Assembly (NCBI GenBank): GCA_013178125.1
Contig: JABLXJ010000002.1
Span: 248,001 to 312,000, forward strand
Direction: 5' to 3'
Length of the DNA stretch: 64,000 nt
DNA from: Bacillota bacterium
GTDB taxonomy: Bacteria; Bacillota; SHA-98; Ch115; JABLXJ01
Part shown: one piece after another, positions 1 to 64,000 of the stretch
How positions within the stretch are numbered: the first letter of the stretch is position 1
Layout: every line of letters starts with the position of its first letter
Program-made: the position numbers and the translations under genes
Notes under the pieces: generated by a model
Databases searched by the model: none
The model's input: the letters and a program-made list of their open reading frames with translations, nothing else
Told to the model about the DNA's origin: nothing

Positions 1-231
1 CTGAGCAGATTTGCCGAATACTTCGGCCTTGGTTTTCAGGCCGCGGACGATCTTGCGGATATGAACTCGGACGAAGACAGCATCTCGCTGGCAAGGGCAT
101 ACGGGGCTGACAGGACGCGCTCGCTGATCCGGGAGCTCAGGGATCGCGCCGTATCGGAGCTTGATTTCCTGGGCGAGCGGGCGAGGGTTCTCCGTTCGCT
201 AGCAGACTATTTGCTCATTGCCTCTGCGTAA
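1..231 (+). CDS. ispA: Farnesyl/geranyl diphosphate synthase, C-terminal part
   Basis: This is the last 76 codons of a trans-prenyltransferase, open at the left edge. The protein condenses isopentenyl and dimethylallyl diphosphate into C10-C20 prenyl diphosphates in the cytosol. The visible second aspartate-rich motif, FQAADDLAD near the start of the fragment, binds Mg-diphosphate. The remaining helix and the ending in SLADYLLIASA fit the usual C-terminus of the IspA group. It lies upstream of the OLE RNA, oapA and dxs, the order known from OLE-carrying Bacillota, which supports ispA over other prenyltransferases. A 20-bp direct repeat spans the stop codon (units at 216 and 236). Confidence 0.85.
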   Translation: MSRFAEYFGLGFQAADDLADMNSDEDSISLARAYGADRTRSLIRELRDRAVSELDFLGERARVLRSLADYLLIASA

Positions 232-373
232 TGTTCATTGCCTCTGCCTGATGCCGTGCTGCGCAAGAGCGAGTCGCACGGGGGCAGGGGACTTTTGATT
301 CGTCTGGCCTCAGCTATCACCGGTCCCTGGCTCCCGGCCCGGCTCTGGCTTGCTCCGGCTGGCTCTGGCAAAC

Positions 374-402
374 TTGCAGTGCAGGCGGGTTTATGTTATA
401 AT
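374..402 (+). promoter_or_regulatory. Sigma-A-type promoter for the OLE RNA transcript
   Basis: TTGCAG at 374-379 and a perfect TATAAT at 397-402 are separated by 17 nt. The predicted start is near 409-410, just before the conserved-looking non-coding stretch. This is the best promoter match upstream of the OLE region; no mapped start is available. Confidence 0.7.
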
Positions 403-409
403 CTGAAAT

Positions 410-1005
410 GCTAACGGCAGGTGGCACAGTATCCTAGTCGGCATGCCCATCTTTGAGGACGGGCCTAAAAATCCGTCGAGGGCACATCGATGAAGTCCCT
501 GGTGCCGGCTGCCGACGCCCAGTCGGGGGTCGGTGCTGGGGGTTAAGGAGATAGGGCGATCTACAATGGCATGTAGGCGTTGACCCTGTCTCCGTGGAGG
601 CCCAAGTACGTGGGGGGTCGCAGTTCCCGCGCGTTGCGCTGGGACGCGTAACTACGGCTTGGGGTTAACCTGCACAGCGGTGCGAGCGTGTGCGTTCGAT
701 AGGACCGTACATATCGCGCTGGGTGCAGTGTAGCCTGCCTTGAGTGGCCAGAGTGGGATAGCGGCATCTTGCAGCTTGAAACCCTGGCTGCAAAAGAGGC
801 TAGAGGATGGAGCGTGTTGGTGGGGAAAACTCCTAGGCTGTCCACAGCAAGTGGGGCACGCTGGGGATTACAGTGTGGACTAAGTGGTAATCTAGCATCC
901 CTGGTGGCGACACGGGGAAACGATCGTAAAGGGAAACCGCCTGGCGGCAACGCGCAGGAGAATCGTTCTGGGAAAACCAGCTAGACCTCAAGCCACAATA
1001 TTTAC
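410..1005 (+). ncRNA. ole: OLE RNA (ornate, large, extremophilic RNA)
   Basis: About 600 nt with no credible gene, lying between ispA and a four-helix-type membrane protein followed by dxs. That is the known location of OLE RNA in extremophilic and anaerobic Bacillota, where the RNA forms a membrane-bound ribonucleoprotein with OapA. The stretch is rich in G and in short self-complementary runs, for example around 506-541 and 905-960, and starts just after a strong promoter. It differs in texture from the pyrimidine-rich spacer after 1010. Ends are approximate: the 5' end is placed from the promoter, the 3' end from the change in composition. Short open frames inside it on both strands lack ribosome binding sites. 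Assignment rests on position, length and neighbours; the covariance model was not run. Confidence 0.88.
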
Positions 1006-1137
1006 TCAGCGTGGGGCCACCTGCACCTTGTTTTTCTTTTATATTCGTTTCATTCTATTCTATTCAGGTCTAACCTGCGCAGGTCTTGATCTGGGTTTCG
1101 CCTGGATTTTATGTTTTATTTTGCTTGAACACTGGAG

Positions 1138-1761
1138 GTGCGTAGGAACCTGTTGCGCCGCATTAAGCAAGTTTTAAAGGTCGGGCTGCTGACCTTTTTT
1201 TTATCGATGAGCATGAATCTTGTTTCGCGGCTCCTCCTCGCTCATGTCGGTCTGGTTTTAAGCTTCCTGATTCTTTTTATTATTGTCTTGATCGGGATCG
1301 TTTTTGATATAATTGGAACGGCAGCCGCAGCGGCCAGCGAGAAGCCTTTTCATGCCATGGCGGCTAACAGGGTCTACGGCGCCAGGGAGGCGCTGCGCGT
1401 CATCCGGAACGCTGACAAGGTTGCGAACTTCTGTAATGATGTCATAGGCGATATCTCGGGGACCGTCAGCGGCGCAGTCGGGGCGAGCATTGTATTCAGG
1501 CTCATAGTCTCCAGGTCTGCTGTTAACGAGGTTATCGCTGGCGTCCTTATGACGGGCCTGATTGCCGCCATCACTGTCGGGGGGAAATCCTTCAGCAAGG
1601 GATTTGCAATCAACGAAGCAAGCAGGGTTATACTCCTGGTCGGCGAGGCCCTGCGGTGGTTTCAGGGGGTAACGGGCATAGCCATCCTGGAGGATAAGAG
1701 GGGAAAGAACAATTCGAAAGCGACAAGAAGCAGGCGCGGAAAGCGGAGCGGGAGTGAATGA
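1138..1761 (+). CDS. oapA: OLE-associated membrane protein OapA
   Basis: A protein of about 207 residues with hydrophobic segments near residues 15-35, 38-60, 105-128 and 130-150 and a basic C-terminal tail ending KRGKRSGSE. OapA binds OLE RNA and anchors it to the membrane; the family resembles DUF21-type magnesium transporter domains. The polar loop between helices, with FDIIGTAAAAASEKPFHAMA and the following basic region, fits that family. It follows the OLE RNA and precedes dxs by 6 nt, so the three are probably co-transcribed. The start is uncertain: GGAGG overlaps the GTG at 1138, so the in-frame CTG at 1150 or TTG at 1153, 9-12 nt behind the ribosome binding site, may be used instead. 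Confidence 0.85.
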   Translation: MRRNLLRRIKQVLKVGLLTFFLSMSMNLVSRLLLAHVGLVLSFLILFIIVLIGIVFDIIGTAAAAASEKPFHAMAANRVYGAREALRVIRNADKVANFCNDVIGDISGTVSGAVGASIVFRLIVSRSAVNEVIAGVLMTGLIAAITVGGKSFSKGFAINEASRVILLVGEALRWFQGVTGIAILEDKRGKNNSKATRSRRGKRSGSE

Positions 1762-1767
1762 TACAAT

Positions 1768-3729
1768 ATGGGTGGACCACACGAGAGATTAAGGTCCCTG
1801 AGCAATCGCGAGCTTGCCAAGCTCGCCGACGCGCTCAGGGCCACAATAATAGAGACGACTGCGGCTACAGGAGGGCACCTCGCCCCCAACCTCGGTGTCG
1901 TCGAGCTGACCATCGCCCTCCACGCGGCGCTGGAGAGCCCGCGGGATAAAATCATATGGGATGTTGGACACCAGTGCTACGCCCACAAGCTCCTGACCGG
2001 CCGCGACGATAGATTCTCCACCTTGAGACAGTATGGTGGCATAAGCGGCTTCCCCAGGCGCGATGAGAGCGTTCACGACATCTTCAATACGGGGCACTCG
2101 AGCACGTCGATCTCGGCTGCGCTCGGCATAGCCGTAGCGCGCGACCTAGGGGGCGAGGACTTCGCTGTCGCGGCGGTGATAGGGGACGGCTCGATGACCG
2201 GCGGCATGGCCTTTGAGGCGCTCAACCATGCGGGTCATGTCAGGACGGACCTTATCGTGGTCTTGAATGATAACGAGATGTCGATCTCGCGCAATGTCGG
2301 GGCTCTCGCGGCCTACTTGAGCAGGCTGAGGATGAACCCCGGCGTCCGCAGGGTCAAGGGCAAGCTCGAGGAGTTTGTCGAGAAGATGCCGATAATGGGC
2401 GAAGACCTCTCAACGCTCGTGAAGCGAGTCAAGGGCAGCGTGAAATACCTGGTCATGCCCGGGATGCTCTTCGAGGAGCTCGGATTCACCTACCTGGGTC
2501 CCATCGACGGCCACGATATCGCCATGATCAGGCGCACTATCGAAGATGCCCGCGATAAGGGCGGGCCGGTTCTGATTCACGTCCTGACGCAGAAGGGCAA
2601 GGGTTACGGACCTGCAGAGCGGAATCCCCGGGCCTTTCACGGGGTCGGGCCATTTGATATAGCTACGGGATCCCCGAAGCCGGGGGCGCCGGCCCAGGCT
2701 CAAGTTCAGGCAGGGGTGGCCTCTGTCGCCGGGGCCGGGATAGGCGTAGGGATAGGGGCAGGAACGACCTACACAGATGTTTTCGGGGAGGCCCTTCTCC
2801 AGCTCGGCGCCCGGGATGAGAGGATAGTCGCCATAACAGCGGCAATGCCCGATGGGACGGGACTCGAGCAATTCGCCCGCAGGTTCCCCGGGCGTTTCTT
2901 CGATGTGGGCATAGCGGAGCAGCACGCGGTCACATTCGCCGCGGGGCTCGCTCTACAGGGCTTCATCCCCGTGGTTGCCATATACTCTACCTTCCTGCAG
3001 AGGGGATATGATCAGATACTGCACGACGTGTGCCTCCAGGGTCTCCACGTGGTCTTCGCGATCGACAGGGCCGGGCTGGTTGGCGAGGATGGCCCGACGC
3101 ACCACGGTGTCTTCGACATGGCGTTCCTCAGGCACCTTCCTGGCATGTGCCTCATGGCCCCTGCTGACGGGGGTGAGCTCGTATCTATGCTGAATCTCGC
3201 CGTCGCCTGCGAGGGCCCGGTGGCCCTCAGATACCCGAGGTCGAGGATCCCGGGCGAGCAGTATGGCCAGGATGGCGCGATCAATGGCGCCATTGACACC
3301 CGGGCGCATATGGTGAGGCCTGGAAACGACCTCGCCATCTTCGCCATCGGCAGCATGGTCGGGCCGTCTGTTGAGGCATCGCGGATACTTGATGATGGCC
3401 AGGGCCAGGGGATTAGCACGGCCGTCATCAACGCTCGTTTTGTGAAGCCTCTCGACACCGAGACATTGGCCGGGATCGCCGCCAGGACGGGGCACGTCCT
3501 GACCGTCGAGGAGGGGGCGCTCCAGGGAGGGTTCGGTAGCGCGGTGATTGAGGCCTTGAATGACGCAGGGATCGACGGGGTTCGCGTCACGAGGCTCGGC
3601 ATCCCTGACAGGTTTATCGAACACGGGGCGCGCGACCTCCTGCTCGAGAAGTGCGGCTTGACGGCTGGCGCCATAGCGAGTGCGGCGCGGCAGCTTGTGA
3701 CGGGCCAGGGGAGGTCGGCGGCGCATTGA
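1768..3729 (+). CDS. dxs: 1-deoxy-D-xylulose-5-phosphate synthase
   Basis: Condenses pyruvate and glyceraldehyde 3-phosphate to DXP with thiamine diphosphate, the first step of the MEP isoprenoid pathway. Visible landmarks are GHQCYAHKLLTGR near residue 68, the ThDP/Mg motif GDGSMTGG near 139 with LNDNEMSIS near 170, the pyrimidine-domain IAEQHAVTFAAG near 380 and DRAGLVGEDGPTHHG near 432. At 653 residues it is slightly longer than usual because of an Ala/Gly/Gln-rich linker at about 308-336, a likely in-frame repeat expansion between the first two domains. The ATG lies 6 nt after the oapA stop. Its stop overlaps the start of tlyA. Pairing with ispA makes this a short isoprenoid operon. Confidence 0.96.
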   Translation: MGGPHERLRSLSNRELAKLADALRATIIETTAATGGHLAPNLGVVELTIALHAALESPRDKIIWDVGHQCYAHKLLTGRDDRFSTLRQYGGISGFPRRDESVHDIFNTGHSSTSISAALGIAVARDLGGEDFAVAAVIGDGSMTGGMAFEALNHAGHVRTDLIVVLNDNEMSISRNVGALAAYLSRLRMNPGVRRVKGKLEEFVEKMPIMGEDLSTLVKRVKGSVKYLVMPGMLFEELGFTYLGPIDGHDIAMIRRTIEDARDKGGPVLIHVLTQKGKGYGPAERNPRAFHGVGPFDIATGSPKPGAPAQAQVQAGVASVAGAGIGVGIGAGTTYTDVFGEALLQLGARDERIVAITAAMPDGTGLEQFARRFPGRFFDVGIAEQHAVTFAAGLALQGFIPVVAIYSTFLQRGYDQILHDVCLQGLHVVFAIDRAGLVGEDGPTHHGVFDMAFLRHLPGMCLMAPADGGELVSMLNLAVACEGPVALRYPRSRIPGEQYGQDGAINGAIDTRAHMVRPGNDLAIFAIGSMVGPSVEASRILDDGQGQGISTAVINARFVKPLDTETLAGIAARTGHVLTVEEGALQGGFGSAVIEALNDAGIDGVRVTRLGIPDRFIEHGARDLLLEKCGLTAGAIASAARQLVTGQGRSAAH

Positions 3730-4571
3730 AGGAGAAGGAGCGCCTCGACATCCTGCTGGTCGAGCGGGGTCTGCATAAATCCCGCGAACAGGCCCGGCGC
3801 TCTATAATGGCCGGGGAGGTCCGGGTGGATGGCGGGAGGATTGACAAGCCCGGGACCAGGATTCCCGTGGACTGCGAGATCGAGGTCGCGAGACCGGCCG
3901 TAGAGTATGTAAGCAGGGGCGGCATCAAGCTCGAAGCGGCGCTGAGGGAGTTTGATGTCAGCGTTAAGGACAAGGTGGCCATTGATATTGGGGCCTCAAC
4001 GGGCGGGTTCACTGACTGCCTGATCAAGCATGGCGCCCGCAGGGTCTATGCCGTGGATGTGGGTTACGGCCAGCTGGCATGGGAGCTCCGGCAGGACCCC
4101 CGTGTCGTGAATATCGAGCGGACCAATATCCGCTACCTCGATGCCGCGCGCGTGCCGGAGAAGGCGGATATCATAACGATCGACGTCTCGTTTATATCCA
4201 TCAGGAAGTTCCTGCCTCGCCTGAAGGAATTCCTCGCGCCCAACGGCCGAATCATCTCCCTCATAAAGCCGCAGTTTGAGGCCGGGAGGGAGCAGGTCGG
4301 TAAGAAGGGAGTGGTCAGGGATCCCCAGGTGCACAGGAAGACATTAAGTGATATAATAGATTTTGTAGCTTCTAATAGTTTCCATATAAAGGGCCTAACG
4401 TTCTCGCCCATCAAGGGGCCGGAGGGGAACATAGAGTATTTCCTGCATCTTGGCCTGGAGCCGGGTGAAGCGAGCTCCAGGCCGGGCGAAGTGGAAGTGG
4501 GCCCTGATGTTGATGTAGATGAGGTGGTCCGGCGCGCCCACGCGGCACTGAATGGCGACCCGGCAAGATGA
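3726..4571 (+). CDS. tlyA: TlyA family rRNA 2'-O-methyltransferase (S4 + FtsJ-like)
   Basis: A protein of 281 residues. The N-terminal S4 RNA-binding domain (RLDILLVERGLHKSREQARR, then a GEVRVDGGRIDKPG turn) is followed by a SAM-dependent methyltransferase with motif I AIDIGASTGGFTDCL near residue 85 and IKPQFEAGREQVGKKG near 185. TlyA proteins 2'-O-methylate 16S/23S rRNA cytidines; the Bacillus counterpart is YqxC. The chosen start is the TTG overlapping the dxs TGA, with AGGGGAGG about 10 nt upstream; the frame is open further upstream but that part is dxs in another frame. The overlap suggests translational coupling to dxs. Confidence 0.92.
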   Translation: MKEKERLDILLVERGLHKSREQARRSIMAGEVRVDGGRIDKPGTRIPVDCEIEVARPAVEYVSRGGIKLEAALREFDVSVKDKVAIDIGASTGGFTDCLIKHGARRVYAVDVGYGQLAWELRQDPRVVNIERTNIRYLDAARVPEKADIITIDVSFISIRKFLPRLKEFLAPNGRIISLIKPQFEAGREQVGKKGVVRDPQVHRKTLSDIIDFVASNSFHIKGLTFSPIKGPEGNIEYFLHLGLEPGEASSRPGEVEVGPDVDVDEVVRRAHAALNGDPAR

Positions 4572-4624
4572 CCAGGACTAGAACGACCAGAAAAGAATGA
4601 AATGACCGGAGACCAGATATTCCT

Positions 4625-5494
4625 ATGACGAGGGTTACGAGAATCGGTTTGATTCCCCATTTGAAGAAACCGGAAGCGGTGAAGAGCGCCCGGGATATCC
4701 TGGAGTGGCTGGGTGAGCGCGGCGTGAAGGGGCTTCTCGATCCGAGGAGCGCGGAGGCCCTTGGCCTGCCCGAGCTCTCGTTTGGCGGGGCGGGCAACCT
4801 CAAGAAGAAGATGGACGTCGCCGTGGTCCTGGGCGGGGACGGGGCGCTCCTGTATGCAGCCCGGATGCTTTCGCCCTCGGGCCTACCGCTCCTCGGCGTG
4901 AATGTCGGGCACCTGGGCTTCTTGACTGAGATCGAGATCCCGGAGGTTTACAGCGCCCTCGAGAGGGTGTTGAATGGGGATTACAAGGTTGAGGAGCGCA
5001 TGATGGTCGCTGCGACGATACGACGCCGCGCGAACGAGGTCGAGAGGTTCACGGGCCTGAATGATATAGTGGTCGCCAAGGGTGCGTTTTCGCGCATGAT
5101 CCGCCTCGAGACCTACATTGACGATCACTATATAGGGACCTACCCGGCCGATGGCGTCATCGTTGCGAGCCCAACCGGCTCCACAGCTTACTCGCTCTCG
5201 GCGGGTGGCCCAATCGTCAACCCGCTCATGGATACGTTGATTATAACGTTCATATGCCCCCATACATTATTTGCCCGGGCATTTGTCATATCGAGCTTCG
5301 AGATTGTCAGGGTCGTGGTGCATGCCTCGCATGACGATATCATGGTGACTGTGGATGGGCAGGTGGGGTACAGGCTCGGGGACGAGGATGAGGTCATAGT
5401 GAAAAAGGCTGAACATAAGACCAGGCTGGTCAAGCTCGCTTCGAGGGGCTTTTACGAGGTTTTGAAGACAAGACTAAGCGAGGGGAATATATGA
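4625..5494 (+). CDS. nadK: NAD kinase
   Basis: ATP-dependent phosphorylation of NAD to NADP. The protein of 289 residues has the family GGDG motif within VVLGGDGALLYAAR near residue 70, GVNVGHLGFLTE near 95, LNDIVVAKG near 143 and the ASPTGSTAYSLSAGGPIV substrate/cation region near 180, followed by ICPHTL. The C-terminal beta domain ends normally. It sits between tlyA and argR as in many spore-formers. Its stop overlaps the argR start by 4 nt (ATGA), so the two are translationally coupled. Confidence 0.95.
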   Translation: MTRVTRIGLIPHLKKPEAVKSARDILEWLGERGVKGLLDPRSAEALGLPELSFGGAGNLKKKMDVAVVLGGDGALLYAARMLSPSGLPLLGVNVGHLGFLTEIEIPEVYSALERVLNGDYKVEERMMVAATIRRRANEVERFTGLNDIVVAKGAFSRMIRLETYIDDHYIGTYPADGVIVASPTGSTAYSLSAGGPIVNPLMDTLIITFICPHTLFARAFVISSFEIVRVVVHASHDDIMVTVDGQVGYRLGDEDEVIVKKAEHKTRLVKLASRGFYEVLKTRLSEGNI

Positions 5495-5964
5495 TCGGCA
5501 GGGTTGAGAGCGCTAAAGCAATCCGACACGCAAAGATTCTCGAGATCATAGGAAGCAGGACCATAGAGACACAGGAGGAGCTTGCGCAGGCGCTTAGAAG
5601 CGAGGGTATAGATGTGACGCAGGCCACGGTCTCAAGGGATATAAAGGAGTTGCGCCTCACAAAGCTGCCAACGGGGGATGGGAGATACCGGTATGCCGTT
5701 GCCCACGAGCAGGCCCTTGGGGACGTGCTCACAAGGCTTGAACACCTTTTTCATGATTCCGTCGTGAGCCTCGACTATAGCGAGAACCTGATCGTCATAA
5801 AAACCCTGACGGGCAATGCTCATGCTGTGGCGGATATTATTGACGACCTCAACTGGAAGGAGATACTTGGGACGATAGCCGGCGATGACACCATACTTGT
5901 AGTTGTGCGGCCTAAGTCCGTCGTGCCCGAGTTGCTCGAGAGATTCAATAGGCTTAGGGGATGA
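5491..5964 (+). CDS. argR: Arginine repressor ArgR/AhrC
   Basis: A protein of 157 residues. The N-terminal winged helix contains ETQEELAQALRSEGIDVTQA and SRDIKELRL. The C-terminal hexamerisation and arginine-binding domain ends with GTIAGDDTILVVVRP near 130-145, which carries the paired Asp that binds arginine. Known members repress arginine biosynthesis and activate catabolism when arginine is bound; targets are not visible here. It overlaps nadK by 4 nt and ends 7 nt before recN, the conserved Bacillota order. Confidence 0.95.
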   Translation: MIGRVESAKAIRHAKILEIIGSRTIETQEELAQALRSEGIDVTQATVSRDIKELRLTKLPTGDGRYRYAVAHEQALGDVLTRLEHLFHDSVVSLDYSENLIVIKTLTGNAHAVADIIDDLNWKEILGTIAGDDTILVVVRPKSVVPELLERFNRLRG

Positions 5965-5971
5965 GGAACTC

Positions 5972-7834
5972 ATGCTGCTTGAGCTGCATGTCAAGAATTT
6001 TGCACTCATCGATGAGCTTTCCCTTGAGTTTGGACCGGGCCTCAATATCCTCACAGGCGAGACGGGCGCCGGTAAATCCATCATCATAGATGCCCTGGGG
6101 CTCCTGCTCGGGGGGAGGGCCAGCGCCGATGCCATAAGGTCCGGCTCTGAGTCCATGTACGCAGAGGCTGTTTTCGCCGTTCACGAGGGCTCTCCTGCGC
6201 GTGCCGCCCTGGCTGACCTCGGGCTCGGGACAGATGTTGATGCAGGTGTTGATGGTGGGCTCCTCATCATATCTCGCGAGGTTACGAATTCGGGCCGGAA
6301 TCGCTGCCGCATCAACGACAGGACGGTGACCGTGGCCACGCTCTCCTCGATCGGGGATTATCTCGTAGATATCCACGGGCAGCACGAGCACCAGTCCCTG
6401 CTCTCCCCGGGGAGGCATATCGATCTCCTGGATAATTTCGGCGGGGAAGAACTCCTGGCCTTGCGGGCGAGGGTGGCTTCGAGATTCCGTGACCTGCGCG
6501 CCCTCGAGATGGAGCTTGCCGGGCTCTTGCAGGATGACAGGGACAAGATTCAGAGGGTTGATTTGCTTCAATTCCAGGCCGGGGAGATAGGCGACGCCAG
6601 GCTTGAGCGGGGTGAGGAGGAGGAACTCTCCCGTGAGCGCTTGGTTCTCGCAAATGCCGGGAAGCTGTTTGAGCAGTGCTCCCGCGCTTATGTTTGCCTT
6701 AACGGCGGTGACGGTAACGGTGGCGGGGCGGGCGCGGTGGATGGCTTTCAGGGCATGCCTGCAATGCCAGCGCGGGATCTCGTCGCCCTCGCCCTCAGCG
6801 AGTTGAGGGCTGCGAGCCGCATAGATAGCTCGCTCGCGGGCGTCGTGCAGCTCCTCGAGGATGCCACCATTGGAATCGAGGAGGCCGCCACGCGACTCCG
6901 GTCCTACAGGGATGAACTGGAGTTCAACCCTGAAAGGCTCGCCGAGATCGAGGATAGGCTCGCCCTGATCGCCCGGCTCAAGAGGAAATACGGGGACACG
7001 GTTGAGGCTATACTGGACTACAAGGCCAAGGTCGAGGCGGAGCTGGGCGCGATCGAGAGGAGCGGCGAGAGGATTGAAGAGCTCAGAAGCGAGATCAAGG
7101 CGCTCGAGGCTGATCTGGCCGAGCTGTGTGCGGAGCTGAGCGCGGCACGGGTCCGGGCCGCGAAGGCGCTCGAGGGTGGAGTGATGAGGGAGCTCGAGGA
7201 GCTCAACATGCCGGGCGCTGTGTTCAAGGTGGACATTTCCCAGCGGGAAGCCGCCGGTGGCATCCCGGCCACTGCTGGCTCCAGTTCCGGCTCTAGTTCC
7301 AGCTCTGGCGCCGGTACTAGCGGGCCCGGGCGCGAGCCCGGGGGGCGGCGCCTGGAGGTCACAGAAAGGGGCGTGGACTTTGTCGAATTCCTGCTCTCCG
7401 CAAACCCGGGCGAGGAGCCCCGGCCTCTTGCGCGAATAGCGAGCGGGGGCGAGCTTTCCCGGATCATGCTCGCCATAAAGGCCGTGCTCGCCGCCCACGA
7501 TGAGATCCCCACGATGGTGTTCGATGAGATAGACTCCGGGGTGGGTGGCCGCGCAGCCCAGGCCGTCGCCGAAAAGCTCGTCAAGGTTAGCAGGCTGAGG
7601 CAGGTCATCTGCGTGACCCACCTCCCGCAGATAGCCAGCATGGCGGATGTCCATTTCCATATATCGAAGGAGGTCACCAGCGACAGGACCAGGACGCGCG
7701 TTCACAAGCTCGCCTGGGGTGACCAGGTCACCGAGATCGCGAGGATGCTGGCTGGGAGCAACCTTACTGACATCACCATGAAACATGCGGAGGAGATGAT
7801 TTCCCTGGCGACCAATCTGAAGAAGGCCATGTAA
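5972..7834 (+). CDS. recN: DNA repair protein RecN
   Basis: SMC-like ATPase acting early at double-strand breaks. The protein of 620 residues has Walker A GETGAGKS at 29-36, a long central coiled coil, the ABC-type signature ASGGELSRIMLAIK near 489 and Walker B TMVFDEIDSGVGG near 513. The ATG at 5972 was chosen over upstream starts because it begins exactly at the conserved N-terminus and follows GGGGATGAGGA. Two low-complexity insertions are present: a Gly/Asn/Ala run near 247-265 and a Ser/Gly run near 430-455. Both lie in positions where homologues have loops and look like in-frame repeat expansions. In many Bacillota spoIVB and spo0A come next; here they do not. Confidence 0.96.
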   Translation: MLLELHVKNFALIDELSLEFGPGLNILTGETGAGKSIIIDALGLLLGGRASADAIRSGSESMYAEAVFAVHEGSPARAALADLGLGTDVDAGVDGGLLIISREVTNSGRNRCRINDRTVTVATLSSIGDYLVDIHGQHEHQSLLSPGRHIDLLDNFGGEELLALRARVASRFRDLRALEMELAGLLQDDRDKIQRVDLLQFQAGEIGDARLERGEEEELSRERLVLANAGKLFEQCSRAYVCLNGGDGNGGGAGAVDGFQGMPAMPARDLVALALSELRAASRIDSSLAGVVQLLEDATIGIEEAATRLRSYRDELEFNPERLAEIEDRLALIARLKRKYGDTVEAILDYKAKVEAELGAIERSGERIEELRSEIKALEADLAELCAELSAARVRAAKALEGGVMRELEELNMPGAVFKVDISQREAAGGIPATAGSSSGSSSSSGAGTSGPGREPGGRRLEVTERGVDFVEFLLSANPGEEPRPLARIASGGELSRIMLAIKAVLAAHDEIPTMVFDEIDSGVGGRAAQAVAEKLVKVSRLRQVICVTHLPQIASMADVHFHISKEVTSDRTRTRVHKLAWGDQVTEIARMLAGSNLTDITMKHAEEMISLATNLKKAM

Positions 7835-8030
7835 GCCGCATCCTACCCGATCTGTCTTGGGATACCAGCCTGTGGGTTGCGAATAATAATGAAGTAGTAT
7901 GGGGTATTATGAGATTCACAACTTGCAGGTTCCTGAATAACATGTAATGTGTCGCCTGTGCATAAACTAACCCAAAGCACATTCATGGGGGAGACCACGG
8001 GAGACCCATTCAGACAGAAGGGTAGTAGAT

Positions 8031-9623
8031 ATGACCGGGAAGATAACTAATATCTGGTCGAAAAGGCAGGTTGATGACGTATCGGGGCTGGCGACCTCCA
8101 GGGTTGTCATAGAGGCTACTTCGCCCGTAAAATGTGATATCCGGTGGAGGGACCCTCTCACGGCAGAGGTCATCTTGCCAGATTGCGAGCTTAACATGCC
8201 TGAGGGCATGATCAGGGTGAATGATGGCCTCCTGACCGATATCAGGGTCAGCCGGGCGGCGAGGCACGGTGTATTCATCCGGGTCGAGCTCGAACACCCG
8301 TCACAGTCTACCCTCCTGCAGAGTGAGCCGTTGCGCTCGCTTCCGGTGCGCCTGGTGATAGCATTTGACCGGGCGGCCATTAAGAGGATCCTGTCCGACA
8401 GGATTATTGTGATAGATCCCGGCCACGGTGGGATGGATGCTGGCGGCAGGGGGCCGGTGAATCTCCTTGAAAAGAACGTCGTACTCGATATCGCACGCTA
8501 CCTCTATAAGCACTTGAAAGAGGCTGGGGCGCGGCCTTTCATGACGCGCACCAGCGACGTGGGCATGACCCTGAAACAGCGGTTTGATCTTGCCGCCAGA
8601 TTCGGGGCTGAGGCTTTTATAAGCATACATACATATTCATCTGGAAACGCGGAGCTCGGCGGCCTCAGGACCCTTTACAATCCCTCGCGACCCGCGAGCG
8701 AGGAGCTTGCCATTCTTGTACATGATGCGGTCATCCAGAGGGCGGGCCTGAAAGATAGAGGTGTGGCGAGGGATGCGACCAGGCCCCCCGGCAGTCTCAT
8801 GAGCCCCATAATAACGGTGGAGGCTGTATGCATTTCCAACTGGGTGGAGGAGGGGCTGCTGCGCAGCCCGGTTTTCAAGGAGCGGGTTGCCGATGGGATC
8901 TTTAACGGTGTCAAACGCTTCTTCGCGGAGCGGGAACGCGGCGAATTGAGGGCGAGGGAACAGGTTGCAGGTGGAGCTGGCGGCGGCGCTGCGCGGGTGC
9001 GGATACCCATCCGGACTCACATAATAACGGAGAAGGATGATATCGTCGACGTCGTCAGGATGTATACCCGGGACATAGCAGAGCCCGGAGATTTTATTGG
9101 AATAGCCGAGAGCGTCGTTGCTATAGCCCAGGGCCGCGCAATTCTGCCTAAGACCGTCCGGCCGAGGCGGCTGGCCCGTTTCTTGAGCAAATTCCCCGGG
9201 AAAGATGGGAGCCTGGCTACCCCGCCGGCCATGCAGCTCGCCATAAATGAGGCCGGAGCCGTCCGGGTGCTGCTGGGCGCGGCCGCTGCCGCCCTGGGGA
9301 AGATGGTGGGCCGGAAAGGGGATTTCTACAGGGTTGCCGGCCGCTCCCTGGCTTTCATAGATGATATAGCGGGGACGATGCCCCCATACGATGAGCATGT
9401 CGTGCTCGGGCCCGCCCACCCCGAGGAGGTAGTAGCCAGGATAAAAAAGGAGACCGGCATCGACGTCTTTATAGCAGATGTGAACGACAAGGGCTGCGTC
9501 GACATCCTCGCAGCCTCGGATAGCATCGACCAGGTGGTGCTCAACCAATTGCTCTCGGACAATCCCTTCGGTAACGATGACCAGCAAACCCCGATCGTTG
9601 TCCTGAAACCCGTACGCCTCTAA
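8031..9623 (+). CDS. N-acetylmuramoyl-L-alanine amidase fused to a CofE-like (F420:glutamate ligase) domain
   Basis: A protein of 530 residues with three parts. Residues about 5-110 resemble an AMIN domain. Residues about 125-310 are an Amidase_3 zinc hydrolase cutting the MurNAc-L-Ala bond: IDPGHGGMDAGG (first zinc His), LLEKN (Glu), SIHTYSS (second His) and TVEAVCISN (catalytic Glu). Residues about 325-530 resemble the coenzyme F420-0:L-glutamate ligase family: KDDIVDVVRMYTRDIAEPGD, AESVVAIAQGRAI and the ending DNPFGNDDQQTPIVVL. The ATG follows AAGGG by 8 nt. The frame upstream is open only to 7971 and contains no start codon, so no signal peptide can be added; this is odd for a wall hydrolase. 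The gene takes the place downstream of recN where spoIVB is often found. A fused function in sporulation or wall turnover is inference. Confidence 0.8.
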   Translation: MTGKITNIWSKRQVDDVSGLATSRVVIEATSPVKCDIRWRDPLTAEVILPDCELNMPEGMIRVNDGLLTDIRVSRAARHGVFIRVELEHPSQSTLLQSEPLRSLPVRLVIAFDRAAIKRILSDRIIVIDPGHGGMDAGGRGPVNLLEKNVVLDIARYLYKHLKEAGARPFMTRTSDVGMTLKQRFDLAARFGAEAFISIHTYSSGNAELGGLRTLYNPSRPASEELAILVHDAVIQRAGLKDRGVARDATRPPGSLMSPIITVEAVCISNWVEEGLLRSPVFKERVADGIFNGVKRFFAERERGELRAREQVAGGAGGGAARVRIPIRTHIITEKDDIVDVVRMYTRDIAEPGDFIGIAESVVAIAQGRAILPKTVRPRRLARFLSKFPGKDGSLATPPAMQLAINEAGAVRVLLGAAAAALGKMVGRKGDFYRVAGRSLAFIDDIAGTMPPYDEHVVLGPAHPEEVVARIKKETGIDVFIADVNDKGCVDILAASDSIDQVVLNQLLSDNPFGNDDQQTPIVVLKPVRL

Positions 9624-9723
9624 TTTGGCAGTGATCATGTAGACCTAGCCGGCGCGCACCGATCTTTGCCGCTTTCAGAACTCATTTTATTTAGGACTTA
9701 TTATGTGGAGGGCGCACCCCTGC

Positions 9724-11349
9724 ATGCGGAAGCAATCATTCCTGCGCGGGGCCATGGTATTGACCGTGGCCGGGTTCATAAGCAAGGTGCTCGGCGCCAT
9801 CTACCTCGTCCCCCTCACCAGGCTCATCGGTGCAGAGGGCGTCGGGCTTTACCAGATGGCTTATCCCGTCTACGGCACAATGCTCGTTATATCAGTATCG
9901 GGCCTCCCCGTTGCTATCTCCAAGCTCGTCGCCGAACGTATCGCTCACGGCGATCCCGGGGGGGCGGCAAGGGTTTTCAGGATTGCAACGGTTATCTTGG
10001 TCGCCGTTGGTGCCATCCTGTCGTATGCGCTTTTTGCCGGGGCGAGGTTTTTGGCCACGAGGGTGCTCGGCGACCCCCGGTCCTACTATTCGATAAGGGC
10101 CATCTCCCCGGCGATCGTGCTTGTAGCCTCCATGTCAGCATTGCGTGGCTACTTCCAGGGGCTGCAGACGATGACCCCGACAGCGGCCTCGCAGATAATC
10201 GAACAGGTCGCCAGGGTTATTACCGCCCTCCTGCTGGCATATATGCTGCTTCCGAGCGGCGTGGAGTTCTCGGCGGCCGGGTCTGCTTTCGGGGCGGTTA
10301 CTGGGGCTCTCGCGGGGCTTATGTTGCTTATCGTGATCTACTTCAGGGAGCGGGGGGTCCTGGTGAGCGCGGCGGGGGCGGCAGGCGCGGCGGACGAGAC
10401 GGGCGGCACCTCCGCCCTGAGCCTGCTCAGGGAGATCGTGGCGCTCGCGCTGCCCGTGACTATTGCCTCGCTCGTCGTGCCGCTGACGGACCTTACAAAC
10501 GCGGCTATAGTCCCTGCAAGGCTGAGGGTGGCAGGGTTCAATATCCCCGAGGCAACCAGGCTTTACGGCCAATTCGCAGTGATGGCGATGAGCCTTGTGG
10601 GGCTCCCGACCGTGATCACCACGGCCTTTGCCACGAGCCTGGTCCCATCTATATCAGCGGCGTGGGCCACTGGAAATCGAAAGCTCGTGAGCGAGCGTAT
10701 CCAGGAGGCGATGAGGTTAACCATCTTAATAGGGGTGCCATCTTTTGTGGGGCTTCGCATCCTGGCGAGGCAGATATGCGGCATGCTGTTTGCCTGTCCC
10801 GAGGCGGGGGAACCGCTTACCATCCTCTCGATAGGGACCTTATTCCTGTGTGTCCAGCAGACATCGTCTGGCATCCTTCAAGGCCTCGGTCGAACGCTGG
10901 TCCCCGTCCGGAGCTTGCTTGCTGGGGCTGCCGTTGGGGCATCGCTTAATTTTGTTTTCACAGCCGTGCCCGACCTTGGAATACGGGGAGCGGCCCTGGG
11001 GACGGCTCTGGGGTTTATGGCTGCCGGCGTCCTGAACTTCGCGGGGGTCTGGGTTTTTGATCGGGCAAGGGTTGGCTCGAGCGCGGCCAAAGCCGTATTC
11101 AAAGCAGCTCTTGCCGCGCTCGCCATGGGGGTAGGTGTGAGGCTGACTTACCACCGGATTGTCCAGGCTACGTTCAGCAATTCGCTGGCGACGGTTGCGG
11201 CCATAGCGGCCGGCGCGTTGACTTATGGCGTGATCCTGATCCTGCTCGGCGAGCTTACGCCGAGGGAGCTTCGCCTCATCCCCGTCATCGGCTCTGGACT
11301 CGCCCGGCTCGTCGGCGCCATGCACGGCACGCATATCCAGCGTAAATAG
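9724..11349 (+). CDS. spoVB: Stage V sporulation protein B-like flippase (MOP/MATE superfamily)
   Basis: A polytopic membrane protein of about 541 residues with 13-14 hydrophobic segments. The N-terminal FLRGAMVLTVAGFISKVLGA and LYQMAYPVYGTMLVISVSGL are typical of SpoVB/MurJ-like lipid II or polysaccharide flippases. SpoVB is needed for spore cortex synthesis, with a lipid-linked precursor as likely substrate. The ATG at 9724 is preferred over 9703 because GGAGGG ends 11 nt upstream of it. A long loop between helices near residue 220 carries Ala/Gly residues. It ends 8 nt before the convergent prs gene, with no obvious terminator between them. Confidence 0.85.
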   Translation: MRKQSFLRGAMVLTVAGFISKVLGAIYLVPLTRLIGAEGVGLYQMAYPVYGTMLVISVSGLPVAISKLVAERIAHGDPGGAARVFRIATVILVAVGAILSYALFAGARFLATRVLGDPRSYYSIRAISPAIVLVASMSALRGYFQGLQTMTPTAASQIIEQVARVITALLLAYMLLPSGVEFSAAGSAFGAVTGALAGLMLLIVIYFRERGVLVSAAGAAGAADETGGTSALSLLREIVALALPVTIASLVVPLTDLTNAAIVPARLRVAGFNIPEATRLYGQFAVMAMSLVGLPTVITTAFATSLVPSISAAWATGNRKLVSERIQEAMRLTILIGVPSFVGLRILARQICGMLFACPEAGEPLTILSIGTLFLCVQQTSSGILQGLGRTLVPVRSLLAGAAVGASLNFVFTAVPDLGIRGAALGTALGFMAAGVLNFAGVWVFDRARVGSSAAKAVFKAALAALAMGVGVRLTYHRIVQATFSNSLATVAAIAAGALTYGVILILLGELTPRELRLIPVIGSGLARLVGAMHGTHIQRK

Positions 11350-11357
11350 GCCTTCGA

Positions 11358-12335
11358 TCAGGGCTCGAAGAGCTTGCTGATGGAGCCGCCTGCGTGGATT
11401 CGCCATATGGCCTCCGCGATCAGCTTCGCAACGGAAAGCACAACGATCCTGCCGCAGCGCTTGCTGTCAGGCACGGGAACCGAGTTCGTCACGACTACCT
11501 CCTTGAGGGGCGAGGTGCGGATGCGTTCAACGGCTCCCTGGGTTAGAATCCCGTGGGTGCAGGCGAAATACATGTCCCGGGCCCCGTGATCCTGGAGGAT
11601 CTCCAGGGCGCCTATAAGCGACCCCCCTGTGGTGATTTCATCGTCGACGAGGAGGGTGTTCATCCCCTCGACGTCGCCCACGACGTGGCTGGACTCGGCC
11701 CTGTCCACGTTTCCAATTCGTCGCTTGTCTATAATGGCCATGGGCGCCGCGAGGCGGTCTGCGTATTTCGCTGCGAGCTTTGCCCGCCCGGCGTCCGGCG
11801 CGACCACAGCAAGGTTTGGGATCTGCTTTTCCTTAAAATAGGAAGCTATGATGGGCAGGGCGGTCAGGTGGTCGAGAGGCACGGAGAAAAAGCCCTGGAT
11901 CTGGCTGGCATGGAGGTCGATCGTCACAACCCTGTTGGCCCCCGCGACTGTGATCAGGTCGGCCACGAGCCTTGCCGTAATCGGCACGCGCGGCTGGTCC
12001 TTTTTATCGGAGCGCGAGTAGGGGTAATATGGTATCACGGCTGTTATCCGGCCCGCCGAGGCCCTTTTCAGGGCGTCGATCATTATCAGGAGCTCCATGA
12101 GCCCATCGTTTACGGGCGAACATGAAGGCTGCACGACGAAGACGTCGGCCTCGCGCACGCTCTCGTTGATCTTGGCAAAGATATTTTCGTTGGCAAATGT
12201 CGTTACCTCGGCCTGGCCGAGCGCAACATTAAGATGAGAGCAGATTTCCCTTGCGAGCTCAGGATGAGCCCGGCCACTGAAGACTTTCAGGTCCCGTAAC
12301 ACAGGAAGTGCCTCCTCAAAGAATTTTGGATTCAT
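11358..12335 (-). CDS. prs: Ribose-phosphate pyrophosphokinase (PRPP synthetase)
   Basis: Makes PRPP from ribose 5-phosphate and ATP. The protein of 325 residues carries the flexible loop RSDKKDQPRVPITARLVADL near 105, the signature DLHASQIQGFF near 137, and the PRPP loop LLVDDEITTGGS near 225. The PRPP loop differs from the classical VDDMIDTAGT form and the N-terminus around ANENIFAKINES differs from the usual FSDGE, so this belongs to a divergent branch and may not be the only PRPP synthetase in the genome. It is divergent from the nucleoside phosphorylase gene, which would supply ribose phosphate, and convergent with spoVB. Confidence 0.9.
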   Translation of the reverse strand: MNPKFFEEALPVLRDLKVFSGRAHPELAREICSHLNVALGQAEVTTFANENIFAKINESVREADVFVVQPSCSPVNDGLMELLIMIDALKRASAGRITAVIPYYPYSRSDKKDQPRVPITARLVADLITVAGANRVVTIDLHASQIQGFFSVPLDHLTALPIIASYFKEKQIPNLAVVAPDAGRAKLAAKYADRLAAPMAIIDKRRIGNVDRAESSHVVGDVEGMNTLLVDDEITTGGSLIGALEILQDHGARDMYFACTHGILTQGAVERIRTSPLKEVVVTNSVPVPDSKRCGRIVVLSVAKLIAEAIWRIHAGGSISKLFEP

Positions 12336-12632
12336 GTTTTGAGATTCGGAAAGGCTTTAGTGGAAAATTGAAACGCCATAAAAAGCGCAGACTATAAAAA
12401 CATCTGGTTCCGGCCACAGCTATAATCTTACATGAAAGTTGTCCATATGTGAAGGGTTTCCATGCAGCTATCAGCGTTATTTTACATGATTTCATTGTAA
12501 CTTTCTGGAATACCAAGCCGGATCTTGCCCAGGGTGCGTTGCCCGGGCGAGCCGGCTAATCAGGATAGAGCGGACAAGATTGAATCGGATGCAGATAAGA
12601 TAAGATTAAAGCGGATAAGGAGGAAGAAAGCC

Positions 12633-13937
12633 TTGAAAGCCAGCTGGATCATAGCCCGCAAGCGCGACGGGCATGAACTGGATGCCGGTGAGATTAGTTT
12701 TATGATTGATGGTTTTGTAAAGGGAGAGGTGCCTGATTACCAGATGGCGGCCTTTCTAATGGCAATCTATTTTAAAGGGATGACACCGCGGGAGACGGCG
12801 GCTCTTACGCTCGCTATGGTCAGGTCCGGGGAAACCATTGATCTGGGGCGTATTCGCGGAAGAAAGGTGGACAAACACAGTACGGGCGGCGTTGGCGACA
12901 AGACGACCCTCGTCCTCGGACCGCTCGTGGCGGCCGCCGGCGCGCCCGTAGCCAAGATGTCCGGGAGGGCCCTCGGCCACACGGGAGGGACCATCGATAA
13001 ACTCGAGTCGATCCCGGGGTTTCGCGTGTCTTTATCAAGGGAGGAATTCATCTCGAATGTAAATCGCATTGGAATCGCGATCTCTGGACAGACCGGAAAC
13101 CTGGCCCCCGCTGATAAAAAGATATACGCCCTCAGGGATGTGACCGCCACAGTGGAGAGCGTTCCCCTCATCGCCAGCAGCATCATGAGCAAGAAGATAG
13201 CTGCCGGGGCCGATGCGATCGTCCTGGATGTCAAGGCCGGGAAGGGCGCTTTTATGAAGACCCCAGATGAGGCGTTTAGCCTAGCCACGGCGATGATCGC
13301 CATAGGTCACGAGGCGGGCAGGCAAATGGCGGCGGTTGTATCGGACATGAATCAGCCCCTTGGGATAGCCGTCGGGAATGCCCTCGAGGTGAGGGAGGCC
13401 ATAGAGACGCTCAAAGGCTCGGGCCCTCCAGACCTCACAGAGCTTTGCCTGGTCCTCGGGAGCCACATGCTTCTCCTCGCCGGGGTCGCGCGCGATGTGG
13501 ACGAGGGCAGGGGCAAGCTTGAGGATTGCCTGGCATCGGGCGCCGGTCTCAGGAAGTTCGAGGAGCTTGTCCGGGCGCAGGGCGGCGACGCCAGGGTTAT
13601 TGCCGAGCCTTCGCGCCTGCCCGGAGCGAAGGTTATACGGGAGGTTGCCGCGCCGCGCGATGGTTACCTGCATGAGATAGACGCCTTGCGGGTCGGCCGG
13701 ATCGCCATGGAGCTCGGAGCGGGCCGCGAGAGGATCGGGGACCCTGTAGATTATTCGGTCGGCATCATGTTGGAAAAGAAGGTGGGCGATAGGGTCGCGA
13801 ACGGCGAGGCCATGGCGGAGATTCACGCCAGCTCTGATGAGAAGGCTGCGGCGGCCGCCGGGGAACTGGCAGGGTGCTATCGCATTGAAACATTCAGGCC
13901 CGCCCAGCGGCCAAACCTGATATATGGTGTGCTGTAA
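12633..13937 (+). CDS. pdp: Pyrimidine-nucleoside phosphorylase
   Basis: Phosphorolysis of uridine, thymidine or deoxyuridine to base and (deoxy)ribose 1-phosphate. The motif KHSTGGVGDKTTLVLGPLVAA near residue 82 carries the phosphate-binding KxSTGGxGD; SGRALGHTGGTIDKLE and KIYALRDVTATVES with SSIMSKK follow. The C-terminal half ends with the family's EKKVGDRVANGEAMAEIH. The TTG start at 12633, 9 nt after AAGGAGG, gives 434 residues, the normal length; the open frame extends upstream to 12525 but that part is lysine-rich repeat-like sequence without homology. It is divergent from prs across a roughly 300-nt AT-rich spacer containing TATAAT at 12421 but no convincing -35 element. Confidence 0.93.
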   Translation: MKASWIIARKRDGHELDAGEISFMIDGFVKGEVPDYQMAAFLMAIYFKGMTPRETAALTLAMVRSGETIDLGRIRGRKVDKHSTGGVGDKTTLVLGPLVAAAGAPVAKMSGRALGHTGGTIDKLESIPGFRVSLSREEFISNVNRIGIAISGQTGNLAPADKKIYALRDVTATVESVPLIASSIMSKKIAAGADAIVLDVKAGKGAFMKTPDEAFSLATAMIAIGHEAGRQMAAVVSDMNQPLGIAVGNALEVREAIETLKGSGPPDLTELCLVLGSHMLLLAGVARDVDEGRGKLEDCLASGAGLRKFEELVRAQGGDARVIAEPSRLPGAKVIREVAAPRDGYLHEIDALRVGRIAMELGAGRERIGDPVDYSVGIMLEKKVGDRVANGEAMAEIHASSDEKAAAAAGELAGCYRIETFRPAQRPNLIYGVL

Positions 13938-14112
13938 TTGTAATTATGCAATAAAAACCTGCCTGCGATTTTCGTCTTTGGAATATCCTTATTGCGCGCA
14001 TGGAACACTATTTTCGTGTGGCGCATCCTATATAAGCCTATGCCACATAAGCGCATCGCGCTAAATAGGGTTCACGCCACGCAGATAAATAATACAAAGG
14101 AGGTAATTACAG

Positions 14113-14340
14113 GTGCCAGCGGTAGGAAGACTAACCCAGCTTGAAAAGCACTATCTAAAAGAGCAGCTTAGCATGGAGCAGCTATGCCTCGCAAAATGCA
14201 ACAACTACTTGAACCAGATTCAGGATCCTGCCTTGAAAAGCGTGATACAGCAGACAAGGGACGTGTGCCAGAGTCACGTGAATACCTTGTCAAGCACTCT
14301 ACAGCAGGCCGGCTACAACCCACAACAAATGATGTCGTAG
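14113..14340 (+). CDS. CotF-like spore coat protein (first copy)
   Basis: A 75-residue protein with a GTG start 8 nt after AAAGGAGGT. The helical sequence begins LTQLEKHYLKEQLSMEQLC, with a further helix DPALKSVIQQTRDVCQSHV and the ending LQQAGYNPQQM. This two-helix, ferritin-like pattern with a C-terminal YNP is typical of small CotF-type coat proteins in Clostridia. A similar gene follows after 65 nt, probably in the same transcript. The upstream spacer has an inverted repeat around TGTGGC and ATGCCACA; a mother-cell sigma promoter could not be assigned with confidence. Confidence 0.7.
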   Translation: MPAVGRLTQLEKHYLKEQLSMEQLCLAKCNNYLNQIQDPALKSVIQQTRDVCQSHVNTLSSTLQQAGYNPQQMMS

Positions 14341-14405
14341 CAATTCGCAGCCGCAATCTCATGGCTGTAATCCCATAAGTAAATTGGATGAAGGGAGGAA
14401 GTAAC

Positions 14406-14627
14406 ATGCCATTTCCGGCGGGGTTCAATGATAAGGACATGGTAGGCGATTTGCTCTCCAGTATAAAGAGCATGTCAGCTGGTTACCACATGGCAGTGCT
14501 CGAGTCGGCAAATGATGGGATTCGCCAGACCTTTAAGAAGCTTCACGACGACCAGATCCAGCAGGCGAAGACCCTTTTCGACACCATGAACACCAGGGGC
14601 TGGTACCCGGTCGAGCCCGCCCACTAG
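14406..14627 (+). CDS. CotF-like spore coat protein (second copy)
   Basis: A 73-residue protein. The ATG at 14406 follows AAGGGAGGAA by 5-6 nt and is preferred over the in-frame ATG at 14388, which lies inside the ribosome binding region. The sequence has a helix DMVGDLLSSIKSMSAGYHMA, a helix with FKKLHDDQIQQAKTLFDTM, and ends NTRGWYPVEPAH; the GWYPV ending is the strongest CotF-family sign. It pairs with the preceding gene as the two halves commonly found adjacent in Clostridia. Role in the spore coat is by family; no direct evidence here. Confidence 0.75.
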   Translation: MPFPAGFNDKDMVGDLLSSIKSMSAGYHMAVLESANDGIRQTFKKLHDDQIQQAKTLFDTMNTRGWYPVEPAH

Positions 14628-14697
14628 GGATACGCTAGGAGGGCAGGGGAACTCAGAAGGAATCCGAGTCAGAGGCGCAAGCAGGAGGGGGTAGCTC

Positions 14698-14859
14698 ATG
14701 CCCGGATATGCAATGTGCGATATGAAACTGCGGTACGCGGCACGCGCAGGGCAGGGCCACCTACCTCCACTTTTTATTCCCAGGCTAAAGCAGGGTCTAA
14801 AGCAGGATCAGCTGCCTCCCCGCTTTCTCGTCCCGGCCTCCCGCCCCGGCATTGACTAG
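14698..14859 (+). CDS. Possible small ORF after the coat genes
   Basis: A 53-codon frame with ATG 7-9 nt after AGGAGGGGG, one of the best ribosome binding sites in the window. It starts MPGYAMCDMKLRYAARAG and ends in a proline/arginine-rich tail. It contains a 13-bp direct repeat (CTAAAGCAGG, twice). No family is recognised. Being third in line behind two CotF-like genes, it could be a small spore protein, or the Shine-Dalgarno match may be chance in a G-rich spacer. Confidence 0.35.
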   Translation: MPGYAMCDMKLRYAARAGQGHLPPLFIPRLKQGLKQDQLPPRFLVPASRPGID

Positions 14860-14876
14860 TCATAGTCATTTCGTTG

Positions 14877-15635
14877 TCAGCCGATCTGGGTAAGTATCCT
14901 CTCCCTATTAAACATCCGTATGCCGATGCGAAGGAGCAAGATATTTACCGCTACGCCCACAGCCAGCACCTCCGGCGCGCTCTTACCTATGATATCCAGA
15001 ATCTGCGGCGCCTTGTAGACGACCAGGAAAATGATAGGGAGGTTTATGAAGGCCCCGACCTGCTGCGCCGACCTCATGCTGGTGGAGCGCGCTGAAAGCA
15101 ATACGGCGCAGGCCACCATGAAGAGGATGACGAGTGGGACGAACAGGGCGGTGCGGCCGATCACGGCGAGATCAGGCGAGAACGGCATTCTGTATTTGAG
15201 CCGCGCGAAGCCGAAGCTCGCCCCCAGGAAGACCGCCTGGACGATAGCAACCAGCACGAGCGGGGGGATGAACGAGCTTATCACCTTGCCCACAAATAAT
15301 TCCCGGTTGCTTATGGGCGCGGCCAGGAGCGGCTCGATCGTCCGGTTCTCCTTCTCGCCCACGAAGCTCGCGAGGGCGAGCTGCATCGAAAATGAGGCCG
15401 GGAGTATGCTCGAGAGCAAAAACCACACCGGAAACATGGTGCTTGCCACCCCGGTTGGCAGGGCCCTCACCGTGCTCATGCTGATATAGGCGTAGAAGAT
15501 GGGAAGGGCCAGGCCCGTCACCACTGTTGTGTATACAAACCTGGTGTCCTGGAAGGTTTCTTTCAATTCACGCGCTGCGACCAAAAACGTCTTATTTATT
15601 TTTACTTGCATACTTACTGGGATGTTTGCTGGCAT
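14877..15635 (-). CDS. ABC-2 type exporter permease
   Basis: A 252-residue membrane protein with about six hydrophobic segments: near 35-55, 65-90, 115-140, 160-180, 195-212 and 222-240. The motif VGEKENRTIEPLLAAPISNRE, with the conserved E-R-T-x-E-x-L-L-A-x-P-x-S, is the hallmark of NatB/ABC-2 permeases. The gene lies downstream of an ABC ATPase on the same strand with a 132-nt spacer, so the two probably form one exporter. Substrate is unknown; sodium, drug or peptide export are all seen in this family. Confidence 0.8.
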   Translation of the reverse strand: MPANIPVSMQVKINKTFLVAARELKETFQDTRFVYTTVVTGLALPIFYAYISMSTVRALPTGVASTMFPVWFLLSSILPASFSMQLALASFVGEKENRTIEPLLAAPISNRELFVGKVISSFIPPLVLVAIVQAVFLGASFGFARLKYRMPFSPDLAVIGRTALFVPLVILFMVACAVLLSARSTSMRSAQQVGAFINLPIIFLVVYKAPQILDIIGKSAPEVLAVGVAVNILLLRIGIRMFNRERILTQIG

Positions 15636-15767
15636 ATAACCATATCTTCCCCCGTCTTCTATTTTATTTCTATTTCATCTAGCTTAATTTGACTACAATC
15701 TTTCCCCCTGATCATTTTTCTTATTAATCTTCTTAATCTTCCGAATCAGCTTCACTAATCTTCCGGA

Positions 15768-16841
15768 TCACGTTCTCCATCGATCTTCATTGGCTGCGGC
15801 TTGCATGATTGATCGACTTTCCCCAGTGTCTTCTCCGTGCGTTTCCTGGCGGCTCACGATTTCGAGATAGATATCCTCCAGGCTCCGCGTGGTTTCTTCG
15901 CAGGATATCACGGCAAACCCGCGATTCAGGAGGCTCCACAGGAGCTGCGGGTTTGTTGAGCACGGGTCCTCTGTAGAGAAGACTATGGAGACGATAGAGA
16001 CGACGCTCGACGGGGCGCCAGGGTATTGACCTGCAGGGCCCGCCGCGCCTTCCTGTCTCACATTTACCACTCTCTTTACACCCGCGGTGTTCTTAACGAG
16101 CTCGATAGCATCGGCGATGAGGTCTAGGTCTCTCATATCTATCGTAATCCTGAATTCCTGCTCTCTGAGCCCCTCTGTTTTTAGATCTTCGGCGCGCGAA
16201 TATCGCAGAAGCTTTCCCCTGCTTATTATCCCTATATAATCGGCAAGGCGCTCCGCCTCATCCAGGTTGTGCGTGCAGACCAGTATGGTGCGCCTCCGTT
16301 CCTCTTTGAGGAATAGGATATAATCCCGGAGCACCCTGGCGCTCTCGGGGTCGAGGCCTGAGGTCGGCTCGTCCAGAAAAATGACCCTTGGGTTGTGCAG
16401 GAGGGCACGCGCCAGGGCGACCTTCTGCTTCATCCCCTTGGAGAAGCTGCCGATTCTCTTGTCGCGGTGATCCTGGAGGTCGAAGAGACGCAAAAACCGT
16501 TCGATGCGTGATCCCAGCTCGGCGCCTGGTATCCCATAGAGCCGCCCGAAAAATGCGAGGTAGTCGGCCACGCGCATCCTGTCGTAGAGGCTCGGACTCT
16601 CCGTGAGCACCCCCACCTGGCCCCGGATGCGGTCCTCGTTTCCGCGGAGCGGGAGCCCCGCCACAGTAGCATCCCCCTCGCTGGGGTAGATGAGTCCCGT
16701 GAGCATGCGCACCGTTGTAGTCTTCCCGGCGCCGTTGGGGCCCAGCAGGGCCATGATGCCGCCGTCGGGGAGTGCAAATGAAATTCCATTCACCGCAATT
16801 TTCCCATTGAATCTCTTGGTCAGGTTACGGCATTCTATCAG
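15768..16841 (-). CDS. ABC exporter ATP-binding protein
   Basis: CcmA/NatA-type ATPase. Walker A GPNGAGKTTT, Q-loop GVLTESPSLYDRM, signature SFSKGMKQKVALARAL, Walker B VIFLDEPTSGLDPE and switch His in VCTHNLDEAERL are all present. A C-terminal regulatory extension of about 120 residues follows. The first standard start (GTG at 16793) would delete the first beta strand and A-loop, which are encoded upstream in frame as LIECRNLTKRFNGKIAVNG. No ATG, GTG or TTG lies between that segment and an in-frame TGA, so the CTG at 16841 is given as the start; alternatively the upstream TGA is a sequence error. Partner of the ABC-2 permease downstream. Confidence 0.8.
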   Translation of the reverse strand: MIECRNLTKRFNGKIAVNGISFALPDGGIMALLGPNGAGKTTTVRMLTGLIYPSEGDATVAGLPLRGNEDRIRGQVGVLTESPSLYDRMRVADYLAFFGRLYGIPGAELGSRIERFLRLFDLQDHRDKRIGSFSKGMKQKVALARALLHNPRVIFLDEPTSGLDPESARVLRDYILFLKEERRRTILVCTHNLDEAERLADYIGIISRGKLLRYSRAEDLKTEGLREQEFRITIDMRDLDLIADAIELVKNTAGVKRVVNVRQEGAAGPAGQYPGAPSSVVSIVSIVFSTEDPCSTNPQLLWSLLNRGFAVISCEETTRSLEDIYLEIVSRQETHGEDTGESRSIMQAAANEDRWRT

Positions 16842-16997
16842 ATCTGCTCACATCCCATCCAACTCACTCTCTAATTCCTACCCCAAATTCCGCTTGGCCA
16901 TATCCCCTGAGAATTATCATACTCTCATAATCCCATAATCCTCGTATAACTACAATTTATCCTATTCGATTCCTATATTGTTGTCAATTTGGATTCC

Positions 16998-17103
16998 GTT
17001 ACCCCGTTACCTCAGTACCCCAATACCCCGCTACCCCGCTAGTATCTCGGTACCCCAGTACCCCAGCGCCTCGGCACCCAGCACCCCGTTGCCTCGGTAC
17101 CTC
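16998..17103. repeat. Degenerate 8-bp tandem array
   Basis: About 13 units of consensus NNTACCCC (GTTACCCC, GTTACCTC, AGTACCCC, AATACCCC, GCTACCCC and so on). The period is 8 bp, broken once by an 11-bp unit and once by a 7-bp unit. It lies in the non-coding, pyrimidine-rich stretch upstream of the HTH-nuclease pseudogene. No function is evident. Confidence 0.85.
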
Positions 17104-17209
17104 ACAGCATGCCCACCATCTATTCGGCCTCAATTTATAAATCCATGTTCTACAGCCATATTCTGCGATCATTAATCCGCCTCTACCATCGTTGAATCAA
17201 TATTCATCG

Positions 17210-17384
17210 GTCATCCGGTGAGCATTAATTTACCATCGCAATCTGTCATCCGGTGAATATCGGTTCGCCATTACGGTCAGTTACCCGGTGAGCACCAATT
17301 TGCTGTCATGATTAGTCACCCGGTGAGCACTAATTCATCGCCACGATCAGTCACTCGATGAACATCTGATAATCGGGTGATACT
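17210..17384. repeat. 35-bp tandem array with a palindromic core
   Basis: Five units start at 17210, 17245, 17280, 17315 and 17350, exactly 35 bp apart. The left part is conserved, GTCACCCGGTGAGCA with small changes; the right 20 bp are much more variable. The core TCACC-C-GGTGA is a near-perfect palindrome of 5-bp half sites. A partial sixth unit may follow at about 17385. The rigid spacing and conserved core look like a protein-binding array (iteron-like or operator array) rather than CRISPR, because there is no clean repeat/spacer boundary and no cas gene. Confidence 0.85.
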
Positions 17385-17453
17385 CGGGAGCATTTATTTT
17401 AGAATCCCCAAAAAATGTTCAGGATTTTCGTTACAGATATAGAATAATATGGT

Positions 17454-18391
17454 ATGAATATGGTTCCTAGAGACGTGTTGCTGGATGATGCCCTCGGTAT
17501 ACATGGAAGAATCCTATATGTAGTCATTGCGCTGAATGCCGTTGAGGGACAATGCATAACCCGAATTGGGGAGCTTATGAGGTTGACCGGGTTCCGGAGC
17601 CCAAATACAGTCAGGCGATACCTGAAGCTATTGGTAGACAGGGGTTGGGTAGAGCCTATTAAATCTGATACTAAGTATAAGGCCATAAATTTACACCGGT
17701 TTACCAACACGTCCCAGGGGTTACCGGTGTTGCGTTCCGGGGACGGCGCGCTTGCGGCGCGCCTCCGTTGAAATTTGGCGCGAGGGCATTGCCAAATTTC
17801 AAAGGCCCCGTCACGCAAGCACCGGTAACCCCTGGAAAAGTGGCGATGATTTTTGGACTTATACTTAGATGGAAACTGGTTGTTAAACCTCGGAACCCAA
17901 TCCGGGAGGCTAGGATACGCAAGGCTGAAGAGCTTTGGAAGGCACTGGGTGAGACAACCAATATAGGGGAATTTCTTATGAAGTCGTGGTTGGACCTGCT
18001 AGTGGATGACAAGGATTATGAGGATAATGCCAGACCTGATTTCCTGAAAAACCCGTTAACCGAGCAAAACTTGGAATATGATCGCTACTACCGGAGGGGG
18101 GTGGCATTCGAATTCAATGGACCCCAGCATTATGGCCCAACTGAGCGCTATCCGAATAAGAGGGGGGCCAGAGAGCGGAGGGCGCGTGATCTTGTGAAGA
18201 AAGCGCTCAGCATTGAGAATGGGGTCCAGCTGGTAATTGTCCATTCCCAGGACTTGACGCCCGCAAATATGGTCGCCAAGATTGGGAATCTCCTTCCATT
18301 GCGCGAATTTGACCCCAATGATCCCTATGGGACTGCCTTGCATAAGGCATCCAGGGCCTATATAAGACGTGTAGCGGGGAGATCTATCTGA
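17454..18391 (+). pseudogene. HTH-nuclease gene interrupted by a palindromic element
   Basis: Two frames that together look like one protein. The first encodes a winged-helix domain (ITRIGELMRLTGFRSPNTVR, then YLKLLVDRGWVEP). The second encodes a C-terminal domain with VAFEFNGPQHYGP, RARDLVKKAL and VQLVIVHSQDL, resembling the Vsr/DUF559-like PD-(D/E)XK nuclease fold. The frames differ by 2 nt and are separated by a 122-nt inverted-repeat element at 17714-17835. Removing exactly that element joins ACG TC to A AAA GTG in frame, giving a protein of about 270 residues. Before interruption it probably bound and cut DNA; the 35-bp array just upstream could be its target. The split halves may still be made separately, but no good ribosome binding site precedes the second. 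Confidence 0.65.
17714..17835. mobile_element. 122-nt palindromic insertion (MITE/REP-like)
   Basis: The ends are a 16-bp perfect inverted repeat, CCAGGGGTTACCGGTG and its complement, extending imperfectly to about 30 bp through TTGCGTTCCGGGG. Inside are two further hairpins: GGCGCGC around 17746-17762, and TTGAAATTTGGC paired with GCCAAATTTCAA around 17768-17802. No transposase and no target duplication are visible. Absence of duplication, hairpin ends and the GGGGACGG-like motif are compatible with mobilisation in trans by an IS200/RAYT-type enzyme, which is inference. It sits inside the HTH-nuclease gene. Confidence 0.7.
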
Positions 18392-18441
18392 TAGTCAAAT
18401 ACCTGATAGCTAATATCTGATAATTAGATAAATATACCAAC

Positions 18442-19134
18442 TTGAGGCAAAATCGGGGTAGAGTCGATGGTATCGTTCTCTCACTGCCTGGCGATGACTC
18501 GGTGTTTGAGCTGGTGGAAGTGTTCAAGGACAGGGGCATCCCAATAGTGAACTGCCAGGGGTCCAGGAAGATACAGGGTGTCGACAGGGTTATATGTGAC
18601 GACGCCAGAGGCGGTTATCTGGCGGCGAAACACCTTGCAGACTTTGGGCATCGACGAATCGGCATAATAGCTGTAAAGGGCAGCACGACGAGTGCAATAC
18701 GGCTGGATGGGTGCCGGGGAGCGCTGGATGAGGCTGGGATCGATCTCCCACCCCAACTGGTGGTCGAGGCCCCAGATTTTTCAGAGAAGGCCGGCTACAC
18801 CGGGACAAAGCTTCTATTGATGCGCGGGGAACGTCCTACTGCCATAATCGCATCCAACGACTTGATGGCCCTGGGCGTATTGGATGCCCTTGGAGAGGAG
18901 AATTTAGGTATTCCCGGGGATGTATCTGTAGTTGGCTTCGATAATACATTCGCGACTGTCACGCGGCCACGTCTTACAACAGTGGGACTCCCGATGTATA
19001 TGGCCGGCCAGATCACCGCCCAGCTCCTACTGGAGCGGATCGACGGGCGTTACCATGGTGAGCCGAGGGAAGTGAGTTTACCTGAGGAGCTCATCCAGAG
19101 GGGGTCCACGGCCCCACTGAAGATTCTAACTTAA
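18442..19134 (+). pseudogene. LacI-family regulator lacking its DNA-binding domain
   Basis: About 230 residues matching the ligand-binding core of LacI/GalR regulators: RVDGIVLSLPGDD, DDARGGYLAAKHLADFGHRRIG, IIASNDLMALGVLDALGEE, and IPGDVSVVGFDN with a C-terminal LLLERIDG. The N-terminal HTH, hinge and the first strand of the periplasmic-binding fold, roughly 100 residues, are absent, and the preceding 50 nt do not encode them. The TTG at 18442 has no convincing ribosome binding site. It is probably a remnant of the regulator of the adjacent alpha-galactoside operon, cut off when the scarred region formed upstream. A ligand-binding protein made from an internal start cannot be excluded. Confidence 0.75.
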
Positions 19135-19162
19135 TACCCAAATAACAATGCTCGGAGAAAGC

Positions 19163-19227
19163 GAGGCAATATTCTGGTGGAGATGAGGCAATATCCTGGT
19201 GGAGATAAGATAATGCCCGGGGGAAAT
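19163..19227. repeat. 22-bp tandem repeat, three units
   Basis: GAGGCAATATTCTGGTGGAG-type units at 19163 and 19185 differ at one position; a third, diverged unit follows at 19207. It lies in the leader before the sugar-binding protein gene. Confidence 0.8.
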
Positions 19228-19336
19228 AGGGGGCTTCAGCATCAGGGGGAGGTGATGTTTCGTAGAAAACTAGACGTGAAGAGGGAAGAGAGTAGTCTCC
19301 TGAAGTAATTCACTAATTTGAAGGAGGAGAGAAGAG

Positions 19337-20617
19337 ATGAGTCTCCGCAAAAGAGGGAAAACGGTGCCCAGTGTGTTAATAGCGGCAATTCTAATTCTGT
19401 GCTTCGCTGGAGTATATGCGCAGGCCGCCGAGACAATAACCGTGTACGGACCGTGGCCTGACGTAGCGGACACTATTCGCGACCTCTATAACCAATTTAC
19501 AGCCCAGACCGGTATCAAGGTCAAATGGGAGCCCGCCCAGACGGATTTCCCATCCCATGTGACTAAGATAACAACCCTCCTCAGCTCTGGGGATGGAAGC
19601 TACGATGTTATATGGCTGGACGATCAGATAGTCTGCAACGCCGGAAAGGCCGGCTGGCTGGAGCCGCTCGAGGGGAAATACGCCTTGCCCAAGGGGTATC
19701 TGGATGACTGGCCGGCTGGTGTTGTGCATGATTCAGCATATGTAAACGGCAAGTTATACAGGGTAATAGGCCAGGTGGAGGCCATGTGGACATTTTACCG
19801 GAAAGACCTTTACAAAAAGGCCGGGGTTGCTCCGCCAGCGACCTGGGATGAACTGGTGCAGGTCGGCAAGAAGCTGACTTCTGGCGAGGGTGGGGCGGGC
19901 AAGCGATGGGGCCTCTTGATAAGCGGCCAGAAGGGCGGTATGCTTTCAAACGAATTGACACTCTACATGCTGCAGGCAGGTGGCTCCTCCATCGATTACA
20001 GCCTTCCTGGTTCCAAGGTCGCTCTCCAATTCATGTATGATCTTGTATACAAGCATCATATAGCTCCTGAGTCTTCCTTTGCCACTGACTACAACCTGGC
20101 CGCCGAAGGCTTCAAGAAGGGCATCTGGGCTACCTGGTTCACCTGGCAGGGCTTCTACAGCGTGTTCAAGAGCGATAAGCAGTTCATAGCGGACGCGCCT
20201 ATCGATGACAAGGTGGGGGTGACCAGGGCTCTAAAGGGCCCGGCGAATGATTATACGATCTCCGGAAGCTGGGGATGGACCATCAATAAGTTCTCGAGAC
20301 ATAAAAATGCGGCCCTCAAGTTCATCCTGTTCCTTAGCTCCGTTGATGCCCAGAAGGCCTGGGCTAAGGCTGGTCGCCCGCCGGCGCGCCTCTCGGTGAT
20401 GAAGGACTCCGAGTTATGGAAGGTGAACCCACCTAACAAGCTGTGGAGCGATTACGGTTCCACCGTTCGCGGCCGGCCTCTCATGACGGTGCCGCGGACG
20501 AATGAGGTTATGGAGGCGCAGGAGGACTGGGCCCACAAATTCCTCACTGGGCAGGTGGATATAAATACCGCGCTTACACAGGGCGATAAGGCGATGAAGG
20601 CTATAATGAAAGAATAA
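19337..20617 (+). CDS. Sugar ABC transporter substrate-binding protein
   Basis: A 426-residue family 1 extracellular solute-binding protein. The N-terminus MSLRKRGKTV, a hydrophobic stretch and cleavage near YAQAAE form a Sec signal peptide; no lipobox cysteine follows, though the gene is in a monoderm-like setting. The mature part begins TITVYGPWPDVADTI, and the C-terminal part has FSRHKNAALKFILFLSS, typical of MalE/UgpB-type proteins. ATG lies 7 nt after GGAGGAGAG. With the two permeases, it should import an alpha-galactoside such as melibiose or raffinose, judged from the GH4 and GH36 genes downstream. Confidence 0.9.
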   Translation: MSLRKRGKTVPSVLIAAILILCFAGVYAQAAETITVYGPWPDVADTIRDLYNQFTAQTGIKVKWEPAQTDFPSHVTKITTLLSSGDGSYDVIWLDDQIVCNAGKAGWLEPLEGKYALPKGYLDDWPAGVVHDSAYVNGKLYRVIGQVEAMWTFYRKDLYKKAGVAPPATWDELVQVGKKLTSGEGGAGKRWGLLISGQKGGMLSNELTLYMLQAGGSSIDYSLPGSKVALQFMYDLVYKHHIAPESSFATDYNLAAEGFKKGIWATWFTWQGFYSVFKSDKQFIADAPIDDKVGVTRALKGPANDYTISGSWGWTINKFSRHKNAALKFILFLSSVDAQKAWAKAGRPPARLSVMKDSELWKVNPPNKLWSDYGSTVRGRPLMTVPRTNEVMEAQEDWAHKFLTGQVDINTALTQGDKAMKAIMKE

Positions 20618-20823
20618 GAGGGCTCGAGTTTGAGGGGGACCCGGCCTATGGTAAATAGCGATATATCGATAGCGGTATATTGGCCGGGCGGTATATTGAG
20701 TAATGGTATGCCGGGCCCCCGGCTGCTATTTGATGTTTTAGCACTTCGGCGCGCCAGCGGGATCGCTTGGTTGAGTCGCCTGAGGTCCAGGGGTCAAATG
20801 CTTGAAAGAGAGGTCGAACCATC

Positions 20824-21762
20824 ATGAGCTTAGCTGAGTATCGAAAGAGCTTGGCCGGCCATCAAAAGCATCAAAAGCGCGCCGTATATAGGGCGTTATT
20901 CCCGTGGTTGCTTATCTTGCCTGCGGTGGCTCTGCGGGGTTTTACGGCGGTCTATCCGATCGCAGACACATTCCGGCTCTCGCTCACAAATCTTCACTTC
21001 GTCCGCGGCACCAATGATTTCGTGGGGCTCTCTAATTATATTGCTATTTTCCATGATGCAAAAATCCTAGATTCTTTGCGCTTTACATTCATCTTTACTA
21101 TACTCTCAACCGGTCTGCATTTTATCGCCGGCCTGATCATCGCATCGCTCCTGAATCTTCCCCTCAGGATCAAGGGGCTCTTGCGCACGGTTAACCTGCT
21201 TCCCTGGGCTATCCCGACCATCGTAATGGCTATAGCCGGCCAGTATATGTTCCAACCTGAATTCGGACTGGTCAATGATTTATATAATTTCCTTTTCTCC
21301 ACCCACTCGAGGCCGGTCTGGCTAAGCTCGGTTTGGGGCGCGCGATCCGCGGTGATCCTGGTTGATGTATGGAAGAATGTTCCCTTTCTTGCCATTGTTC
21401 TCCTGGCGGGCATGCAGGGAATCCCCCTTGAACTCAATGAAGCTGCGAGAGTCGACGGAGCTTCGGGCTTTAAGATATTTACATCCATAACCCTGCCGCT
21501 CCTGGCTCCCACTATGGTGACTATGGCCATCTTCGTATCTCTCTTTCGTCTTTTCAGTTTCGACCTTGTCTACGGCCTGACCAAAGGTGGGCCCGGCACC
21601 GCTACATCGCTCCTCGCCTATCGAACCTATTACGATGCCTTCAATGCCCTGAGTTTTGGCTATGCCGCCACAACCGCTTTCCTGCTTTTTAGCATGGTCG
21701 CGATATTGGGCCTGATAGGATTTGGTGCACTGCGATTCGTGGAAAGACGATATGGAAGTTGA
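20824..21762 (+). CDS. Sugar ABC transporter permease, MalF/UgpA type
   Basis: A 312-residue inner-membrane protein with six transmembrane segments. The cytoplasmic EAA loop is LNEAARVDGASGFKIFTSIT near 205-225, which contacts the ATPase. The C-terminal VYGLTKGGPGTATSLLAY is typical of the MalF branch. It follows the binding protein after a 206-nt spacer in which no gene is seen, and precedes the second permease by 75 nt. No ATPase gene is in the operon; these carbohydrate transporters often share an MsmK/UgpC-type ATPase encoded elsewhere. Confidence 0.9.
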   Translation: MSLAEYRKSLAGHQKHQKRAVYRALFPWLLILPAVALRGFTAVYPIADTFRLSLTNLHFVRGTNDFVGLSNYIAIFHDAKILDSLRFTFIFTILSTGLHFIAGLIIASLLNLPLRIKGLLRTVNLLPWAIPTIVMAIAGQYMFQPEFGLVNDLYNFLFSTHSRPVWLSSVWGARSAVILVDVWKNVPFLAIVLLAGMQGIPLELNEAARVDGASGFKIFTSITLPLLAPTMVTMAIFVSLFRLFSFDLVYGLTKGGPGTATSLLAYRTYYDAFNALSFGYAATTAFLLFSMVAILGLIGFGALRFVERRYGS

Positions 21763-21837
21763 AGTCGGGTTTATTCAATTTAACCGGGGCGCCGGTGACC
21801 GGGACGCCGGCCTGGATCGGAGTAGGAGGATGAATAT

Positions 21838-22713
21838 ATGCCCAGCGGATTTGGTAAACCAGCGGCATCCAGACGTATAAGCTCGAGGAATCTTCATTTA
21901 GTAGTGTTAGGAGTGGCTATATTCGGGTTTCTCTTTACCGACCTCGTACCCGTATACTGGATCGCGCTCTCAGCATTTACCCCGAGAGGCGAGCTATTTG
22001 CAGATAAGTTCAGGTATCTGCCGCTCCACGTTAGCATCGAGAACTTCCGTCTGGTATTTGAGAGCATCCCGTATGGCCGATATTTCCTGAATTCACTAAT
22101 TGTATGCTTCTCGTCCACCCTCATCGTCAGTATCGTAAGCTTCCTGGCGTCGTACCCCTTCGCAAGATTGCGATTCCGCGGTCGCGACTTCGTATTCATG
22201 CTGTTTCTCGCTTCGATGATGCTCCCGCCGATGTCGACGGTTATCCCCCTATTTAAATTATTCCGGGATTTTGGCTTGCTGAACACCCTGGGGGGCTTAA
22301 TACTTGTATACTCAAGCGCTCTCTTGCCGTTTACTATTTGGATTTTTACGAGCTTCTTCCGCCAGGTGCCCGCTGAGCTGGAGGACGCCGCACGCATAGA
22401 TGGTGCCGGGTTTGGACACATACTCCTCCAAATAGTTGCCCCGCTAATGCGGCCTATTTTGTCGAGCATGTTTATCATAAACTTCATTTCAGCATGGAAC
22501 GAGCTGGTCTGGCCGTTGATCTTTTGCACCCGGACTGATGCAAAACTCCTTACAGTCGGCCTGACTGAGGCCGCGACTACCCAGTCTTTCTATACCCCAT
22601 GGGAGAATATAAGCGCTATGGCGGTCATGATGATCGTCCCGGTCACTGTCCTGGTGCTTGTCTTTCAGCGCCAGATAATGGCAGGCCTGATGTCGGGGGC
22701 GTTTAAGGAGTGA
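21838..22713 (+). CDS. Sugar ABC transporter permease, MalG/UgpE type
   Basis: A 291-residue membrane protein with six hydrophobic segments; the EAA loop is ELEDAARIDGAGFGHILLQI near 180-200. The ATG is 7-8 nt after GTAGGAGGA. Its stop overlaps a GTG start option of the next gene, so the permease and the UroD-like gene are probably coupled. It forms the heterodimeric channel with the preceding permease. No nucleotide-binding partner lies nearby. Confidence 0.9.
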   Translation: MPSGFGKPAASRRISSRNLHLVVLGVAIFGFLFTDLVPVYWIALSAFTPRGELFADKFRYLPLHVSIENFRLVFESIPYGRYFLNSLIVCFSSTLIVSIVSFLASYPFARLRFRGRDFVFMLFLASMMLPPMSTVIPLFKLFRDFGLLNTLGGLILVYSSALLPFTIWIFTSFFRQVPAELEDAARIDGAGFGHILLQIVAPLMRPILSSMFIINFISAWNELVWPLIFCTRTDAKLLTVGLTEAATTQSFYTPWENISAMAVMMIVPVTVLVLVFQRQIMAGLMSGAFKE

Positions 22714-22721
22714 AGCTTGAT

Positions 22722-23801
22722 ATGACACCACGGGAGAGAATCCTCGCTGCGATAGACCGGACCTCTGTCGATCGTATCCCCGCAGACTACTGGGGCACGG
22801 ATGAAGTAACCGCGGCCCTTATGAGGCATTTCGGGGTATCTGACGCCAGTCAGCTCTGGCGGAAACTCAACATAGATAAGATCATAAACGTCGGTCCCCA
22901 GCATACAGGCCCAGTTCTCGATGGTGGAGACGGCTCGAGGCGCGACTACTGGGGGGTAGGCTACAAACCCCAACCCTACGGCAGCGGCGCCGGAGCCTGC
23001 GATGGCGTCTATTATGAAATGTGCCATCATCCCATCGGTCATCTCAAGACCATAGAGGAAATAAAGGCTGCCTATGAGTGGCCGAGGGCAGACTGGTTCG
23101 ATTTCTCTGGTGTGGCCAGGGAATGCGATAAATACCCCGATTACGCCATAGAGGCAGGTTATATTGCGCCATTTTACATGTTCAATAACATCCGCGGCCT
23201 CGAACAATCCCTGATCGACCTCGCGGCGGATGAGGAACTCTCGAGATACATAATCGATAAGGTGTGTAGCTTTCTCTATGACTATCATGAGCGGCTCTTC
23301 GAGGCGGGGAGGGGCAGGATAGATATAACGCAGGTAACCGATGACTTCGGAAGCCAGACGGGGCTCCTTATCAGCATAGACATGTTCAGGAAATACTTCA
23401 AGCCCCACTATAAGCGCTTCATAAAGCTCGCCAGGGATTTCGGCATAAAGGTATTTCACCACGATGACGGGGCCATGAGGCCGCTCATCCCCGAGCTCAT
23501 AGAGCTTGGCATAGACATCCTCAACCCCATCCAGTCAACCTGCCCTGGAATGGATCGTTCGGAGCTCAAGCGCGAATTCGGCGGGAGGCTGTGTTTTCAT
23601 GGTGGTGTTGATAACCAGAAGGTCCTGCCCTTTGGCACGGTCGATGAGGTAAGGCAGGAGGTTATAGACTGCCTCGACCAGCTCGGATCTGACGGCACCG
23701 GGTATATCCTGGCGCCCTGTCATAATATCCAGCCCAACACGCCGATTGAGAATATACTTGCCATGTATGAAGTCGCACATGAGTATTTCAGGGGTGCATA
23801 A
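22722..23801 (+). CDS. Uroporphyrinogen decarboxylase (URO-D) fold protein
   Basis: About 359 residues. It begins TPRERILAAIDRTSVDRIPADYWG, the standard opening of URO-D-like proteins, and has ITQVTDDFGSQTGLLISIDMFRKY with FKPHYKRF, then FHHDDGAMRPLIPELIELGI and a C-terminal ILAPCHNIQPNTPIENILAMY. The HxDG and CHNIQ parts match the methylcobamide:CoM methyltransferase-like branch (MtaA/CmuA-type), not the heme enzyme, since the hemE Asp-rich N-terminal arginines are missing. The ATG at 22722 is 12 nt from AAGGAG; GTG at 22710 is also in frame. In this sugar operon its substrate is unknown; no corrinoid protein gene is adjacent. Confidence 0.75.
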   Translation: MTPRERILAAIDRTSVDRIPADYWGTDEVTAALMRHFGVSDASQLWRKLNIDKIINVGPQHTGPVLDGGDGSRRDYWGVGYKPQPYGSGAGACDGVYYEMCHHPIGHLKTIEEIKAAYEWPRADWFDFSGVARECDKYPDYAIEAGYIAPFYMFNNIRGLEQSLIDLAADEELSRYIIDKVCSFLYDYHERLFEAGRGRIDITQVTDDFGSQTGLLISIDMFRKYFKPHYKRFIKLARDFGIKVFHHDDGAMRPLIPELIELGIDILNPIQSTCPGMDRSELKREFGGRLCFHGGVDNQKVLPFGTVDEVRQEVIDCLDQLGSDGTGYILAPCHNIQPNTPIENILAMYEVAHEYFRGA

Positions 23802-23880
23802 TAAACGTCAGTCAAGATCATCAGTCAAGCCAGTTAAGTTAGTTGATCATAAGTTAGTTGGTCAATAGAGGAGAGGCCGG

Positions 23881-24993
23881 GTGATGTTGATGCTATATAA
23901 AGAAGATTGGGAGGATGTTGCCCGCCGTTTTGAAGCCTGGTGGGAGGGGGAGGTCATCGATAGGGTGGCTCTCCAGGTGACAGCCCCGAAAAATGGCTAT
24001 CATGGTAGATCCTATGCCCGGGAGCCTCATAGCGAGATCCCGTCCCTTGAACCCCTTAAAGATCCAAAACGCCGGTGGACAGATATTGAATATGTCATAG
24101 CAAAGAATGACGAATATTTCCGGTCGACCTTCTGGGGAGGAGAGGCGTTTCCCTGTCTCTGGGTGAATCTAGGCCCCGACATTTTTGCCGCTTATTTAGG
24201 ATGCGAACTCAGTTTCGCTGAGGATACGACGTGGTCGCGGCCGTTTATTGACTCATGGGAGCCGTTCCCGCGAATTGAGCTCGATCCGGAGAATGCATGG
24301 TGGCGGCTGACAAAAGAGATGACGGCCGCGGCCGTAGAAGCAGGGAAGGGGAAATACTTCGTTGGGATTACGGATATCCACGGCGGCGGCGATGCCCTGG
24401 CGGCAATGAGGGGGCCTGACAGGCTATGTATTGATTTACTGGAAAGCCCCGATAAGATCAAACGGGCTATGGAGAGCTTAAAACCCATCTGGTATACCGT
24501 CTTCGAGGAGCTTCACGAGATCGTCCAGCGGAGAATGAAGGGGTCGTCGACCTGGTTGAATGTATGGTCCCCGGATCGCATGTACCCACTTTCCTGCGAT
24601 TTCTCCTGCATGATATCGCCCGATATGTTCAGTGAGTTCTTCTTGCCGGAGATTATCGACCAAGCCAACTGGCTTGATCATTCCATCTATCATTTAGATG
24701 GACCGGGTGCCATACCCCACCTGGATTTGTTGCTGGAAATGGAGAAACTTCATGGAATACAGTGGGTGCCAGGCGCCGCCTCCGAGTCGATGCTGAAGTG
24801 GGTGCCGCTGCTCAGGAGGATCCAGCGCGCAGGGAAGATACTCCATCTCTCGGTGATATCTGAGGAGGTGGAGCCCCTGCTCAGAGAGCTTTCCCCGGAA
24901 GGCTTGATGCTTTCGACGTCGTGTGATTCCGAGGAGGATGCGAGACAGCTCCTTGAGATCGCAGTCCGGGCGGTTTCCCGTCGCGCTGGCTAA
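23881..24993 (+). CDS. Second URO-D-fold-like protein
   Basis: About 370 residues, rich in Trp. The start is GTG 7 nt after AGGAG or the ATG at 23884. It begins EDWEDVARRFEAWWEGEVIDRVAL and contains GGDALAAMRGPDRLCIDLLE, then CDFSCMISPDMFSEFFLPEI, YHLDGPGAIPHLDLLL and GIQWVPGA. These match a group of uncharacterised URO-D-superfamily proteins often found beside glycosidase and sugar ABC genes. The similarity to the preceding protein is in fold features only. A role in handling a modified sugar or methyl group is possible, but nothing in the sequence shows it. Confidence 0.65.
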   Translation: MMLMLYKEDWEDVARRFEAWWEGEVIDRVALQVTAPKNGYHGRSYAREPHSEIPSLEPLKDPKRRWTDIEYVIAKNDEYFRSTFWGGEAFPCLWVNLGPDIFAAYLGCELSFAEDTTWSRPFIDSWEPFPRIELDPENAWWRLTKEMTAAAVEAGKGKYFVGITDIHGGGDALAAMRGPDRLCIDLLESPDKIKRAMESLKPIWYTVFEELHEIVQRRMKGSSTWLNVWSPDRMYPLSCDFSCMISPDMFSEFFLPEIIDQANWLDHSIYHLDGPGAIPHLDLLLEMEKLHGIQWVPGAASESMLKWVPLLRRIQRAGKILHLSVISEEVEPLLRELSPEGLMLSTSCDSEEDARQLLEIAVRAVSRRAG

Positions 24994-25036
24994 GTCAGGT
25001 CTATTATATTGAGAGTTGGGATGAGGAGGGATTCCA

Positions 25037-26338
25037 GTGCCTAAAATCGCAATGATCGGTGCAGGAAGCGTAGTATTCGCCAAGAGGCTCATATATGACA
25101 TCCTTTCGTTTCCCGAGCTTGCGGGGAGCACAATTTCTCTGATGGATATCGATGCAGAGAGGCTGGACCTCATCGCCAGGCTCGCCACCAAGCTAGCCGA
25201 GCAGGAGGGGTTCGACGTTAAAATCGATGCGACCCTCGACCGCAGGGAAGCGTTGAAGGGGGCTGATTACGTCATTACCATGATCCAGGTCGGCGGGCTG
25301 GAGGCGTATGAGCTTGACATAGATATTCCCATGAAATACGGGATAAAACAGTGCGTAGGGGACACCCTCGGGCCGGGTGGTGTATTCCGGGGTTTGAGAA
25401 GCATACCCGTATTCCTGGATATCTGCAAGGATATGGAGGAGCTATGTCCTGACGCTCTTCTCATCAACTATACCAACCCCATGGCCATGATAACGTGGGC
25501 TATAAACCTGGCTACCGGCATCAAGACCGTAGGCCTCTGTCACAGCGTCCAGGGGACGGCAGCCCAGCTTGCAAGCTATATCGGAGCGCCTAGTGAGGAA
25601 GTGTCCTACTGGGTGGCCGGCATCAACCACATGGCATGGTTCCTGCGCTTCGAATGGAATGGCCGGGATGCTTATCCCCTGTTATTCGAGGCTATGGGGA
25701 GGCCCGAGGTCTACAGCAAGGACAAGGTCAGGTTTGAGATGATGCGCCATCTCGGATATTTCATCACCGAGTCCAGCGGCCACCTGTCAGAATACGTGCC
25801 GTATTTCCGAAAGCGCAATGAGCTTATCGACGAATTCTGCACGGAGGGTTTCGGCGGGGAGACAGGCTTTTACCTGCGCCACTGCAGGGAGAGCTGGAAG
25901 CCACATTATGACCGGATAAGGAAGCAGATCGCAGGGGAGGTACCGGTAGACGTCGAGCGTTCTCATGAATACGGGGCGTATATAATCCACTCCATCGAGA
26001 CCGGAACGCCGCGCCGCATAAATGGCAATGTGCTAAACAGCGGAATTATAACGAACCTGCCGCAGGGTTGCTGTGTCGAGGTGCCCTGCCTGGTTGATGA
26101 CGCAGGGCTCCACCCCTGTTATATTGGCGACCTTCCCTCTCAGTGCGCGGCTCTGAACCGGACCAACATCAACGTGCAGGAACTTGCAGTCAGGGCAGCC
26201 CTTGAGCGTGACAGGGACCTCGCCTTTATGGCCGTGATGTTCGACCCCCTGACGGCGGCGCTGCTCTCGCCTCGCGAGATACGCAAGATGGTCGACGAAA
26301 TGTTCGAAGCGGAGGCCCGGTACCTGCCTGGCTGGTGA
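25037..26338 (+). CDS. melA: Alpha-galactosidase, GH4 family
   Basis: NAD- and manganese-dependent glycosidase acting by oxidation-elimination. The 433-residue protein has the dinucleotide motif IGAGSVVFAKRLIYD at the N-terminus, LMDIDAERL, then NYTNPMAMITWAIN near 145-160, the metal-binding cysteine in GLCHSVQGTA near 174 and histidine in GINHMAWF near 205. The CHSV form of the cysteine motif is the one found in MelA-type alpha-galactosidases; CHEV, CNVP and CHGx mark other GH4 specificities. GTG start at 25037 follows GAGGAGGGA. It would hydrolyse imported melibiose-type substrates in the cytosol, alongside the GH36 enzyme downstream. Confidence 0.88.
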   Translation: MPKIAMIGAGSVVFAKRLIYDILSFPELAGSTISLMDIDAERLDLIARLATKLAEQEGFDVKIDATLDRREALKGADYVITMIQVGGLEAYELDIDIPMKYGIKQCVGDTLGPGGVFRGLRSIPVFLDICKDMEELCPDALLINYTNPMAMITWAINLATGIKTVGLCHSVQGTAAQLASYIGAPSEEVSYWVAGINHMAWFLRFEWNGRDAYPLLFEAMGRPEVYSKDKVRFEMMRHLGYFITESSGHLSEYVPYFRKRNELIDEFCTEGFGGETGFYLRHCRESWKPHYDRIRKQIAGEVPVDVERSHEYGAYIIHSIETGTPRRINGNVLNSGIITNLPQGCCVEVPCLVDDAGLHPCYIGDLPSQCAALNRTNINVQELAVRAALERDRDLAFMAVMFDPLTAALLSPREIRKMVDEMFEAEARYLPGW

Positions 26339-26515
26339 CACCAGGGTAGTGCGTACGCACAAGGTTACAAAGCTTCGTCACTTATGGGGCGCACCTCAGG
26401 CGCACCTCAGGCGGCGCGTTGGTTGGCGAGTAAGTAGGTCTGCGCGCTCAGGAGAGGCGGGCCGGCTAACGCCTGGCCCTGGTTAATGCTAAGACTATAT
26501 CGGGAGTGAGAGGGG

Positions 26516-28834
26516 TTGCCTGTAACTTATTTGGATGACCGGAAGATGTGGATACTGGAAACAGAACGGATGGCCTATGTGATGGGGGTCGACGGGCAGG
26601 GCGGGTTTCAGCATCTCTATTGGGGCGACCGGCTCCCAAGGGTTTCAGATTACCCTGTGCCTGCGCCCACCCATGCTCGCGCTGGCTCCCTGAACTCCTG
26701 TCACCCGTTTGAATCGCCGCGCAGCATGGTATATGAGGAATACCCTGCGTGGGGCGGTATAAAATACACGGAGCCATGCCTCAAGGCTTCCTATTCCGAT
26801 GGGGTAAGGGATGTAGTGCTGGTCTACGAAACACACTGGCAAGCGACGGCCGCCAATGCGACGGCCGCCAGTGGAGCCCCCGGGCCCAAGCCTATACCTG
26901 AACTCACAGTCGTCCTAAAGGACCCCTACTACAACCTGAGGGTGAAGCTACATTACAGGCTTTACGAGGAATTCGACCTCCTGGAGCGGTATGCCGAGAT
27001 CGAAAATGCGGGTTCCGGGGATGTGTCGCTCGAACAGGTTCTATCCGGGGCATGGGCGTTGCCGCGGGGCACGGGCTACCGCCTCACATATCTCGCCGGC
27101 CACTGGGGGGCGGAGACTCAACTCCGCAGGATCGATATTCAGCAGGGCAAATTCGTCCTCGAGAGCCGGCGGGGCTTCACGAGCCACCAGGCGAACCCGT
27201 GGTTTGCCATTGACCCCCGGGAGAGGGCGGGCGAGGAACACGGGCAGGTGTGGTATGGCGCCCTGGGCTGGAGCGGGAACTGGAAGATCGTGGTTGAGCA
27301 TACATTCCTCCAGCAGCTCATCGTCGCCGGGGGCATCAATGATTTCGACTTCAGCTGGCTCTTGGAGCCCGGTGAGGTATTTACCACGCCTGCGTTTGTG
27401 GGCGGATACACGGCAAACGGATTCGGGGCTGCAAGCCGCAATATGCACAGGTTCCAGCTGGAGCACATCCTGCCGGAAAGCCACAGGCACGAGCTGCGGA
27501 GGGTCCTCTACAATTCCTGGGAGGCGACGAAGTTCGATGTCTCAGAGGAGGGGCAGGCCCGGCTGGCCGAGAAGGCCGCTTCCATCGGCGTCGAGCTGTT
27601 TGTGATTGATGATGGGTGGTTCGGGGCTCGCAATGATGATACGGCAGGCCTCGGCGACTGGTATGTCAACCAGGAGAAATTCCCCAGGGGGCTTAAGCCC
27701 CTCATAGATAAGGTAAACAGCCTCGGGATGGATTTCGGGCTGTGGGTCGAGCCGGAGATGGTAAACCCCAATAGCGATCTCTACAGGGCGCACCCCGACT
27801 GGGTCTACCACTTTTCAAATAGGCCGAGGTCCGAGCAGCGAAACCAGCTGATATTGAACATTAGCCGGGAGGATGTCAAGGAATATGTCTTCCAGTGTCT
27901 GGATAGGCTTCTTACTGAGAATAACATCAAGTTTGTGAAGTGGGATGCGAACAGGCACTTCAGTGAGCCGGGGTGGCCGGGGGCGCCCGTGGGGAGGGAG
28001 AGGGAGAGGGAGATATGGGTGAGGCACGTCCAGGCTGTGTATGAGGTTTTGGAGCGCCTGAGGCAGCGGCACCCCGATGTAATCTTCGAATCCTGCTCTG
28101 GCGGCGGTGGAAGGGTGGACCTGGGCATCCTGCGCCGGGTCGACCAGGTCTGGACGAGCGACAATACAGATGCCTTCGACCGGCTCAGGATCCAGGAGGG
28201 GTTCTCCTATGTGTATTGCCCCAAGGTGATGGTGGCCTGGGTGACTGATTCACCTAATTTTATGAACGGGCGCAAGGTCTCCCTGTCTTACAGATTCCAC
28301 AGCGCCATGATGGGGAGCCTTGGCATAGGCGGCGATCTCAACGAGTGGTCACCGGAGGAGATGGAGCTGGCCCGGCAGAAGGTCGCGGAGTACAAGGAGA
28401 TCAGGCATATAATCCAGGAGGGGGAGTTATACCGGCTACTGTCGCCCTCGGAGGAGGAGGCTATCAGGGGCGCCTGCACCAGCGTCAGTGCCGGCGCCAG
28501 TATCTCGGCCGTGCAGTATGTATCCCTGGACCGCAGCGAGTCCGTGGTTTTCGCCTTCCTGCATTCCCAGCAATTCAGAGCCCAAATGCCCCGGCTGAAG
28601 CTGCGGGGCCTCGACCCGGAAGCCGTGTATGAAGTGACCGGGGCGGGGATTGAGGGGACGGTTATCCGGCTGAGTGGAAAGGCCCTGGTGAGCCTGGGCA
28701 TCGAGATCGTCCTGGGAGGCGATTTCGATAGCAGGCTGATCAGGATAAAAAATGCACACCCCCTATGTTCAAGTATCTTTTTAAAGGTGTGCCGTCAAGA
28801 ATGTTACCAGGTGGCCGGGGGTGATGGTAGATAA
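26516..28834 (+). CDS. Alpha-galactosidase, GH36 family
   Basis: A 772-residue retaining alpha-galactosidase. The N-terminal beta-sandwich domain (about 1-330) is followed by a TIM barrel with VELFVIDDGWFGARNDD near 360, LWVEPEMVNP near 420, the nucleophile Asp477 in KFVKWDANRH and the acid/base Asp549 in TSDNTDAFDR. The C-terminal beta domain carries QFRAQMPRLKLRGLDPEAVY. Its length and residues agree with the tetrameric AgaA/RafA group. TTG start follows GGGAGTGAGAGG. An Ala/Asn-rich repeat near residues 106-121 is probably an expansion. No signal peptide, so it acts in the cytosol on imported oligosaccharides. Confidence 0.92.
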   Translation: MPVTYLDDRKMWILETERMAYVMGVDGQGGFQHLYWGDRLPRVSDYPVPAPTHARAGSLNSCHPFESPRSMVYEEYPAWGGIKYTEPCLKASYSDGVRDVVLVYETHWQATAANATAASGAPGPKPIPELTVVLKDPYYNLRVKLHYRLYEEFDLLERYAEIENAGSGDVSLEQVLSGAWALPRGTGYRLTYLAGHWGAETQLRRIDIQQGKFVLESRRGFTSHQANPWFAIDPRERAGEEHGQVWYGALGWSGNWKIVVEHTFLQQLIVAGGINDFDFSWLLEPGEVFTTPAFVGGYTANGFGAASRNMHRFQLEHILPESHRHELRRVLYNSWEATKFDVSEEGQARLAEKAASIGVELFVIDDGWFGARNDDTAGLGDWYVNQEKFPRGLKPLIDKVNSLGMDFGLWVEPEMVNPNSDLYRAHPDWVYHFSNRPRSEQRNQLILNISREDVKEYVFQCLDRLLTENNIKFVKWDANRHFSEPGWPGAPVGREREREIWVRHVQAVYEVLERLRQRHPDVIFESCSGGGGRVDLGILRRVDQVWTSDNTDAFDRLRIQEGFSYVYCPKVMVAWVTDSPNFMNGRKVSLSYRFHSAMMGSLGIGGDLNEWSPEEMELARQKVAEYKEIRHIIQEGELYRLLSPSEEEAIRGACTSVSAGASISAVQYVSLDRSESVVFAFLHSQQFRAQMPRLKLRGLDPEAVYEVTGAGIEGTVIRLSGKALVSLGIEIVLGGDFDSRLIRIKNAHPLCSSIFLKVCRQECYQVAGGDGR

Positions 28835-28930
28835 TTGCCGTCACATGAGATGCTGAGATACATCATAAAGACTAAAATGGAAATCCTTGTACACCACAAA
28901 AGTTACATACATCCGGCCATCGCCAGGGTG

Positions 28931-28959
28931 TTGACAGATTTCCGCTGGTGAGGTAGAAT
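28931..28959 (+). promoter_or_regulatory. Sigma-A-type promoter of the ArsR-sulfur relay operon
   Basis: A perfect TTGACA at 28931-28936 and TAGAAT at 28954-28959 are spaced by 17 nt. It lies about 140 nt upstream of the ArsR-type gene, leaving a long AT-rich leader with repeated operator-like motifs. Confidence 0.75.
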
Positions 28960-28990
28960 TGGGTTGCAGTGACATATTAATAATCCTTAA

Positions 28991-29039
28991 AATATCGTAA
29001 TACCCCCCGACATATAATCATATTAATATTGTAATATCG
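28991..29039. promoter_or_regulatory. Possible ArsR operator repeats
   Basis: AATATCGTAATA at 28991 and AATATTGTAATA at 29025 are near-identical 12-mers 34 bp apart. They are downstream of the -10 element, in the leader of the ArsR-type gene, where autoregulatory operators are usual. The regular spacing of about three helical turns fits two bound dimers. Assignment is by position and symmetry only. Confidence 0.45.
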
Positions 29040-29100
29040 CAAGATATAACTCTCACCCCCGGCAAAGCGGCTATATCAATGGGACGAGAGGTGACGAGGG

Positions 29101-29484
29101 ATGCTGACTCCTGAAGAATGCGAAGCCGTCGCCCGTTTCCTGCAGGGCTTTTCAAACCCGGTGAGGATCCGGATCCTGTGCGCGATACACCTAGCGGAGA
29201 AGGGTGTTAGCGAGATCGCACGGGAGATAGGCGAGAAGGAATCCAACATCTCGCAGCAGTTGCGCGTTCTCGAGGCTAAAGGATTTGTGATGAGGCGGCG
29301 CAGCGGGCAGCACGTATTTTACCGCATAAAGGATTCAGCGATATGCGCCGTGATGGAGCGCGTGAAAGATATAATCCTACCATCATCTTCATGGCCTGAG
29401 CTTAAACTCGATAAGCCTGAACTTGAAAAGCCTGAACTCGAGCAAAATGCGCAATGCCCGGCCCAATTAATTGACAGTCGATGA
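29101..29484 (+). CDS. ArsR family winged-helix regulator
   Basis: A 127-residue repressor-type protein. FLQGFSNPVRIRILCAIH opens the wHTH, VSEIAREIGEKESNISQQLRV is helix-turn-helix and LEAKGFVMRRRSGQHVFYRI the wing. Cysteines in ILCAIH and AICAVMERV are the only candidates for thiol or metal sensing; the classical arsenic CVC motif is missing. The C-terminal tail contains a PEL repeat (PELKLDKPELEKPELEQ), a tandem expansion. It heads a sulfur-relay gene set, so sensing of sulfide, persulfide or polysulfide is a reasonable but unproven guess. The leader carries a strong promoter and paired operator-like repeats. Confidence 0.85.
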   Translation: MLTPEECEAVARFLQGFSNPVRIRILCAIHLAEKGVSEIAREIGEKESNISQQLRVLEAKGFVMRRRSGQHVFYRIKDSAICAVMERVKDIILPSSSWPELKLDKPELEKPELEQNAQCPAQLIDSR

Positions 29485-29568
29485 TACCTGGCGGGCATTG
29501 ATGGTCGATGATCGCTGGCAGGCGGCAAGGCCGTGCCGGTCACATAAACAACGGCGGAGGTGGATGCC

Positions 29569-29931
29569 GTGAGCGAGGCAAGGCATCTGTGCATAATCAT
29601 CCAGACCGGTCCCTACCTTTCCGAGAATTTCGATTTAGCCTACAGTCTCGCAAAGGCCGCCCGTTCTACGGGGGATGTCGTGAGCATCTTTTTCTACGTC
29701 GACGGTGTGGGTTGCCTGAATCAGAAAATCTCATCGCCGGGAGAGAGGAATATCGCGGATATGGTTCGAGAGCTCGCGGAGGCTGGCGTCAGGGTGGCAG
29801 GTTGCGGGGCGTGTGCAAAGTTTCGCGGGATAACCAAGGATATGGTGATTCCGGGGGCTCACATGGGCAGCCTGGTCGACCTGGCCGAGATGCTGAGCGA
29901 GGCCGACTCGGTGATGAGCCTGGGGTTTTAG
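29569..29931 (+). CDS. DsrE/TusD-like sulfur carrier subunit
   Basis: A 120-residue protein. It begins SEARHLCIIIQTGPYLSENF and carries YSLAKAARSTGDVVSIFFYVDGV, followed by the active-site region VRVAGCGACAKFRGI, with Cys residues where TusD/DsrE hold the persulfide. GTG at 29569 is chosen because it is 8 nt after GGAGG. TusD-type proteins accept sulfur from TusA in a TusBCD hexamer. The next two genes code the matching DsrF and DsrH homologues, so a complete heterohexamer can be made. Confidence 0.85.
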   Translation: MSEARHLCIIIQTGPYLSENFDLAYSLAKAARSTGDVVSIFFYVDGVGCLNQKISSPGERNIADMVRELAEAGVRVAGCGACAKFRGITKDMVIPGAHMGSLVDLAEMLSEADSVMSLGF

Positions 29932-29954
29932 GGAATGGAGGTCAAGATACGGGG

Positions 29955-30314
29955 GTGAGAGCGACGAACAGCATTATGGTAGTAATCACAAAGGGACCGT
30001 ACGGCACAGCCCTTGATGCAGAAGGGTTCCGGTGCGCCATAGGCTGCGCCGGGATGGATATCAAAACGACGCTCGTGCTGCTGGATGATGGCGTTTTCGC
30101 CGCGCTCGGGGGTCAGGATCCTTCCGCCATCGGCATGAAGCCCATGGGCGAGGCGATAGGAAACGCCGATTCGTTTGGCATCGAACTCCTCGTATGCAGG
30201 GAATCCCTTGATGAGAGGGGCATTTCTCCCGACAGGCTCGTCGGGGGGAAAGTGGTTACACTGGAGGAGATCGCGGCCGCTATGATGGCGACTGACGGAG
30301 TGATCCGGTTTTAA
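29955..30314 (+). CDS. DsrF/TusC-like protein
   Basis: About 119 residues. It contains VVITKGPYGTALDAEGFRCAIG, TLVLLDDGVFAALGG, and LVCRESLDERGISPDRLVGGKV with EEIAAAMMATDGVI at the end. The order and fold features match TusC/DsrF, the second subunit of the TusBCD/DsrEFH complex. The start is GTG at 29955 (GGAGG 13 nt upstream) or ATG at 29976; the frame is open much further upstream but that part overlaps dsrE in another frame. Confidence 0.8.
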   Translation: MRATNSIMVVITKGPYGTALDAEGFRCAIGCAGMDIKTTLVLLDDGVFAALGGQDPSAIGMKPMGEAIGNADSFGIELLVCRESLDERGISPDRLVGGKVVTLEEIAAAMMATDGVIRF

Positions 30315-30385
30315 ACCGGTTCGATCCAGGGGGGGTAGGATGGCTCGATTCAGGGCCCAGGTTTGAATCCATGGGGGTGTGTCCT

Positions 30386-30700
30386 TTGGCTTTATTCATA
30401 ATATCGAGGTCGCCCTTCGAACGTGATGACTACAAGACGATTTTGAGGCTCGCCGGGATGTCCGAGGGCTCAGATGTGGTGCTCATCCAGGATGGCGTGA
30501 TTGCTGCGGAGAGTGCTCCTCCTACGTTCCGGCAAATGGCGGAGGAGGCCAGGGTCCGCGGGGTGAAATTTTACGCGCTGTCAGAGGATCTGGCGGCGAG
30601 GGGGTTGACAGCCGGCGGGATGACGGAGATTTGCGACATGAAGGTCATCGACATGCGAGGGCTTGTTGAGCTCGTTTTCAAGCATAGGAAGGTTTTCTGA
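30386..30700 (+). CDS. DsrH/TusB-like protein
   Basis: About 104 residues. LFIISRSPFERDDYKTILRLA is followed by SDVVLIQDGVIAA and FYALSEDLAARGL, with a C-terminal VIDMRGLVELVFKHRKVF; these fit TusB/DsrH, the third subunit of the complex. The TTG at 30386 follows GGGGGTG by 6 nt and gives the usual N-terminus; the ATG at 30371 adds five residues but has no ribosome binding site. A 164-nt spacer without a gene separates it from the TusA gene. Confidence 0.75.
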   Translation: MALFIISRSPFERDDYKTILRLAGMSEGSDVVLIQDGVIAAESAPPTFRQMAEEARVRGVKFYALSEDLAARGLTAGGMTEICDMKVIDMRGLVELVFKHRKVF

Positions 30701-30864
30701 GATGAGCTTTTCGATTCCCTGAGGAGCTTTTTGACCTTGTCGGGCTTTGGTTATTGGCTTTGGTTATTATAGGGAAATCTTAGGAAAATCTATAGGATTT
30801 AATTTGTAGGGAATTATATCAGGAATCAGGGATAGGTCGGAACCATAACCTGGGGGTGAGTTGA

Positions 30865-31095
30865 ATGAAGGCAGATGAGGTGCTCGATGCTAGAGGGCTG
30901 CTCTGTCCGATGCCAATTGTGAGGTTATCCCAGAAGATCAAAGGAATAGAGGCCGGCGCCATCCTAGAGATCGATGCGGACGATGAGGGCGCTAAGGCTG
31001 ATATCCCTGCGTGGTGTGGGAAAACAGGGAATGAATATCTCGGTATGGAGGAGGCCGGTGGGTTCTACAGGTTTTTTGTGCGGAAAGTAAAATAG
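30865..31095 (+). CDS. tusA: TusA family sulfur carrier
   Basis: A 76-residue protein with the family motif LLCPMPIVRLSQKI near residue 12-25 (CPxP with the persulfide-carrying Cys), followed by AGAILEIDADDEGAKADIPAWCGKTGNEYLG. TusA takes sulfur from a cysteine desulfurase or rhodanese and hands it to a TusD/DsrE-type acceptor. The second Cys in PAWCGKTG is typical of the family in anaerobes. The ATG follows GGGGGTGAG by 5-8 nt. It belongs to the same gene set as the DsrEFH proteins. Confidence 0.92.
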   Translation: MKADEVLDARGLLCPMPIVRLSQKIKGIEAGAILEIDADDEGAKADIPAWCGKTGNEYLGMEEAGGFYRFFVRKVK

Positions 31096-31285
31096 TATTA
31101 AGCAAAATAGTATCAAATCTATCAGGCCTAGGCCTATCAAGACCCAACGCAGGCACGCAAACGCGAGGTAAGGTAGAATAGGCAAAACGCAGATTTACGG
31201 TGCTTTAGTGTATGCAGTACATGCTGTTATATCAGTACATGCTACACTACGAAAGGAAGCACTACAGCGGGAGGGAGGAGAGGCT

Positions 31286-31846
31286 ATGACACAGGAGGCA
31301 CAGGATCAGGCCAGGGTGGATGGGGCGCAGGATAAGATGCGGGATCGAGTGCAGGATAGTAGGGCGCAGGACGTGCGCGACAAAGTATCTATCATATGTT
31401 TCAGCGGCGACCTCGATAAAGCCATGGCCGCTTTCAACATCGCCACGGGAGCGGCTGCCTCGGGTATGGAAGTGACGATGTTCTTCACGTTCTGGGGGAT
31501 CAATATCCTGAAAAAGCCTGAGGGGCGCAAGGGGGCCAGCACCCTCCTGGGCAAGATGTTTGACATCATGCTCCCGAAGGGCCCCGCGAAGCTTCCCATC
31601 TCCAAGATGAACATGGGCGGGATAGGCGCCGCCCTCATGCGAAGACAAATGAGAAACAAGAAGATCCAGCCATTGTCTGAGTTCATCCAGATGGCTAGGG
31701 AACTCGGTGTGAAGATGGTCGCTTGCACCATGTCCATGGACGTGATGGAGATCCCCCGCGAAGACCTCACCGGCGTGGATGAGTTCGCTGGCGTGGCCGC
31801 TTTCCTCAAGGAGGCTTCGGAGTCCAGGGTAACATTGTTTATCTGA
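31286..31846 (+). CDS. DsrE2-type (DsrE/DsrF/DrsH-like) membrane-associated sulfur protein
   Basis: About 186 residues. The core starts KVSIICFSGDLDKAMAAFNI, has MEVTMFFTFWGINILKKPEG, MNMGGIGAALMRRQM and ends with VKMVACTMSMDVMEIPREDL, the family Cys motif. The segment before the core is a glutamine/aspartate/arginine-rich repeat (AQD, RVQD, RAQD), not part of the family. ATG at 31286 follows GGAGAGG; the ORF frame extends upstream to 31208 without support. DsrE2 proteins accompany TusA and are thought to take part in sulfur transfer; this closes the sulfur-relay set. Confidence 0.82.
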   Translation: MTQEAQDQARVDGAQDKMRDRVQDSRAQDVRDKVSIICFSGDLDKAMAAFNIATGAAASGMEVTMFFTFWGINILKKPEGRKGASTLLGKMFDIMLPKGPAKLPISKMNMGGIGAALMRRQMRNKKIQPLSEFIQMARELGVKMVACTMSMDVMEIPREDLTGVDEFAGVAAFLKEASESRVTLFI

Positions 31847-32088
31847 TACCTTATCATGTCATGAATTTATAGCACTCTTTGAAAACCCATACCTACCTGG
31901 GAGAAATGTTTATCCTCGGTGAGAACTTGCTTTATTTGGCAGAGTAATCATCATTAGGCCGTTTGCGGGGATCCTTTCCGATAGGATAGGGCATAGAATA
32001 CCGGCTTGCCTTGGGGTTTGCACTGTGTACACTGGCCGCCCTGGCCATGGAATAGGCCATTGTGACCGCGGATTTGCCGGGCGTGCTC

Positions 32089-32508
32089 TTATTTCTTGGG
32101 TTTCAATGGCAACCACAATACCCTCAGGAGGCCCTTGTTTTCCAAATGAGAAAACTCGGGGTCACCTGTCACTAAAACAGCCTCTAGCTCCTGAGCCAAG
32201 GATGCCCCAAAGCAATCAGCGAAAGACAGTCCCCCAAGCGCCTTAAGCCTCGCCGCCGCCTTCGCGCGTTCCCAGGGGCATTCCATCACCTTTATTTTAG
32301 GCGTATCAAGAAGCTTGGCCTCAAAATCCAATGCTGCCTGCTCACCAGATTCCCTCGATAAGATGTAGAATACTTCGCCAAGGTTTATTACGCTCACAAA
32401 TATCTCGGTGTCGTCTGCGGAAATTATATCCTCCACATTTTGAGCGCCAGGTTCGTCCTGGAGAAAAGCCAGGAGTGCGTAGCTATCTAGGATGTATCTT
32501 CTAGGCAC
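32089..32508 (-). CDS. PIN-domain toxin, VapC type
   Basis: A 139-residue PIN ribonuclease. Acidic residues in YILDSYALLAFLQDE (first Asp), INLGEVFYIL (Glu), GLSFADCFGASLA (Asp) and LVTGDPEF (Asp) make the metal-binding quartet. VapC toxins cut tRNA or rRNA. It follows an AbrB-type antitoxin gene with an 8-nt overlap, the usual antitoxin-first arrangement. The gene is convergent with the sulfur-relay operon; the 240 nt between them show no gene. Confidence 0.88.
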   Translation of the reverse strand: MPRRYILDSYALLAFLQDEPGAQNVEDIISADDTEIFVSVINLGEVFYILSRESGEQAALDFEAKLLDTPKIKVMECPWERAKAAARLKALGGLSFADCFGASLAQELEAVLVTGDPEFSHLENKGLLRVLWLPLKPKK

Positions 32509-32752
32509 GTTCGTTGTCCTCCCTGGCCCGCTCCAACTGCCGTTCCCGAAGTAGAACGCGGGTCAAATCAGCGCCCCCCTTAAAAGCCCCACGCAGCCGC
32601 AGCAGCGGGTACCGCTCCAATGGTTCTATTATTATCTTGCCATCCTCGTCCTTTACCAGCAGGCGGTCGCCCTGTCGCAAGTTATATTTCTGTCTTATCT
32701 TTCCAGGGATGACTATTTGCCCCTTCCTAGAAATAATGATGATGGCCATCAT
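32501..32752 (-). CDS. AbrB/MazE-type antitoxin
   Basis: About 83 residues. The N-terminal swapped-hairpin DNA-binding domain reads ISRKGQIVIPGKIRQKYNL and QGDRLLVKDEDGKIIIEPLE; the C-terminal tail (FKGGADLTRVLLRERQLE) should wrap the toxin. It overlaps the PIN toxin gene. The start is one of two adjacent ATG codons at 32752 and 32749, a few nt after AAAGGGG; the frame upstream to 32773 adds seven basic residues without support. Confidence 0.85.
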   Translation of the reverse strand: MMAIIIISRKGQIVIPGKIRQKYNLRQGDRLLVKDEDGKIIIEPLERYPLLRLRGAFKGGADLTRVLLRERQLERAREDNERA

Positions 32753-33007
32753 TTGTCCCCTTTTCTTACCCATACTATTATCTTACCATGATTAATGTAA
32801 GACAAAATGGCAGTAAAGTCAAGAGGAGAGGGGGCCAAACTTTTGGGCGCAAGCTTTTTGAAACTCAAGTGACAATCCTTGGATACATAGATACGCTCAC
32901 TCTGTCGCAAGGGTGCGTAACGCAACAGAGACGCAACGCATAGTCTAGTGGTAGGATTGGGGTATTTCCTTGACATATTCGATTCCGATTGGAGATGGCG
33001 TTGGAAT

Positions 33008-33424
33008 ATGCTGTTTGAGATGGCATCGCTCCGGCGACGATCATCACAACGCGCGCTGCAAGAGGAACGACCCAGGAGGAGCAGAGCCGAGATCCTGGAG
33101 CTCGGGGTGGAAGGGGCTATTGCGGGCGTGGCATTTGTAATAGGGCCTGCGCTCGTCACAGGAGAGGAGAGAATCGAGGTGCTCGGCCCCCAGCTCACGG
33201 CGGGAGCAGTGAGTGGGTTTTGGGGCGGCATTCTTACAGAAGTCTTGATAGAGCGTGTACATATTTATGTCGGGATTGCCATCGCCGGCATCATAACGGG
33301 AATTCTATATCAGGTCATTATTCAGTTGTGGCCAAAAGAGAAGAAGGAAGGGGGGAGGAAAACGGCGGCCCTCCAGGGCTTCCACCCGGACCCCCTCTTG
33401 GCCCCCCGGTTTGGAATCAGGTAG
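33008..33424 (+). CDS. Small membrane protein, unrecognised
   Basis: About 138 residues; no family recognised. A basic N-terminal section (RRRSSQRALQEERPRRSRAE) is followed by two hydrophobic segments, GAIAGVAFVIGPALVTG near 53-70 and a longer GFWGGILTEVLIERVHIYVG / IAIAGIITGILYQVIIQLW near 88-126, with a basic tail. The ATG at 33008 has GGAG 13 nt upstream; start and coding status are uncertain. The preceding sequence contains a TTGACA without a matching -10 element. It is convergent with the next gene. Confidence 0.4.
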   Translation: MLFEMASLRRRSSQRALQEERPRRSRAEILELGVEGAIAGVAFVIGPALVTGEERIEVLGPQLTAGAVSGFWGGILTEVLIERVHIYVGIAIAGIITGILYQVIIQLWPKEKKEGGRKTAALQGFHPDPLLAPRFGIR

Positions 33425-33459
33425 GCGTAATTATCTAGCCCGTAGTTATCCGGCGGTGA

Positions 33460-34131
33460 CTATTCAGTGAGTACCTCATGGAGCGCGACCAGGAGCTTCG
33501 CCCTGCTAAAAAGCTCTTTCTGGTCTTGCTCTGATATACCGGCTCTGGTTAGGCCAGACCGGACCTGGCCAGAGCAATTTTCTATCGCGATCTTTAGAAA
33601 TCTCACGAAATCCGAAATCCCGGCCGCCTCAGCCTCTGCTGAGTGGCGCCCCGCCGAGGCTCCGCTCGGTGCATCAACGGAGGGATTTAAACGTTCACAG
33701 TCTTGAACTGCCATTTCACTGGAGGCGCCTGCCGAAATTGGAGCGTCTGCACAATCCGCACAAACACCCGTGCAACCAAAGATGGGCAGCGTGAGCTGCA
33801 ACTCAATCGCGGGCGTGATCGTAGTAGAATCGCCGCCGCGAGCGCGTGCCTCAATGCCAACGGCTTTAATGCCTTGCGCTTTCCATTCTTCCACCCGTTG
33901 GATGAATCTAACCTCGTCCCCTAGCGGCGTGTCCATGATTGCTGCGAGCTCCTGCAGCAGAGCATCCCTTAACTCATCCTTTTCCTCTTCTTCCTCTTCG
34001 GGCACGGAGGTGCGCAGCATCCGGACCAGGATAGCCTCCTGAGCCGCATACTCCGCGGAGCGCTGAGGGAAGATATGAGATTTCTCCCGAATATCCCCAA
34101 GTCTTGCGAGGATGTAACCCCTGGTAAGCAT
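33460..34131 (-). CDS. Uncharacterised protein with acidic run
   Basis: A 223-residue protein with no family recognised. The ATG has GAGGTG 10 nt upstream, good support for being translated. Features: MLTRGYILARLGDIREK at the start, an acidic run PEEEEEEKDELRD near 44-56, a region VGIEARARGGDSTTITPAIEL, four cysteines in FGCTGVCADCADAP and DCERL, and a helical C-terminus FVRFLKIAIENC, then EQDQKELFSRAKLLVALHEV. The CxxxCxxC cluster could bind metal. Charge and low complexity suggest a regulatory or structural role; nothing more can be said. Confidence 0.6.
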   Translation of the reverse strand: MLTRGYILARLGDIREKSHIFPQRSAEYAAQEAILVRMLRTSVPEEEEEEKDELRDALLQELAAIMDTPLGDEVRFIQRVEEWKAQGIKAVGIEARARGGDSTTITPAIELQLTLPIFGCTGVCADCADAPISAGASSEMAVQDCERLNPSVDAPSGASAGRHSAEAEAAGISDFVRFLKIAIENCSGQVRSGLTRAGISEQDQKELFSRAKLLVALHEVLTE

Positions 34132-34150
34132 TTAATCTAGCACCTCATCA

Positions 34151-34426
34151 GTGAAACTTTACCATTCCCAGAGCTATTTCTACCCAAAGAATGCCCGGGG
34201 AGAATATCTTGGCGTACTCTCACAAGCTTTAAAAGTTCTGGCCGAAGGCGTAGAATCCTGCCAGGAATATGCTCGGAAAGTCATCCTCTGGCCGCTCTGA
34301 CAAGGTACCACGCTATGCCCCGGAGACATAGTATGTAGCGACATTGGGTTCGATACAGGGCCGGCCCCCAGCCGCATCCCGGTCCGAGATTTAGCGGCGT
34401 GCAACTATTTTGCACTGGGTTCATAG
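34151..34426 (+). other. TGA-interrupted open frame in a 460-nt gap
   Basis: Between the divergent unknown gene and feoA lie 460 nt without a normal gene. One forward frame runs 91 codons from GTG at 34151 with a single internal TGA at 34298: KLYHSQSYFYPKNARGEYLG, then QALKVLAEGVESCQEYARK, TGA, and after it CPGDIVCSDIGFDTGPAPSR. The composition on both sides of the TGA looks coding. There is no ribosome binding site at the GTG. It is most likely a degraded gene; the rest of the gap shows nothing. Confidence 0.35.
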
Positions 34427-34591
34427 TAGAGGCCGAAGTATAGGCCATATTCTAAGCGGGGCTAATCTGGGGTGATAGCGGCTTTTAGTAACGTTGGTGG
34501 CAGTTAGACTTCGCTCGTAGGACGAAATATACAAGATATACTGGCAAAATATTCATGGAGCCTGAAAGAATTAGGAGAAAGAGGAGAAAGA

Positions 34592-34996
34592 GTGGGGGAT
34601 GTAGGCATGGTTGCTGGTGCGATACGCATGGTTGCTGGTGCGAGGCAAGGAAGAGCGGGAGAGGCGGTTTCGGCAGCTAAAAACGGCGGCGAAATCGGCG
34701 GTGACTTGCGCCTGTGCGACCTGCCTATGGGCGAGGCGGGCATCGTAGGTGAGATCCTGGCAGGCGGCATCGTGAGACGAAGGCTTCTCGATCTCGGCCT
34801 GGTGCCCGGCACCCGGGTTTACGCCGTGCGGCGTAGCCCGGCCGGGGATCCGACTGCGTTCCGGATTCGCGGGGCGGTCATTGCGCTTCGCAGGGAGGAG
34901 GCCGCACGGGTCCGCGTGTGCCCCGCGCAGCAATTAGATTTGGATAAGGGTAGCGTAACAGGTGGCACGCAACGTAGCGTGCGTAGCATGCAATGA
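34592..34996 (+). CDS. feoA: FeoA-domain protein
   Basis: About 134 residues. The SH3-like FeoA domain covers LRLCDLPMGEAGIVGEILAG, RRRLLDLGLVPGTRVYAVRR and PTAFRIRGAVIALRREEAARV (about 40-112). An N-terminal extension of about 38 residues contains a repeat (MVAGAIRMVAGARQG) and is probably not conserved. The GTG at 34592 is about 5 nt after GAGGAG; ATG at 34607 is an alternative. FeoA is a small cytosolic partner of the ferrous iron transporter FeoB. It is followed by the two feoB parts. Confidence 0.85.
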   Translation: MGDVGMVAGAIRMVAGARQGRAGEAVSAAKNGGEIGGDLRLCDLPMGEAGIVGEILAGGIVRRRLLDLGLVPGTRVYAVRRSPAGDPTAFRIRGAVIALRREEAARVRVCPAQQLDLDKGSVTGGTQRSVRSMQ

Positions 34997-35092
34997 GCAA
35001 TGGGCAGGATCGAGAAGAGGGGTCATAGCGATAAAGGGGCACCATAGCTAACCAGCAGGCGAAAGAGCAGGCAAAGGAGCAGGGGAAAGGAG

Positions 35093-36034
35093 ATGGCCCA
35101 AGTGGGCTCAAAGCACATCCAGCACGTCATAGCGTTGATGGGAAATCCAAATACGGGGAAAACCACGGTTTTCAATGCGCTTACCGGGTTACGCCAGCAC
35201 ACGGGAAACTGGCCCGGGAAGACCGTATCGCGGGCTGAGGGGAGGTATACTCACAAGAGCAGGACATTTGTGCTGGTGGACCTCCCCGGGACATATTCGC
35301 TTCTTGCTAATTCCATCGAGGAGGAGATCGCCCGTGACTTCCTGTGCTTTGGGCGGCCAGATGCGGTCATCGTGGTGGTCGATGCGACATGCCTCGAGCG
35401 AAACCTGAATCTCGTGCTTCAGGTTATCGAGATCACCAGCAAGGTGGTGGTATGCGTGAATCTGATGGATGAGGCACGTCGCAAGGGAATATACGTGGAT
35501 GTTGAGGGCCTTCAACGCGAACTCGGCGTCCCGGCTATAGGGACGGTCGCTCGCACCGGGGAGGGATTAATTGAGTTGATGGATGTTGTCGATGATATCG
35601 TAACTGGCGTACGCGTGACCTCTCCAAGATGCGTCGCCTATGAACCTGAATTGGAGGATAGAATACAAAGGCTTTTGCCGGGCATCTCCGAAGCAGTTGG
35701 CGATCAACTAAATCCTCGCTGGGTGGCCCTGAGGCTCATAGAGGGGGATATGACCACAATTGACATGATACAGGACCTGGCACCGCAGGTAGCCCCCAAG
35801 TTAACCTCACAACTACTCGGGCGGCTGCCCGAAGAGGTTGACGATGGTGACTGGGAGAATAGCGGAAATAATAACGGATACAATGACTGGAATAATGGCG
35901 GATATAGTGGATATAGCGGATATAATGGTGGGAATAGAAACAATGGTAGGAATAAAGGAATGATCTGGAGGAACCTCCATGAGCAGGGTAAGGGGCGCCG
36001 GACCCAATACCGGCATGGTTACCAGAGAATCTAG
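35093..36034 (+). CDS. feoB: FeoB N-terminal GTPase domain (split FeoB)
   Basis: A 313-residue protein holding the G domain of the ferrous iron transporter: G1 GNPNTGKTTVFNALTG near 17, switch region HTGNWPGKTVSR, G3 DLPGTYSLL and G4 VNLMDEARRKG, followed by a helical regulatory domain to about residue 250. In place of the membrane part comes a Gly/Asn/Tyr-rich tail (NGGYSGYSGYNGG) coded by 9-bp repeats. The stop lies 55 nt beyond the start of the next gene, which codes for the membrane domain in another frame. The gene is either a genuine separate GTPase subunit or the front half of a frameshifted feoB. Confidence 0.85.
   Translation: MAQVGSKHIQHVIALMGNPNTGKTTVFNALTGLRQHTGNWPGKTVSRAEGRYTHKSRTFVLVDLPGTYSLLANSIEEEIARDFLCFGRPDAVIVVVDATCLERNLNLVLQVIEITSKVVVCVNLMDEARRKGIYVDVEGLQRELGVPAIGTVARTGEGLIELMDVVDDIVTGVRVTSPRCVAYEPELEDRIQRLLPGISEAVGDQLNPRWVALRLIEGDMTTIDMIQDLAPQVAPKLTSQLLGRLPEEVDDGDWENSGNNNGYNDWNNGGYSGYSGYNGGNRNNGRNKGMIWRNLHEQGKGRRTQYRHGYQRI
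35900..35935. repeat. 9-bp tandem repeat in the feoB linker
   Basis: Units GGATATAGT, GGATATAGC, GGATATAAT and GGTGGGAAT follow one another; the surrounding 100 nt is made of related GGA/AAT triplets. The array codes for the Gly/Tyr/Asn tail of the GTPase part and lies 43 nt before the start of the membrane part. Confidence 0.8.
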
Positions 36035-37475
36035 ATCACACCCCAGGTCGACGCAAGAGCAAAAACTGGCGACTAGCGGGACCAGCGAAACCAGCGAGAC
36101 CTGCGATATCCGCGACCACATAGTGAGCAGCATCTACAGGCGGGCCGAGGCTATCGCCCGCCGGGTTGTGCAGCGTGCTGATAACACCAGCCCCTGGGAC
36201 CAGAGGTTGGACGATATCCTGACATCGCGTCTGTGGGGCTACCCTGTAATGCTTCTGTTGCTCGGCATCGTCTTCTGGATAACGCTCTCGGGGGCGAATT
36301 ACCCGTCTCAGGCGCTCGCGTCCTTGCTTTTCGGGATAGAGGCGCGCCTATCCGGACTCTGCATGAGGCTGGGCGCGCCGGACTGGCTCCACGGCTTCCT
36401 CATCTTTGGGGTCTATCGGGCCGTCGCGTGGGTTGTCTCCGTCATGCTGCCTCCCATGGCTATATTCTTCCCGTGCTTTACCCTGCTCGAGGACCTGGGC
36501 TATCTCCCGCGCGTGGCCTTCAACCTCGATAGCCTCTTCAAGCGCGCCGGAACGCACGGCAAGCAGGCGCTGACCATGAGCATGGGCTTCGGATGCAACG
36601 CGGCGGGCGTTATTGCGTGCCGCATCATCGATTCCCCGCGAGAGCGTCTGATCGCCATCCTGACGAACAATTTCGTCCCCTGTAACGGCCGGTTCCCGCT
36701 GCTCATAACGCTTGCGACGATATTCATGGGGAGAATGGGCGAGACCACAGCGTCGGCCGTGGAGCCCGTAGATTCAGGTGTGCAGGCCGCCTGCGGCAGC
36801 ACGGCCGCGGCTGCAGCTGTTGTGGTGGGGCTCGTGCTGGTCGGGATCGTGATTACGCTCCTGGTATCCTGGTTCCTCTCCAGGACGATCCTGCGCGGCG
36901 TTCCGTCATCGTTTACACTTGAGCTGCCCCCATATCGAAAACCACAGGTCGGCCGCATCCTCCTCCGGTCGCTCATCGACAGGACGGCGTTCGTCCTGCA
37001 GAGAGCCGTTACCGTGGCTGCGCCTGCCGGGGGCATCACCTGGGTCCTGGCCAATACTTACATCCAGGGCCAGAGCATTATAGCTCATACGGCGGCCCTT
37101 ATCGAGCCGTTCGGCCGGGCCCTGGGGCTGGATGGCTTCATCATAATGGCTTTTATCCTCGGCCTCCCAGCCAACGAAATCGTCCTGCCAATCCTTCTTA
37201 TGAGCTATCTCTCGGCCGGCAAGATGCTGGAGGTCGAAAGCCTCGAAGCCCTCAGGGCCCTACTTGTCGAGGGGCACGGGTGGACCTGGTTGACGGCGCT
37301 CTCTATGATGCTTTTCTCGCTCCTCCACTTCCCATGTGGCACGACGCTGTGGACGATACGCAAGGAGACAGGCAGCACGAAGTGGGCGCTCGCCGCTGCC
37401 GCCCTCCCGTTGGCCGTCGCATCCGGTGTATGTTTCAGCATTACCTGGGCGACGAGGCTTTTCGGATTGCCCTGA
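35979..37475 (+). CDS. feoB: FeoB membrane domain (split FeoB)
   Basis: A 498-residue membrane protein matching the permease part of FeoB. LWGYPVMLLLLGIVFWITL, the first Gate domain LLEDLGYLPRVAFNLD and SMGFGCNAAGVIACRII, FVPCNGRFPLLITLATIF, then the second Gate region GGITWVLANTYIQGQS and ILGLPANEIVLPILLMSYL are visible; the catalytic-like Cys in GFGCN and VPCNGR are kept. The ATG has GGAGG 7 nt upstream, inside the preceding gene, and an in-frame TGA lies 18 nt upstream, so translation must restart here. GGAGG is immediately followed by AA and CCTCC, which could pair with it. A soluble leader of about 65 residues precedes the first helix. Confidence 0.88.
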   Translation: MSRVRGAGPNTGMVTRESRSHPRSTQEQKLATSGTSETSETCDIRDHIVSSIYRRAEAIARRVVQRADNTSPWDQRLDDILTSRLWGYPVMLLLLGIVFWITLSGANYPSQALASLLFGIEARLSGLCMRLGAPDWLHGFLIFGVYRAVAWVVSVMLPPMAIFFPCFTLLEDLGYLPRVAFNLDSLFKRAGTHGKQALTMSMGFGCNAAGVIACRIIDSPRERLIAILTNNFVPCNGRFPLLITLATIFMGRMGETTASAVEPVDSGVQAACGSTAAAAAVVVGLVLVGIVITLLVSWFLSRTILRGVPSSFTLELPPYRKPQVGRILLRSLIDRTAFVLQRAVTVAAPAGGITWVLANTYIQGQSIIAHTAALIEPFGRALGLDGFIIMAFILGLPANEIVLPILLMSYLSAGKMLEVESLEALRALLVEGHGWTWLTALSMMLFSLLHFPCGTTLWTIRKETGSTKWALAAAALPLAVASGVCFSITWATRLFGLP

Positions 37476-37588
37476 GTTTCCTCTGCCTTGAGTTTTGGCG
37501 GCACTGGCGCGCACTGCTTAGCTTAAACTGTCGAACTGCTTGAAAGAAAAGCCGCAAAGACCTGTGGAGCGTGGAGCGAGGTGGTATC

Positions 37589-38086
37589 ATGTTAACTGAG
37601 AGCATGGAGGACTATCTTGAAATGATCTACAGGATGGTCCAGGAGAGGGGCTCCCTCCGTGTGGTTGAGCTCGCGGAGGCGCTGGATGTCCAGCCCTCAT
37701 CGATCACGAGAATGATTCAGAAAATCGATGAAGCCGGCCTTGTGCGATATGAAAAGTACAGGAACATCGTTCTCACTAAGCGGGGCGAGGAGATAGGGCG
37801 GTTCCTGGTGTGGCGCGACAAGATGCTCAAGGATTTCCTACGCGCCCTCGGCACAGTCCATGGACTCGACGTTGACGGGCAGGTTGAAGGGATCGAGCAT
37901 TATATTACCCCCGCCACCATGTGCCTCATACGCAACCTTGTAGATTACTTTCGCAATAACCCCCAACGAGCCCTGGAATTAAAGGCGATGGCAGAGGGTG
38001 GGGAGAATGATCCGGCGAAATACCCAGACGGCGTTGAACTTGCGGAGCTGCGGGCCTGGAGCTACCGGCACGCGAGAGACGATTAA
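37589..38086 (+). CDS. DtxR/MntR-family metal-dependent regulator
   Basis: About 165 residues. The N-terminus LTESMEDYLEMIYRMVQERG is the family opening with metal-site residues. The wHTH follows with VVELAEALDVQPSSITRMIQKIDEAG, then a dimerisation domain with GIEHYITPATMCLIRNLVDYF. The ATG at 37589 is a few nt after GAGGTGG; GTG at 37571 is possible. Such regulators repress iron or manganese uptake when the metal binds. Placement directly after feoA-feoB suggests iron control of the Feo genes; no operator was identified. Confidence 0.9.
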   Translation: MLTESMEDYLEMIYRMVQERGSLRVVELAEALDVQPSSITRMIQKIDEAGLVRYEKYRNIVLTKRGEEIGRFLVWRDKMLKDFLRALGTVHGLDVDGQVEGIEHYITPATMCLIRNLVDYFRNNPQRALELKAMAEGGENDPAKYPDGVELAELRAWSYRHARDD

Positions 38087-38256
38087 CATCTCTTGGCATC
38101 TTAGTATCTTAGCGCCTCAGCGCCTTCTTGCCCCCGTCCTGAGAATAGCCACCACATAAATATCATCTTCAAAGATCATCTTCACCGTTTTCTCAAGAAT
38201 CCCCGGCATGGCTTTGACATAGCCATGATTGGGGGGGTGAGCCTCATTGTAACCCA

Positions 38257-38285
38257 TTGTAATTCGATGTCGCTCATGGTATACT
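38257..38285 (+). promoter_or_regulatory. Sigma-A-type promoter of mutS
   Basis: TTGTAA at 38257-38262 and TATACT at 38280-38285 are 17 nt apart. A start near 38292 leaves a leader of fewer than 20 nt before the ATG at 38310. A second -10-like TATAAT at 38291 has no matching -35. Confidence 0.6.
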
Positions 38286-38309
38286 CATGGTATAATATGG
38301 ATGCGATAG

Positions 38310-41138
38310 ATGACAGAGCAGGTGAGTCTCTTGAGCGATGCCGTAACCCCGATGCTCCGGCAATACAGGGCAATAAAGGCCAAATACGGGGACGCGATAC
38401 TATTCTTCCGCCTCGGCGACTTCTATGAGATGTTTTACGAGGATGCGGAGCTCGCCTCGCGCGAGCTGGAGATCACCCTGACATCCCGCGAGGCGGGGAA
38501 GGGGCAGCGCATGCCCATGTGCGGGGTGCCGTACCATGCTGCTGAGATTTATATCGGCAGGCTCGTGAAAAATGGCCACAAGGTCGCCATATGCGAGCAG
38601 CTGGAGGACCCGAAGCTCACAAAGGGGATAGTTAAGAGGGATGTTATCCGGGTCGTTACGCCCGGCACCGTCACCGACCTCTCCATACTGGAGGAGAAGG
38701 CCAACAACTACATCATGGCGATCATCCTCGATCGCGATCGCGGCCGCGACCGCGAAGGGGCTGGCCTGGCTGCCTGCGACGTCTCGACGGGCGAGTTCCT
38801 TGTCACTGAGATCACGGGCGATGATGTTGAAAGGCGCCTGGTGAATGAGATAGCCCGCATCCAGCCGGCCGAGTGCCTCGTAGGGCCCGGGGTGCGGGAG
38901 AGCGAGAATCTTTGGGGGTTTCTCAGCGGCTTCACCGGGCTTCCCTGCACGGACTACGACGCCGGCCACTTCGCGCCGGGGCCGGCCCGGCGCGTGCTCC
39001 TCGACCATTTCAGGATCGCCTCGCTCGAGGCGTTCGGCATCGATGACCGCTCCACGCTCGCCGTGGGCGCAGCAGGGGCCCTCATGGCATACCTGGGGGA
39101 GACCCAGAAGTCCTCGCTCGGGCATATTGCCGAGCTGAAGGTCTACTCCACCGCCGGCTATATGACGATGAACGCATCAACACGGAGGAACCTGGAGCTC
39201 ACGGAGAACGCGCGGGACGGGTCGCGGAAGGGTTCCCTCCTCTCGGTGCTCGATCTCACAATTACGCCAATGGGGGGCCGGCTCCTCCGGAAGTGGATCG
39301 AACAGCCATCGCTCGATCTCGGTGAGATCAACAGGAGGCTCTCGGCTGTTGAGGAGTTCGTCAACAGCCTCGTTTTGCGGGAGGACCTCAGGCGGCTCCT
39401 GCGGGATGTCCGGGATATGGAACGCCTCGTGGGGCGGGTCTCGTGCGGGCTGGGGAGCGCCCGCGATCTTGTTGCGCTGGATGCGTCGCTGAATGTCCTG
39501 CCGGATATCAAGAGGGCGCTCGGCGGGTGCACCTCGCCGGCCCTCAGGTCCCTCCTGTCCCGGTTTGATGACCTGGGCGACATCCACGATTTGCTCGAGA
39601 AAGCCCTGGTGAGCGACCCGCCCGCCACCGTGAGGGAGGGGGGCATGATCAGGGACGGGTATGATCCGGACCTTGATCGCCTCCGCAGGGTGAAAAACGA
39701 GGGCAAGATGTGGATCGCGAGTCTCGAGGCGCGCGAGCGCGAGCGGACGGGCATCAAATCGCTGAAGGTCGGCTACAACCAGGTATTCGGGTATTACATA
39801 GAAGTGACGCGGCCAAACCTGCACCTCGTCCCCGGGGATTACATCCGCAAGCAGACCATGGCCAACGCCGAGCGCTTCATAACCCCCGAGCTAAAGGAGT
39901 TTGAATCCCAGGTCCTCGGCGCCGAGGAGCGCATCATCGAGATCGAGTATGCCCTCTTTGTAGACATCCGCGACAGGGTGAGCGCGCAGGCCGAGAGGAT
40001 ACTTGGGGTCGCGCGGCTCGTCGCCGAGCTAGATGTCTTCGCCTCCCTGGCGGAGGTGGCTGAGCGTCGCGGCTACGTGAAGCCCGAGGTGAATGCGGGG
40101 GACTCCATCATAATCAGGGACGGCCGCCATCCCGTCGTTGAGGCGATGCTGGACGGGGTCTTCGTGCCTAATGATACAGTCATCATCCCGGCGGAGAACC
40201 AGATCATGCTGATCACAGGCCCCAACATGGCCGGGAAATCGACATATATCAGGCAGGTCGCGTTGATCGTCATAATGGCCCAGATGGGGAGCTTCGTGCC
40301 CGCGAGTGAGGCCACAATAGGCATTGTGGACCAGGTGCTCACGCGCATCGGCGCGGGCGACGACGTCTCCGCCGGTTACAGCACCTTCATGGTGGAGATG
40401 ATCGAGACCAGGGAACACCTGGTGGCCGCCGCGCGCCGCCGCATTCGCGCCGGATCCGGGTCCGGCCCTGGGCACTCCCTTGTGCTCGTGGATGAGTTGG
40501 GCCGGGGGACCTCGACATATGACGGCATAGCCATAGCCCAGGCCTATGTGGAAGCCATGGCCCGAGCGGGCGGGTGCAAGGTCCTCTTCAGCACCCATTT
40601 TCACGAGCTTACCCGGCTCGAGGGGGAGATCGATGGGGTCAGGAATTATCACATGGAGACCGTTGTCAGGGAGGGCAGGCCCGTATTCCTTTACAAAATA
40701 GCGCCGGGGCCCGTTGCGCGGAGCTTCGGCATCAATGTTGCGCGGATGGCCGGCTTTGATGCCGCGTTTTGCAGGCGGGCGGAGCAGATCCTGAAGGACC
40801 TCGAGAGGAGGAATCCTGAGAGGCTCCAGCTGTCCCTATTCGGCATGGTGGAAGCCGCGAGTCAGATGGAATCTCGGGGGCAGCGGGATGATCAGGGCGC
40901 CCCTGTGGGCATTGATGGTAGTATTACAGGCGATGGTGCCGTAGGCGATGCCCCCGCGGATGAGGGGAGCAAGGGAGGGGCCCAATGCGACGGGACTGGA
41001 CGAGGCGAAGCCGAGTGGGAGATCGAGATTCTCGATTATATCAGGAACCTCGATATAGATAACCTCACCCCGGTCGAGGCGCTCCAAAAACTCCATGAGC
41101 TCCAGCAGAGGCTCCGCGCGGCCGGGCAGGTTGATTAG
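38310..41138 (+). CDS. mutS: DNA mismatch repair protein MutS
   Basis: Recognises mismatches and recruits MutL. The N-terminal mismatch-reading motif LGDFYEMFYEDA is near residue 32, MPMCGVPYHAAEIYIGRLV near 68, the clamp and lever region follows, and the ATPase has GPNMAGKSTYIRQVAL near 635, AGDDVSAGYSTFMVEM and LVDELGRGTSTYDG. At 942 residues it is longer than usual; the extra is a Gly/Asp/Ala-rich stretch at about 850-905 ahead of the C-terminal dimerisation helices, apparently an expanded linker. The ATG lacks a clear ribosome binding site; the TTG at 38331 behind GGTGAG is an alternative. It heads mutS-mutL-miaA-hfq. Confidence 0.96.
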   Translation: MTEQVSLLSDAVTPMLRQYRAIKAKYGDAILFFRLGDFYEMFYEDAELASRELEITLTSREAGKGQRMPMCGVPYHAAEIYIGRLVKNGHKVAICEQLEDPKLTKGIVKRDVIRVVTPGTVTDLSILEEKANNYIMAIILDRDRGRDREGAGLAACDVSTGEFLVTEITGDDVERRLVNEIARIQPAECLVGPGVRESENLWGFLSGFTGLPCTDYDAGHFAPGPARRVLLDHFRIASLEAFGIDDRSTLAVGAAGALMAYLGETQKSSLGHIAELKVYSTAGYMTMNASTRRNLELTENARDGSRKGSLLSVLDLTITPMGGRLLRKWIEQPSLDLGEINRRLSAVEEFVNSLVLREDLRRLLRDVRDMERLVGRVSCGLGSARDLVALDASLNVLPDIKRALGGCTSPALRSLLSRFDDLGDIHDLLEKALVSDPPATVREGGMIRDGYDPDLDRLRRVKNEGKMWIASLEARERERTGIKSLKVGYNQVFGYYIEVTRPNLHLVPGDYIRKQTMANAERFITPELKEFESQVLGAEERIIEIEYALFVDIRDRVSAQAERILGVARLVAELDVFASLAEVAERRGYVKPEVNAGDSIIIRDGRHPVVEAMLDGVFVPNDTVIIPAENQIMLITGPNMAGKSTYIRQVALIVIMAQMGSFVPASEATIGIVDQVLTRIGAGDDVSAGYSTFMVEMIETREHLVAAARRRIRAGSGSGPGHSLVLVDELGRGTSTYDGIAIAQAYVEAMARAGGCKVLFSTHFHELTRLEGEIDGVRNYHMETVVREGRPVFLYKIAPGPVARSFGINVARMAGFDAAFCRRAEQILKDLERRNPERLQLSLFGMVEAASQMESRGQRDDQGAPVGIDGSITGDGAVGDAPADEGSKGGAQCDGTGRGEAEWEIEILDYIRNLDIDNLTPVEALQKLHELQQRLRAAGQVD

Positions 41139-41157
41139 GCCCCATGGGGAGACGGCG

Positions 41158-41298
41158 ATGAACGGTGATGAATTGATGAATTGGCTTGCGCTGTGGGCGC
41201 CGGGGCTGTATAATAACCTCATAAAACAGGGTAAGACAAGCAGGAGCGGCATACTGTATAAAACAGGCAGGAGCGGCGTAATACATAATTATCTATGA
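41158..41298 (+). CDS. Small ORF between mutS and mutL
   Basis: A 46-codon frame with ATG 6 nt after GGGGAG. It begins MNGDELMNWLALWAPGLYNN and ends in TSRSGILYKTGRSGVIHNYL; the second half comes from an imperfect tandem repeat of about 27 bp (AGCAGGAGCGGC twice). The stop TGA overlaps the ATG at 41295 (ATGA). No family is recognised. Good translation signals and overlap with the mutL start region suggest it is translated and coupled to mutL. Confidence 0.5.
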   Translation: MNGDELMNWLALWAPGLYNNLIKQGKTSRSGILYKTGRSGVIHNYL

Positions 41299-41323
41299 TT
41301 AGACTTTATCTATGATTAGACTT
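41290..41323. repeat. 17-bp tandem duplication of the mutL start
   Basis: TATCTATGATTAGACTT occurs twice in perfect tandem (41290-41306 and 41307-41323). Each copy has an ATG (41295, 41312). The first opens a six-codon ORF (MIRLYL) whose TGA overlaps the second ATG, the true mutL start. Confidence 0.95.
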
Positions 41324-43300
41324 CTGGATGACGAGACGATCAACAAGATAGCCGCCGGGGAAGTGGTCGAGAGGCCGGCCTCTGTTGCGAAGGAGCTGGT
41401 CGAGAACGCCATCGATGCCGGGGCCAGGAACGTGATCATTGAGGTGCACGGGTCCGGCGTGGAGTTTATGCGCGTAACCGACGACGGCTGCGGGATGACC
41501 CGTGACGACGCCCTGCTCGCCTTCGAGCGCCATGCCACGAGCAAGATATCCCGCGCCGAGGACCTCTTCAGCATTTCGACCCTGGGCTTCAGGGGGGAGG
41601 CTCTCCCTAGCATCGCGAGCGTGTCGCGTGTAGAGCTCCTGACCCGGCCGGCGGACTCCATCGCCCCCACAGGGACCCGGATAGAGGTCGAGGGGGGCAG
41701 GCGGCTCGAGGTCGCCGATGCGGGGGCTCCTCCCGGCACAACAGTTATCGTGCGAGACCTGTTCTTTAATACGCCGGCCCGGTTCAAATACCTGAGGAGC
41801 GACGCGACGGAGTTCCGGCATGTATGCGACCTCATCATGAGGCTCGCCCTGGCCCACCCTGAGGTGGCCATAAGGTTCAGCCGCGACGGTCGCCCGGTCC
41901 TGACCTCACCCGGCCGGGGCGACCAGATTGGCGCGATCGCCGCATCCTTCGGGACGGGCGTTGCAAAGAGCCTTATAAGGTTCGCCGCGGGTGAGCGGGG
42001 AATGGAGATCATGGGGTTCGTAGGGAGGCCCGATTCCTCCAGGACCCGGCGCGATGCCCAGTGTTTCTTCGTGAACGGGCGGTCAATCTGGAGCGCGGTT
42101 ATCCAGCGCGCCCTGGACAGCGCTACCGCCAAGCTGGTCCCGCAGGGCAGGCACGCCGCCGCCTTCATTTGGTTGAATATCGATCCCTCGCAGGTCGATG
42201 TAAATGTGCACCCCACGAAGCGGGAAGTGAAGTTTGAAGATGAGACCAGAATCTACCGGGTGATATTCAATGCCATCCATAGCGCGGTCCAGTCCTTCAC
42301 GGCGACGCCAGGCATAGCCACAATAGCCACACTCCGGACCGTCCCTGGCACAGGCCACCAGGGGTCTGGGATAGCTCGCCCGCGGCCGGGTTATGAGCCA
42401 GGGTATGGGCTAGGGTGGGGCTGGCCAGAAAGGCGCGAGAGATGGTCAATGCATGAGAAACGGCCGCTAGAGGGGGGGCCGGGGCTCGAGAAAAGGCCGG
42501 CGGGAGACGGGGCAGCGGCTGCAGCGACTACATGTGAGCCCGCGGGCGCCGCGGATGTAGTTAGGGATGCGCTTGGCCCAACCCGGCTGCCGGTCCGGCT
42601 GGTGGCCGCCGAGGTTGCTGCCAGCGTCCTGGCTCAGTTCAAACGGTCCTATATCGTTGCAGAAGCCGGCGATACCCTAATTCTCATCGACCAGCACGCG
42701 GCCCACGAGCGCGTGATATATGAGGGACTTCTCAAGGCCAGGTTGCATGACGACGGCGAATCCCAGGGGAGCCCCATTCAACCCCTGCTCATTCCAGTTC
42801 CCATCCAGGTCACGCCGGTTATAGCATCGTTTTTCGAGGATAATAAGAATAGGGACGAGCTCCGGAAAATGGGATTCGATATCGAACCCTTCGGCCGGGA
42901 TGCCTTGCTCTTGAGGGCCGTGCCGGCCATCCTGGGGCGGTTTCCCGGCGGGGACTCGCCCGCGGCTCTGGCAGAAGCAATTCAGAGCCTCGGCGAACCC
43001 GAGCTTGCCGGGTGGATGGACCGGGATCAGTCTGCGGATCAGTCTACGGGTCGGTCTGTGGATCAGCCTGCCTGTGCGCATTCCTCTGTCTCTGTCCCGG
43101 TCTCTTTTCTTGAGCATTTCGCGGCGCAGGTTGCATGCAAGGCGGCGGTCAAAGCCGGCACCGAGCTCGCTGCCGCGGAAATGCAGCAGCTTGTCGTCGA
43201 TCTATTTTCATGCGATAATCCATATTCATGCCCTCACGGGCGCCCGACGCTCATCCGGTTTGAGCTCGACACCATCGAAAAGAGCTTCCGGCGCAGATAG
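41312..43300 (+). CDS. mutL: DNA mismatch repair endonuclease MutL
   Basis: A 662-residue protein. The GHKL ATPase has ELVENAIDAGA near 28, DDGCGM near 59, STLGFRGEALPSIASV near 88 and GTTVIVRDLFFNTPARFKYL near 145. The C-terminal domain carries the endonuclease motif DQHAAHERVIYE near 459, ACKAAVKAG near 607 and CPHGRPT near 643, so this is the nicking form typical of organisms without MutH. Two linkers are expanded: a Gly/Arg/Pro-rich stretch at about 335-425 and a 12-bp repeat stretch near 572-587. No ribosome binding site fits the ATG at 41312; translation is likely to arrive by coupling from the upstream mini-ORF. Confidence 0.96.
   Translation: MIRLLDDETINKIAAGEVVERPASVAKELVENAIDAGARNVIIEVHGSGVEFMRVTDDGCGMTRDDALLAFERHATSKISRAEDLFSISTLGFRGEALPSIASVSRVELLTRPADSIAPTGTRIEVEGGRRLEVADAGAPPGTTVIVRDLFFNTPARFKYLRSDATEFRHVCDLIMRLALAHPEVAIRFSRDGRPVLTSPGRGDQIGAIAASFGTGVAKSLIRFAAGERGMEIMGFVGRPDSSRTRRDAQCFFVNGRSIWSAVIQRALDSATAKLVPQGRHAAAFIWLNIDPSQVDVNVHPTKREVKFEDETRIYRVIFNAIHSAVQSFTATPGIATIATLRTVPGTGHQGSGIARPRPGYEPGYGLGWGWPERRERWSMHEKRPLEGGPGLEKRPAGDGAAAAATTCEPAGAADVVRDALGPTRLPVRLVAAEVAASVLAQFKRSYIVAEAGDTLILIDQHAAHERVIYEGLLKARLHDDGESQGSPIQPLLIPVPIQVTPVIASFFEDNKNRDELRKMGFDIEPFGRDALLLRAVPAILGRFPGGDSPAALAEAIQSLGEPELAGWMDRDQSADQSTGRSVDQPACAHSSVSVPVSFLEHFAAQVACKAAVKAGTELAAAEMQQLVVDLFSCDNPYSCPHGRPTLIRFELDTIEKSFRRR
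43025..43072. repeat. 12-bp tandem repeat inside mutL
   Basis: Four units: GATCAGTCTGCG, GATCAGTCTACG, GGTCGGTCTGTG and GATCAGCCTGCC. In frame they code for DQSA, DQST, GRSV and DQPA, a hydrophilic loop in the MutL C-terminal domain. Confidence 0.9.
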
Positions 43301-43470
43301 GAAGGGGCTCCCGCTGCAGATAGGCGGGGTTACAGGTAGAATGGGGTTGCAGATAGAATAGAGCTGTAGAATTTAAGTGGGGTGGGTGGAGCCGGGCGGA
43401 GCGCAGGCAGGTGGAGCCAGGTGGAGCGGGGCGCGGATAGAGCGGTTTTAGAGAAGGGTGGGATAGCATC

Positions 43471-44427
43471 ATGGCAGGCCCCCTGGTTGCGCTGGCCGGC
43501 CCGACGGCGGTGGGCAAGACAGAGCTCTCGATCGAGCTGGCCCTGCGGATGAATGCCGAGGTGGTGTCGTGCGACTCAATGCAAATCTACCGTTATATGG
43601 ATATCGGGACGGCCAAACCATCGCCGGCCGAGAGAAGAGGCGTGCCTCATCACCTCATCGATATCGCCGATCCGGGCGAGGCGTTCAATGTGGCGAGATA
43701 TCAGGAGCTTGCGCGACGCGCCATCGACGGGATACTCGCGCGGGGGAAGCTCCCGCTGCTCGTCGGCGGCACAGGGCTTTACCTGCGGGCGGCTACGACC
43801 GACTACCTCTTCCCGGTGCCCGAGGCAAATTGGGAGGTCAGGGAACGCCTGCGGGTGCAGGCGGAGGAGATTGGGGTCCAGGGGCTCTACGAGGAATTGC
43901 GCAGGGTGGATCCCGTGGCTGCCGGGAGGATTCACCCCAATGACCTTCGCAGGATAGTCAGGGCCCTCGAGGTTCACATATTGACCGGCCAGCCAATCTC
44001 AGAGCTCCAGGAGGGGCATGAAGGTCGCGTCTTTCACTACAACCCCACCGTGACGATATGTCTCATGCGCAACAGGGCGGCACTCTACGCGCGGATAAAC
44101 GCCCGCGTTGACCGGATGATCGAGATGGGGCTGGTTGACGAGGTCCAGTGGCTCCTCCAGCGCGGCAACAAAAAGACATTGACCTCCGCGCAGGCCACGG
44201 GGTATAAAGAGATTACATACTATCTTGCGGGCCTGTGCACCCTGGATGAGGCTATCAGCCTGATCAAGAGGAATACGCGGCGTTATGCGAAGCGCCAGAT
44301 TACCTGGTTCAAAAAGGAGCCCGGCGTTACCTGGGTCAACTTAGACGCGTTTGGCAGCTTTTCCGAGGCCGTTGAAAACATCCATCATTTGATTGAAGGG
44401 AAACTTGCCGATATGAAGAATAGATAG
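43471..44427 (+). CDS. miaA: tRNA dimethylallyltransferase
   Basis: Adds dimethylallyl to A37 of tRNAs reading UNN codons. The 318-residue protein has the P-loop LAGPTAVGKTELSIELA at the start, SCDSMQIYRYMDIGTAKPS near 33, RRGVPHHLIDIADPGEAFNV near 55, VGGTGLYLRA near 100 and TLTSAQATGYKEITYYL near 245 with YAKRQITWFKKE. The product's prenyl donor comes from the pathway of the first operon in the window. A 17-bp tandem duplication covers its stop codon. The spacer before the gene is built of short GGAG-rich repeats. Confidence 0.96.
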   Translation: MAGPLVALAGPTAVGKTELSIELALRMNAEVVSCDSMQIYRYMDIGTAKPSPAERRGVPHHLIDIADPGEAFNVARYQELARRAIDGILARGKLPLLVGGTGLYLRAATTDYLFPVPEANWEVRERLRVQAEEIGVQGLYEELRRVDPVAAGRIHPNDLRRIVRALEVHILTGQPISELQEGHEGRVFHYNPTVTICLMRNRAALYARINARVDRMIEMGLVDEVQWLLQRGNKKTLTSAQATGYKEITYYLAGLCTLDEAISLIKRNTRRYAKRQITWFKKEPGVTWVNLDAFGSFSEAVENIHHLIEGKLADMKNR

Positions 44428-44504
44428 ATATGGAGAATAGATAATACGTCGGAATAGCAGTAGGATCAGCTGTCGTCATTTATAGGATCAGCGGTTGTCA
44501 TCTA
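44410..44504. repeat. 17-bp and 22-bp tandem duplications between miaA and hfq
   Basis: Two units of 17 bp (GATATGAAGAATAGATA at 44410, GATATGGAGAATAGATA at 44427) span the miaA stop. Two units of 22 bp (TAGGATCAGC-type) start at 44461 and 44483. Confidence 0.9.
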
Positions 44505-44528
44505 CATGTTGTTCTGGGAGGTATAGAC

Positions 44529-44804
44529 GTGAACAAGCCGCAGCCGAATTTGCAGGATGCCTTCCTCAACCAGGTGAGAAAGGAAAGCATCCCCGTAACC
44601 ATCTACCTGATAAATGGCTATCAAATGAAGGGGCTGGTCAAGGGCTTTGATAATTTCACCGTTGTTCTTGAAAACGACGGCAGGCAAGACATGATATACA
44701 AGCATGCGATCTCGACCATCACGCCTTCAAGAGCCATTTCATTCGTGTTTTCGGAGGCGGCGCGGAGAGAGACGGCAACCCAGGATGATTCACCTGCCAG
44801 CTAG
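44529..44804 (+). CDS. hfq: RNA chaperone Hfq
   Basis: A 91-residue Sm-like protein. Sm1 covers [20 protein letters not shown] and [10 protein letters not shown]; Sm2 contains [15 protein letters not shown] with the YKH motif that lines the proximal poly-U pocket. The C-terminal tail ([17 protein letters not shown]) is short and unordered, as in Bacillota. GTG at 44529 follows GGGAGG by 8 nt. The position after miaA is standard. It will pair small RNAs with targets; no such RNA was identified here. Confidence 0.95.
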
Positions 44805-44949
44805 GCAATGCCAGCCAGGCAATGGTTAAAATCTAATAAAATATAATATTAACAAAATCTAACATGGAGCATGCGGCGAGCACCGCTTGCCGCAAGTGGT
44901 GGATGGGTGTCCGGCGGAGGAAGGCTATCTGGAAAATTATTTATTTTAG

Positions 44950-45175
44950 CTATTCGCCTTCCGCCTGAGGGAGAATAGGGAAGTTGGGGCCCTGCAGGCG
45001 CGCCTCTGAGGGCGCGGCTGGGGCAGGGTAAACCACGCGGTCCCGCCACTGTATCCGGGGAGATGCCCTCAAAACGCCACTCGTATCGCGCCTGGGAGCG
45101 CCGGGTGCACGGGGAAGGCCGGGGTTTCGGTGATCCGGGAGCCAGGAGACCTGCCTATCCGCCTTGATGCCGTTG
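44950..45175 (+). promoter_or_regulatory. Cobalamin (B12) riboswitch aptamer
   Basis: A conserved leader upstream of the B12 uptake genes. The core GCCACTGTAT at about 45045 and the B12 box GAGCCAGGAGACCTGCC near 45148 are both present, with GGGTAAACCACGCGG-like pairing segments between and the GGGAAG start near 44978. It is followed within 50 nt by a terminator hairpin. Binding of adenosylcobalamin should favour termination and so shut the whole btuF-cobC operon. Outer limits are approximate. Confidence 0.93.
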
Positions 45176-45224
45176 AGCCTTCGCGAGAAAGGTAGGTGGG
45201 CGCGGGATGACAGGGAACAAAAGA

Positions 45225-45264
45225 GGTCCTTAACCTTTCCGAGTCGGAGGTTAAGGGCCTTTTC
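45225..45264 (+). terminator. Rho-independent terminator of the B12 riboswitch
   Basis: GGTCCTTAACCT pairs with AGGTTAAGGGCC around the loop TTCCGAGTCGG and is followed by TTTTCT. It sits between the aptamer and the btuF start, as the expression platform. Confidence 0.9.
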
Positions 45265-45387
45265 TATAATCAATATCGATTCTATGATCAATTCCATGCT
45301 ATGACAGGACAGGCTGGCACGCATGCACACGAAGCATACACATGCACGAGGCACACAGAAGCGCACAATAGAAGGGTGGTTGATCAG

Positions 45388-45471
45388 GATGGGGCCCAAG
45401 ATGATACACGGGATGATGTTCAGGATGATATTCAGGACGGCATCCAGGACGATATATAGGATGATATATAA
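45388..45471. repeat. 12-bp tandem repeat in the btuF leader
   Basis: Seven units of GATGATATTCAG type start at 45388, 45400, 45412, 45424, 45436, 45448 and 45460. The period is divisible by three and the frame of btuF stays open through it (RMIF/RMIY-like tetrapeptides), so it could be translated as an N-terminal extension if an upstream start is used. Confidence 0.85.
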
Positions 45472-45478
45472 TAGTAGG

Positions 45479-46447
45479 GTGATATTATGTAGAAAGGCAG
45501 TTCCGGTTATCCTGTTGCTGGTAGGCTTCATGCTCGGGCTTGTAGCGATGATGCCGGTAATGCCGGTACCCGGGCCAGCCGTTAGGGCCATTACGTGCCT
45601 GGCAGCCGAGCGGTTCCCGCTGACTGTCGTCGATGATGCGGGGCGGCAGGTGACGATAAGCAGGGAGCCCAGGCGCATCGTATCGCTAGCCCCGAGCAAT
45701 ACTGAGATACTCTTTGCGCTCGGGCTTGGCGACCGGGTCGTTGGCGTGACGACCTACTGTAACTACCCCCCGGAGGCTGCGAAAAAGGAGAAGATCGGGG
45801 GTTTTGCGGATCCCAGTATAGAGCGGATAATTCACCTGGACCCTGATCTTGTGGTGGGGGTAAAAATGGGTGAGGGTATAATCCGGGAGCTGCAGAAACT
45901 GGGCATACCGGTGATCGTGGTTGAGCCGAAGAGCTTCAATGATACCCTGCGCGTGATCAGGTTCATCGGGCGGGTTACGGGGCGGGACGGCGCCGCGGCC
46001 GCACTGGTGGGCGACATGGAGAAGAGGGTGCGGGGCATAACAGAAAAGACGAAGGATATCCCCGAAGGGAAGAGGCCGAAGGTCTACTATGAGATATGGT
46101 ATGACCCGCTGATGACCGCGGGTCCGGGCACCCTCATAAATGATATCATAGACCTGGCAGGCGGGGTGAATGTTGCTTCGGATGCGGGGGCCCCTTACCC
46201 TGAATATAGCCTCGAGGTCCTGCTGGCAAAGAACCCGGATGTGATGATCCACTCGTATGGGCATGCAGGAGGGGACGCGCCGACGAGCGGGGAGATCAAG
46301 AAGCGAAAGGGGTGGAGCGCCATGTCCTTTGTCAGGACAGGCCGGATATATCTTGTAAATGCGGATATAATCACGCGCTTCGGCCCTCGTATCGTCGAGG
46401 GGCTCGAGGAGTTTGCCCGGGCCATTCATCCTGAGCTATTTAAATAA
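45479..46447 (+). CDS. btuF: B12/cobinamide ABC transporter substrate-binding protein
   Basis: About 322 residues from the GTG at 45479: a basic start CRKAVPVILLLVGFML with a hydrophobic core gives a signal peptide; the frame is open upstream to 45323 through the 12-bp repeats, so the exact start is uncertain. The mature part has VTISREPRRIVSLAPSNTEI, GDRVVGVTTYCNYPPEA and IGGFADPSIERIIHLDPDLV, then VYYEIWYDPLMTAGPGT, typical of BtuF/FhuD-type periplasmic-binding domains. It is the first gene under the cobalamin riboswitch and is followed by btuC; it should capture cobinamide or cobalamin outside the cell. Confidence 0.9.
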   Translation: MILCRKAVPVILLLVGFMLGLVAMMPVMPVPGPAVRAITCLAAERFPLTVVDDAGRQVTISREPRRIVSLAPSNTEILFALGLGDRVVGVTTYCNYPPEAAKKEKIGGFADPSIERIIHLDPDLVVGVKMGEGIIRELQKLGIPVIVVEPKSFNDTLRVIRFIGRVTGRDGAAAALVGDMEKRVRGITEKTKDIPEGKRPKVYYEIWYDPLMTAGPGTLINDIIDLAGGVNVASDAGAPYPEYSLEVLLAKNPDVMIHSYGHAGGDAPTSGEIKKRKGWSAMSFVRTGRIYLVNADIITRFGPRIVEGLEEFARAIHPELFK

Positions 46448-46573
46448 ATAGAGCCCCATGACGCATAAGCGGCACTATCAGAGGATGAAAATGGCTTTAA
46501 CTAGGGTAATGTTTATTATTGGGGTAGGGGGAATGGAAGAAATAGGGGAATATGGGAAAGGGGCGGGAGCCGC

Positions 46574-47755
46574 TTGCGTAGTTTGAAGGTGAAAAGCCTG
46601 GGATCGAGGGGGCGGGGCCATAGCCGGGGCCAGGGTGAGGGCGAGGAACAGGGTGAGGAACGGGGGCGGGATGCCCATCGGACGGGATCCAGGCAGAGAT
46701 TGAGGAGAGGCATGATCCTGTCTGTGCTGGCCCTTCTCCTTGCCCTTTCGATCGTGGCTGCGACGGGCACCGGCGCCGTCACGATTCCCCCCGGCGAGGT
46801 CGCCGGGGCCATTCTGGGCGGTCTGGATGGCCTCCGCCTCCCCGTGGGAGGCCTCGTGCCGCGCGCTGTCGCGTCCCTGGTGGAGGACGTGCCGGCGACC
46901 CACAGGACCATCATCCTGAGCGTCAGGCTCCCCCGAGTGGTGTTGGCGGCCCTGGTCGGAATGTCGCTGGCTGTGGCGGGCACGACATTCCAGGGCCTCT
47001 TTAAGAACCCCATGGCTGACCCGTATGTGATCGGGGTTTCCTCGGGGGCCGCGCTCGGCGCGTGCGTGGCTATACTTACCTCGCTGGACCTCAACTTCCT
47101 TGGCGTCGGCGCCGTGCCCGCCTTCGCCTTCGTCGGGGCCCTGGCGGCCGTGGCTGTCGTCTACAGGCTGGCGTGCAGGGGCAACAGGGTGCCCGTGACG
47201 ACCCTGCTCCTCTCGGGCATAGCTGTGGGCTCTTTCCTGTCGGCCATTGTGTCCCTGCTCGTCTTCTTCAGCGGCCAGCAGCTTCACCAGGTGACATTCT
47301 GGCTCATGGGTGGGTTCTCGGCCAGAGGTTGGGATTATGTGAAGATATGCCTCCCATATATGGCGGTGGGCTCAATAGTGATTTCCATATTCGCCCGGGA
47401 CCTGAATGCCCTCGTCTTGGGCGAGGAGCCGGCGCAGCACCTGGGCGTGGATGTCGAGAGGGTGAAGGGGATTCTTCTGCTCACAGCCTCGCTCCTCACG
47501 GCCGCGGCTGTATCCGTGAGCGGGCTTATAGGTTTTGTGGGATTGATTGTGCCGCACATTTGCCGGATCATTGCCGGGCCGGATCACCGCACGCTCCTGC
47601 CTGCGGCAGCGCTCATGGGGGCCTTGTTTCTGGTCGGGTCCGACACTCTGGCCAGGGTCGTTGTTGCGCCGAATGAATTGCCTGTGGGCATCGTGACGGC
47701 GCTCTTCGGCGGGCCGTTTTTCATATACCTGCTGCACCGCAAGGGAGGTTTGTAA
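46574..47755 (+). CDS. btuC: B12/siderophore ABC transporter permease
   Basis: A 393-residue FecCD-family permease with about ten hydrophobic segments. Landmarks: RLPRVVLAALVGMSLAVAG and FQGLFKNPMADPYVIGVSSG, then HLGVDVERVKGILLLTASL and the coupling region SGLIGFVGLIVPHICRIIAG. The first 45 residues are Arg/Gly/Gln-rich repeat-like sequence with no family match; the true start may be the ATG near residue 47 (MILSVLALLL). No BtuD ATPase gene follows; the next gene is cobU, so the ATPase must be encoded elsewhere. Confidence 0.9.
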   Translation: MRSLKVKSLGSRGRGHSRGQGEGEEQGEERGRDAHRTGSRQRLRRGMILSVLALLLALSIVAATGTGAVTIPPGEVAGAILGGLDGLRLPVGGLVPRAVASLVEDVPATHRTIILSVRLPRVVLAALVGMSLAVAGTTFQGLFKNPMADPYVIGVSSGAALGACVAILTSLDLNFLGVGAVPAFAFVGALAAVAVVYRLACRGNRVPVTTLLLSGIAVGSFLSAIVSLLVFFSGQQLHQVTFWLMGGFSARGWDYVKICLPYMAVGSIVISIFARDLNALVLGEEPAQHLGVDVERVKGILLLTASLLTAAAVSVSGLIGFVGLIVPHICRIIAGPDHRTLLPAAALMGALFLVGSDTLARVVVAPNELPVGIVTALFGGPFFIYLLHRKGGL

Positions 47756-47774
47756 CAGGGGTGAAGCTATCATC

Positions 47775-48332
47775 ATGATTTCGAATTTGATCCTCATCAC
47801 CGGCGGGGCGCGGAGCGGCAAGAGCCGTTTCGCCGAGCAGCTTGCTACTTCTCTAGGGGCGCGGGTCGCATATGTGGCTACCGCGACGCCGGGGGATGAG
47901 GAGATGAAGGCCAGGATCGAGATGCACAGGGGGCGGAGGCCGCCAGGGTGGGAGACCATCGAGGAGCCCTGCGATGTCTCGAAGGCGATCGAACTCTTGA
48001 CATGCGGGCAGTGCGGGCACGATGCGGATGTCGTCCTCGTGGATTGCATCACCCTCCTGGTTTCCAACCTGTTGACTGCAGGGAAGGGTGAGGATGCGGT
48101 GCTTGAGGAGATATCCAGGCTTGCGGAGGTTGCCCGCACCTCACGTATCCCCGTCATAATCGTATCGAATGAAGTCGGGATGGGGATCGTCCCGGAGTAC
48201 CGGCTTGCGAGGCTCTACCGGGATGTTCACGGTAGGGCCAATCAGATCCTGGCTGCGGCAGCCAGGGAGGTTTACGTTCTTTTCGCGGGCATTCCCCTGG
48301 AGATAAAGCGGCTGGCGCAATCGCCGGGCTGA
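47775..48332 (+). CDS. cobU: Adenosylcobinamide kinase/guanylyltransferase
   Basis: A 185-residue bifunctional enzyme that phosphorylates adenosylcobinamide and transfers GMP to it. P-loop ITGGARSGKSRFAEQLA at the start, MKARIEMHRGRRPPGWETIE with the guanylylated His near 55, VDCITLLVSNLL near 95 and SNEVGMGIVPEYRLARLYRD near 138 are all conserved. It starts 19 nt after btuC and belongs to the nucleotide-loop branch used for both de novo synthesis and salvage of cobinamide. Confidence 0.95.
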   Translation: MISNLILITGGARSGKSRFAEQLATSLGARVAYVATATPGDEEMKARIEMHRGRRPPGWETIEEPCDVSKAIELLTCGQCGHDADVVLVDCITLLVSNLLTAGKGEDAVLEEISRLAEVARTSRIPVIIVSNEVGMGIVPEYRLARLYRDVHGRANQILAAAAREVYVLFAGIPLEIKRLAQSPG

Positions 48333-48409
48333 TCGAGCATTTTGCCGGGCCCGCCCCCCGGCCGCTGGCCGCGAGAAGGGGAGAAGGGTAGAGGGGGATC
48401 TCATCATAA

Positions 48410-49462
48410 ATGTGGTTGATATGGCCAGCATGGCCGCAGGTGGTTCTGGTGGTCGTGGCATACATGCTTGATCTGGTCATGGGGGACCCACCATGGATGC
48501 CTCACCCTGTTGTCGGGCTGGGAAAGCTGATCTCATGCCTGGAGAAGCCAGCGCGGAGGCTCGCGCGCACGGGGTGGCAGGAGCGGGTCTCCGGCGTCTT
48601 CATCGCGGTGTTTGTAGTCGGGATCGCCGGATTCTCCACATGGCTTCTCCTTTATGTCGCAGGGTTCGTCACCCAACAGGTTATCAGGCATGTTCCGGGC
48701 CCCGTTGTAGAGCGTACTCACCTCTCGAATTATCTAGCGAGTTATCCAGGTTACGCGCTTTCGGCCTTCTTTATATCCACGACCATCGCCCTGCGCGGAC
48801 TGACGGAGGCCGCCCTGAGCGTGAAGCGAGCGCTCGACCGTGGTGACCTTGCCAGAGCGCGCCGCGAGCTTGGGAAGATCGTTGGCAGGGATACAGCCCG
48901 GCTGCCCGTGGATGAGATCGTTAGGGGCACTGTGGAGACGGTTGCAGAGAACACGGTGGATGCCGTCATATCGCCGCTCTTTTATGCATTCCTGGGGGGC
49001 GCCCCGCTGGCGATGACCTACCGGGCCGTGAACACACTCGATTCCATGATTGGTTACCGTAATAAAACTTATGTAAACTTAGGTTGGGCATCGGCGAAAC
49101 TCGATGACCTCGCCAATTACATTCCCGCGCGGGTGGCGGGGGTGGCGCTCGTGGCGGCGGCGTGGCTCACGGGGAAGGACGCGCAGGAGGCATGGAGGAT
49201 AATCCGGCGTGACGCCCGGAAGCACCCGAGCCCCAACGGTGGGATACCCGAGTCAGCCGTTGCTGGGGCCCTCAGGGTCCGGCTCGGAGGGGTGAACTAC
49301 TACCAGGGGGTGCCGTCTCATCGCGGCCACCTCGGTGATCCAGACCGGCCGCTTCAGCCGTCTCACATAGACGACGCGATCAGGCTGCTTTATGTAGCAT
49401 CTGCCATCGCATTGATCCTGGGTGTGGTTGCATCCTGCATCTTGAGCTACATTAAGTCGTGA
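48410..49462 (+). CDS. cbiB: Adenosylcobinamide-phosphate synthase
   Basis: A 350-residue membrane protein (CbiB, also named CobD in the Pseudomonas scheme) that joins the aminopropanol side chain to adenosylcobyrate. It has DLVMGDPPWMPHPVVGLGKL near 20, VDEIVRGTVETVAENTVDAV near 165 with ISPLFYAFLGGAPLAMTYRA, and HPSPNGGIPESAVAGAL near 270 with a C-terminal transmembrane segment. ATG follows GAGGGGGAT by about 11 nt. With PduX and CobD (decarboxylase) later in the operon it can use L-threonine-derived aminopropanol phosphate. Confidence 0.93.
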   Translation: MWLIWPAWPQVVLVVVAYMLDLVMGDPPWMPHPVVGLGKLISCLEKPARRLARTGWQERVSGVFIAVFVVGIAGFSTWLLLYVAGFVTQQVIRHVPGPVVERTHLSNYLASYPGYALSAFFISTTIALRGLTEAALSVKRALDRGDLARARRELGKIVGRDTARLPVDEIVRGTVETVAENTVDAVISPLFYAFLGGAPLAMTYRAVNTLDSMIGYRNKTYVNLGWASAKLDDLANYIPARVAGVALVAAAWLTGKDAQEAWRIIRRDARKHPSPNGGIPESAVAGALRVRLGGVNYYQGVPSHRGHLGDPDRPLQPSHIDDAIRLLYVASAIALILGVVASCILSYIKS

Positions 49463-49669
49463 AACTAAGTCATGAAACGCGATCCCAGGCAGCTCTGCGC
49501 CGGACCTGTTACGTCGCACCTGCAAAGAAACTTGGCAGACTGCTCCATCACCCTGCCAAGAAAGTTGGCACTGCGCATGTTCGGGGAGCAAAGACTATCA
49601 GGACTTATGAAACGAAATATCAGGCAGAGAAGTAGAAAGCGGGAAGCGGGAAGTAGGGAGTATATCCCA

Positions 49670-50632
49670 ATGAAGAGACAAACAAAGAGAATTCTGCGAG
49701 AAGAGAATAGCAATGGATTTATCCTTGCCCTGAGCTTTCTGACAAAGATACCAGTGCGCACAAGCCTGCCTGCAAGTGCGCCCACGAGCCCGCCCGCAGA
49801 TTCACCTGCAAGTCCGTCCACGGGCCGGCTCGCTGGCCGGCTCTCGGGCCCGGCGGGCGCAGATGCCACCGGCTCCGGCAGTCGCCCCGGTAGCTGTAGC
49901 TCCTGCGAAAGTGGAGCCGCAGGCGAGACCGGCGAGGCCGGGAGCTTTGCGGTGCAGCTCGGGCGCTCTGCCGCCTGGTTTCCCGCGGTGGGGGCTCTGA
50001 TAGGGTGTTTGCTAGCGCTCGTTGGGTTTGCCGCATCGCACGTCTTTTCTACGATGACATGCGCTGTCCTGGTTTTGATCGCCCAGGCGGGGCTTACAGG
50101 AGGTATACACCTCGATGGTTTCATCGATACAGCCGACGGGCTCATGAGCGGGCGGGGCCGCGACAGGACGCTGGAGATCATGCGCGATAGCAGGGTGGGG
50201 GCCATGGGAGTCATAGCTGCCATCCTGCTCCTCACGCTTAAGGTGGCCCTCCTGGCGGAGATGCCGCGCTGGTTGCTCTATCCATCCTTGTTCGTTATGC
50301 CGGCGTTTGGGCGGTGGTCAATGGTCTATGCCCTTTGCCTTTACCCCTACGCAAGGCAGGGCCCCGGCCTTGGAAAGCCATTTGCAGACCATGTTGGCGG
50401 GCGCGAGCTCATTACTGCGAGCGTATCAGCCGCCATCCTCGCCGTTGCCGCGTTTGGGTGGGTGCGCGGGCTCCTGGCGGGGCTGGGCGTTTTCCTCGCT
50501 ACAGCCGCCTTTGCCGCCGGGGTTGCGAGGCAAATAGGGGGGATAACGGGCGATACCTGCGGAGCCACCAATGAGGTAGTAGAGGTGATGACGCTTGCCA
50601 TCCTCAGAGCGGCATCCCAGTGGTTACCGTAG
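49670..50632 (+). CDS. cobS: Adenosylcobinamide-GDP ribazoletransferase (cobalamin synthase)
   Basis: About 320 residues, membrane-bound, joining adenosylcobinamide-GDP to alpha-ribazole. It begins GFILALSFLTKIPV, then GRSAAWFPAVGALIGCLLA, GGIHLDGFIDTADGLMSGR (metal-binding Asp residues), RTLEIMRDSRVGAMGVIA and a C-terminal ITGDTCGATNEVVEVM. Start at ATG 49670 behind GGGAG was chosen; the frame extends upstream to 49472 without homology. A Pro/Ser/Gly-rich insertion of about 60 residues separates LTKIPVR from SAAWFP, where homologues have only a few residues; coding composition there is repeat-like. Confidence 0.92.
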   Translation: MKRQTKRILREENSNGFILALSFLTKIPVRTSLPASAPTSPPADSPASPSTGRLAGRLSGPAGADATGSGSRPGSCSSCESGAAGETGEAGSFAVQLGRSAAWFPAVGALIGCLLALVGFAASHVFSTMTCAVLVLIAQAGLTGGIHLDGFIDTADGLMSGRGRDRTLEIMRDSRVGAMGVIAAILLLTLKVALLAEMPRWLLYPSLFVMPAFGRWSMVYALCLYPYARQGPGLGKPFADHVGGRELITASVSAAILAVAAFGWVRGLLAGLGVFLATAAFAAGVARQIGGITGDTCGATNEVVEVMTLAILRAASQWLP

Positions 50633-50717
50633 TGGTTGCCATAGCAGTGCCTGTGATTTGAGCGCCGCGAAGACATCCCAGGTTCGACACGATCAGGCTT
50701 TACAGGACTATCAGGCT

Positions 50718-51779
50718 GTGCAGCGTGGTCAGGCCTCGGCCCCCGGTAGCTGCGGTGAGCTCGTCCAGGGGGCCATCGACGGGGTCGATTTCCTGGTCAC
50801 GTGCCCCGTGGACCTCTTCGCGACGGCGACGGTTTCGATATGCCAGGAGGCCCGGGAGCATTTCAACCGCCAGCCTATTCCAGGCGTTCCAGGCGGGTGC
50901 AATGCAGGCCGGCAGTGCAGGCGCCGGGCCCGGGCGGCGAATCAAAAGGCGCTCATAGCTGCGCTCCGGACACTCGAAATCCTGCATGGAACGGGTGAGA
51001 TGGCTTCCTATTTCAGAGGGGATTTTCCTCTAGGGCGCCAGTCCGGATGCCAGTCCAGGTGCTGGCCTGATTGCCGGCCCGATTGCCGACTCGATTACTG
51101 GCCTAAGGGCTGGCCTGGGTCTCGGCTGGCAATCCACATAGCAAGCGAGCTACCCCGGGCCAAGGGGATGGCTAGCAGCACGGCGGATATAGCTGCGACC
51201 TGCGTGGCCACAGCCAGGGCGCTTGGCAGGGAAGGACTGTCGCCTGACGAAATAGCAAATATAGCCCTCGACATTGAACCGACGGACGGCATCATGTTTC
51301 CAGGTATCGTCCTGTTTGACCATGTGCGCGGGATTACCCGCCGCAGCCTCGGCCCCCCGCCGCCCATCGATATTCTCATAATAGACCTGGGGGGCGATGT
51401 TGACACGATCGCATTCAACAGCCGGGATGATCTTGCAGCGCTCAACTGCCGTAAGGAGCCCATCGTGCGGGATGCCCTGGCCCTTGTGGAGGAGGGGATA
51501 AGGCTTGGAGACGCGGCCATGGTCGGAGAAGGGGCCACGCTGAGCGCCCTGGCCCACCAGAGCATCCTACCGAAACCCGAGCTTCCTGACCTTATTCGCC
51601 TTGCAAAAAAGTCGGGAGCCGTCGGCGTCAACATTGCCCACAGCGGGACGGTGGTGGGCATCATCATCGACAGGAAGCGGGGGGATTCACGTGAGGTGAC
51701 GGAGAGGCTCAGACGGGGAACCCCGGCCTCCCGCCATATACTCGGGGAAGTTCAGGTTATAGGCGGCGGTGTCTTATGA
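50718..51779 (+). CDS. pduX: L-threonine kinase, PduX-like (GHMP family)
   Basis: About 353 residues from GTG 50718. GSCGELVQGAIDGVDFLVTC is the GHMP/PduX opening; the phosphate loop is PRAKGMASSTADIAATCVA near 150, with ALDIEPTDGIMFPGIVLFDH after it and a C-terminal GAVGVNIAHSGTVVGII. PduX phosphorylates L-threonine for the aminopropanol arm of cobalamin. An unusual Cys/Trp/Asp-rich repeat (PDCRPDCRLDYWPKGW) sits just before the phosphate loop. The frame upstream of 50718 overlaps the cobS end and is probably not translated. Its stop overlaps the cobD ATG by 4 nt. Confidence 0.85.
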   Translation: MQRGQASAPGSCGELVQGAIDGVDFLVTCPVDLFATATVSICQEAREHFNRQPIPGVPGGCNAGRQCRRRARAANQKALIAALRTLEILHGTGEMASYFRGDFPLGRQSGCQSRCWPDCRPDCRLDYWPKGWPGSRLAIHIASELPRAKGMASSTADIAATCVATARALGREGLSPDEIANIALDIEPTDGIMFPGIVLFDHVRGITRRSLGPPPPIDILIIDLGGDVDTIAFNSRDDLAALNCRKEPIVRDALALVEEGIRLGDAAMVGEGATLSALAHQSILPKPELPDLIRLAKKSGAVGVNIAHSGTVVGIIIDRKRGDSREVTERLRRGTPASRHILGEVQVIGGGVL

Positions 51780-53041
51780 GCAATTCTATGAGGAGCAATT
51801 CTATGAGCAATAAGGAACGGGAAAGGACCCATGGGGGCAACATCAGGGCAGCGATGGGGCGCTATGGCCTGGGAGAGGCCGGCATGCGCGATTCCGAGAT
51901 CCTGGATTTTAGCGCCAACATAAACCCACTGGGCCCACCCCGGAGCGTCTTAGATGCCATCATCAAAAACCTTCCCGGCATCGCCAGGTACCCTGACCCG
52001 GAATGCGTGGAGCTGAGGCGTGAGATAGCGAGGCACCTGAGCATTTCCCTGGCCAATAACGCCCCGCCCGCCAACGCCCCACCCGGCCACATACCGGCCG
52101 GCGACGCCCCGGCCAGCAGCGCTCTGGGCAGCAACGCTCTGGACGAAGGGCCGGCGAACGGCATCACGCCAGATAATATTATCGCTGGAAATGGCGCGGT
52201 CGAACTGGTATACTTAATTGCGAAGGCGGTGAAGCCCGGGGTGGCCATCGTCCCTTGCCCGGCGTTTTCCGAATATGCGCTGGCGGTGAGGAGCGAGGGC
52301 GGCGATATAAAGAGGGCATATCTCCGGCCTGATCGAGGGTTTAATATCGACCCTGGGGAGATCGCGTCCGCGCTCCCGGGCGCCGATATCCTGTTTATAT
52401 GCAACCCTAACAACCCCACTGGCAACCTGTGGCCGCGGGAGGCGCTGCTTCATATAGTCGGCGAGGCCGCCAGGGCTGGAGCCTTTGTTGTTATTGATGA
52501 GGCCTTCGTCGACTTCGTCGACGATGAGAAACAGGTGACGGTTGTGGATGAGGCGCCCCGGAGGGAAAACCTTATTGTCCTGCGCTCCATGACGAAGATC
52601 TTCGCCATACCCGGCCTGCGGCTGGGCTATGCCGTGTGCTCCAGCGAGATGGCGCAGAGGCTCGCATCCCTGCGAGATCCCTGGAGCGTCAATTCCCTGG
52701 CCCAGGCTGCGGGCATTGAGGCGCTGCGCGACAGGGATTATATCGTGCAGACAAAGAAGCTCATCCGGCGCGAGAGGGGTTTCCTCTACGACGGCCTCGC
52801 CGGGCTCCCGGGCATCGAGGCATATAGGCCCGAGGCAAATTTCATCCTGGCCCGGATTGCGGCCTGCGCCACCAGAGCCGGTGATCTTGCCGCTGGGTTG
52901 GGGAGGCGGGGGATCCTGATCAGGGATGCCAGTTCCTTTGACGGCCTCGATGAGGCCTATTTCCGGGTTGCGGTCCGCACGAGGCCGGAGAATGAGCGCC
53001 TGCTTGAGGCGTTAGGGGATTGTTTGATGGGGGCAATATAG
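51776..53041 (+). CDS. cobD: L-threonine-O-3-phosphate decarboxylase
   Basis: A 421-residue PLP enzyme of the HisC-like aminotransferase fold. HGGNIRAAMGRYG and LDFSANINPLGPP open the family; NGAVELVYLIAKAV, FICNPNNPTGNLWPRE, VVIDEAFVDFVDDE and the PLP lysine in RSMTKIFAIPGLRLGYAV near 280 follow. The opening and the operon identify CobD over HisC. N-terminal residues MSNSMRSNSMSNKERE come from a short duplication, and an Ala/Pro/Asn-rich insertion (NNAPPANAPPGHIPAG) at about 101-130 is an in-frame repeat expansion. The product, aminopropanol phosphate, feeds CbiB. Confidence 0.92.
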   Translation: MSNSMRSNSMSNKERERTHGGNIRAAMGRYGLGEAGMRDSEILDFSANINPLGPPRSVLDAIIKNLPGIARYPDPECVELRREIARHLSISLANNAPPANAPPGHIPAGDAPASSALGSNALDEGPANGITPDNIIAGNGAVELVYLIAKAVKPGVAIVPCPAFSEYALAVRSEGGDIKRAYLRPDRGFNIDPGEIASALPGADILFICNPNNPTGNLWPREALLHIVGEAARAGAFVVIDEAFVDFVDDEKQVTVVDEAPRRENLIVLRSMTKIFAIPGLRLGYAVCSSEMAQRLASLRDPWSVNSLAQAAGIEALRDRDYIVQTKKLIRRERGFLYDGLAGLPGIEAYRPEANFILARIAACATRAGDLAAGLGRRGILIRDASSFDGLDEAYFRVAVRTRPENERLLEALGDCLMGAI

Positions 53042-53086
53042 TACGCCGGAATTGGAATAATAGCATGCTGGAATTCTGGAATTGGG

Positions 53087-53833
53087 GTGTCTAAATTTAA
53101 GATGTCTAAACCAGAAATGATATCAGGAATAATACCTGGATATGAGATAGATGAGAGCAGAATAGATGAGGGCGAAATAGATGGATGCAGGATGGATAAG
53201 GGCAGAGCGTTGAGGATAATCGTTATCCGTCATGGCCAGACTGACTGGAATAGGGAGGGCAGGTACCTCGGGCATACGGATATGCCCCTGAACGAGGAGG
53301 GGAGACGGCAGGCCCAGGAGGCGGCAGATCATCTCAAAGCGGAGCATTTCGCAGCTATCTACGCCAGCGATCTCAGGAGGACAATGGAAACGGCCTGGAT
53401 CATAGCCAGGCCGCACGGGCTCACGGTCAATCCGGTCCCCGGCCTCAGGGAGATGAATTTCGGTGCGTGGGACGGTCTTACCTACGAGGAAATTATAGGC
53501 GGGTATGGAGACATGGCGCGTAGGTGGTTTGATGATCCTACAGCCGTCACGCCTCCAGGGGGCGAGAGCGTGGTCCAGGTCTGGAGCCGGGTGGTTAATG
53601 CCCTCGATACCGTCTATGAATCTGAAATCAGATCTCGCGCATCAGGCACGGTCGCCATCGTCACGCACGGCGGCCCGATCCGGGTGGTCAGGTGCCTTCT
53701 CGAACACAGGAGCCCCGCAGACCTGTGGAAGGTCAGGCACGCTGCGCACGGAACCATCGCAGGGACGTTTCTGATAGAGCCGTCTCTCAGGCTCAGTGAG
53801 TTGCCGTCCTGCCTGGCCCAGGCCCGAGTTTAG
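53087..53833 (+). CDS. cobC: Alpha-ribazole phosphatase-like histidine phosphatase
   Basis: A 248-residue protein. The phosphatase core starts IIVIRHGQTDWNREGRYLGH near residue 45 with the phosphorylated His, followed by YASDLRRTMETAWIIA, LREMNFGAWDGLTYEEI and VAIVTHGGPIRVVRCLLEH with the second His. Members of this branch remove the 5'-phosphate from alpha-ribazole phosphate or adenosylcobalamin phosphate, which fits the operon. The first 40 residues are a repeat (IDESRID, EGEIDG, DKG) coded by four 15-bp units at 53149-53208. Its 3' end overlaps the convergent gene by 41 nt. Confidence 0.85.
   Translation: MSKFKMSKPEMISGIIPGYEIDESRIDEGEIDGCRMDKGRALRIIVIRHGQTDWNREGRYLGHTDMPLNEEGRRQAQEAADHLKAEHFAAIYASDLRRTMETAWIIARPHGLTVNPVPGLREMNFGAWDGLTYEEIIGGYGDMARRWFDDPTAVTPPGGESVVQVWSRVVNALDTVYESEIRSRASGTVAIVTHGGPIRVVRCLLEHRSPADLWKVRHAAHGTIAGTFLIEPSLRLSELPSCLAQARV
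53149..53208. repeat. 15-bp tandem repeat at the cobC 5' end
   Basis: Four units start at 53149, 53164, 53179 and 53194, each like AGATGAGAGCAGAAT. They are in frame and code for the charged N-terminal extension of CobC. Confidence 0.85.
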
Positions 53834-54455
53834 GCTCCTCCGGAGCTCCAGGCTCGAGCCTATTCCCCACGCCAGGCTCGGGCGGGCCCTGCGCCTGCGC
53901 GCCCGGCGGCGCCGCCGCGAGCCCTCCGTAAAGAAGCTGTTTTACGGCCTTTCTTATGGCTTCATCGCGGGCGTTCTGGCCAAGCCATTCGATGTAGCCG
54001 GGATCCCGCTGGAGGATCTCGCCTAGAGTCCTGCGGGCGTATTTGCCGAACCCTATCACGAGATCCTCGGGGTCGATTATGTCAGGAATATCCTCCTCTG
54101 GGGGTACCTGGCCCCCCAGTTCCTCCCATGCAACCATATCGATCCCGATGCTATCTCGTAGGGCCCTGCTCTTCGCTCGTGTCGCGGCCATTCTCAGTAG
54201 ATGGGGCTGAATCGTCCTGTTTACGCTCTCGGGCGATGCGTCACCGACCTCCTTGAAGACCCCGTCCTGGGTCTCGACCTCGGCCTCCACCACGGCGTAC
54301 ATGCCATTCTCCTTGCTCGGAACCTGGATAACGTTTGTCGTTATGCGTTTCAAGCCTCGCTGCCGGGCAAGCTCGAGGAGGCCGCCATAGAGAACATAAT
54401 CCCGCCCCTGCAAAGTCCTTACAAATCTCTCGCGAAACTCCTTTGGAAGCTCCAT
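53793..54455 (-). CDS. Rad52/Sak-like single-strand annealing protein with ExoX-C-like domain
   Basis: About 220 residues. The first 125 (GRDYVLYGGLLELARQRGL, VVEAEVETQDGVFKEVGDAS, MAATRAKSRALRDSIGID) resemble the Rad52/Sak group of phage and bacterial annealing proteins. Residues about 140-185 (IGFGKYARRTLGEILQRDP and YIEWLGQNARDEAIRKAVK) match the small domain found at the C-terminus of exonuclease X. The ending is Pro/Gly-rich. The ATG at 54455 is 8 nt after GAGGTG. It is convergent with cobC and divergent from the GntR gene, standing alone without phage genes. Function in recombination is inferred from the domains. Confidence 0.65.
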   Translation of the reverse strand: MELPKEFRERFVRTLQGRDYVLYGGLLELARQRGLKRITTNVIQVPSKENGMYAVVEAEVETQDGVFKEVGDASPESVNRTIQPHLLRMAATRAKSRALRDSIGIDMVAWEELGGQVPPEEDIPDIIDPEDLVIGFGKYARRTLGEILQRDPGYIEWLGQNARDEAIRKAVKQLLYGGLAAAPPGAQAQGPPEPGVGNRLEPGAPEEPKLGPGPGRTATH

Positions 54456-54790
54456 ATGAGCTGACACCTCGCGACGGTCCGGCATCTTTCTGGCTGCCAG
54501 GTATCATGCCGGTTGCCAGTCAAAATGGCCGTGGTAGCGATGCCGGGATATTCTCATCTTACAATCATAGAATCTCACTCCCCGTCATGTCTCATTCATA
54601 TTTATCTTCATCGTTGACTCCAGTCCGGAATGGCATTTATTTATATGAATTTTTATCGCTATCTTGCAGGAATATCCCGTTTATTATCGAATATATCACA
54701 TCGCTAACAAGTTGTAGGTACAATACAACATTACATAAAATCATACAAATATAAGAGCATACAGGATAACATCTTTTCGGCTAGACCCGC
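54456..54790. other. Gene-free AT-rich divergent region
   Basis: A 335-nt spacer between the Rad52-like gene and the GntR gene. It is strongly AT-rich, especially 54600-54770. It holds a palindrome at 54712 and promoter-like TTGTAG / TAAAAT elements 18 nt apart; no gene is seen. Confidence 0.7.
54712..54723. promoter_or_regulatory. Candidate GntR/HutC operator
   Basis: TTGTAGGTACAA is a palindrome with half-sites TTGTA/TACAA, extended by the pair GTTGTA and TACAAC (54711-54729). It covers the candidate -35 element upstream of the gntR gene. HutC-group operators have GT-TA-AC half sites of this type. Not tested. Confidence 0.4.
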
Positions 54791-55672
54791 ATGCCGCGGG
54801 GCAGCACCACAGAGAATGAAAATGCCTTTGAAAGTAATGGTCATTTTCGGGGTGGAGTGAAGAAGGTTCAAGTCCACATACAAGGGACCCGGGAGGCGAT
54901 ATGGTTGGCAGGGCGGTCAATAGAAGAATCGAACCCGTTACCCCTTTATCACCAGCTCAAGGAGCTCCTAAGATCCCAAATTGAAGGGGGTGAGTTCCCT
55001 GTCGGTGCTCGCCTGCCGAGCGAGGTGGAGATTGCTGAGGAATATAAGATCAGCCGCTCTACAGTCCGGCTCGCCATCCTCGATCTCGTGCGCGAGGGCC
55101 TTCTCTATCGCAAGCAGGGCAAAGGGACTTTTGTCGCCAATCCCAAGATAACGCGGGGAATGCCTGGCGTAACAAGTTTTACTGAGGACATGAAAGCCAG
55201 GGGCCTAAAGCCTGGAGCCAGGGTCTTGAAGTTTGAGATTGCAGTCCCGCCTCAGAGGGTTGCGGTGAGCCTCAGGTTGAGGGATAAAGAGGAAGCGGCA
55301 AGGATTGAACGCCAGATGTTGGCAGATGATGAACCGATCGCCTTTCATATTTCCTACTTGCCTCTTTCAGTATGGAATGCCATAAACATAAAACCCGAGG
55401 ACCTGAATGACCAGTCGCTGTTCTGGTGCCTCGAGAATAGAGCGAGAATCGTGCTGGATGAAGGCCTGGAAACCATCGAAGTTGGGATTGCAGATGCCTA
55501 TGTTGCATCGATTTTAGGGATCAAGAAGGGTAGTCCGGTGCTGCTCCTCGAACACCTGGTATCTTCGGTTGATGGGGAACCAGTGGAGTTTGCGACCAAC
55601 TTTTATCGCGGGGACAGGTATAAGTATTACATAAAGCATAAACGCCAGAGGATCTCGTTTATGAGGAGGTAA
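54791..55672 (+). CDS. GntR family regulator, HutC/UTRA subfamily
   Basis: A protein of up to 293 residues. The wHTH reads LPLYHQLKELLRSQIEGGEF, RLPSEVEIAEEYKISRSTVR and GLLYRKQGKGTFVA; the UTRA ligand domain follows with SFTEDMKARGLKPGARVLKF, LADDEPIAFHISYLP and VDGEPVEFATNFYRGDRYKY. The ATG at 54791 has no ribosome binding site and starts with non-conserved residues, so the GTG at 54857 could be the start. It precedes the RbsABC-type transporter and glycyl radical enzyme genes and is likely to control them in response to a sugar phosphate or related ligand. Confidence 0.88.
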   Translation: MPRGSTTENENAFESNGHFRGGVKKVQVHIQGTREAIWLAGRSIEESNPLPLYHQLKELLRSQIEGGEFPVGARLPSEVEIAEEYKISRSTVRLAILDLVREGLLYRKQGKGTFVANPKITRGMPGVTSFTEDMKARGLKPGARVLKFEIAVPPQRVAVSLRLRDKEEAARIERQMLADDEPIAFHISYLPLSVWNAINIKPEDLNDQSLFWCLENRARIVLDEGLETIEVGIADAYVASILGIKKGSPVLLLEHLVSSVDGEPVEFATNFYRGDRYKYYIKHKRQRISFMRR

Positions 55673-55811
55673 CCGACTATTATTACCACCTGGGCAAGCG
55701 GAAACAGTGGTGATTGTGTAGATATGGCTGGCTATTCCAGGCCGGGCAAGGGGCTATTAGGCAAGGGTCTATCAATTTGGGAAATAGCTCGCGCAAAGGG
55801 GGCGCCAGGCT

Positions 55812-57320
55812 TTGAGTGAATTCCTCCTGGAAATGCGGAATGTCAACAAGAAATTCCCCGGCGTTATCGCCCTCCAGGATGTTAGCTTCGCCCTGAGGAG
55901 GGGCGAGGTCCATGTGCTTCTGGGCGAAAATGGCGCAGGGAAATCCACTTTGATGAAGATCCTCAGCGGGGCCTACCCGATGGATTCCGGGGAGATCTTT
56001 GTAAAAGGAAAACGGGTGGAGATCAAGAGGCCCCAGGATGCGCAGGATCGCGGGATCAGCATAATCCACCAGGAGTTTAACCTGGTCCCTCACCTTAGCA
56101 TTGCCCAGAACATCTTCCTGGGCAGGGAGCCTGTGGAGGGGCGCCTTATCAAGACCATTGCATGGCAGGAGATGTATAGAAAAACTGCCGAAATTCTCGG
56201 TCGTTTTGATATAAACGTATCGCCACGCACCCCTGTGAGGGAGCTGGGTGTGGCGATGCAGCAGATGGTCGAGATAGCCAAGGCGCTCTCAGTCAACGCC
56301 GAAATCGTCGTCATGGATGAACCGACAGCTGCCCTCACTACGGCGGAAACAGAGAAGCTTTTCCAGGTTATAAAGGCGTTAAAGGCCCAGGGTGTGAGCA
56401 TTATCTACATTTCGCATCGGTTGGAGGAGCTCTCGAAGATTGGCGATGTAGCTACTGTGCTCCGGGATGGGCACAATGTCGGCACGGTAGATCTCAAAAA
56501 TACGGATACCGACACCCTTGTGCGCATGATGGTGGGGAGAAGCCTTACGGATATGTTTCCCAAGGAGAGCGTCCCACGGGGCAAAGAGGCCCTCAGGGTC
56601 GAGAACCTGTGCGGCAAAGGGATCAATGGTATTTCTTTCACGGCGCACGAGGGGGAAGTCCTGGGCCTTGCAGGGATCGTGGGGTGCGGGCGCACAGAGC
56701 TCGCCCGGGCCATCTTTGGTGCGGACCCCATATCCGCCGGCAAGGTGTATGTAGATGGGCGTGAGGTATCGATATTATCTCCCAGGCAGGCGATAAAGGC
56801 TGGTATCGCCTACCTTACTGAGGATAGGGGCAGGGAGGGGCTTATCCTCGGCCTGCCGGTTCGCGAGAATATAGGGCTTCCGGTGCTGGATACTATTTGC
56901 CGGGCTGGCATCGTGAATTCCAGGCGCAAGTCAGCGCTCGCTGCCAGCTTTGTGAAGAGCCTTGGCATAAAGACTCCCAGGCTCTCCACCCCGGCCCGGT
57001 CGCTCAGCGGCGGCAACCAGCAAAAGGTGGTGCTTGCCAAGTGGCTCGCCACGAGGGCAAGGGTCATCATTTTCGATGAGCCCACTCGGGGCATAGATGT
57101 TGGGGCTAAATGGGAGATATATCAACTCATGAACGAGCTGGTTAAGCAGGGCACGTCGGTCATTATGATCTCTTCGGATCTCCGGGAGATCCTGGGGATG
57201 AGCGATCGCATCCTGGTTATGCGAGAGGGATGCATCACCGGAGAGTTCGATAGAAGCGAAGCTACCCAGGAGAATATCCTATATTGCGCGGCGGGGGGTA
57301 AAAGTGGTGTTAATCAATAA
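55812..57320 (+). CDS. rbsA: Ribose-type sugar ABC transporter ATP-binding protein
   Basis: A 502-residue protein with two ABC domains. The first has GENGAGKSTLMKILSGAYPM near 36, ELGVAMQQMVEIAKALS and MDEPTAALTTAE; the second has a degenerate Walker A GIVGCGRTELARAIFG, with SLSGGNQQKVVLAKWLATR and IIFDEPTRGIDVGAKWE. This tandem layout is that of RbsA/XylG/MglA. Start is TTG at 55812 or a nearby ATG. It overlaps the permease gene by 17 nt, so the two are coupled. Substrate is unknown; family members take ribose, xylose, galactose or autoinducer-2. Confidence 0.93.
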   Translation: MSEFLLEMRNVNKKFPGVIALQDVSFALRRGEVHVLLGENGAGKSTLMKILSGAYPMDSGEIFVKGKRVEIKRPQDAQDRGISIIHQEFNLVPHLSIAQNIFLGREPVEGRLIKTIAWQEMYRKTAEILGRFDINVSPRTPVRELGVAMQQMVEIAKALSVNAEIVVMDEPTAALTTAETEKLFQVIKALKAQGVSIIYISHRLEELSKIGDVATVLRDGHNVGTVDLKNTDTDTLVRMMVGRSLTDMFPKESVPRGKEALRVENLCGKGINGISFTAHEGEVLGLAGIVGCGRTELARAIFGADPISAGKVYVDGREVSILSPRQAIKAGIAYLTEDRGREGLILGLPVRENIGLPVLDTICRAGIVNSRRKSALAASFVKSLGIKTPRLSTPARSLSGGNQQKVVLAKWLATRARVIIFDEPTRGIDVGAKWEIYQLMNELVKQGTSVIMISSDLREILGMSDRILVMREGCITGEFDRSEATQENILYCAAGGKSGVNQ

Positions 57321-58302
57321 TGAATTGGCAGGGACAAATCCGGTGAGCACGGAGGCTACAAAACCCCGGTTCGGTCAGGCGCTGGTCATACAGTACTTGC
57401 AGCAGATCGGCATCCTGGCAGGCTTCATTGTCCTCATCCTTGCTTTTGCTATTTTGTCGCCTTACTTTCTGACCCTTGACAATCTGCTTGCAATAGCGCT
57501 GCAGTCGGCAATAAACGCCGTTATCGCCCTCGGGATGACCTTCGTAATAGCCACGGGCGGGATAGACCTATCCGTGGGCTCGATTGTGGCTCTGGCAGGC
57601 GTCATCATGGCCGACCTGATGAGGAGCGGCGTCGGGGTCCCCGTTAGCATGCTGGCTGGCACAGTGATCGGGGTGGGGTGCGGCACAGTAAACGGCCTCC
57701 TTATAACCAAGGCAAAGCTTCCCCCCTTCATTGTGACGCTTGGCATGATGAGCTTCATTCGCGGATCGGCCTTGATATATACGTCTGGCCAGCCCATATA
57801 TGGGGTGCCCGCGGCCTTTAGGTTCCTAGGCAGCGGTTATATCGGCGCAATCCCCGTACCCGTAATTATTGCAGCAGTTGCAGCGGGCCTTGCCTATTTC
57901 CTCCTCAGGAAGACGAGGTTTGGGGAATATACCCTGGCTATAGGAGGCAATGAAGAGGCTACGCGATTGTCAGGGGTGAATGTCGGGTTTTACAAGACGC
58001 TGGTGTATTCATTTTGCGGCCTGATGTGCACCCTTGGTACTATAATCCTGGTCGCCCGGCTGAATGCAGCTGAACCGATAGCGGGCTTCAACTATGAATT
58101 AGATGCTATTGCAGCCACGGTCATGGGTGGCACAAGCCTCGCCGGTGGTCAGGCCAATATCCTGGGCACCATGGTGGGCGCCCTCATAATGGGTGCCCTG
58201 CGGAATGGGCTGAACCTGCTGAACGTCCAGGCCTTTTACCAGCAGCTTGCTATAGGCGCTGTGATAATTCTGGCGGTGCTGGTCGACAGGTTCCGCAAAT
58301 AA
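57304..58302 (+). CDS. rbsC: Ribose-type sugar ABC transporter permease
   Basis: A 332-residue membrane protein with about ten hydrophobic segments. ALGMTFVIATGGIDLSVGSI near 75-95 is the family signature; TLGMMSFIRGSALIYTSGQP and LAIGGNEEATRLSGVNVGFYK with MGGTSLAGGQANILGTMVGA complete the RbsC pattern. It starts inside the end of the rbsA gene. A 142-nt spacer without a gene precedes the binding protein. Confidence 0.93.
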   Translation: MVLINNELAGTNPVSTEATKPRFGQALVIQYLQQIGILAGFIVLILAFAILSPYFLTLDNLLAIALQSAINAVIALGMTFVIATGGIDLSVGSIVALAGVIMADLMRSGVGVPVSMLAGTVIGVGCGTVNGLLITKAKLPPFIVTLGMMSFIRGSALIYTSGQPIYGVPAAFRFLGSGYIGAIPVPVIIAAVAAGLAYFLLRKTRFGEYTLAIGGNEEATRLSGVNVGFYKTLVYSFCGLMCTLGTIILVARLNAAEPIAGFNYELDAIAATVMGGTSLAGGQANILGTMVGALIMGALRNGLNLLNVQAFYQQLAIGAVIILAVLVDRFRK

Positions 58303-58471
58303 CGTGGCAACCGGAGGGACCTGATGGAATACAAGGTTATGGCTTGTGGGGGGTGGATGTATAGAGTTTAGAGGCTCTTTATCTTATATCTTATGATTAG
58401 TCCCGGGAAGAAATGCAACAACTGTGTGATTGAAAACTGTATGAATGAATATGATTGGAGGAATGCGTTCT

Positions 58472-59485
58472 ATGCTGATGAGAAGGTTGGTAGCTGGTTG
58501 TATTGCCTTTTTACTGGTGGGTGCAGCGGCACTCTCAGTTTCCCGGACGGCCGGTAGCATTCTTGCGGCCCCTAATCAGATGACCGCGGAGGAACTCGAG
58601 AAGGCCCTCGGCCCGGTGCCCAAGCCGTCAAAGCATTATAAGATAGGCGCCATCGAGAAAACCCTCATCAATGAGCACTGGCAGGAAATGAAGAAGGGCT
58701 ATGAGGATGCGGCTAAAAAATATGGTATCACGGTTGAGGTCGGCGCGGTGGACACTGAGCAGGATCTTATGAAGCAGCTGAACCTCGCGGAGACCTTCAT
58801 AGCAAAGGGATACGATGCCCTCGCGGTTTCGCCCCTGACGGCATCCAACCTCGTCCCGGCTCTGGAGAAGGCGACCAAGAAGGGTATTCCCATTCTGAAT
58901 GTCGATGATTCCAGGATTACGGAGGTTCCGATCACGGCGTTTGTCGGCGCAGACCATCGCTTGATGGGCGTCTACGCGGCCGATTACTTTGGGAAGCACG
59001 TCAAGAGCGGCAAGGTAGCCCTGATCGAGGGCATGGCCGGGTCCCCCGCTAGCCAACAAAGGGTGGCCGGTTTTACGGAGACGATAAAGAATTACCCTGG
59101 GCTCAAGCTGGTCGCAAGCCAGCCGGGCAACTGGGACCGGGTTCAGGCTATGAACGCCGCGGCCAATATTATACGAGTTCACCCCGACCTGAAGGCGATC
59201 TATGCATGTAACGATACGATGGCGCTCGGCATCGTCGAGGCCGTTGTCAACGCCGGCAAGGCTGGCAAGATAATGGTCATAGGGACTGATGGTGTTCCCG
59301 ACGCGATCAAGTCCATCCGCGAGGGCAGGATGACGGGAACCATCGCGGCATTCCCATATGAGATGGGAAGGATCGCTACAGAGGTCGCTATCAGGGTGCT
59401 CGAGGGCCAGAAGGTTCCCCCTGTGATAGTCTCGCCCATGGTGTTGGTGACCAGGGACAACTTGGATAAGTACTTCAAGAAATGA
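58472..59485 (+). CDS. rbsB: Ribose-type sugar ABC transporter binding protein
   Basis: About 337 residues. A signal peptide (MLMRRLVAGCIAFLLVG, cleavage after ILAAP or nearby) precedes a periplasmic-binding type 1 domain: HYKIGAIEKTLINEHWQEMK, AVSPLTASNLVPALEKATKK, NVDDSRITEVPITAFVGADH, KVALIEGMAGSPASQQRVAG and YACNDTMALGIVEAVVNAGK. The ATG at 58472 lies 10 nt after GGAGG; 58445 is an alternative. Order ATPase, permease, binding protein is usual for this family. Confidence 0.92.
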   Translation: MLMRRLVAGCIAFLLVGAAALSVSRTAGSILAAPNQMTAEELEKALGPVPKPSKHYKIGAIEKTLINEHWQEMKKGYEDAAKKYGITVEVGAVDTEQDLMKQLNLAETFIAKGYDALAVSPLTASNLVPALEKATKKGIPILNVDDSRITEVPITAFVGADHRLMGVYAADYFGKHVKSGKVALIEGMAGSPASQQRVAGFTETIKNYPGLKLVASQPGNWDRVQAMNAAANIIRVHPDLKAIYACNDTMALGIVEAVVNAGKAGKIMVIGTDGVPDAIKSIREGRMTGTIAAFPYEMGRIATEVAIRVLEGQKVPPVIVSPMVLVTRDNLDKYFKK

Positions 59486-59518
59486 CTTTGTTTCAAGAGA
59501 TAATCCCATAATCTCCTC

Positions 59519-59652
59519 GCGAGCTGGCTGGGGCAGGGGCTCAGGTTCCCTGCCCTGCCCCGGCGGCTTTCGCGTGGACGAGGAGCTCTGATGAGGAGCT
59601 CTCTGGCGGATAAGGAACTCTCTTGTGAATAAGGGGCTTTCTTTTGTATAAA
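59519..59652. repeat. Hairpin and about 18-bp tandem repeats before the glycyl radical enzyme gene
   Basis: GGGGCAGGG pairs with CCCTGCCCC across about 10-15 nt near 59529-59560, without a T-run, so it may be an RNA-stabilising or attenuating hairpin. It is followed by 3-4 diverged units of about 18-19 bp (GATGAGGAGCTCTCTGG type) from about 59578. Confidence 0.6.
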
Positions 59653-59671
59653 GAAATGGAAGGGATGCGGA

Positions 59672-62071
59672 ATGCCCACTCTTCATAACCCCGGCCGGAT
59701 TGAGCGGCGGGTGCAGCAGCTGAGAGAGCAGGTATGCAAGATCTCGATAGAACGGGCGCGCCTTTTTACCGCCTCCTACCGGGAGACTGAGGGCGAGCCG
59801 GCGATCATCAGGCGCGCAAAGGCGGTCGCGAAGGTGCTTCGCGAGATGAAGGTCATGATATACGATGACGAGCTCATCACCGGGAATCGCTCCGTCTGGC
59901 CGCGGATGGGCGTCCTGTCGCCGGAGATGGCGGTCGAATGGATAGAGGAAGAGCTCGATTCATTCCCGGTGAGGCCGCAGGACCCATTCGAGATCACGGA
60001 AGAGGAGAAACGCGAGCTGCGCGAGGACATCCTGCCATACTGGAGGGGCAAGACGCTCCAGGACTGGATAAGACGGGAGATGCCTGGACATGTAATGGAT
60101 GCTTCCCTCACACAGGCCTTCAAGCTAAATCAGACGGATAAGGGGCAGGGCCACGTGCTGGCAGACAAGGCAAAGGTGATCGAGCGCGGATTGTTGGGGA
60201 TACGCGAGGAGGTTGCGGAGCGTCTCGAGATGCTTGGGGTGCGGGGGACGCCGGGGCTGGAGGACGCGGAGGACCTAGAGGAAGCGTCGAGACGCTGTTT
60301 CTACGAGGCCGCGCTCATAGTCCTCGATGCCGCCTGCGAACTCGGAAGGCGTTACAGGGATGAAGCGCTCCGCAAGGCGAGCCAGGAGAGGGATGAGCGG
60401 CGAAATAGGGAGCTTTTGGAGCTGGCGAAGGTGCTGGAACGGGTGCCCAACTATCCGGCGCGGACATTCTGGGAGGCTCTGCAGTCACTTTGGTTAACTC
60501 ATATTATATTACAATGCGAATCGAATGCCAGCTCAATATCGTTTGGCCGGATCGATCAATATCTTTATCCATATTATAAGCATGATATCGCTGCAGGGCT
60601 TATCACGCAGGAGGATGCCCAGGAGCTCCTGGACTGCTTCTGGATCAAGTGCAACGAGATCGTGGCCGTAAGGAGCCGGGAGAGCGCGAAGCACTTTGCG
60701 GGCTTCCCCATAAATCCGTGCGTCACCGTGGGCGGACAGGGGGAAGACGGCCAGGACGTTACAAATGAGCTTTCATTCATGTGCCTGCAGGCGATTGCGG
60801 ATGTGCGTATGCCCCAGCCCAATACCGCCGTGAGGTTGCATACGAGGACGCCCGATGAGCTCCTGGTAAAGGCGGCTGAGGTAATCAGGCTAGGGATAGG
60901 GATACCGCATTTGTATAACGATGAAGTTGTGATTCCAGCCTTGCTAAACAGGGGGGTGACGCTCAGCGATGCCCGCAACTACGCCATAGTCGGATGCGTT
61001 GAGATATCGATACCTGGCAAGACATACGGGCTCCATGATATAGCGCTATTTAACCTGGTCAAGGTCCTGGAGCATACAATGAAGGGCATGGTTCCAAAGG
61101 GCACGGTTTCAACGGTTTCAATTGGAGGGCCAGACGGAGCTCCAGCCACTTTTGAGGAATTTGAACAGGCCTACGAGCGACAGACCGAGTATTTTGTAAA
61201 GTGCGTCGCAGATGGGTGCAATACCGTCGATAAGGCTCACGCGGCTGTGGCGCCTACTCCGTTCTTGTCGTGCCTCGTTGAGGACTGCGTCGGCAAGGGC
61301 AGGGATATCACCGCCGGGGGCGCGCATTATAATTTCTCGGGCGTCCAGGGTATAGGGATAGCAAACGTCGCCAATTCCCTGGCGGCTATTAAAAAGGCGG
61401 TCTTTGAGGAGAAGTGGGTCACCTGGGAGGAGCTTATGGGGATTCTCGATAGGAATTACGACGGGGCGGAGGAGCTCCGGCTGAGGTTATACAACAGCGT
61501 CTCGAAATACGGCAATGATGACGAGTATGTTGACCGGTTCGCCGCGAAGTGGGCTCGCAAGTACTGTCTTGAGCTGGAGAAGTATGAGAATTCCCAGGGC
61601 GGCAGATTCCAGGCGGGCATGTACAGCGTCTCGTCGCACGCCCCCCTCGGCCAGGAGGTCGGGGCGACACCTGACGGCCGGCGGGCTGGCGAGCCGCTTG
61701 CGGACGGGGGGATCTCACCCGTCAGGGGCACGGACAGGAGGGGGCCGACCGCTGTGCTCCGCTCGGCGGCCAGGATCGATCACGTGTTATCCTCAAACGG
61801 GTCGCTCCTCAATCTCAAATTCCTCCCGTCCACGCTGGAGGGGCCGAACGGCATAGCGAAATTTGTCACATTCCTCCGGGCCTTTGTTATGCTGAAGGTG
61901 GCCCAGGTGCAGTTCAATGTGATATCCTCTCAGACCCTGCTGGATGCCCAGGCCCACCCCGAGAATTACAGGAATCTCGTTGTTCGCGTGGCCGGATACA
62001 GTGCTTATTTCATCGATCTGAGCAAGGATATCCAGGATGACATCATAATGCGGACGGAGCAGTCGCTCTGA
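59672..62071 (+). CDS. Glycyl radical enzyme, pyruvate formate-lyase/dehydratase-like
   Basis: A 799-residue protein of the PFL/glycerol dehydratase superfamily. The active-site thiyl Cys442 and general-base Glu444 are in VGCVEISIPGK. The glycyl radical site is Gly775 in RVAGYSAYFID near the C-terminus. The N-terminal domain has ERARLFTASYRETEGEPAII and IYDDELITGNRS, typical of the PFL2/diol dehydratase branch rather than true PFL, whose thiyl site is a Cys-Cys pair. Residues after GCVE (ISIPGK) differ from the choline, hydroxyproline and propanediol enzymes, so the substrate is uncertain. Neighbours suggest a sugar-derived polyol. No activating enzyme gene is in view. Confidence 0.88.
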   Translation: MPTLHNPGRIERRVQQLREQVCKISIERARLFTASYRETEGEPAIIRRAKAVAKVLREMKVMIYDDELITGNRSVWPRMGVLSPEMAVEWIEEELDSFPVRPQDPFEITEEEKRELREDILPYWRGKTLQDWIRREMPGHVMDASLTQAFKLNQTDKGQGHVLADKAKVIERGLLGIREEVAERLEMLGVRGTPGLEDAEDLEEASRRCFYEAALIVLDAACELGRRYRDEALRKASQERDERRNRELLELAKVLERVPNYPARTFWEALQSLWLTHIILQCESNASSISFGRIDQYLYPYYKHDIAAGLITQEDAQELLDCFWIKCNEIVAVRSRESAKHFAGFPINPCVTVGGQGEDGQDVTNELSFMCLQAIADVRMPQPNTAVRLHTRTPDELLVKAAEVIRLGIGIPHLYNDEVVIPALLNRGVTLSDARNYAIVGCVEISIPGKTYGLHDIALFNLVKVLEHTMKGMVPKGTVSTVSIGGPDGAPATFEEFEQAYERQTEYFVKCVADGCNTVDKAHAAVAPTPFLSCLVEDCVGKGRDITAGGAHYNFSGVQGIGIANVANSLAAIKKAVFEEKWVTWEELMGILDRNYDGAEELRLRLYNSVSKYGNDDEYVDRFAAKWARKYCLELEKYENSQGGRFQAGMYSVSSHAPLGQEVGATPDGRRAGEPLADGGISPVRGTDRRGPTAVLRSAARIDHVLSSNGSLLNLKFLPSTLEGPNGIAKFVTFLRAFVMLKVAQVQFNVISSQTLLDAQAHPENYRNLVVRVAGYSAYFIDLSKDIQDDIIMRTEQSL

Positions 62072-62158
62072 CAGGATGCTCTGCCAGGGCGGTATGGCAG
62101 AATTGCTGGTGCTATAGGGGCGCTCTAGCAGGGTGCTTTGACATGTTTGACATGGTAG

Positions 62159-63742
62159 ATGATATGGGTGCGGGGTGACGACGAAAAGGCCATGTATCTC
62201 CTTGGGATTGATATAGGCACTACAAATTGGAAAGTAACGTTATACGATGAGAACGGGGGGGCTGTGGCGGCGTTCTCCAGCCCGACCGTGGTTCATAGTG
62301 ATAGCGCAGGGCGGGTGGTCTATAACCCGGACGAGATCTGGGCTACTGTAACTGCGGGTATCCGGCAGGTGCTGAGCCAGGTGAAATATCCCCAGGACGT
62401 CAGGGCTATAGGCGTGGCAAGCATGGGCGAGGCCGGGGTTCTCATCGATAGGCGCGGGCAGTGTCTTTACCCTGCCATGGCCTGGTATGATCCGCGGACC
62501 GCACCCCAGCTCGAATGGTGGGTTAGGACCTTCGGGCGCTACGAAGTCTATGAGATTACAGGCCTGCCGCCGCAGCACATAGCAAGCATCAACAAGATCA
62601 TGTGGCTCCGTGATAACGAGCCCGAGGCTTACACCCGCGCGGATAAATGGCTGTGCCTTGCGGATTTCGTCACATATAGACTGTGTGGCGAGTGCGCCAT
62701 GGACTACTCGCTGGCCTCGCGGACCATGGTATTTGATTTGCGGCGCCGCGAGTGGTCTCTCGAGATGCTCGAGCACGCGGGGGTAGAGGCCAGTCTATTG
62801 CCCCCGCTTCGTTTGAGCGGGACGCCGCTCGGCCATATCACCAGGCAGGCTCAGGAAGAAACGGGCCTGTCCCCTGGCACCATCGTCGTGGTTGGCGGTT
62901 ATGATCATCTCTGCGGCGCCTTGGCAGGGAACGCCTTTACGAGCAGCTCCATGCTGGATTCGGGTGGCACCTCCGAGGTCCTGCTGAGCGTCGTTGATGC
63001 CGGTTCTGTGAACATAGGGAACGCCCTCTGCGATGCGCAATTCGCCTTTGGCGTTCATGTGGTGAAGGATGCCTATTATATAGCAGGTATATTGCCAGCG
63101 TCCGGAGGTGTTATCGAGTGGCTGAAGGACCAGTTGGCGCATGAAGAGCTCGAGCGTGCAAGGGAGACTGGCGCAAGCATATACCAGGTCATGGCTGATG
63201 AGGCATCTTCGAGCCCGCCCGGCGCGCGAGGGGTTTTCATGTTGCCTCACCTGAAGGGACGCGTTTCCCCGTACTGCGGAGAGAAATCGAGGGCTGCATT
63301 TGTGGGCCTATCATTCTACCACGACCGGCGCGATCTATTCCGGGCCGCTTTGGAGGGCCTCTGCTATGAGCTCCGGTTTAATCTCGATGCCATGAAGGAG
63401 CTCGCGCTGATCAGACCGCCCCAAAAGATGCAGGCGATCGGGGGGGCGGTCCGAAATAAGTTATGGATGCAGATGAAAGCGGACATGACAGGCGCCGTGA
63501 TCGAGGTGCCTGATGTGGAAGAGGCTACAACGCTGGGCGCTGCGTTGCTCGCCGGGATAGGGAGCGGCATTTACCGAGATGAGCAGGATGCGATCCAGCG
63601 TACATATAAAATAAGGGAAGTATTCCACCCGAATCCTGAGATGACCAGGAAGTATGATCTTTATTTCCGCCGCGTCTATAAACCGCTGGCAACCTCTCTG
63701 GATGGGGTGAATGCGGATATTGCTGATATCTTCGATGTCTAG
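62159..63742 (+). CDS. FGGY-family carbohydrate kinase
   Basis: About 527 residues; the conserved start is LLGIDIGTTNWKVTLYDE, so translation may begin at ATG 62192. FGGY landmarks: MAWYDPRTAPQLEWW, NKIMWLRDNEPEAY, VVVGGYDHLCGALAG, the nucleotide loop LDSGGTSEVLL and ASGGVIEW, and the C-terminal MQAIGGAVRNKLWMQMKADM with EATTLGAALLAGIG. This pattern is close to xylulo- and gluconokinase-type enzymes; the sugar cannot be told from sequence. It lies between two glycyl radical enzyme genes and behind an RbsABC transporter, suggesting entry of a sugar or polyol that is phosphorylated or dehydrated. Confidence 0.9.
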   Translation: MIWVRGDDEKAMYLLGIDIGTTNWKVTLYDENGGAVAAFSSPTVVHSDSAGRVVYNPDEIWATVTAGIRQVLSQVKYPQDVRAIGVASMGEAGVLIDRRGQCLYPAMAWYDPRTAPQLEWWVRTFGRYEVYEITGLPPQHIASINKIMWLRDNEPEAYTRADKWLCLADFVTYRLCGECAMDYSLASRTMVFDLRRREWSLEMLEHAGVEASLLPPLRLSGTPLGHITRQAQEETGLSPGTIVVVGGYDHLCGALAGNAFTSSSMLDSGGTSEVLLSVVDAGSVNIGNALCDAQFAFGVHVVKDAYYIAGILPASGGVIEWLKDQLAHEELERARETGASIYQVMADEASSSPPGARGVFMLPHLKGRVSPYCGEKSRAAFVGLSFYHDRRDLFRAALEGLCYELRFNLDAMKELALIRPPQKMQAIGGAVRNKLWMQMKADMTGAVIEVPDVEEATTLGAALLAGIGSGIYRDEQDAIQRTYKIREVFHPNPEMTRKYDLYFRRVYKPLATSLDGVNADIADIFDV

Positions 63743-63766
63743 CCTGAGGTGGGAGTGAATATAGTT

Positions 63767-64000
63767 ATGGCCTCGATAGGGACAGCTGTTGTGAGGGTGC
63801 AGGAAAACGGGATCGAAATCAAGGATAAGGATAAGGACGGAGCTATCGAGCACGAACATGAAACCAGGATCCAGAGGTTGCGGCGAAGCGTACTCTCTGC
63901 GGTTCCTGAGGTTTGCAGTGAGCGGGCGAGGCTCGTTACAGAGGCATACGCGGAGAACGAGGCGGACCCCATGATTATCCGGCGCGCAAAGGCCCTTGCG
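63767..64000 (+). CDS. Second glycyl radical enzyme, N-terminal part
   Basis: The first 78 codons of a gene cut by the right edge. After a charged leader (KDKDKDGAIEHEHE) comes RIQRLRRSVLSAVPEVCSER and ARLVTEAYAENEADPMIIRR, which aligns with the start of the glycyl radical enzyme upstream (ERARLFTASYRETEGEPAII). The ATG at 63767 follows GGGAG by about 10 nt. It probably is a paralogue with a different substrate. The KDKDKD stretch comes from short repeats. Confidence 0.75.
   Translation, partial: MASIGTAVVRVQENGIEIKDKDKDGAIEHEHETRIQRLRRSVLSAVPEVCSERARLVTEAYAENEADPMIIRRAKALA

Follow-up and report, generated by a model that had tools for sequence, protein, structure and literature searches.

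OLE RNAs are among the largest structured bacterial RNAs that lack a known biochemical function, and the structure of their dimer was solved only in 2025. The window analyzed in this study, a stretch of 64,000 nucleotides from a member of the Bacillota, was initially annotated as carrying an OLE RNA and its membrane protein partner within an isoprenoid operon. This raises the question of whether the RNA is indeed an OLE representative and, if so, whether it retains all the parts that are known to form the OLE dimer. The first part of this question is answered by a search with the Rfam library, in which the OLE covariance model (RF01071, gathering score 50 bits) matches nucleotides 405-1036 of the plus strand over model positions 1-616 of 616, with a score of 445.3 bits (E 1.8e-127). 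A genome search yields only this single OLE copy. The features of the locus are as follows.

1-231, plus strand: 3′ end of ispA (polyprenyl synthase), a 76-aa tail with weak FPP/GGPP-synthase profile matches whose reading frame continues upstream of the window
374-402, plus strand: OLE promoter, with TTGCAG (374-379), a 17-nt spacer and the extended -10 element TGtTATAAT (394-402), in which TG occupies 394-395 and TATAAT 397-402
405-1036, plus strand: OLE RNA, matching the full RF01071 model
1138-1761, plus strand: oapA, encoding OLE-associated protein A, 207 aa from GTG 1138, as judged by OLE adjacency, invariant residues, CNNM family matches and PDB fold matches
1768-3729, plus strand: dxs, 1-deoxy-D-xylulose-5-phosphate synthase (TIGR00204, 781 bits)
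3651-7834, plus strand: tlyA, nadK, argR and recN, the remainder of the usual ole cluster, with ORF ends at 4571, 5494, 5964 and 7834

The gene order on this one strand (ispA, ole, oapA, dxs, tlyA, nadK, argR, recN) is of the kind published for ole clusters, and profile matches agree with the original description of ispA followed by a non-coding RNA region, a membrane protein and dxs. Given the full-length covariance match, the oapA partner and the setting among isoprenoid, argR and recN-type genes, the RNA is a member of class RF01071. The accompanying statement that OLE is thereby extended to this genome is true, but the extension is minor because OLE is present in 37 of 41 sampled relatives and in all four genomes of the order. 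As an OLE locus, the window is ordinary.

Several other features of the window and its genome were recorded during this survey. Apart from OLE, the Rfam library matches the 64 kb only at a cobalamin riboswitch (44931-45172), which carries a long insertion in one arm and precedes ORFs that read as a BtuF-type binding protein, a BtuC-type permease and a CobU-like protein. Downstream of recN (8031-11349), the sequence reads as two ORFs, one resembling an N-acetylmuramoyl-L-alanine amidase and the other a SpoVB/MATE-like flippase. The genome also encodes Spo0A-type proteins, in agreement with the published correlation between OLE and sporulation.

The promoter had been described as strong, with the annotated feature beginning at position 374. 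Its TATAAT element is real and conserved, but the -35 sequence TTGCAG is weak, and the 374-402 promoter is not among the sites listed by a strict promoter scanner. Position 374 does fall within the promoter, but it is the start of the -35 box, and therefore the RNA is expected to start near nucleotide 408. Relatives carry TATAAT at the same place, and the spacing is conserved across OLE loci: in 68 of 143 loci, the highest two-box score ahead of the conserved CAGTAT sequence is 10-11 of 12, compared to none of 143 shuffled upstream stretches, and the -10 element most often ends 21-24 nt before CAGTAT. The 3′ edge, as placed by homology, should lie at about 1015-1036. The terminator-like sites that follow OLE are weak.

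The identity of the adjoining membrane protein is likewise supported by several lines of evidence, all of which indicate that ORF 1138-1761 is OapA and nothing else. Homologues recovered by phmmer directly adjoin OLE in 161 of 168 OLE loci, and no unrelated family scores better, such that the membrane protein assignment in the initial annotation passes this check. An alignment of 60 diverse OapA members reveals eight invariant columns, including D57, D101, G104, D105, G112, K150 and K154, and the protein encoded in the window keeps all invariant residues. Of the genomes tested, all five with OLE encode OapA, and none of the four relatives without OLE does. Taken by itself, the ORF has no Pfam or NCBIfam match; a CNNM relationship is visible only at the family level, where the CNNM profile hits 50 of the 60 members. 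The AlphaFold model of the protein (mean pLDDT 89.5) has CNNM proteins as its six best PDB matches (MtCorB, CorC transmembrane domain), with weak E-values. OapA therefore resembles the CNNM/CorC/MpfA metal transporters in fold and weakly in profile, but it differs from them in consisting of one short membrane domain, with no CBS or CorC domain, and in going with OLE.

In the whole genome, the best CNNM match is OapA itself, which falls below the cut-off, and no CNNM protein exceeds it. This outcome is expected if OLE and MpfA anticorrelate across genomes (PMC11332333). Within the start region of oapA (1134-1155), an SD-like GGAGGTG (1134-1140) overlaps GTG 1138, and for this reason the true start may be TTG 1153 (or CTG 1150).

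The other partner proteins, left unplaced by the initial annotation, are encoded elsewhere in the genome. Between map and infA lies an ORF of 102 aa, for which the top PDB match is 7k9b, ‘OLE-associated protein B’ (E 1.5e-7); its match to OapB by sequence alone is moderate (34.7 bits). The KOW profile PF00467 was tried as a route to OapB and returned only L24 and NusG. An OapC-type L7Ae/YbxF protein is encoded between rpoC and rpsL, where match and locus do not separate OapC from YbxF, and bS21 is also encoded. With OapB, the OapC-type L7Ae protein and bS21 found in addition to OapA, the partner gene set is complete.

To answer the second part of the question, the RNA was compared with the published OLE architecture. 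The bridge assignments used below rest on structures of clostridial OLE RNAs, and the comparison of dimer loops covered L4, L5 and L6; bridge B2 also involves L7.

463-475, plus strand: A-rich loop L4, GCCTAAAAATCCG, dimer bridge B1 of the published structure; intact, and kept in RNAs with short and long P9 alike
485-492, plus strand: palindrome CATCGATG, possibly the published P4a OapA-binding palindrome, as suggested by its position
514-524, plus strand: loop L5, GACGCCCAGTC, bridge B2; intact
564-573, plus strand: loop L6, CAATGGCATG, bridge B2; intact
600-666, plus strand: P7 arm of 67 nt, longer than 90% of compared OLE RNAs
674-724, plus strand: P8 arm of 51-52 nt by the parse used, longer than about 90% of compared OLE RNAs
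733-800, plus strand: truncated P9 arm; base and internal loop kept (CCTTGAG 738-744, TGAAA 777-781, GCAAAAGAGGC 790-800), distal P9.3 and GGCC kissing loop absent
760-776, plus strand: short hairpin AGCGGCATCTTGCAGCT that caps P9 in place of P9.3
906-951, plus strand: P12/P13 region, presumed OapB site, with the motifs GGCGAC (906-911), TAAAGGGAAACC (927-938) and GGCAAC (946-951) present

Partial OapA sites have been assigned to palindromes that lie within or close to P2 and P4a, and the OapB site has been published at P12.2/P13 (PMC12265935).

Only the P9 arm departs from expectation by loss, a feature within the RNA that the initial annotation had missed. About 39 model positions of P9 have no counterpart in the Infernal alignment of the window RNA, and the distance between GTAGCC and GCAAAAGAGGC is 54 nt, where about 84-99 nt would be usual and 120 other OLE RNAs have 80-104 nt. 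A typical OLE P9 ends in a GGCC loop, and the cryo-EM study published in 2025 revealed that this L9.3 loop makes a symmetric kissing contact, B3, with covariation of GGCC to GAUC or AGCU serving as support (PMC12286853). No 4-nt palindrome occurs in the apical loop of the window P9, and thus the window RNA is without the self-complementary L9.3 loop, which is a feature of the solved dimer and does not define the class. The window OLE has lost P9.3 along with its GGCC loop, the module that forms dimer bridge B3.

The hairpin that takes the place of P9.3 folds in both the window and its genus sibling, whose OLE RNA is 96% identical outside P7-P9. The sibling shares the short arm, and its cap forms six clean pairs, whereas the window cap contains one G.A mismatch pair. 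Between the two RNAs, two pairs of the cap helix differ in both bases, with G-C becoming A-U in one case and A-U becoming G-C in the other.

With respect to published forms, the window RNA shares with full-length OLE RNAs (RF01071; Halalkalibacterium halodurans, Clostridium acetobutylicum, C. botulinum) all conserved segments, the domain 1 dimer loops L4, L5 and L6, the P12-P13 motifs, the ispA-ole-oapA-dxs cluster and the OapA/OapB/OapC/bS21 gene set. It differs from them by the absence of P9.3 and the GGCC/GAUC/AGCU kissing loop (B3), and by P7 and P8 arms that are longer than usual. A short P9 is also seen in OLE variant 1 (Fernando and Breaker 2024, TANB77 type), but variant 1 combines it with short P7 and P8 arms, often lacks the OapB site, and scores 310-390 bits in its authors' model, compared to 445 bits in the Rfam model for the window RNA. 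Variant 2 (RF39 type) has the OLE core in common with the window RNA but is without P7 and P8. The window RNA retains L4, L5, L6, P7, P8 and the motifs of the presumed OapB site, and it therefore belongs to neither published short variant. The same holds for the short-P9 group as a whole relative to variant 1, since short-P9 RNAs keep L4, L5 and L6 as long-P9 RNAs do, and their median P7 length is 52 nt compared to 51 (P8 medians are 21 and 27).

Fernando and Breaker sorted OLE RNAs by bit score, with at least 390 bits taken as full-length (PMC11332333). The short-P9 RNAs score 441-474 bits with the Rfam model, which is not the model used by those authors, and would thus be binned as full-length because these values exceed 390. 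This manner of sorting may explain why the class has escaped notice. We found no description of a natural OLE RNA that is otherwise full but lacks B3 in the literature searched, which excluded the 2006 discovery paper, a second cryo-EM paper from 2025 and the published alignments.

Short P9 arms are not confined to the genus of the window; they also occur in cultured species, for example Laceyella sacchari and Salisediminibacterium halotolerans. P9 length has a bimodal distribution among 146 distinct OLE RNAs, a collection in which short forms are over-represented owing to one of the searches used: 25 RNAs carry 45-69 nt, one carries 78 nt and 120 carry 80-104 nt, giving 25 short and 121 long arms (17% short). 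When 399 genomes were drawn evenly from the phylum and exact anchors were used, 16 short and 186 long arms were obtained, or about 8% short, with G382 and G174 counted as long although they fall in the short class by length. The two forms also differ in their apical loops. A 4-nt palindrome is present in 103 of 121 long arms (GGCC in 97) versus 51 expected from shuffled loops, whereas it is found in two of 25 short arms versus 2.5 expected.

On a tree built without P7-P9, there are 15 changes between short and long arms (bootstrap range 14-16), at least nine of which are forced by supported branches, and a single origin of P9 form is recovered in 0% of bootstrap trees. By length alone, and without recourse to any tree, families f2, f7, f15 and f30 each hold both forms. 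In the order that includes the window, two of three genera have the truncated arm, and in the third (G003) the arm is long but carries no palindrome; the sister family f3 has the full arm with GGCC. Short and long P9 arms have interchanged repeatedly and independently.

Two observations on individual families accompany this distribution. In family f15, long arms carry mostly TTCGCCGAA as the apical sequence instead of the GGCC palindrome, and truncated arms are also present; the palindrome may thus disappear ahead of the arm itself. A member of family f7 (G066) has a fast-evolving short-P9 OLE RNA without an adjoining oapA, and its oapA is located about 0.8 Mb away in the same genome.

The reading that we favor, and consider very probable, is that the locus is an OLE RNA gene with oapA as its operon partner, in which the distal module of P9 has been lost and a short hairpin caps the arm, such that any dimer would form through B1 and B2 without B3. 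Transcription from the 374-402 promoter would produce the OLE RNA together with, or ahead of, oapA-dxs. The RNA is predicted to fold into the OLE architecture, to be held at the membrane by OapA, with its CNNM-like fold, and to be capable of binding OapB, OapC and bS21, all of which are encoded in the genome. These roles in anchoring and binding come from work with H. halodurans, the laboratory OLE model, in which an ole knockout shows ethanol, cold and Mg2+ phenotypes, and most likely apply to the window RNA by analogy. If the RNA dimerizes, the contacts left would be L4 (B1) and L5/L6 (B2), without the P9 arch (B3). Our inference is that dimerization persists, with the arch as an accessory element.

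An unlikely alternative is that the B3 contact has been replaced, either by a protein or by another loop of the same RNA, for which the unusually long P7 and P8 would be candidates. The combined length of P7 and P8 in the window and its sibling, which exceeds that of about 95% of OLE RNAs, is in keeping with this possibility. However, no palindromic or otherwise common P7/P8 loop stands out by eye when the two RNAs are compared, other short-P9 RNAs have P7 and P8 arms of ordinary length, and the 86-nt P9 of a sister family already has a loop without a palindrome. It is far less probable that the short-P9 RNA is a decaying OLE gene. Sequence has indeed been lost from P9, and defective OLE genes have been mentioned for organisms without OapA (PMC11332333), but the window RNA matches the whole model and has an intact promoter, and the adjoining OapA is intact with all of its invariant residues. 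Moreover, the same short arm in the sibling species, with its paired changes in the cap, and the number of short/long changes forced by supported branches speak against decay.

We regard as more improbable still the proposal that the stretch serves only as a cis-acting leader of oapA-dxs (an attenuator or riboswitch) and yields no separate RNA. Its location between the promoter and oapA, in the same orientation, and the weak terminator-like hairpins downstream would suit a leader. In sequence and structure, however, it matches a family with known trans-acting, membrane-bound members. In addition, OLE in family f5 adjoins a c-di-AMP riboswitch, and adjacency to oapA is not required because one member of this family (G018) has oapA on another contig.

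The survey also bears on the type of cell envelope in which OLE occurs. The literature records no OLE in Negativicutes, a class with two membranes, and has suggested that OLE is linked to Gram-positive walls (PMC11332333). The genus sibling of the window genome (G001) carries an LPS cluster (L246:3979-17447) that includes LptC, LptA, LpxC, FabZ, LpxA, LpxB and an MsbA-like transporter, and LpxC is also found in genomes of the same order (G003) and the same class (G004). The lineage therefore includes LPS-type two-membrane bacteria that keep OLE, and OLE occurs in two-membrane Bacillota outside Negativicutes. LpxC was not found in the assembly that contains the window, and the LPS genes of the sibling were not found in 1.64 Mb of this genome, a portion that takes in almost every contig end.

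OLE has been proposed to be linked to c-di-AMP, and in each of the five genomes of family f5 that were examined a c-di-AMP riboswitch is located about 120-300 nt downstream of OLE on the same strand (for example, L168:2106-2241). In G018, this riboswitch leads into an NlpC/P60-like wall-hydrolase ORF. The occurrence of OLE in viruses was also considered and rejected: a 16-base pattern from the OLE core matched seven viral contigs, none of which carries OLE, and the matches are due to chance.

The covarying palindrome of B3 is part of the case for a cellular role of OLE quaternary structure. About 8-17% of otherwise full-length OLE RNAs, from many separate lineages, have dropped B3 alone, which makes core and optional contacts separable and provides ready-made natural RNAs for dimer and complementation tests. 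More tentatively, and with slightly less than an even expectation of being correct, we propose that the P9.3 kissing-loop arch may be an optional part of the OLE particle, lost on some ten to fifteen occasions while B1, B2 and all partner proteins stayed, with arch-less RNPs either dimerizing through B1 and B2 alone or adopting another quaternary state. If this is true, arch-less RNPs would be natural deletion mutants that show what purpose the arch serves.

Follow-up and report, generated by a model that had tools for sequence, protein, structure and literature searches.

The question raised by this locus is what a peptidoglycan amidase with no export signal would do when it is joined to a domain of the coenzyme F420 ligase family. 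The gene lies in a stretch of 64,000 nucleotides from a Bacillota bacterium, hereafter the window, and its features are collected with those of its surroundings in Table 1. In the Pfam search, PF01520 (Amidase_3) matches residues 126-295 over profile positions 1-173 of 174 (E 6.3e-36, 124.5 bits) and PF01996 (F420_ligase) matches residues 327-474 over profile positions 2-133 of 218 (E 3.8e-8, 33.5 bits, gathering cutoff 25); no Pfam match was obtained for the AMIN-like part (residues 1-113). The AlphaFold model, computed from an 80-row alignment, has a mean pLDDT of 93 and a pTM of 0.64, and as a whole it matches amidases at Z up to 28, the AMIN domain of PilQ at 11.9, and CofE (2phn) at 15.0. 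The linker between the two halves (residues 303-321) differs in length from fusion to fusion. The conserved block upstream of the gene contains CATAAACTA, which we take to resemble the -10 element of a sporulation sigma factor.

Table 1. Coordinates (window positions) of the fused gene, its domains and motifs, and adjoining features.
Feature	Position	Strand	Basis or remark
Fused gene, AMIN-like + Amidase_3 + CofE-like	8031..9623	+	530 aa, ATG start, leaderless; ORF, Pfam, AlphaFold
AMIN-like N-terminal beta domain, residues 1-113	8031..8369	+	AlphaFold; matches PilQ AMIN (Z 11.9) and AmiC over 1-299
Amidase_3 catalytic domain, residues 124-302 (121-302 by structure comparison)	8400..8936	+	PF01520; Z ~28 to CwlV, AmiC2, C. 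difficile 630 amidase
His132 (IDPGHGG)	8424..8426	+	Zinc ligand by homology
Glu147 (LLEKN)	8469..8471	+	Zinc ligand by homology
His200 (SIHTYSS)	8628..8630	+	Zinc ligand by homology
Glu264 (TVEAV)	8820..8822	+	Catalytic Glu by homology
Interdomain helix end and flexible linker, residues 303-321	8937..8993	+	pLDDT <50 at 315-318
CofE-fold (F420_ligase-like) domain, residues 322-530	8994..9620	+	PF01996 above cutoff; CofE fold; hhalign
IDD motif, Asp444-Asp445	9360..9365	+	79/79 sequences
DVND motif, Asp483-Val-Asn485-Asp486	9477..9488	+	D483, N485 79/79; D486 77/79; hhalign-aligned with CofE TDTN
NPFGNDDQQTP motif (Asn511, Asn515, Gln519, Thr520, Pro521)	9561..9593	+	N511, P512, G514, N515, T520, P521 79/79; Q519 77
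Possible promoter block, shared with same-genus relative	7935..7974	+	Sequence conservation; assignment putative
SpoVB-like MOP-family flippase gene, directly downstream	9703..11349	+	TIGR02900 357.8 bits (cutoff 372.3, just under); PF01943

A preliminary description of the locus, made from the sequence, had proposed that the Amidase_3 zinc site is intact, and all four residues (H132, E147, H200 and E264) are indeed present. In its order of AMIN followed by Amidase_3, and in these catalytic residues, the amidase half agrees with the AmiC-type amidases. AmiC and other amidases of this architecture are exported, whereas the window protein is leaderless and continues into a ligase-like domain. 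The absence of any start codon that would permit a signal peptide, also claimed at the outset, is borne out by an in-frame stop about 20 codons upstream of the ATG with no hydrophobic stretch between them. Moreover, partner amidases in other genomes start at about the same point (motif ITNIW/LTNL), and no convincing leader was found in those that were read, so the missing leader is a trait of the family and not a misread start. The sporulation amidases CwlC and CwlD share the Amidase_3 fold, and CwlD-like genes lie near some loci of the family, but the family differs from them in its extra CofE-like domain and in catalytic loss in sister lineages; against the CwlD equivalog TIGR02883 the window protein scores 85.8 bits, under the cutoff of 221.55.

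The last 200 or so residues had been likened to CofE, a resemblance upheld by the above-cutoff PF01996 match and by the predicted structure. When the C-terminal domain was folded alone and compared with the solved folds of the PDB, CofE was the sole match, at Z 13.8, and the next, unrelated row stood at 4.4; hhalign aligned the domain with CofE at a probability of 96.6 over 188 columns. Since a sequence profile of the domain searched against PDB sequences gave just weak CofE matches (E ~0.2), the assignment of the fold rests on the fold comparison. Archaeoglobus fulgidus CofE (2PHN, 7ULD; PF01996) is alike in fold (Z 13.8-15.0), in the Asp-Asn pair of its TDTN motif and in the order of elements, whereas identity to the window domain is about 19%, and in the stretch running from the conserved Asp to the last Gly motif the window domain has about 26 residues fewer. 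Scores against the CofE equivalogs of NCBIfam fall far under their cutoffs (TIGR01916, 15.1 against 180.65 bits; NF009809, 13-15.3 against 274), and the domain is therefore CofE-like and not CofE. In 79 C-domain sequences, taken from the best 80 of at least 522 relatives, D354, Q367, R369, S394, D444, D445, D483, N485, N511, N515 and T520 are invariant, and E360, D486 and Q519 are kept in 77 or 78. The IDD motif (D444/D445) is a putative counterpart of CofE Asp109, a pairing made by motif only, as hhalign leaves it in a gap. The full CofE segment RRG..AIG..G..D..GR, which follows the TDT motif, was not found in any family row, all being shorter here, and in the hhalign alignment the region after DVND that holds this segment in CofE is the one reduced by about 26 residues. 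CofE contacts F420 through a domain-swapped hairpin (PMC10861534), to which the shortened stretch probably corresponds, and with one CofE segment shortened the geometry of the active site may differ from that of CofE.

The simplest account of such a domain would be a true F420-0 gamma-glutamyl ligase to which an amidase has been fused by chance, and the PF01996 match and the CofE fold are what it would predict. The preliminary description saw no F420 biosynthesis gene in view, which holds within the 64-kb window, and the search of the window's genome found no CofC, no CofD match other than YvcK, and CofH matches that were all below cutoff. The genome is thus without the F420 pathway in which CofE acts, and the domain is paired with an amidase homologue instead. 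Across the phylum, canonical CofE is rare, occurring in a handful of 299 genomes, as against 133 of the 299 with the CofE-like profile. Together with the low equivalog scores and the shortened RRG..AIG..G region, this leaves the account with scarcely any probability, and a role in F420 synthesis was rejected on genome content (CofC, CofD, CofH) and CofE equivalog scores. Separately, a canonical CofE-type gene was noticed on another contig of the window genome (L001; G000:C20:5855-6748), likewise without the pathway.

Whether the two halves belong together was examined in relatives. A scan of named genomes gave at least 522, of which the best 80 were kept as loci; being the best scorers, these are biased to close kin and are not phylogenetically independent. 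Among them, an amidase homologue is fused to the CofE-like part, adjacent to it or within 5 kb in 71 of the 80: fused in 10, adjacent on the same strand in 35, adjacent and divergent in 12, and within 5 kb in 14, with none in the locus DNA examined in the remaining nine. In the 35 same-strand loci, the amidase homologue is the gene directly upstream, and a gap of about 40 nt typically separates it from the matched CofE-like segment. The fusion itself, the central claim of the preliminary description, is real and conserved across copies from the same class (L049, L050, L069, L077, L081, L093, L096, L101), and an intact fusion also occurs in Thermanaeromonas (L070). The alternative raised there, that homologues would encode the two parts as separate genes and that a frameshift had joined them here, was half right: outside the window's class the C-terminal part is mostly stand-alone, and no frameshift exists at this locus. 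A frameshift or assembly artefact was rejected, the same-class copies read being intact fusions. As the fusions sit at two places on the C-domain tree, in the window's class and in Thermanaeromonas, at least two fusion events, or a reversal, must have taken place. In a limited full-text literature search, we found no relevant report of the pairing.

The amidase and the CofE-like ligase are not obligate partners, because nine of the 80 loci show no amidase in the locus DNA examined, and six of these nine (L121-L126) have an apparent membrane protein of about 170-200 aa instead, either as the upstream neighbour or as the fused N-terminal part. No Pfam match was obtained for this protein in the copies tested, and it apparently takes the place of the amidase in those loci. 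Copies of about 170-190 aa, directly upstream of or fused to the CofE-like part, were noted at L122:4601-5107, L124:2363-2875, L036:8046-8588 and L121:2306-3505. Two further groups came to light on the side: a second family of CofE-like paralogues, with the motif DNPLGQ, situated between gpr (germination protease) and spoIIP (L047:6663-9442, Pfam checked), and numerous open frames (L154-L171), each about 400 aa long, that begin with a weak likeness to the N-terminus of CofE and may make up a third family related to CofE within Bacillota.

Within the same best 80 of at least 522 relatives, 56 of 72 partner amidases retain the whole catalytic tetrad and 16 have lost it, and the state of the site changes at least four times on the tree (one fragmentary row left out). 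Seen beside the near-invariant residues of the 79 C-domain sequences, this loss makes the CofE-like half seem, by sequence conservation, to be under tighter selection than amidase catalysis. Apparent pseudo-amidases, their zinc ligands lost, adjoin an intact CofE-like gene at L100, L105, L108, L113, L114, L115, L118, L119 and L120. Such degeneration has a parallel in mycobacterial CwlM, which the available portions of two reports describe as a cytoplasmic Amidase_3 homologue without a secretion signal that activates MurA and binds MurJ, with the active site intact or degenerate among its homologues (PMC4946905, PMC6180346). A purely regulatory role can be drawn from this precedent, in which the amidase-homologue half would sense cytoplasmic precursors or muropeptides and control one of the Mur enzymes or a lipid II flippase; the CofE-like half would be a nucleotide or metabolite sensor that ligates nothing. 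The missing leader, the repeated loss of the amidase site and the adjoining flippase genes (SpoVB-like, Amj, MurJ) fit such a role, but the near-invariant Asp, Asn and Gln motifs of the CofE-like domain are more than simple sensing should require, and the 56 partners with all four amidase residues include the window protein, so that we see regulation as possible but rather unlikely. The likeness to CwlM, compared by description only and from those portions of the reports, lies in a leaderless amidase homologue with an intact or degenerate site. As they describe it, CwlM is tied to precursor synthesis and the lipid II flippase, whereas here flippases are known as gene neighbours only; they mention no CofE-like domain in CwlM, and the window protein has an AMIN-like N-terminal domain and an unrelated partner.

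Among the 299 genomes, SpoIVA is found in 257 and the CofE-like protein in 133. The window genome has SpoIVA, and links to the spore include the SpoVB-like gene directly downstream in the window, and YhcN/YlaJ and CwlD-like neighbours at other loci. CwlC, a sporulation lysin, is itself a leaderless amidase, and the window protein, with its intact amidase site, could likewise reach the wall at mother-cell lysis or through a holin, the CofE-like domain being accessory. This is distinctly unlikely, as the loss of catalytic residues in whole clades is unexpected for a lysin, the motifs of the supposed accessory domain are near-invariant, and diderm relatives without SpoIVA retain the CofE-like protein, with the membrane protein replacing the amidase. 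In two families, f31 and f61, ten genomes combine a strong CofE-like match with the absence of SpoIVA, and all ten have LpxC. A strict sporulation factor was rejected on this evidence; sporulation is therefore not required. Of the remaining genomes with strong CofE-like matches, those inspected by eye do have SpoIVA, and the protein may therefore have a spore role within the monoderms. In the diderm genomes, a glutamate-racemase-like gene precedes the pair of membrane protein and CofE-like genes in most loci read (one Pfam-checked).

Gene neighbourhoods, which are association only and may reflect common regulation and not common chemistry, repeatedly include an arginine decarboxylase: among the best 80 of at least 522 relatives, 33 loci have one within 500 bp, 45 have one within 3 kb, and 33 have none in the locus DNA. 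Two unrelated families are involved, the pyruvoyl-type PvlArgDC and the PLP-type OKR_DC_1 (Pfam), and the type of neighbour changes about 12 times on the tree. No decarboxylase lies beside the window's own locus; one PLP Orn/Lys/Arg decarboxylase is encoded on another contig of the genome. Recurrent envelope neighbours, named by Pfam or NCBIfam where tested and otherwise by eye, are Amj, L,D-transpeptidase (YkuD), DacF-like peptidases, CwlD-like amidases and YhcN/YlaJ, joined by MurJ, Ddl, GatD-like, MurI-like racemase, glutamine synthetase and, read by eye, MurT, and in the window's class the SpoVB-like gene adjoins the fusion. This context supports the link to peptidoglycan that had been suggested at first. 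A folylpolyglutamate-type ligase has a model in CT611, a CofE homologue of Chlamydia that replaces FolC in organisms not making F420 (PMC1971073), and folate-pathway genes (by eye) do lie just past the divergent amidase gene of L105. They adjoin only in the locus type of L100 and L105, however, in L041 a CofE-like paralogue has a FolC-like gene (by eye) about 5 kb away, and the link with the amidase would be left unexplained. The folate operon context of CT611 also differs from the envelope and arginine-decarboxylase context seen here, which makes a folate role very unlikely.

The bond on which Amidase_3 enzymes act is a lactyl amide, that of MurNAc-L-Ala. CofE likewise works at a lactyl group, GTP activating the carboxylate before the amine is added (PMC10861534). 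By analogy, a cytoplasmic pair acting on such a lactyl bond is chemically coherent, and because of this coherence, and of the CwlM precedent for a leaderless amidase homologue, we favour a cytoplasmic enzyme of peptidoglycan precursors or muropeptides, fused from two proteins that were already a working pair, a tentative reading that falls a little short of probable. As we infer its substrate, catalysis, amine and order of events, the CofE-like half would be the enzyme, using a nucleoside triphosphate and a divalent metal to activate a carboxylate for linkage to an amine; CofE carries out this reaction on F420-0, at its lactyl carboxylate, and the substrate here would be another. The AMIN and Amidase_3 part would dock by recognizing the substrate on its MurNAc-lactyl-peptide side. 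With an intact zinc site, as in the window protein, it could perhaps also cleave the MurNAc-lactyl amide; without one it would be a binding or regulatory subunit only, like the cytoplasmic CwlM. For the amine, the most likely candidates would be glutamate and the products of amino acid decarboxylation, agmatine or a diamine, since arginine decarboxylases, and elsewhere glutamate racemase or glutamine synthetase, recur as neighbours.

A more specific form of this proposal concerns the polyamine-modified peptidoglycan of Negativicutes, long known from the work of Kamio and others as related in the available parts of two later papers, which name no enzyme attaching the polyamine (PMC10628300, PMC12826042). 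A limited literature search for cadaverine lipid intermediates found none. The CofE-like protein could be an amide ligase that places agmatine or a diamine from the adjoining arginine or ornithine/lysine decarboxylase, or glutamate, onto a carboxylate of the MurNAc-peptide precursor ahead of flipping; the leaderless amidase homologue would serve for substrate docking or editing, and in diderms it could be the missing polyamine-peptidoglycan enzyme; in this full form the proposal is doubtful.

Genes of this family are likely annotated as F420 ligases by their Pfam match in organisms without the F420 pathway, while the conserved pair and the two separate fusions tie the family to the cell wall. 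Across Bacillota the pair recurs as neighbours or fusions, in many cases close to cell-wall genes and an arginine decarboxylase, and this association suggests an as yet undescribed step, in the cytoplasm, of the metabolism of cell-wall precursors. The family gives a concrete candidate for a step that would modify or control peptidoglycan in the cytoplasm of Bacillota, both spore formers and diderms, and it makes the question of the polyamine-attachment enzyme testable.

Follow-up and report, generated by a model that had tools for sequence, protein, structure and literature searches.

The locus raises the question of how a gene came to lie in two pieces on either side of a 122-nt palindrome, and whether the palindrome itself is the unit that was inserted. 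A preliminary description of the window (the whole stretch of 64,000 nt of a Bacillota bacterium that was analysed) took the palindrome as the complete element. We found that the palindrome, whose 16-bp stem encloses two smaller hairpins, makes up only the core of a longer mobile unit. Taken as a whole, the feature is very probably a copy of a MITE, a non-autonomous transposon, of 192 bp whose terminal inverted repeats are imperfect; it lies in a CTAG of a gene with an HTH domain, has the TA duplicated, and splits the gene.

The split gene and its homologue

The two halves of the gene were each aligned on their own, unjoined, with L177, an uninterrupted homologue of 252 aa from a genome that belongs to another family. 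The halves are as follows.

17454..17669, + strand: helix-turn-helix-like N-terminal half, with 49% identity to L177 (residues 5-75 of the homologue)
17870..18391, + strand: C-terminal half, with 62% identity to L177 (residues 83-248 of the homologue)

L177 is without the element, and it supplies the uninterrupted gene that had been proposed as a check. The halves had been named an HTH half and a nuclease half. The first name stands in part, as the winged-helix/HTH profile matches of the N-terminal half are weak and fall below curated cut-offs; the second is unproven, and the C-terminal half has no match in Pfam, NCBIfam, PADLOC or PDB. In addition, relatives of the split gene were found in three of four genomes of the order, with up to four in one genome.

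Between the frame upstream (from 17454) and the frame downstream (to 18391) there is an offset of 2 modulo 3, and the removal of 122 nt does rejoin them, as had been claimed. However, a net insertion of 194 nt (192 bp plus one TA) is also 2 modulo 3, so either removal rejoins the frames and the 122-nt deletion is not a unique restoration of the gene. The length of the homologue fits 194 nt and not 122 nt, because the spacing between the anchors GWVE and RNP is 20 residues in L177 and comes to 18 residues in the window if 194 nt are discounted, but to 42 if 122 nt are. The gene, as these alignments indicate, is a once continuous gene that was split and put out of frame through the insertion of a dispersed element. 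The earlier idea of a precise insertion without duplication is thereby kept as to the interruption of a continuous gene, but not as to the extent, which is 192 bp plus TA, or the mechanism.

Three observations concern the surroundings of the break. Inside the element, TTGA at 17768-17771 combines the TGA stop of the upstream frame with an overlapping TTG start for the frame downstream, and coupled translation of the split gene through this overlap is conceivable. Just upstream of the gene, at 17210-17366, there are four direct repeats with 35-nt spacing (GTCAYCCGGTGAGCA...). Also upstream, at 16992-17121, there are irregular 8-nt repeats of the type TACCCCGT/TACCCCAG.

Extent and structure of the element

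The perfect 16-bp inverted repeat was found as described, with arms at 17714-17729 and 17820-17835 and 90 nt between them. It had also been taken as the place where the element begins and ends, and this is not the case: the sequence common to the copies continues outward to 17671 and 17868. In a genome of the same genus (called the relative below), the whole-length matches start at query positions 369-372 and end at 568-573, corresponding to window positions 17668-17671 and 17867-17872. The two entries for this genome, G001 and G004, have the same contig numbers and positions and were taken as identical. The parts of the unit are as follows.

17671..17868, + strand: whole unit common to the copies, including the target halves CTA...TAG, 198 nt (matches in the window genome, G000, and in G001/G004 run from 17670/17671 to 17868/17869)
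17672..17673, no strand: left TA of the target-site duplication in the target CTAG (from the comparison of empty GACGCGG-CTAG-TCGAGCA with filled C-TA-AGTG..CACT-TA-G)
17674..17865, + strand: the mobile element itself, non-coding and 192 bp long, its terminal inverted repeats imperfect (from the comparison of the terminal repeats and the copies in both genomes)
17674..17713, + strand: left arm (LA), conserved outside the core in most full copies
17714..17729, + strand: inner stem, left side, of the 16-bp perfect inverted repeat, covarying with its partner
17730..17819, + strand: inner core, found in both orientations relative to the arms in other copies
17745..17763, + strand: sub-hairpin GGCGCGC-TTGCG-GCGCGCC of the predicted fold
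17768..17802, + strand: sub-hairpin TTGAAATTTGGC...GCCAAATTTCAA of the predicted fold, which served as the pattern for the genome scan
17820..17835, + strand: inner stem, right side, of the same inverted repeat, covarying with its partner
17836..17865, + strand: right arm (RA), conserved outside the core in most full copies
17866..17867, no strand: right TA of the target-site duplication (from the same comparison of empty and filled sites)

The terminal inverted repeats are imperfect (CTAAGTR...YACTTAG), and nearly all full copies have the ends CTAAG and CTTAG. The arms that most copies of the window genome share outside the core measure about 43 nt (left, from CTAAG) and about 33 nt (right, to CTTAG). 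Full copies mostly measure 195-200 nt and the element about 190-200 bp; the 192-bp element is without a transposase gene. Using DNA parameters, the fold of the 122-nt palindrome was −58.3 kcal/mol against a mean of −28.9 for shuffled sequences (z −10.2), and none of 200 shuffles was as low. The case advises caution: the most perfect palindrome should not be taken as the ends of an element.

Copies and distribution

A search of the genome for further copies had been proposed, and such copies exist. In the window genome (3.48 Mb in 54 contigs), the 122-nt core has 25 matches that measure about 100 nt or more, besides shorter fragments. Full copies number 18 in this genome and 30 among the fetched loci of the relative, 48 in total. 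A scan of 84,980 species genomes with the sub-hairpin pattern gave 98 stretches, of which 97 lie in one Bacillota MAG, the relative (Bacillota bacterium AS04akNAM_80). The remaining stretch (L112, from a Burkholderiaceae MAG) is a short palindrome only, has no match to the element profile and was rejected. Meanwhile, a remnant of the family (L185) was found in one genome from another family of the same order. Searches of viral contigs by pattern and of plasmids and phages by DNA similarity gave no match to the element, and Rfam gave none up to E 1. The element is short and non-coding, has terminal inverted repeats and occurs in many dispersed copies, which are the characters of a MITE.

Some copies depart from the common length. 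Four of them (L026, L027, L028 and L031) are shorter, for example 132 and 134 nt, and are without the inner part of the core; the loss apparently came about by deletion between short repeats of the GCGCGC type.

Target site and duplication

In the relative, many copies sit within another repeat, between GGACGCGG and TCGAGCA. A search for the element-free junction found three empty sites in that genome, GACGCGGCTAGTCGAGCA, that is, GACGCGG-CTAG-TCGAGCA, against GACGCGG-CTAAG...CTTAG-TCGAGCA in the filled sites. On the left, about 70 nt of flank resemble the filled sites, and on the right the resemblance is shorter. All three empty sites are members of one repeat family, and therefore they are evidence for one ancestral insertion only. 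A target-site duplication is in this way seen from an empty site for one insertion event in the relative, at another site than that of the window.

The preliminary description reported no target duplication. With the true ends, however, a TA stands on each side of the element within CTA...TAG. We prefer, as the simplest reading of these letters, an insertion into CTAG in which TA would have been duplicated and the element proper would be AGTG...CACT. The same letters also fit an insertion of AAGTG...CACTT between CT and AG without duplication. The TA duplication is preferred because it is the rule for IS630/Tc1-mariner elements (PMC2170065).

Two sites were compared across the genomes. At L093 and L028 the spacer has diverged and there is no clean CTAG; at L019 and L091 a different repeat occupies the site in the relative, and there is no clean empty site. 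At the latter, a remnant of the other repeat family lies near position 3204 of L091 where the window genome has L019, so two families are found at the same spot after a gene. In addition, GACGCGGTCGAGCA without CTAG (L171 and L172) was considered as an empty site and rejected, as its sequence context is different and similar in both genomes. The TA duplication and the CTAG target agree with an element of the IS630/Tc1-mariner type; a preference of IS630 for CTAG was reportedly described by Tenzen and Ohtsubo in 1991, to judge from the title of that reference.

A second split gene

The copy at L002 is identical to the window copy at 197 of 198 positions, with one difference, and the flanks of the two are unrelated. 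The frame that enters the L002 copy encodes an ADP-ribosylglycohydrolase (PF03747, E 3.4e-35) and runs into a stop within the left arm, ahead of the core. The 32 residues of the downstream piece align at 39% identity with residues 283-311 of a Rhodothermus homologue, in its C-terminal tail (E 0.008 in a two-sequence comparison), and its comparison with an Allochromatium homologue was not significant (E 5.2). The upstream and downstream pieces meet where the Rhodothermus homologue continues. L002 would represent a second, independent insertion, which fits the longer unit and, as its reading frame indicates, could not fit a unit of 122 nt. Two copies so nearly identical suggest that the element moved recently, and conversion between the two is also possible. 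The ADP-ribosylglycohydrolase frame (1002-1655 of L002) has further stops upstream, and the gene may have been broken already.

These copies also bear on the reading that the 122-nt palindrome is itself mobile, was inserted without target duplication and is able to excise exactly. Its exact inverted repeat of 16 bp and the frame restored by 122 nt speak for it, as does the occurrence of the core in both orientations between fixed arms that are less uniform than the core. However, the core lies between two arms in all 48 full copies. Precise excision was observed nowhere: L050, the sole nearly core-less copy, still has CCAGGGG from the stem; it arose by imprecise deletion and is no excised form. 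The stop in the left arm of L002 lies in frame before the core, and the homologue of the window gene is without the 24 residues that the arms would add, so that homologue lengths already contradict a palindromic unit. We consider this reading very improbable.

Orientation and probable exchange of the core

By simple matching, the core is inverted between the arms in 4 of the 18 full copies of the window genome. Twelve of the 30 full copies of the relative were labelled core-inverted; these include L082 and L151, which are 210-nt copies with a left-type arm at both ends, and L143, in which an arm is degraded. Among the copies within the host repeat of the relative, the right arm stands at all 42 left junctions, with the core one way in 24 and the other way in 18. 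At the right junctions, 4 of 27 rows were called RA on near-equal scores and were counted neither as exceptions nor as support. Eleven of the host-repeat copies are complete on both sides, and their arms are alike in 11 of 11; the core is forward in four (L067, L076, L090 and L120) and reversed in seven. Their core matches the reference at 0.93-1.00 when forward and 0.95-0.98 when reversed, against 0.62-0.66 in the wrong orientation.

On a tree of the left host flank plus the right arm, core orientation has to change 13 times, where shuffling gives a mean of 13.2, and the orientations thus do not cluster; the tree covers 40 of the 42 rows (two with short flanks were dropped), has one well-supported inner branch of 37, and proves no number of inversions. 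The mixed orientations would be explained if the element inserted once, the host repeat then spread, and the core inverted in place. The main rival to inversion is that short-read metagenome assembly produced the two orientations artificially. In its favour, both assemblies are fragmented into many contigs, and in the relative a large number of these break off within the element. However, the common stem is only about 16 bp, shorter than the usual assembly word lengths, so both joints should exist in the reads, and the more contiguous window genome (54 contigs) also has its four inverted cores. We regard an artefact as unlikely.

Meanwhile, the two sides of the stem agree more within copies than between them. 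The mean distance was 1.82 against 4.09 after shuffling in 17 copies, and 2.96 against 4.27 in 26 copies, with 0 of 2000 shuffles as low in each case; the pattern skipped 5 of the 48 copies, and at least three mis-cut rows of the relative (L099, L100 and L114) were kept and raise the mean that they enter. In 17 chosen copies of standard orientation, 98.8% of the stem cells pair, and 6 of 16 pairs have changed on both sides, with few one-sided changes; none of 500 shuffles had as high a covariation score. Furthermore, L011 and L144, an insertion common to both genomes, differ at 0 of 44 and 0 of 34 columns in the arms, at 6 of 16 and 6 of 17 in the stems, and at 3 of 90 in the inner core. Therefore, the stem was replaced on both strands at once, with no change in the arms. 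Of all parts of the element, the inner core varies least (mean pairwise difference 0.039, against 0.106 and 0.236 in the arms).

A structured RNA, or a regulatory element that belongs to the gene and was not inserted, would also give the covariation and the strong fold. However, dozens of copies lie in unrelated contexts, the homologous gene is without the element, Rfam has no match to it, and no conserved position beside one gene family across genomes was seen. In addition, both stem strands change at once with few one-sided intermediates, as conversion would give. A native element is hardly credible here.

We read the inversion and exchange of the core as taking place through its self-complementary stem; the core may flip and be exchanged either when a hairpin primes template switching or when copies undergo gene conversion with one another. 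A bolder version is that the core is a cassette which inverts and is exchanged in place at a high rate within a stationary MITE, through the self-complementary stem, by a dedicated or hairpin-specific process and not by ordinary recombination, and that this is shared with a second, unrelated repeat family of the genus. We hold this version to be doubtful. As to other repeats, the host repeat of L063-L160 in the relative has ends of its own, CTAAGTTAGTGCGC...GCGCACTAACTTAG (for example near position 7465 of L099), with two alternative arms. Either arm can adjoin the same inner junction, as if a core flips there too.

A gene broken by a MITE is in itself ordinary, and the apparent inversion and exchange of the core in place are the new aspect of an otherwise ordinary MITE. 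No MITE with an inverting core is stated in the titles and abstract openings of the papers that the literature searches brought up. The inversion and homogenisation of long palindromes are usually studied on plasmid constructs. Here, one genome holds many copies of one ancestral insertion, in which arms and flanks form a fixed frame for scoring the core copy by copy, and such copies open a way to study these two processes in bacteria.

Search for a mobilising transposase

From the target and the ends, a transposase of the IS630/Tc1-mariner type probably moved the element by cut and paste, and it may since have been lost from, or be missing in, the assemblies. DDE_3 (PF13358), searched for in the window genome and in four genomes of the order, has six matches in the window genome and none in the relative. 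Eight DDE_3 loci in the order were tested, and all eight were without TA-flanked terminal repeats, in a test run without a positive control. No autonomous element sharing the ends was found in four draft genomes of the order. In addition, the end pattern gave no inward pair 0.8-2.5 kb apart among the matches listed (all 19 of G000 and part of the 122 of G004). The element is best read as an orphan MITE.

Comparison with known systems

The Rickettsia palindromic element (RPE) inserts in frame and is translated along with the host gene. We rejected this class for the present element, as both gene copies are out of frame or stopped. Elements of the REP/IS200-IS605 type are short units without terminal inverted repeats or duplication; this class was also rejected, as the present element has inverted terminal repeats and TA on both sides.

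Members of IS630/Tc1-mariner, such as IS630 and ISY100, are like the present element in inserting into TA with a 2-bp duplication (PMC2170065). However, they encode a transposase and the present element does not. MITEPsy1 of Pseudomonas syringae is an IS5-type MITE of 100 nt with the target CTAG or YTAA (PMC3189936), and it duplicates 4 nt. In the present element only TA can be duplicated, because the left junction reads CTAAG and the right CTTAG.

RUP of Streptococcus pneumoniae, a MITE linked to IS630-Spn1, is the same kind of element as the present one: both are about 100-200 bp and non-coding, have terminal inverted repeats and a TA target, and can interrupt genes, and RUP has about 100 copies (PMC2229807). 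However, its sequence is different, and its repeats are common to a known IS630 element, whereas no partner was found for the element here. The passages of PMC2229807 that were consulted report no flipping core for RUP. Finally, the Correia/NEMIS elements of Neisseria are likewise small palindromic MITEs with TA at the ends, and they have long stem-loop transcripts and size classes that differ by an internal block (PMC2229807). They differ in their repeats and their host, and in the element described here the internal block is also found inverted within fixed arms.
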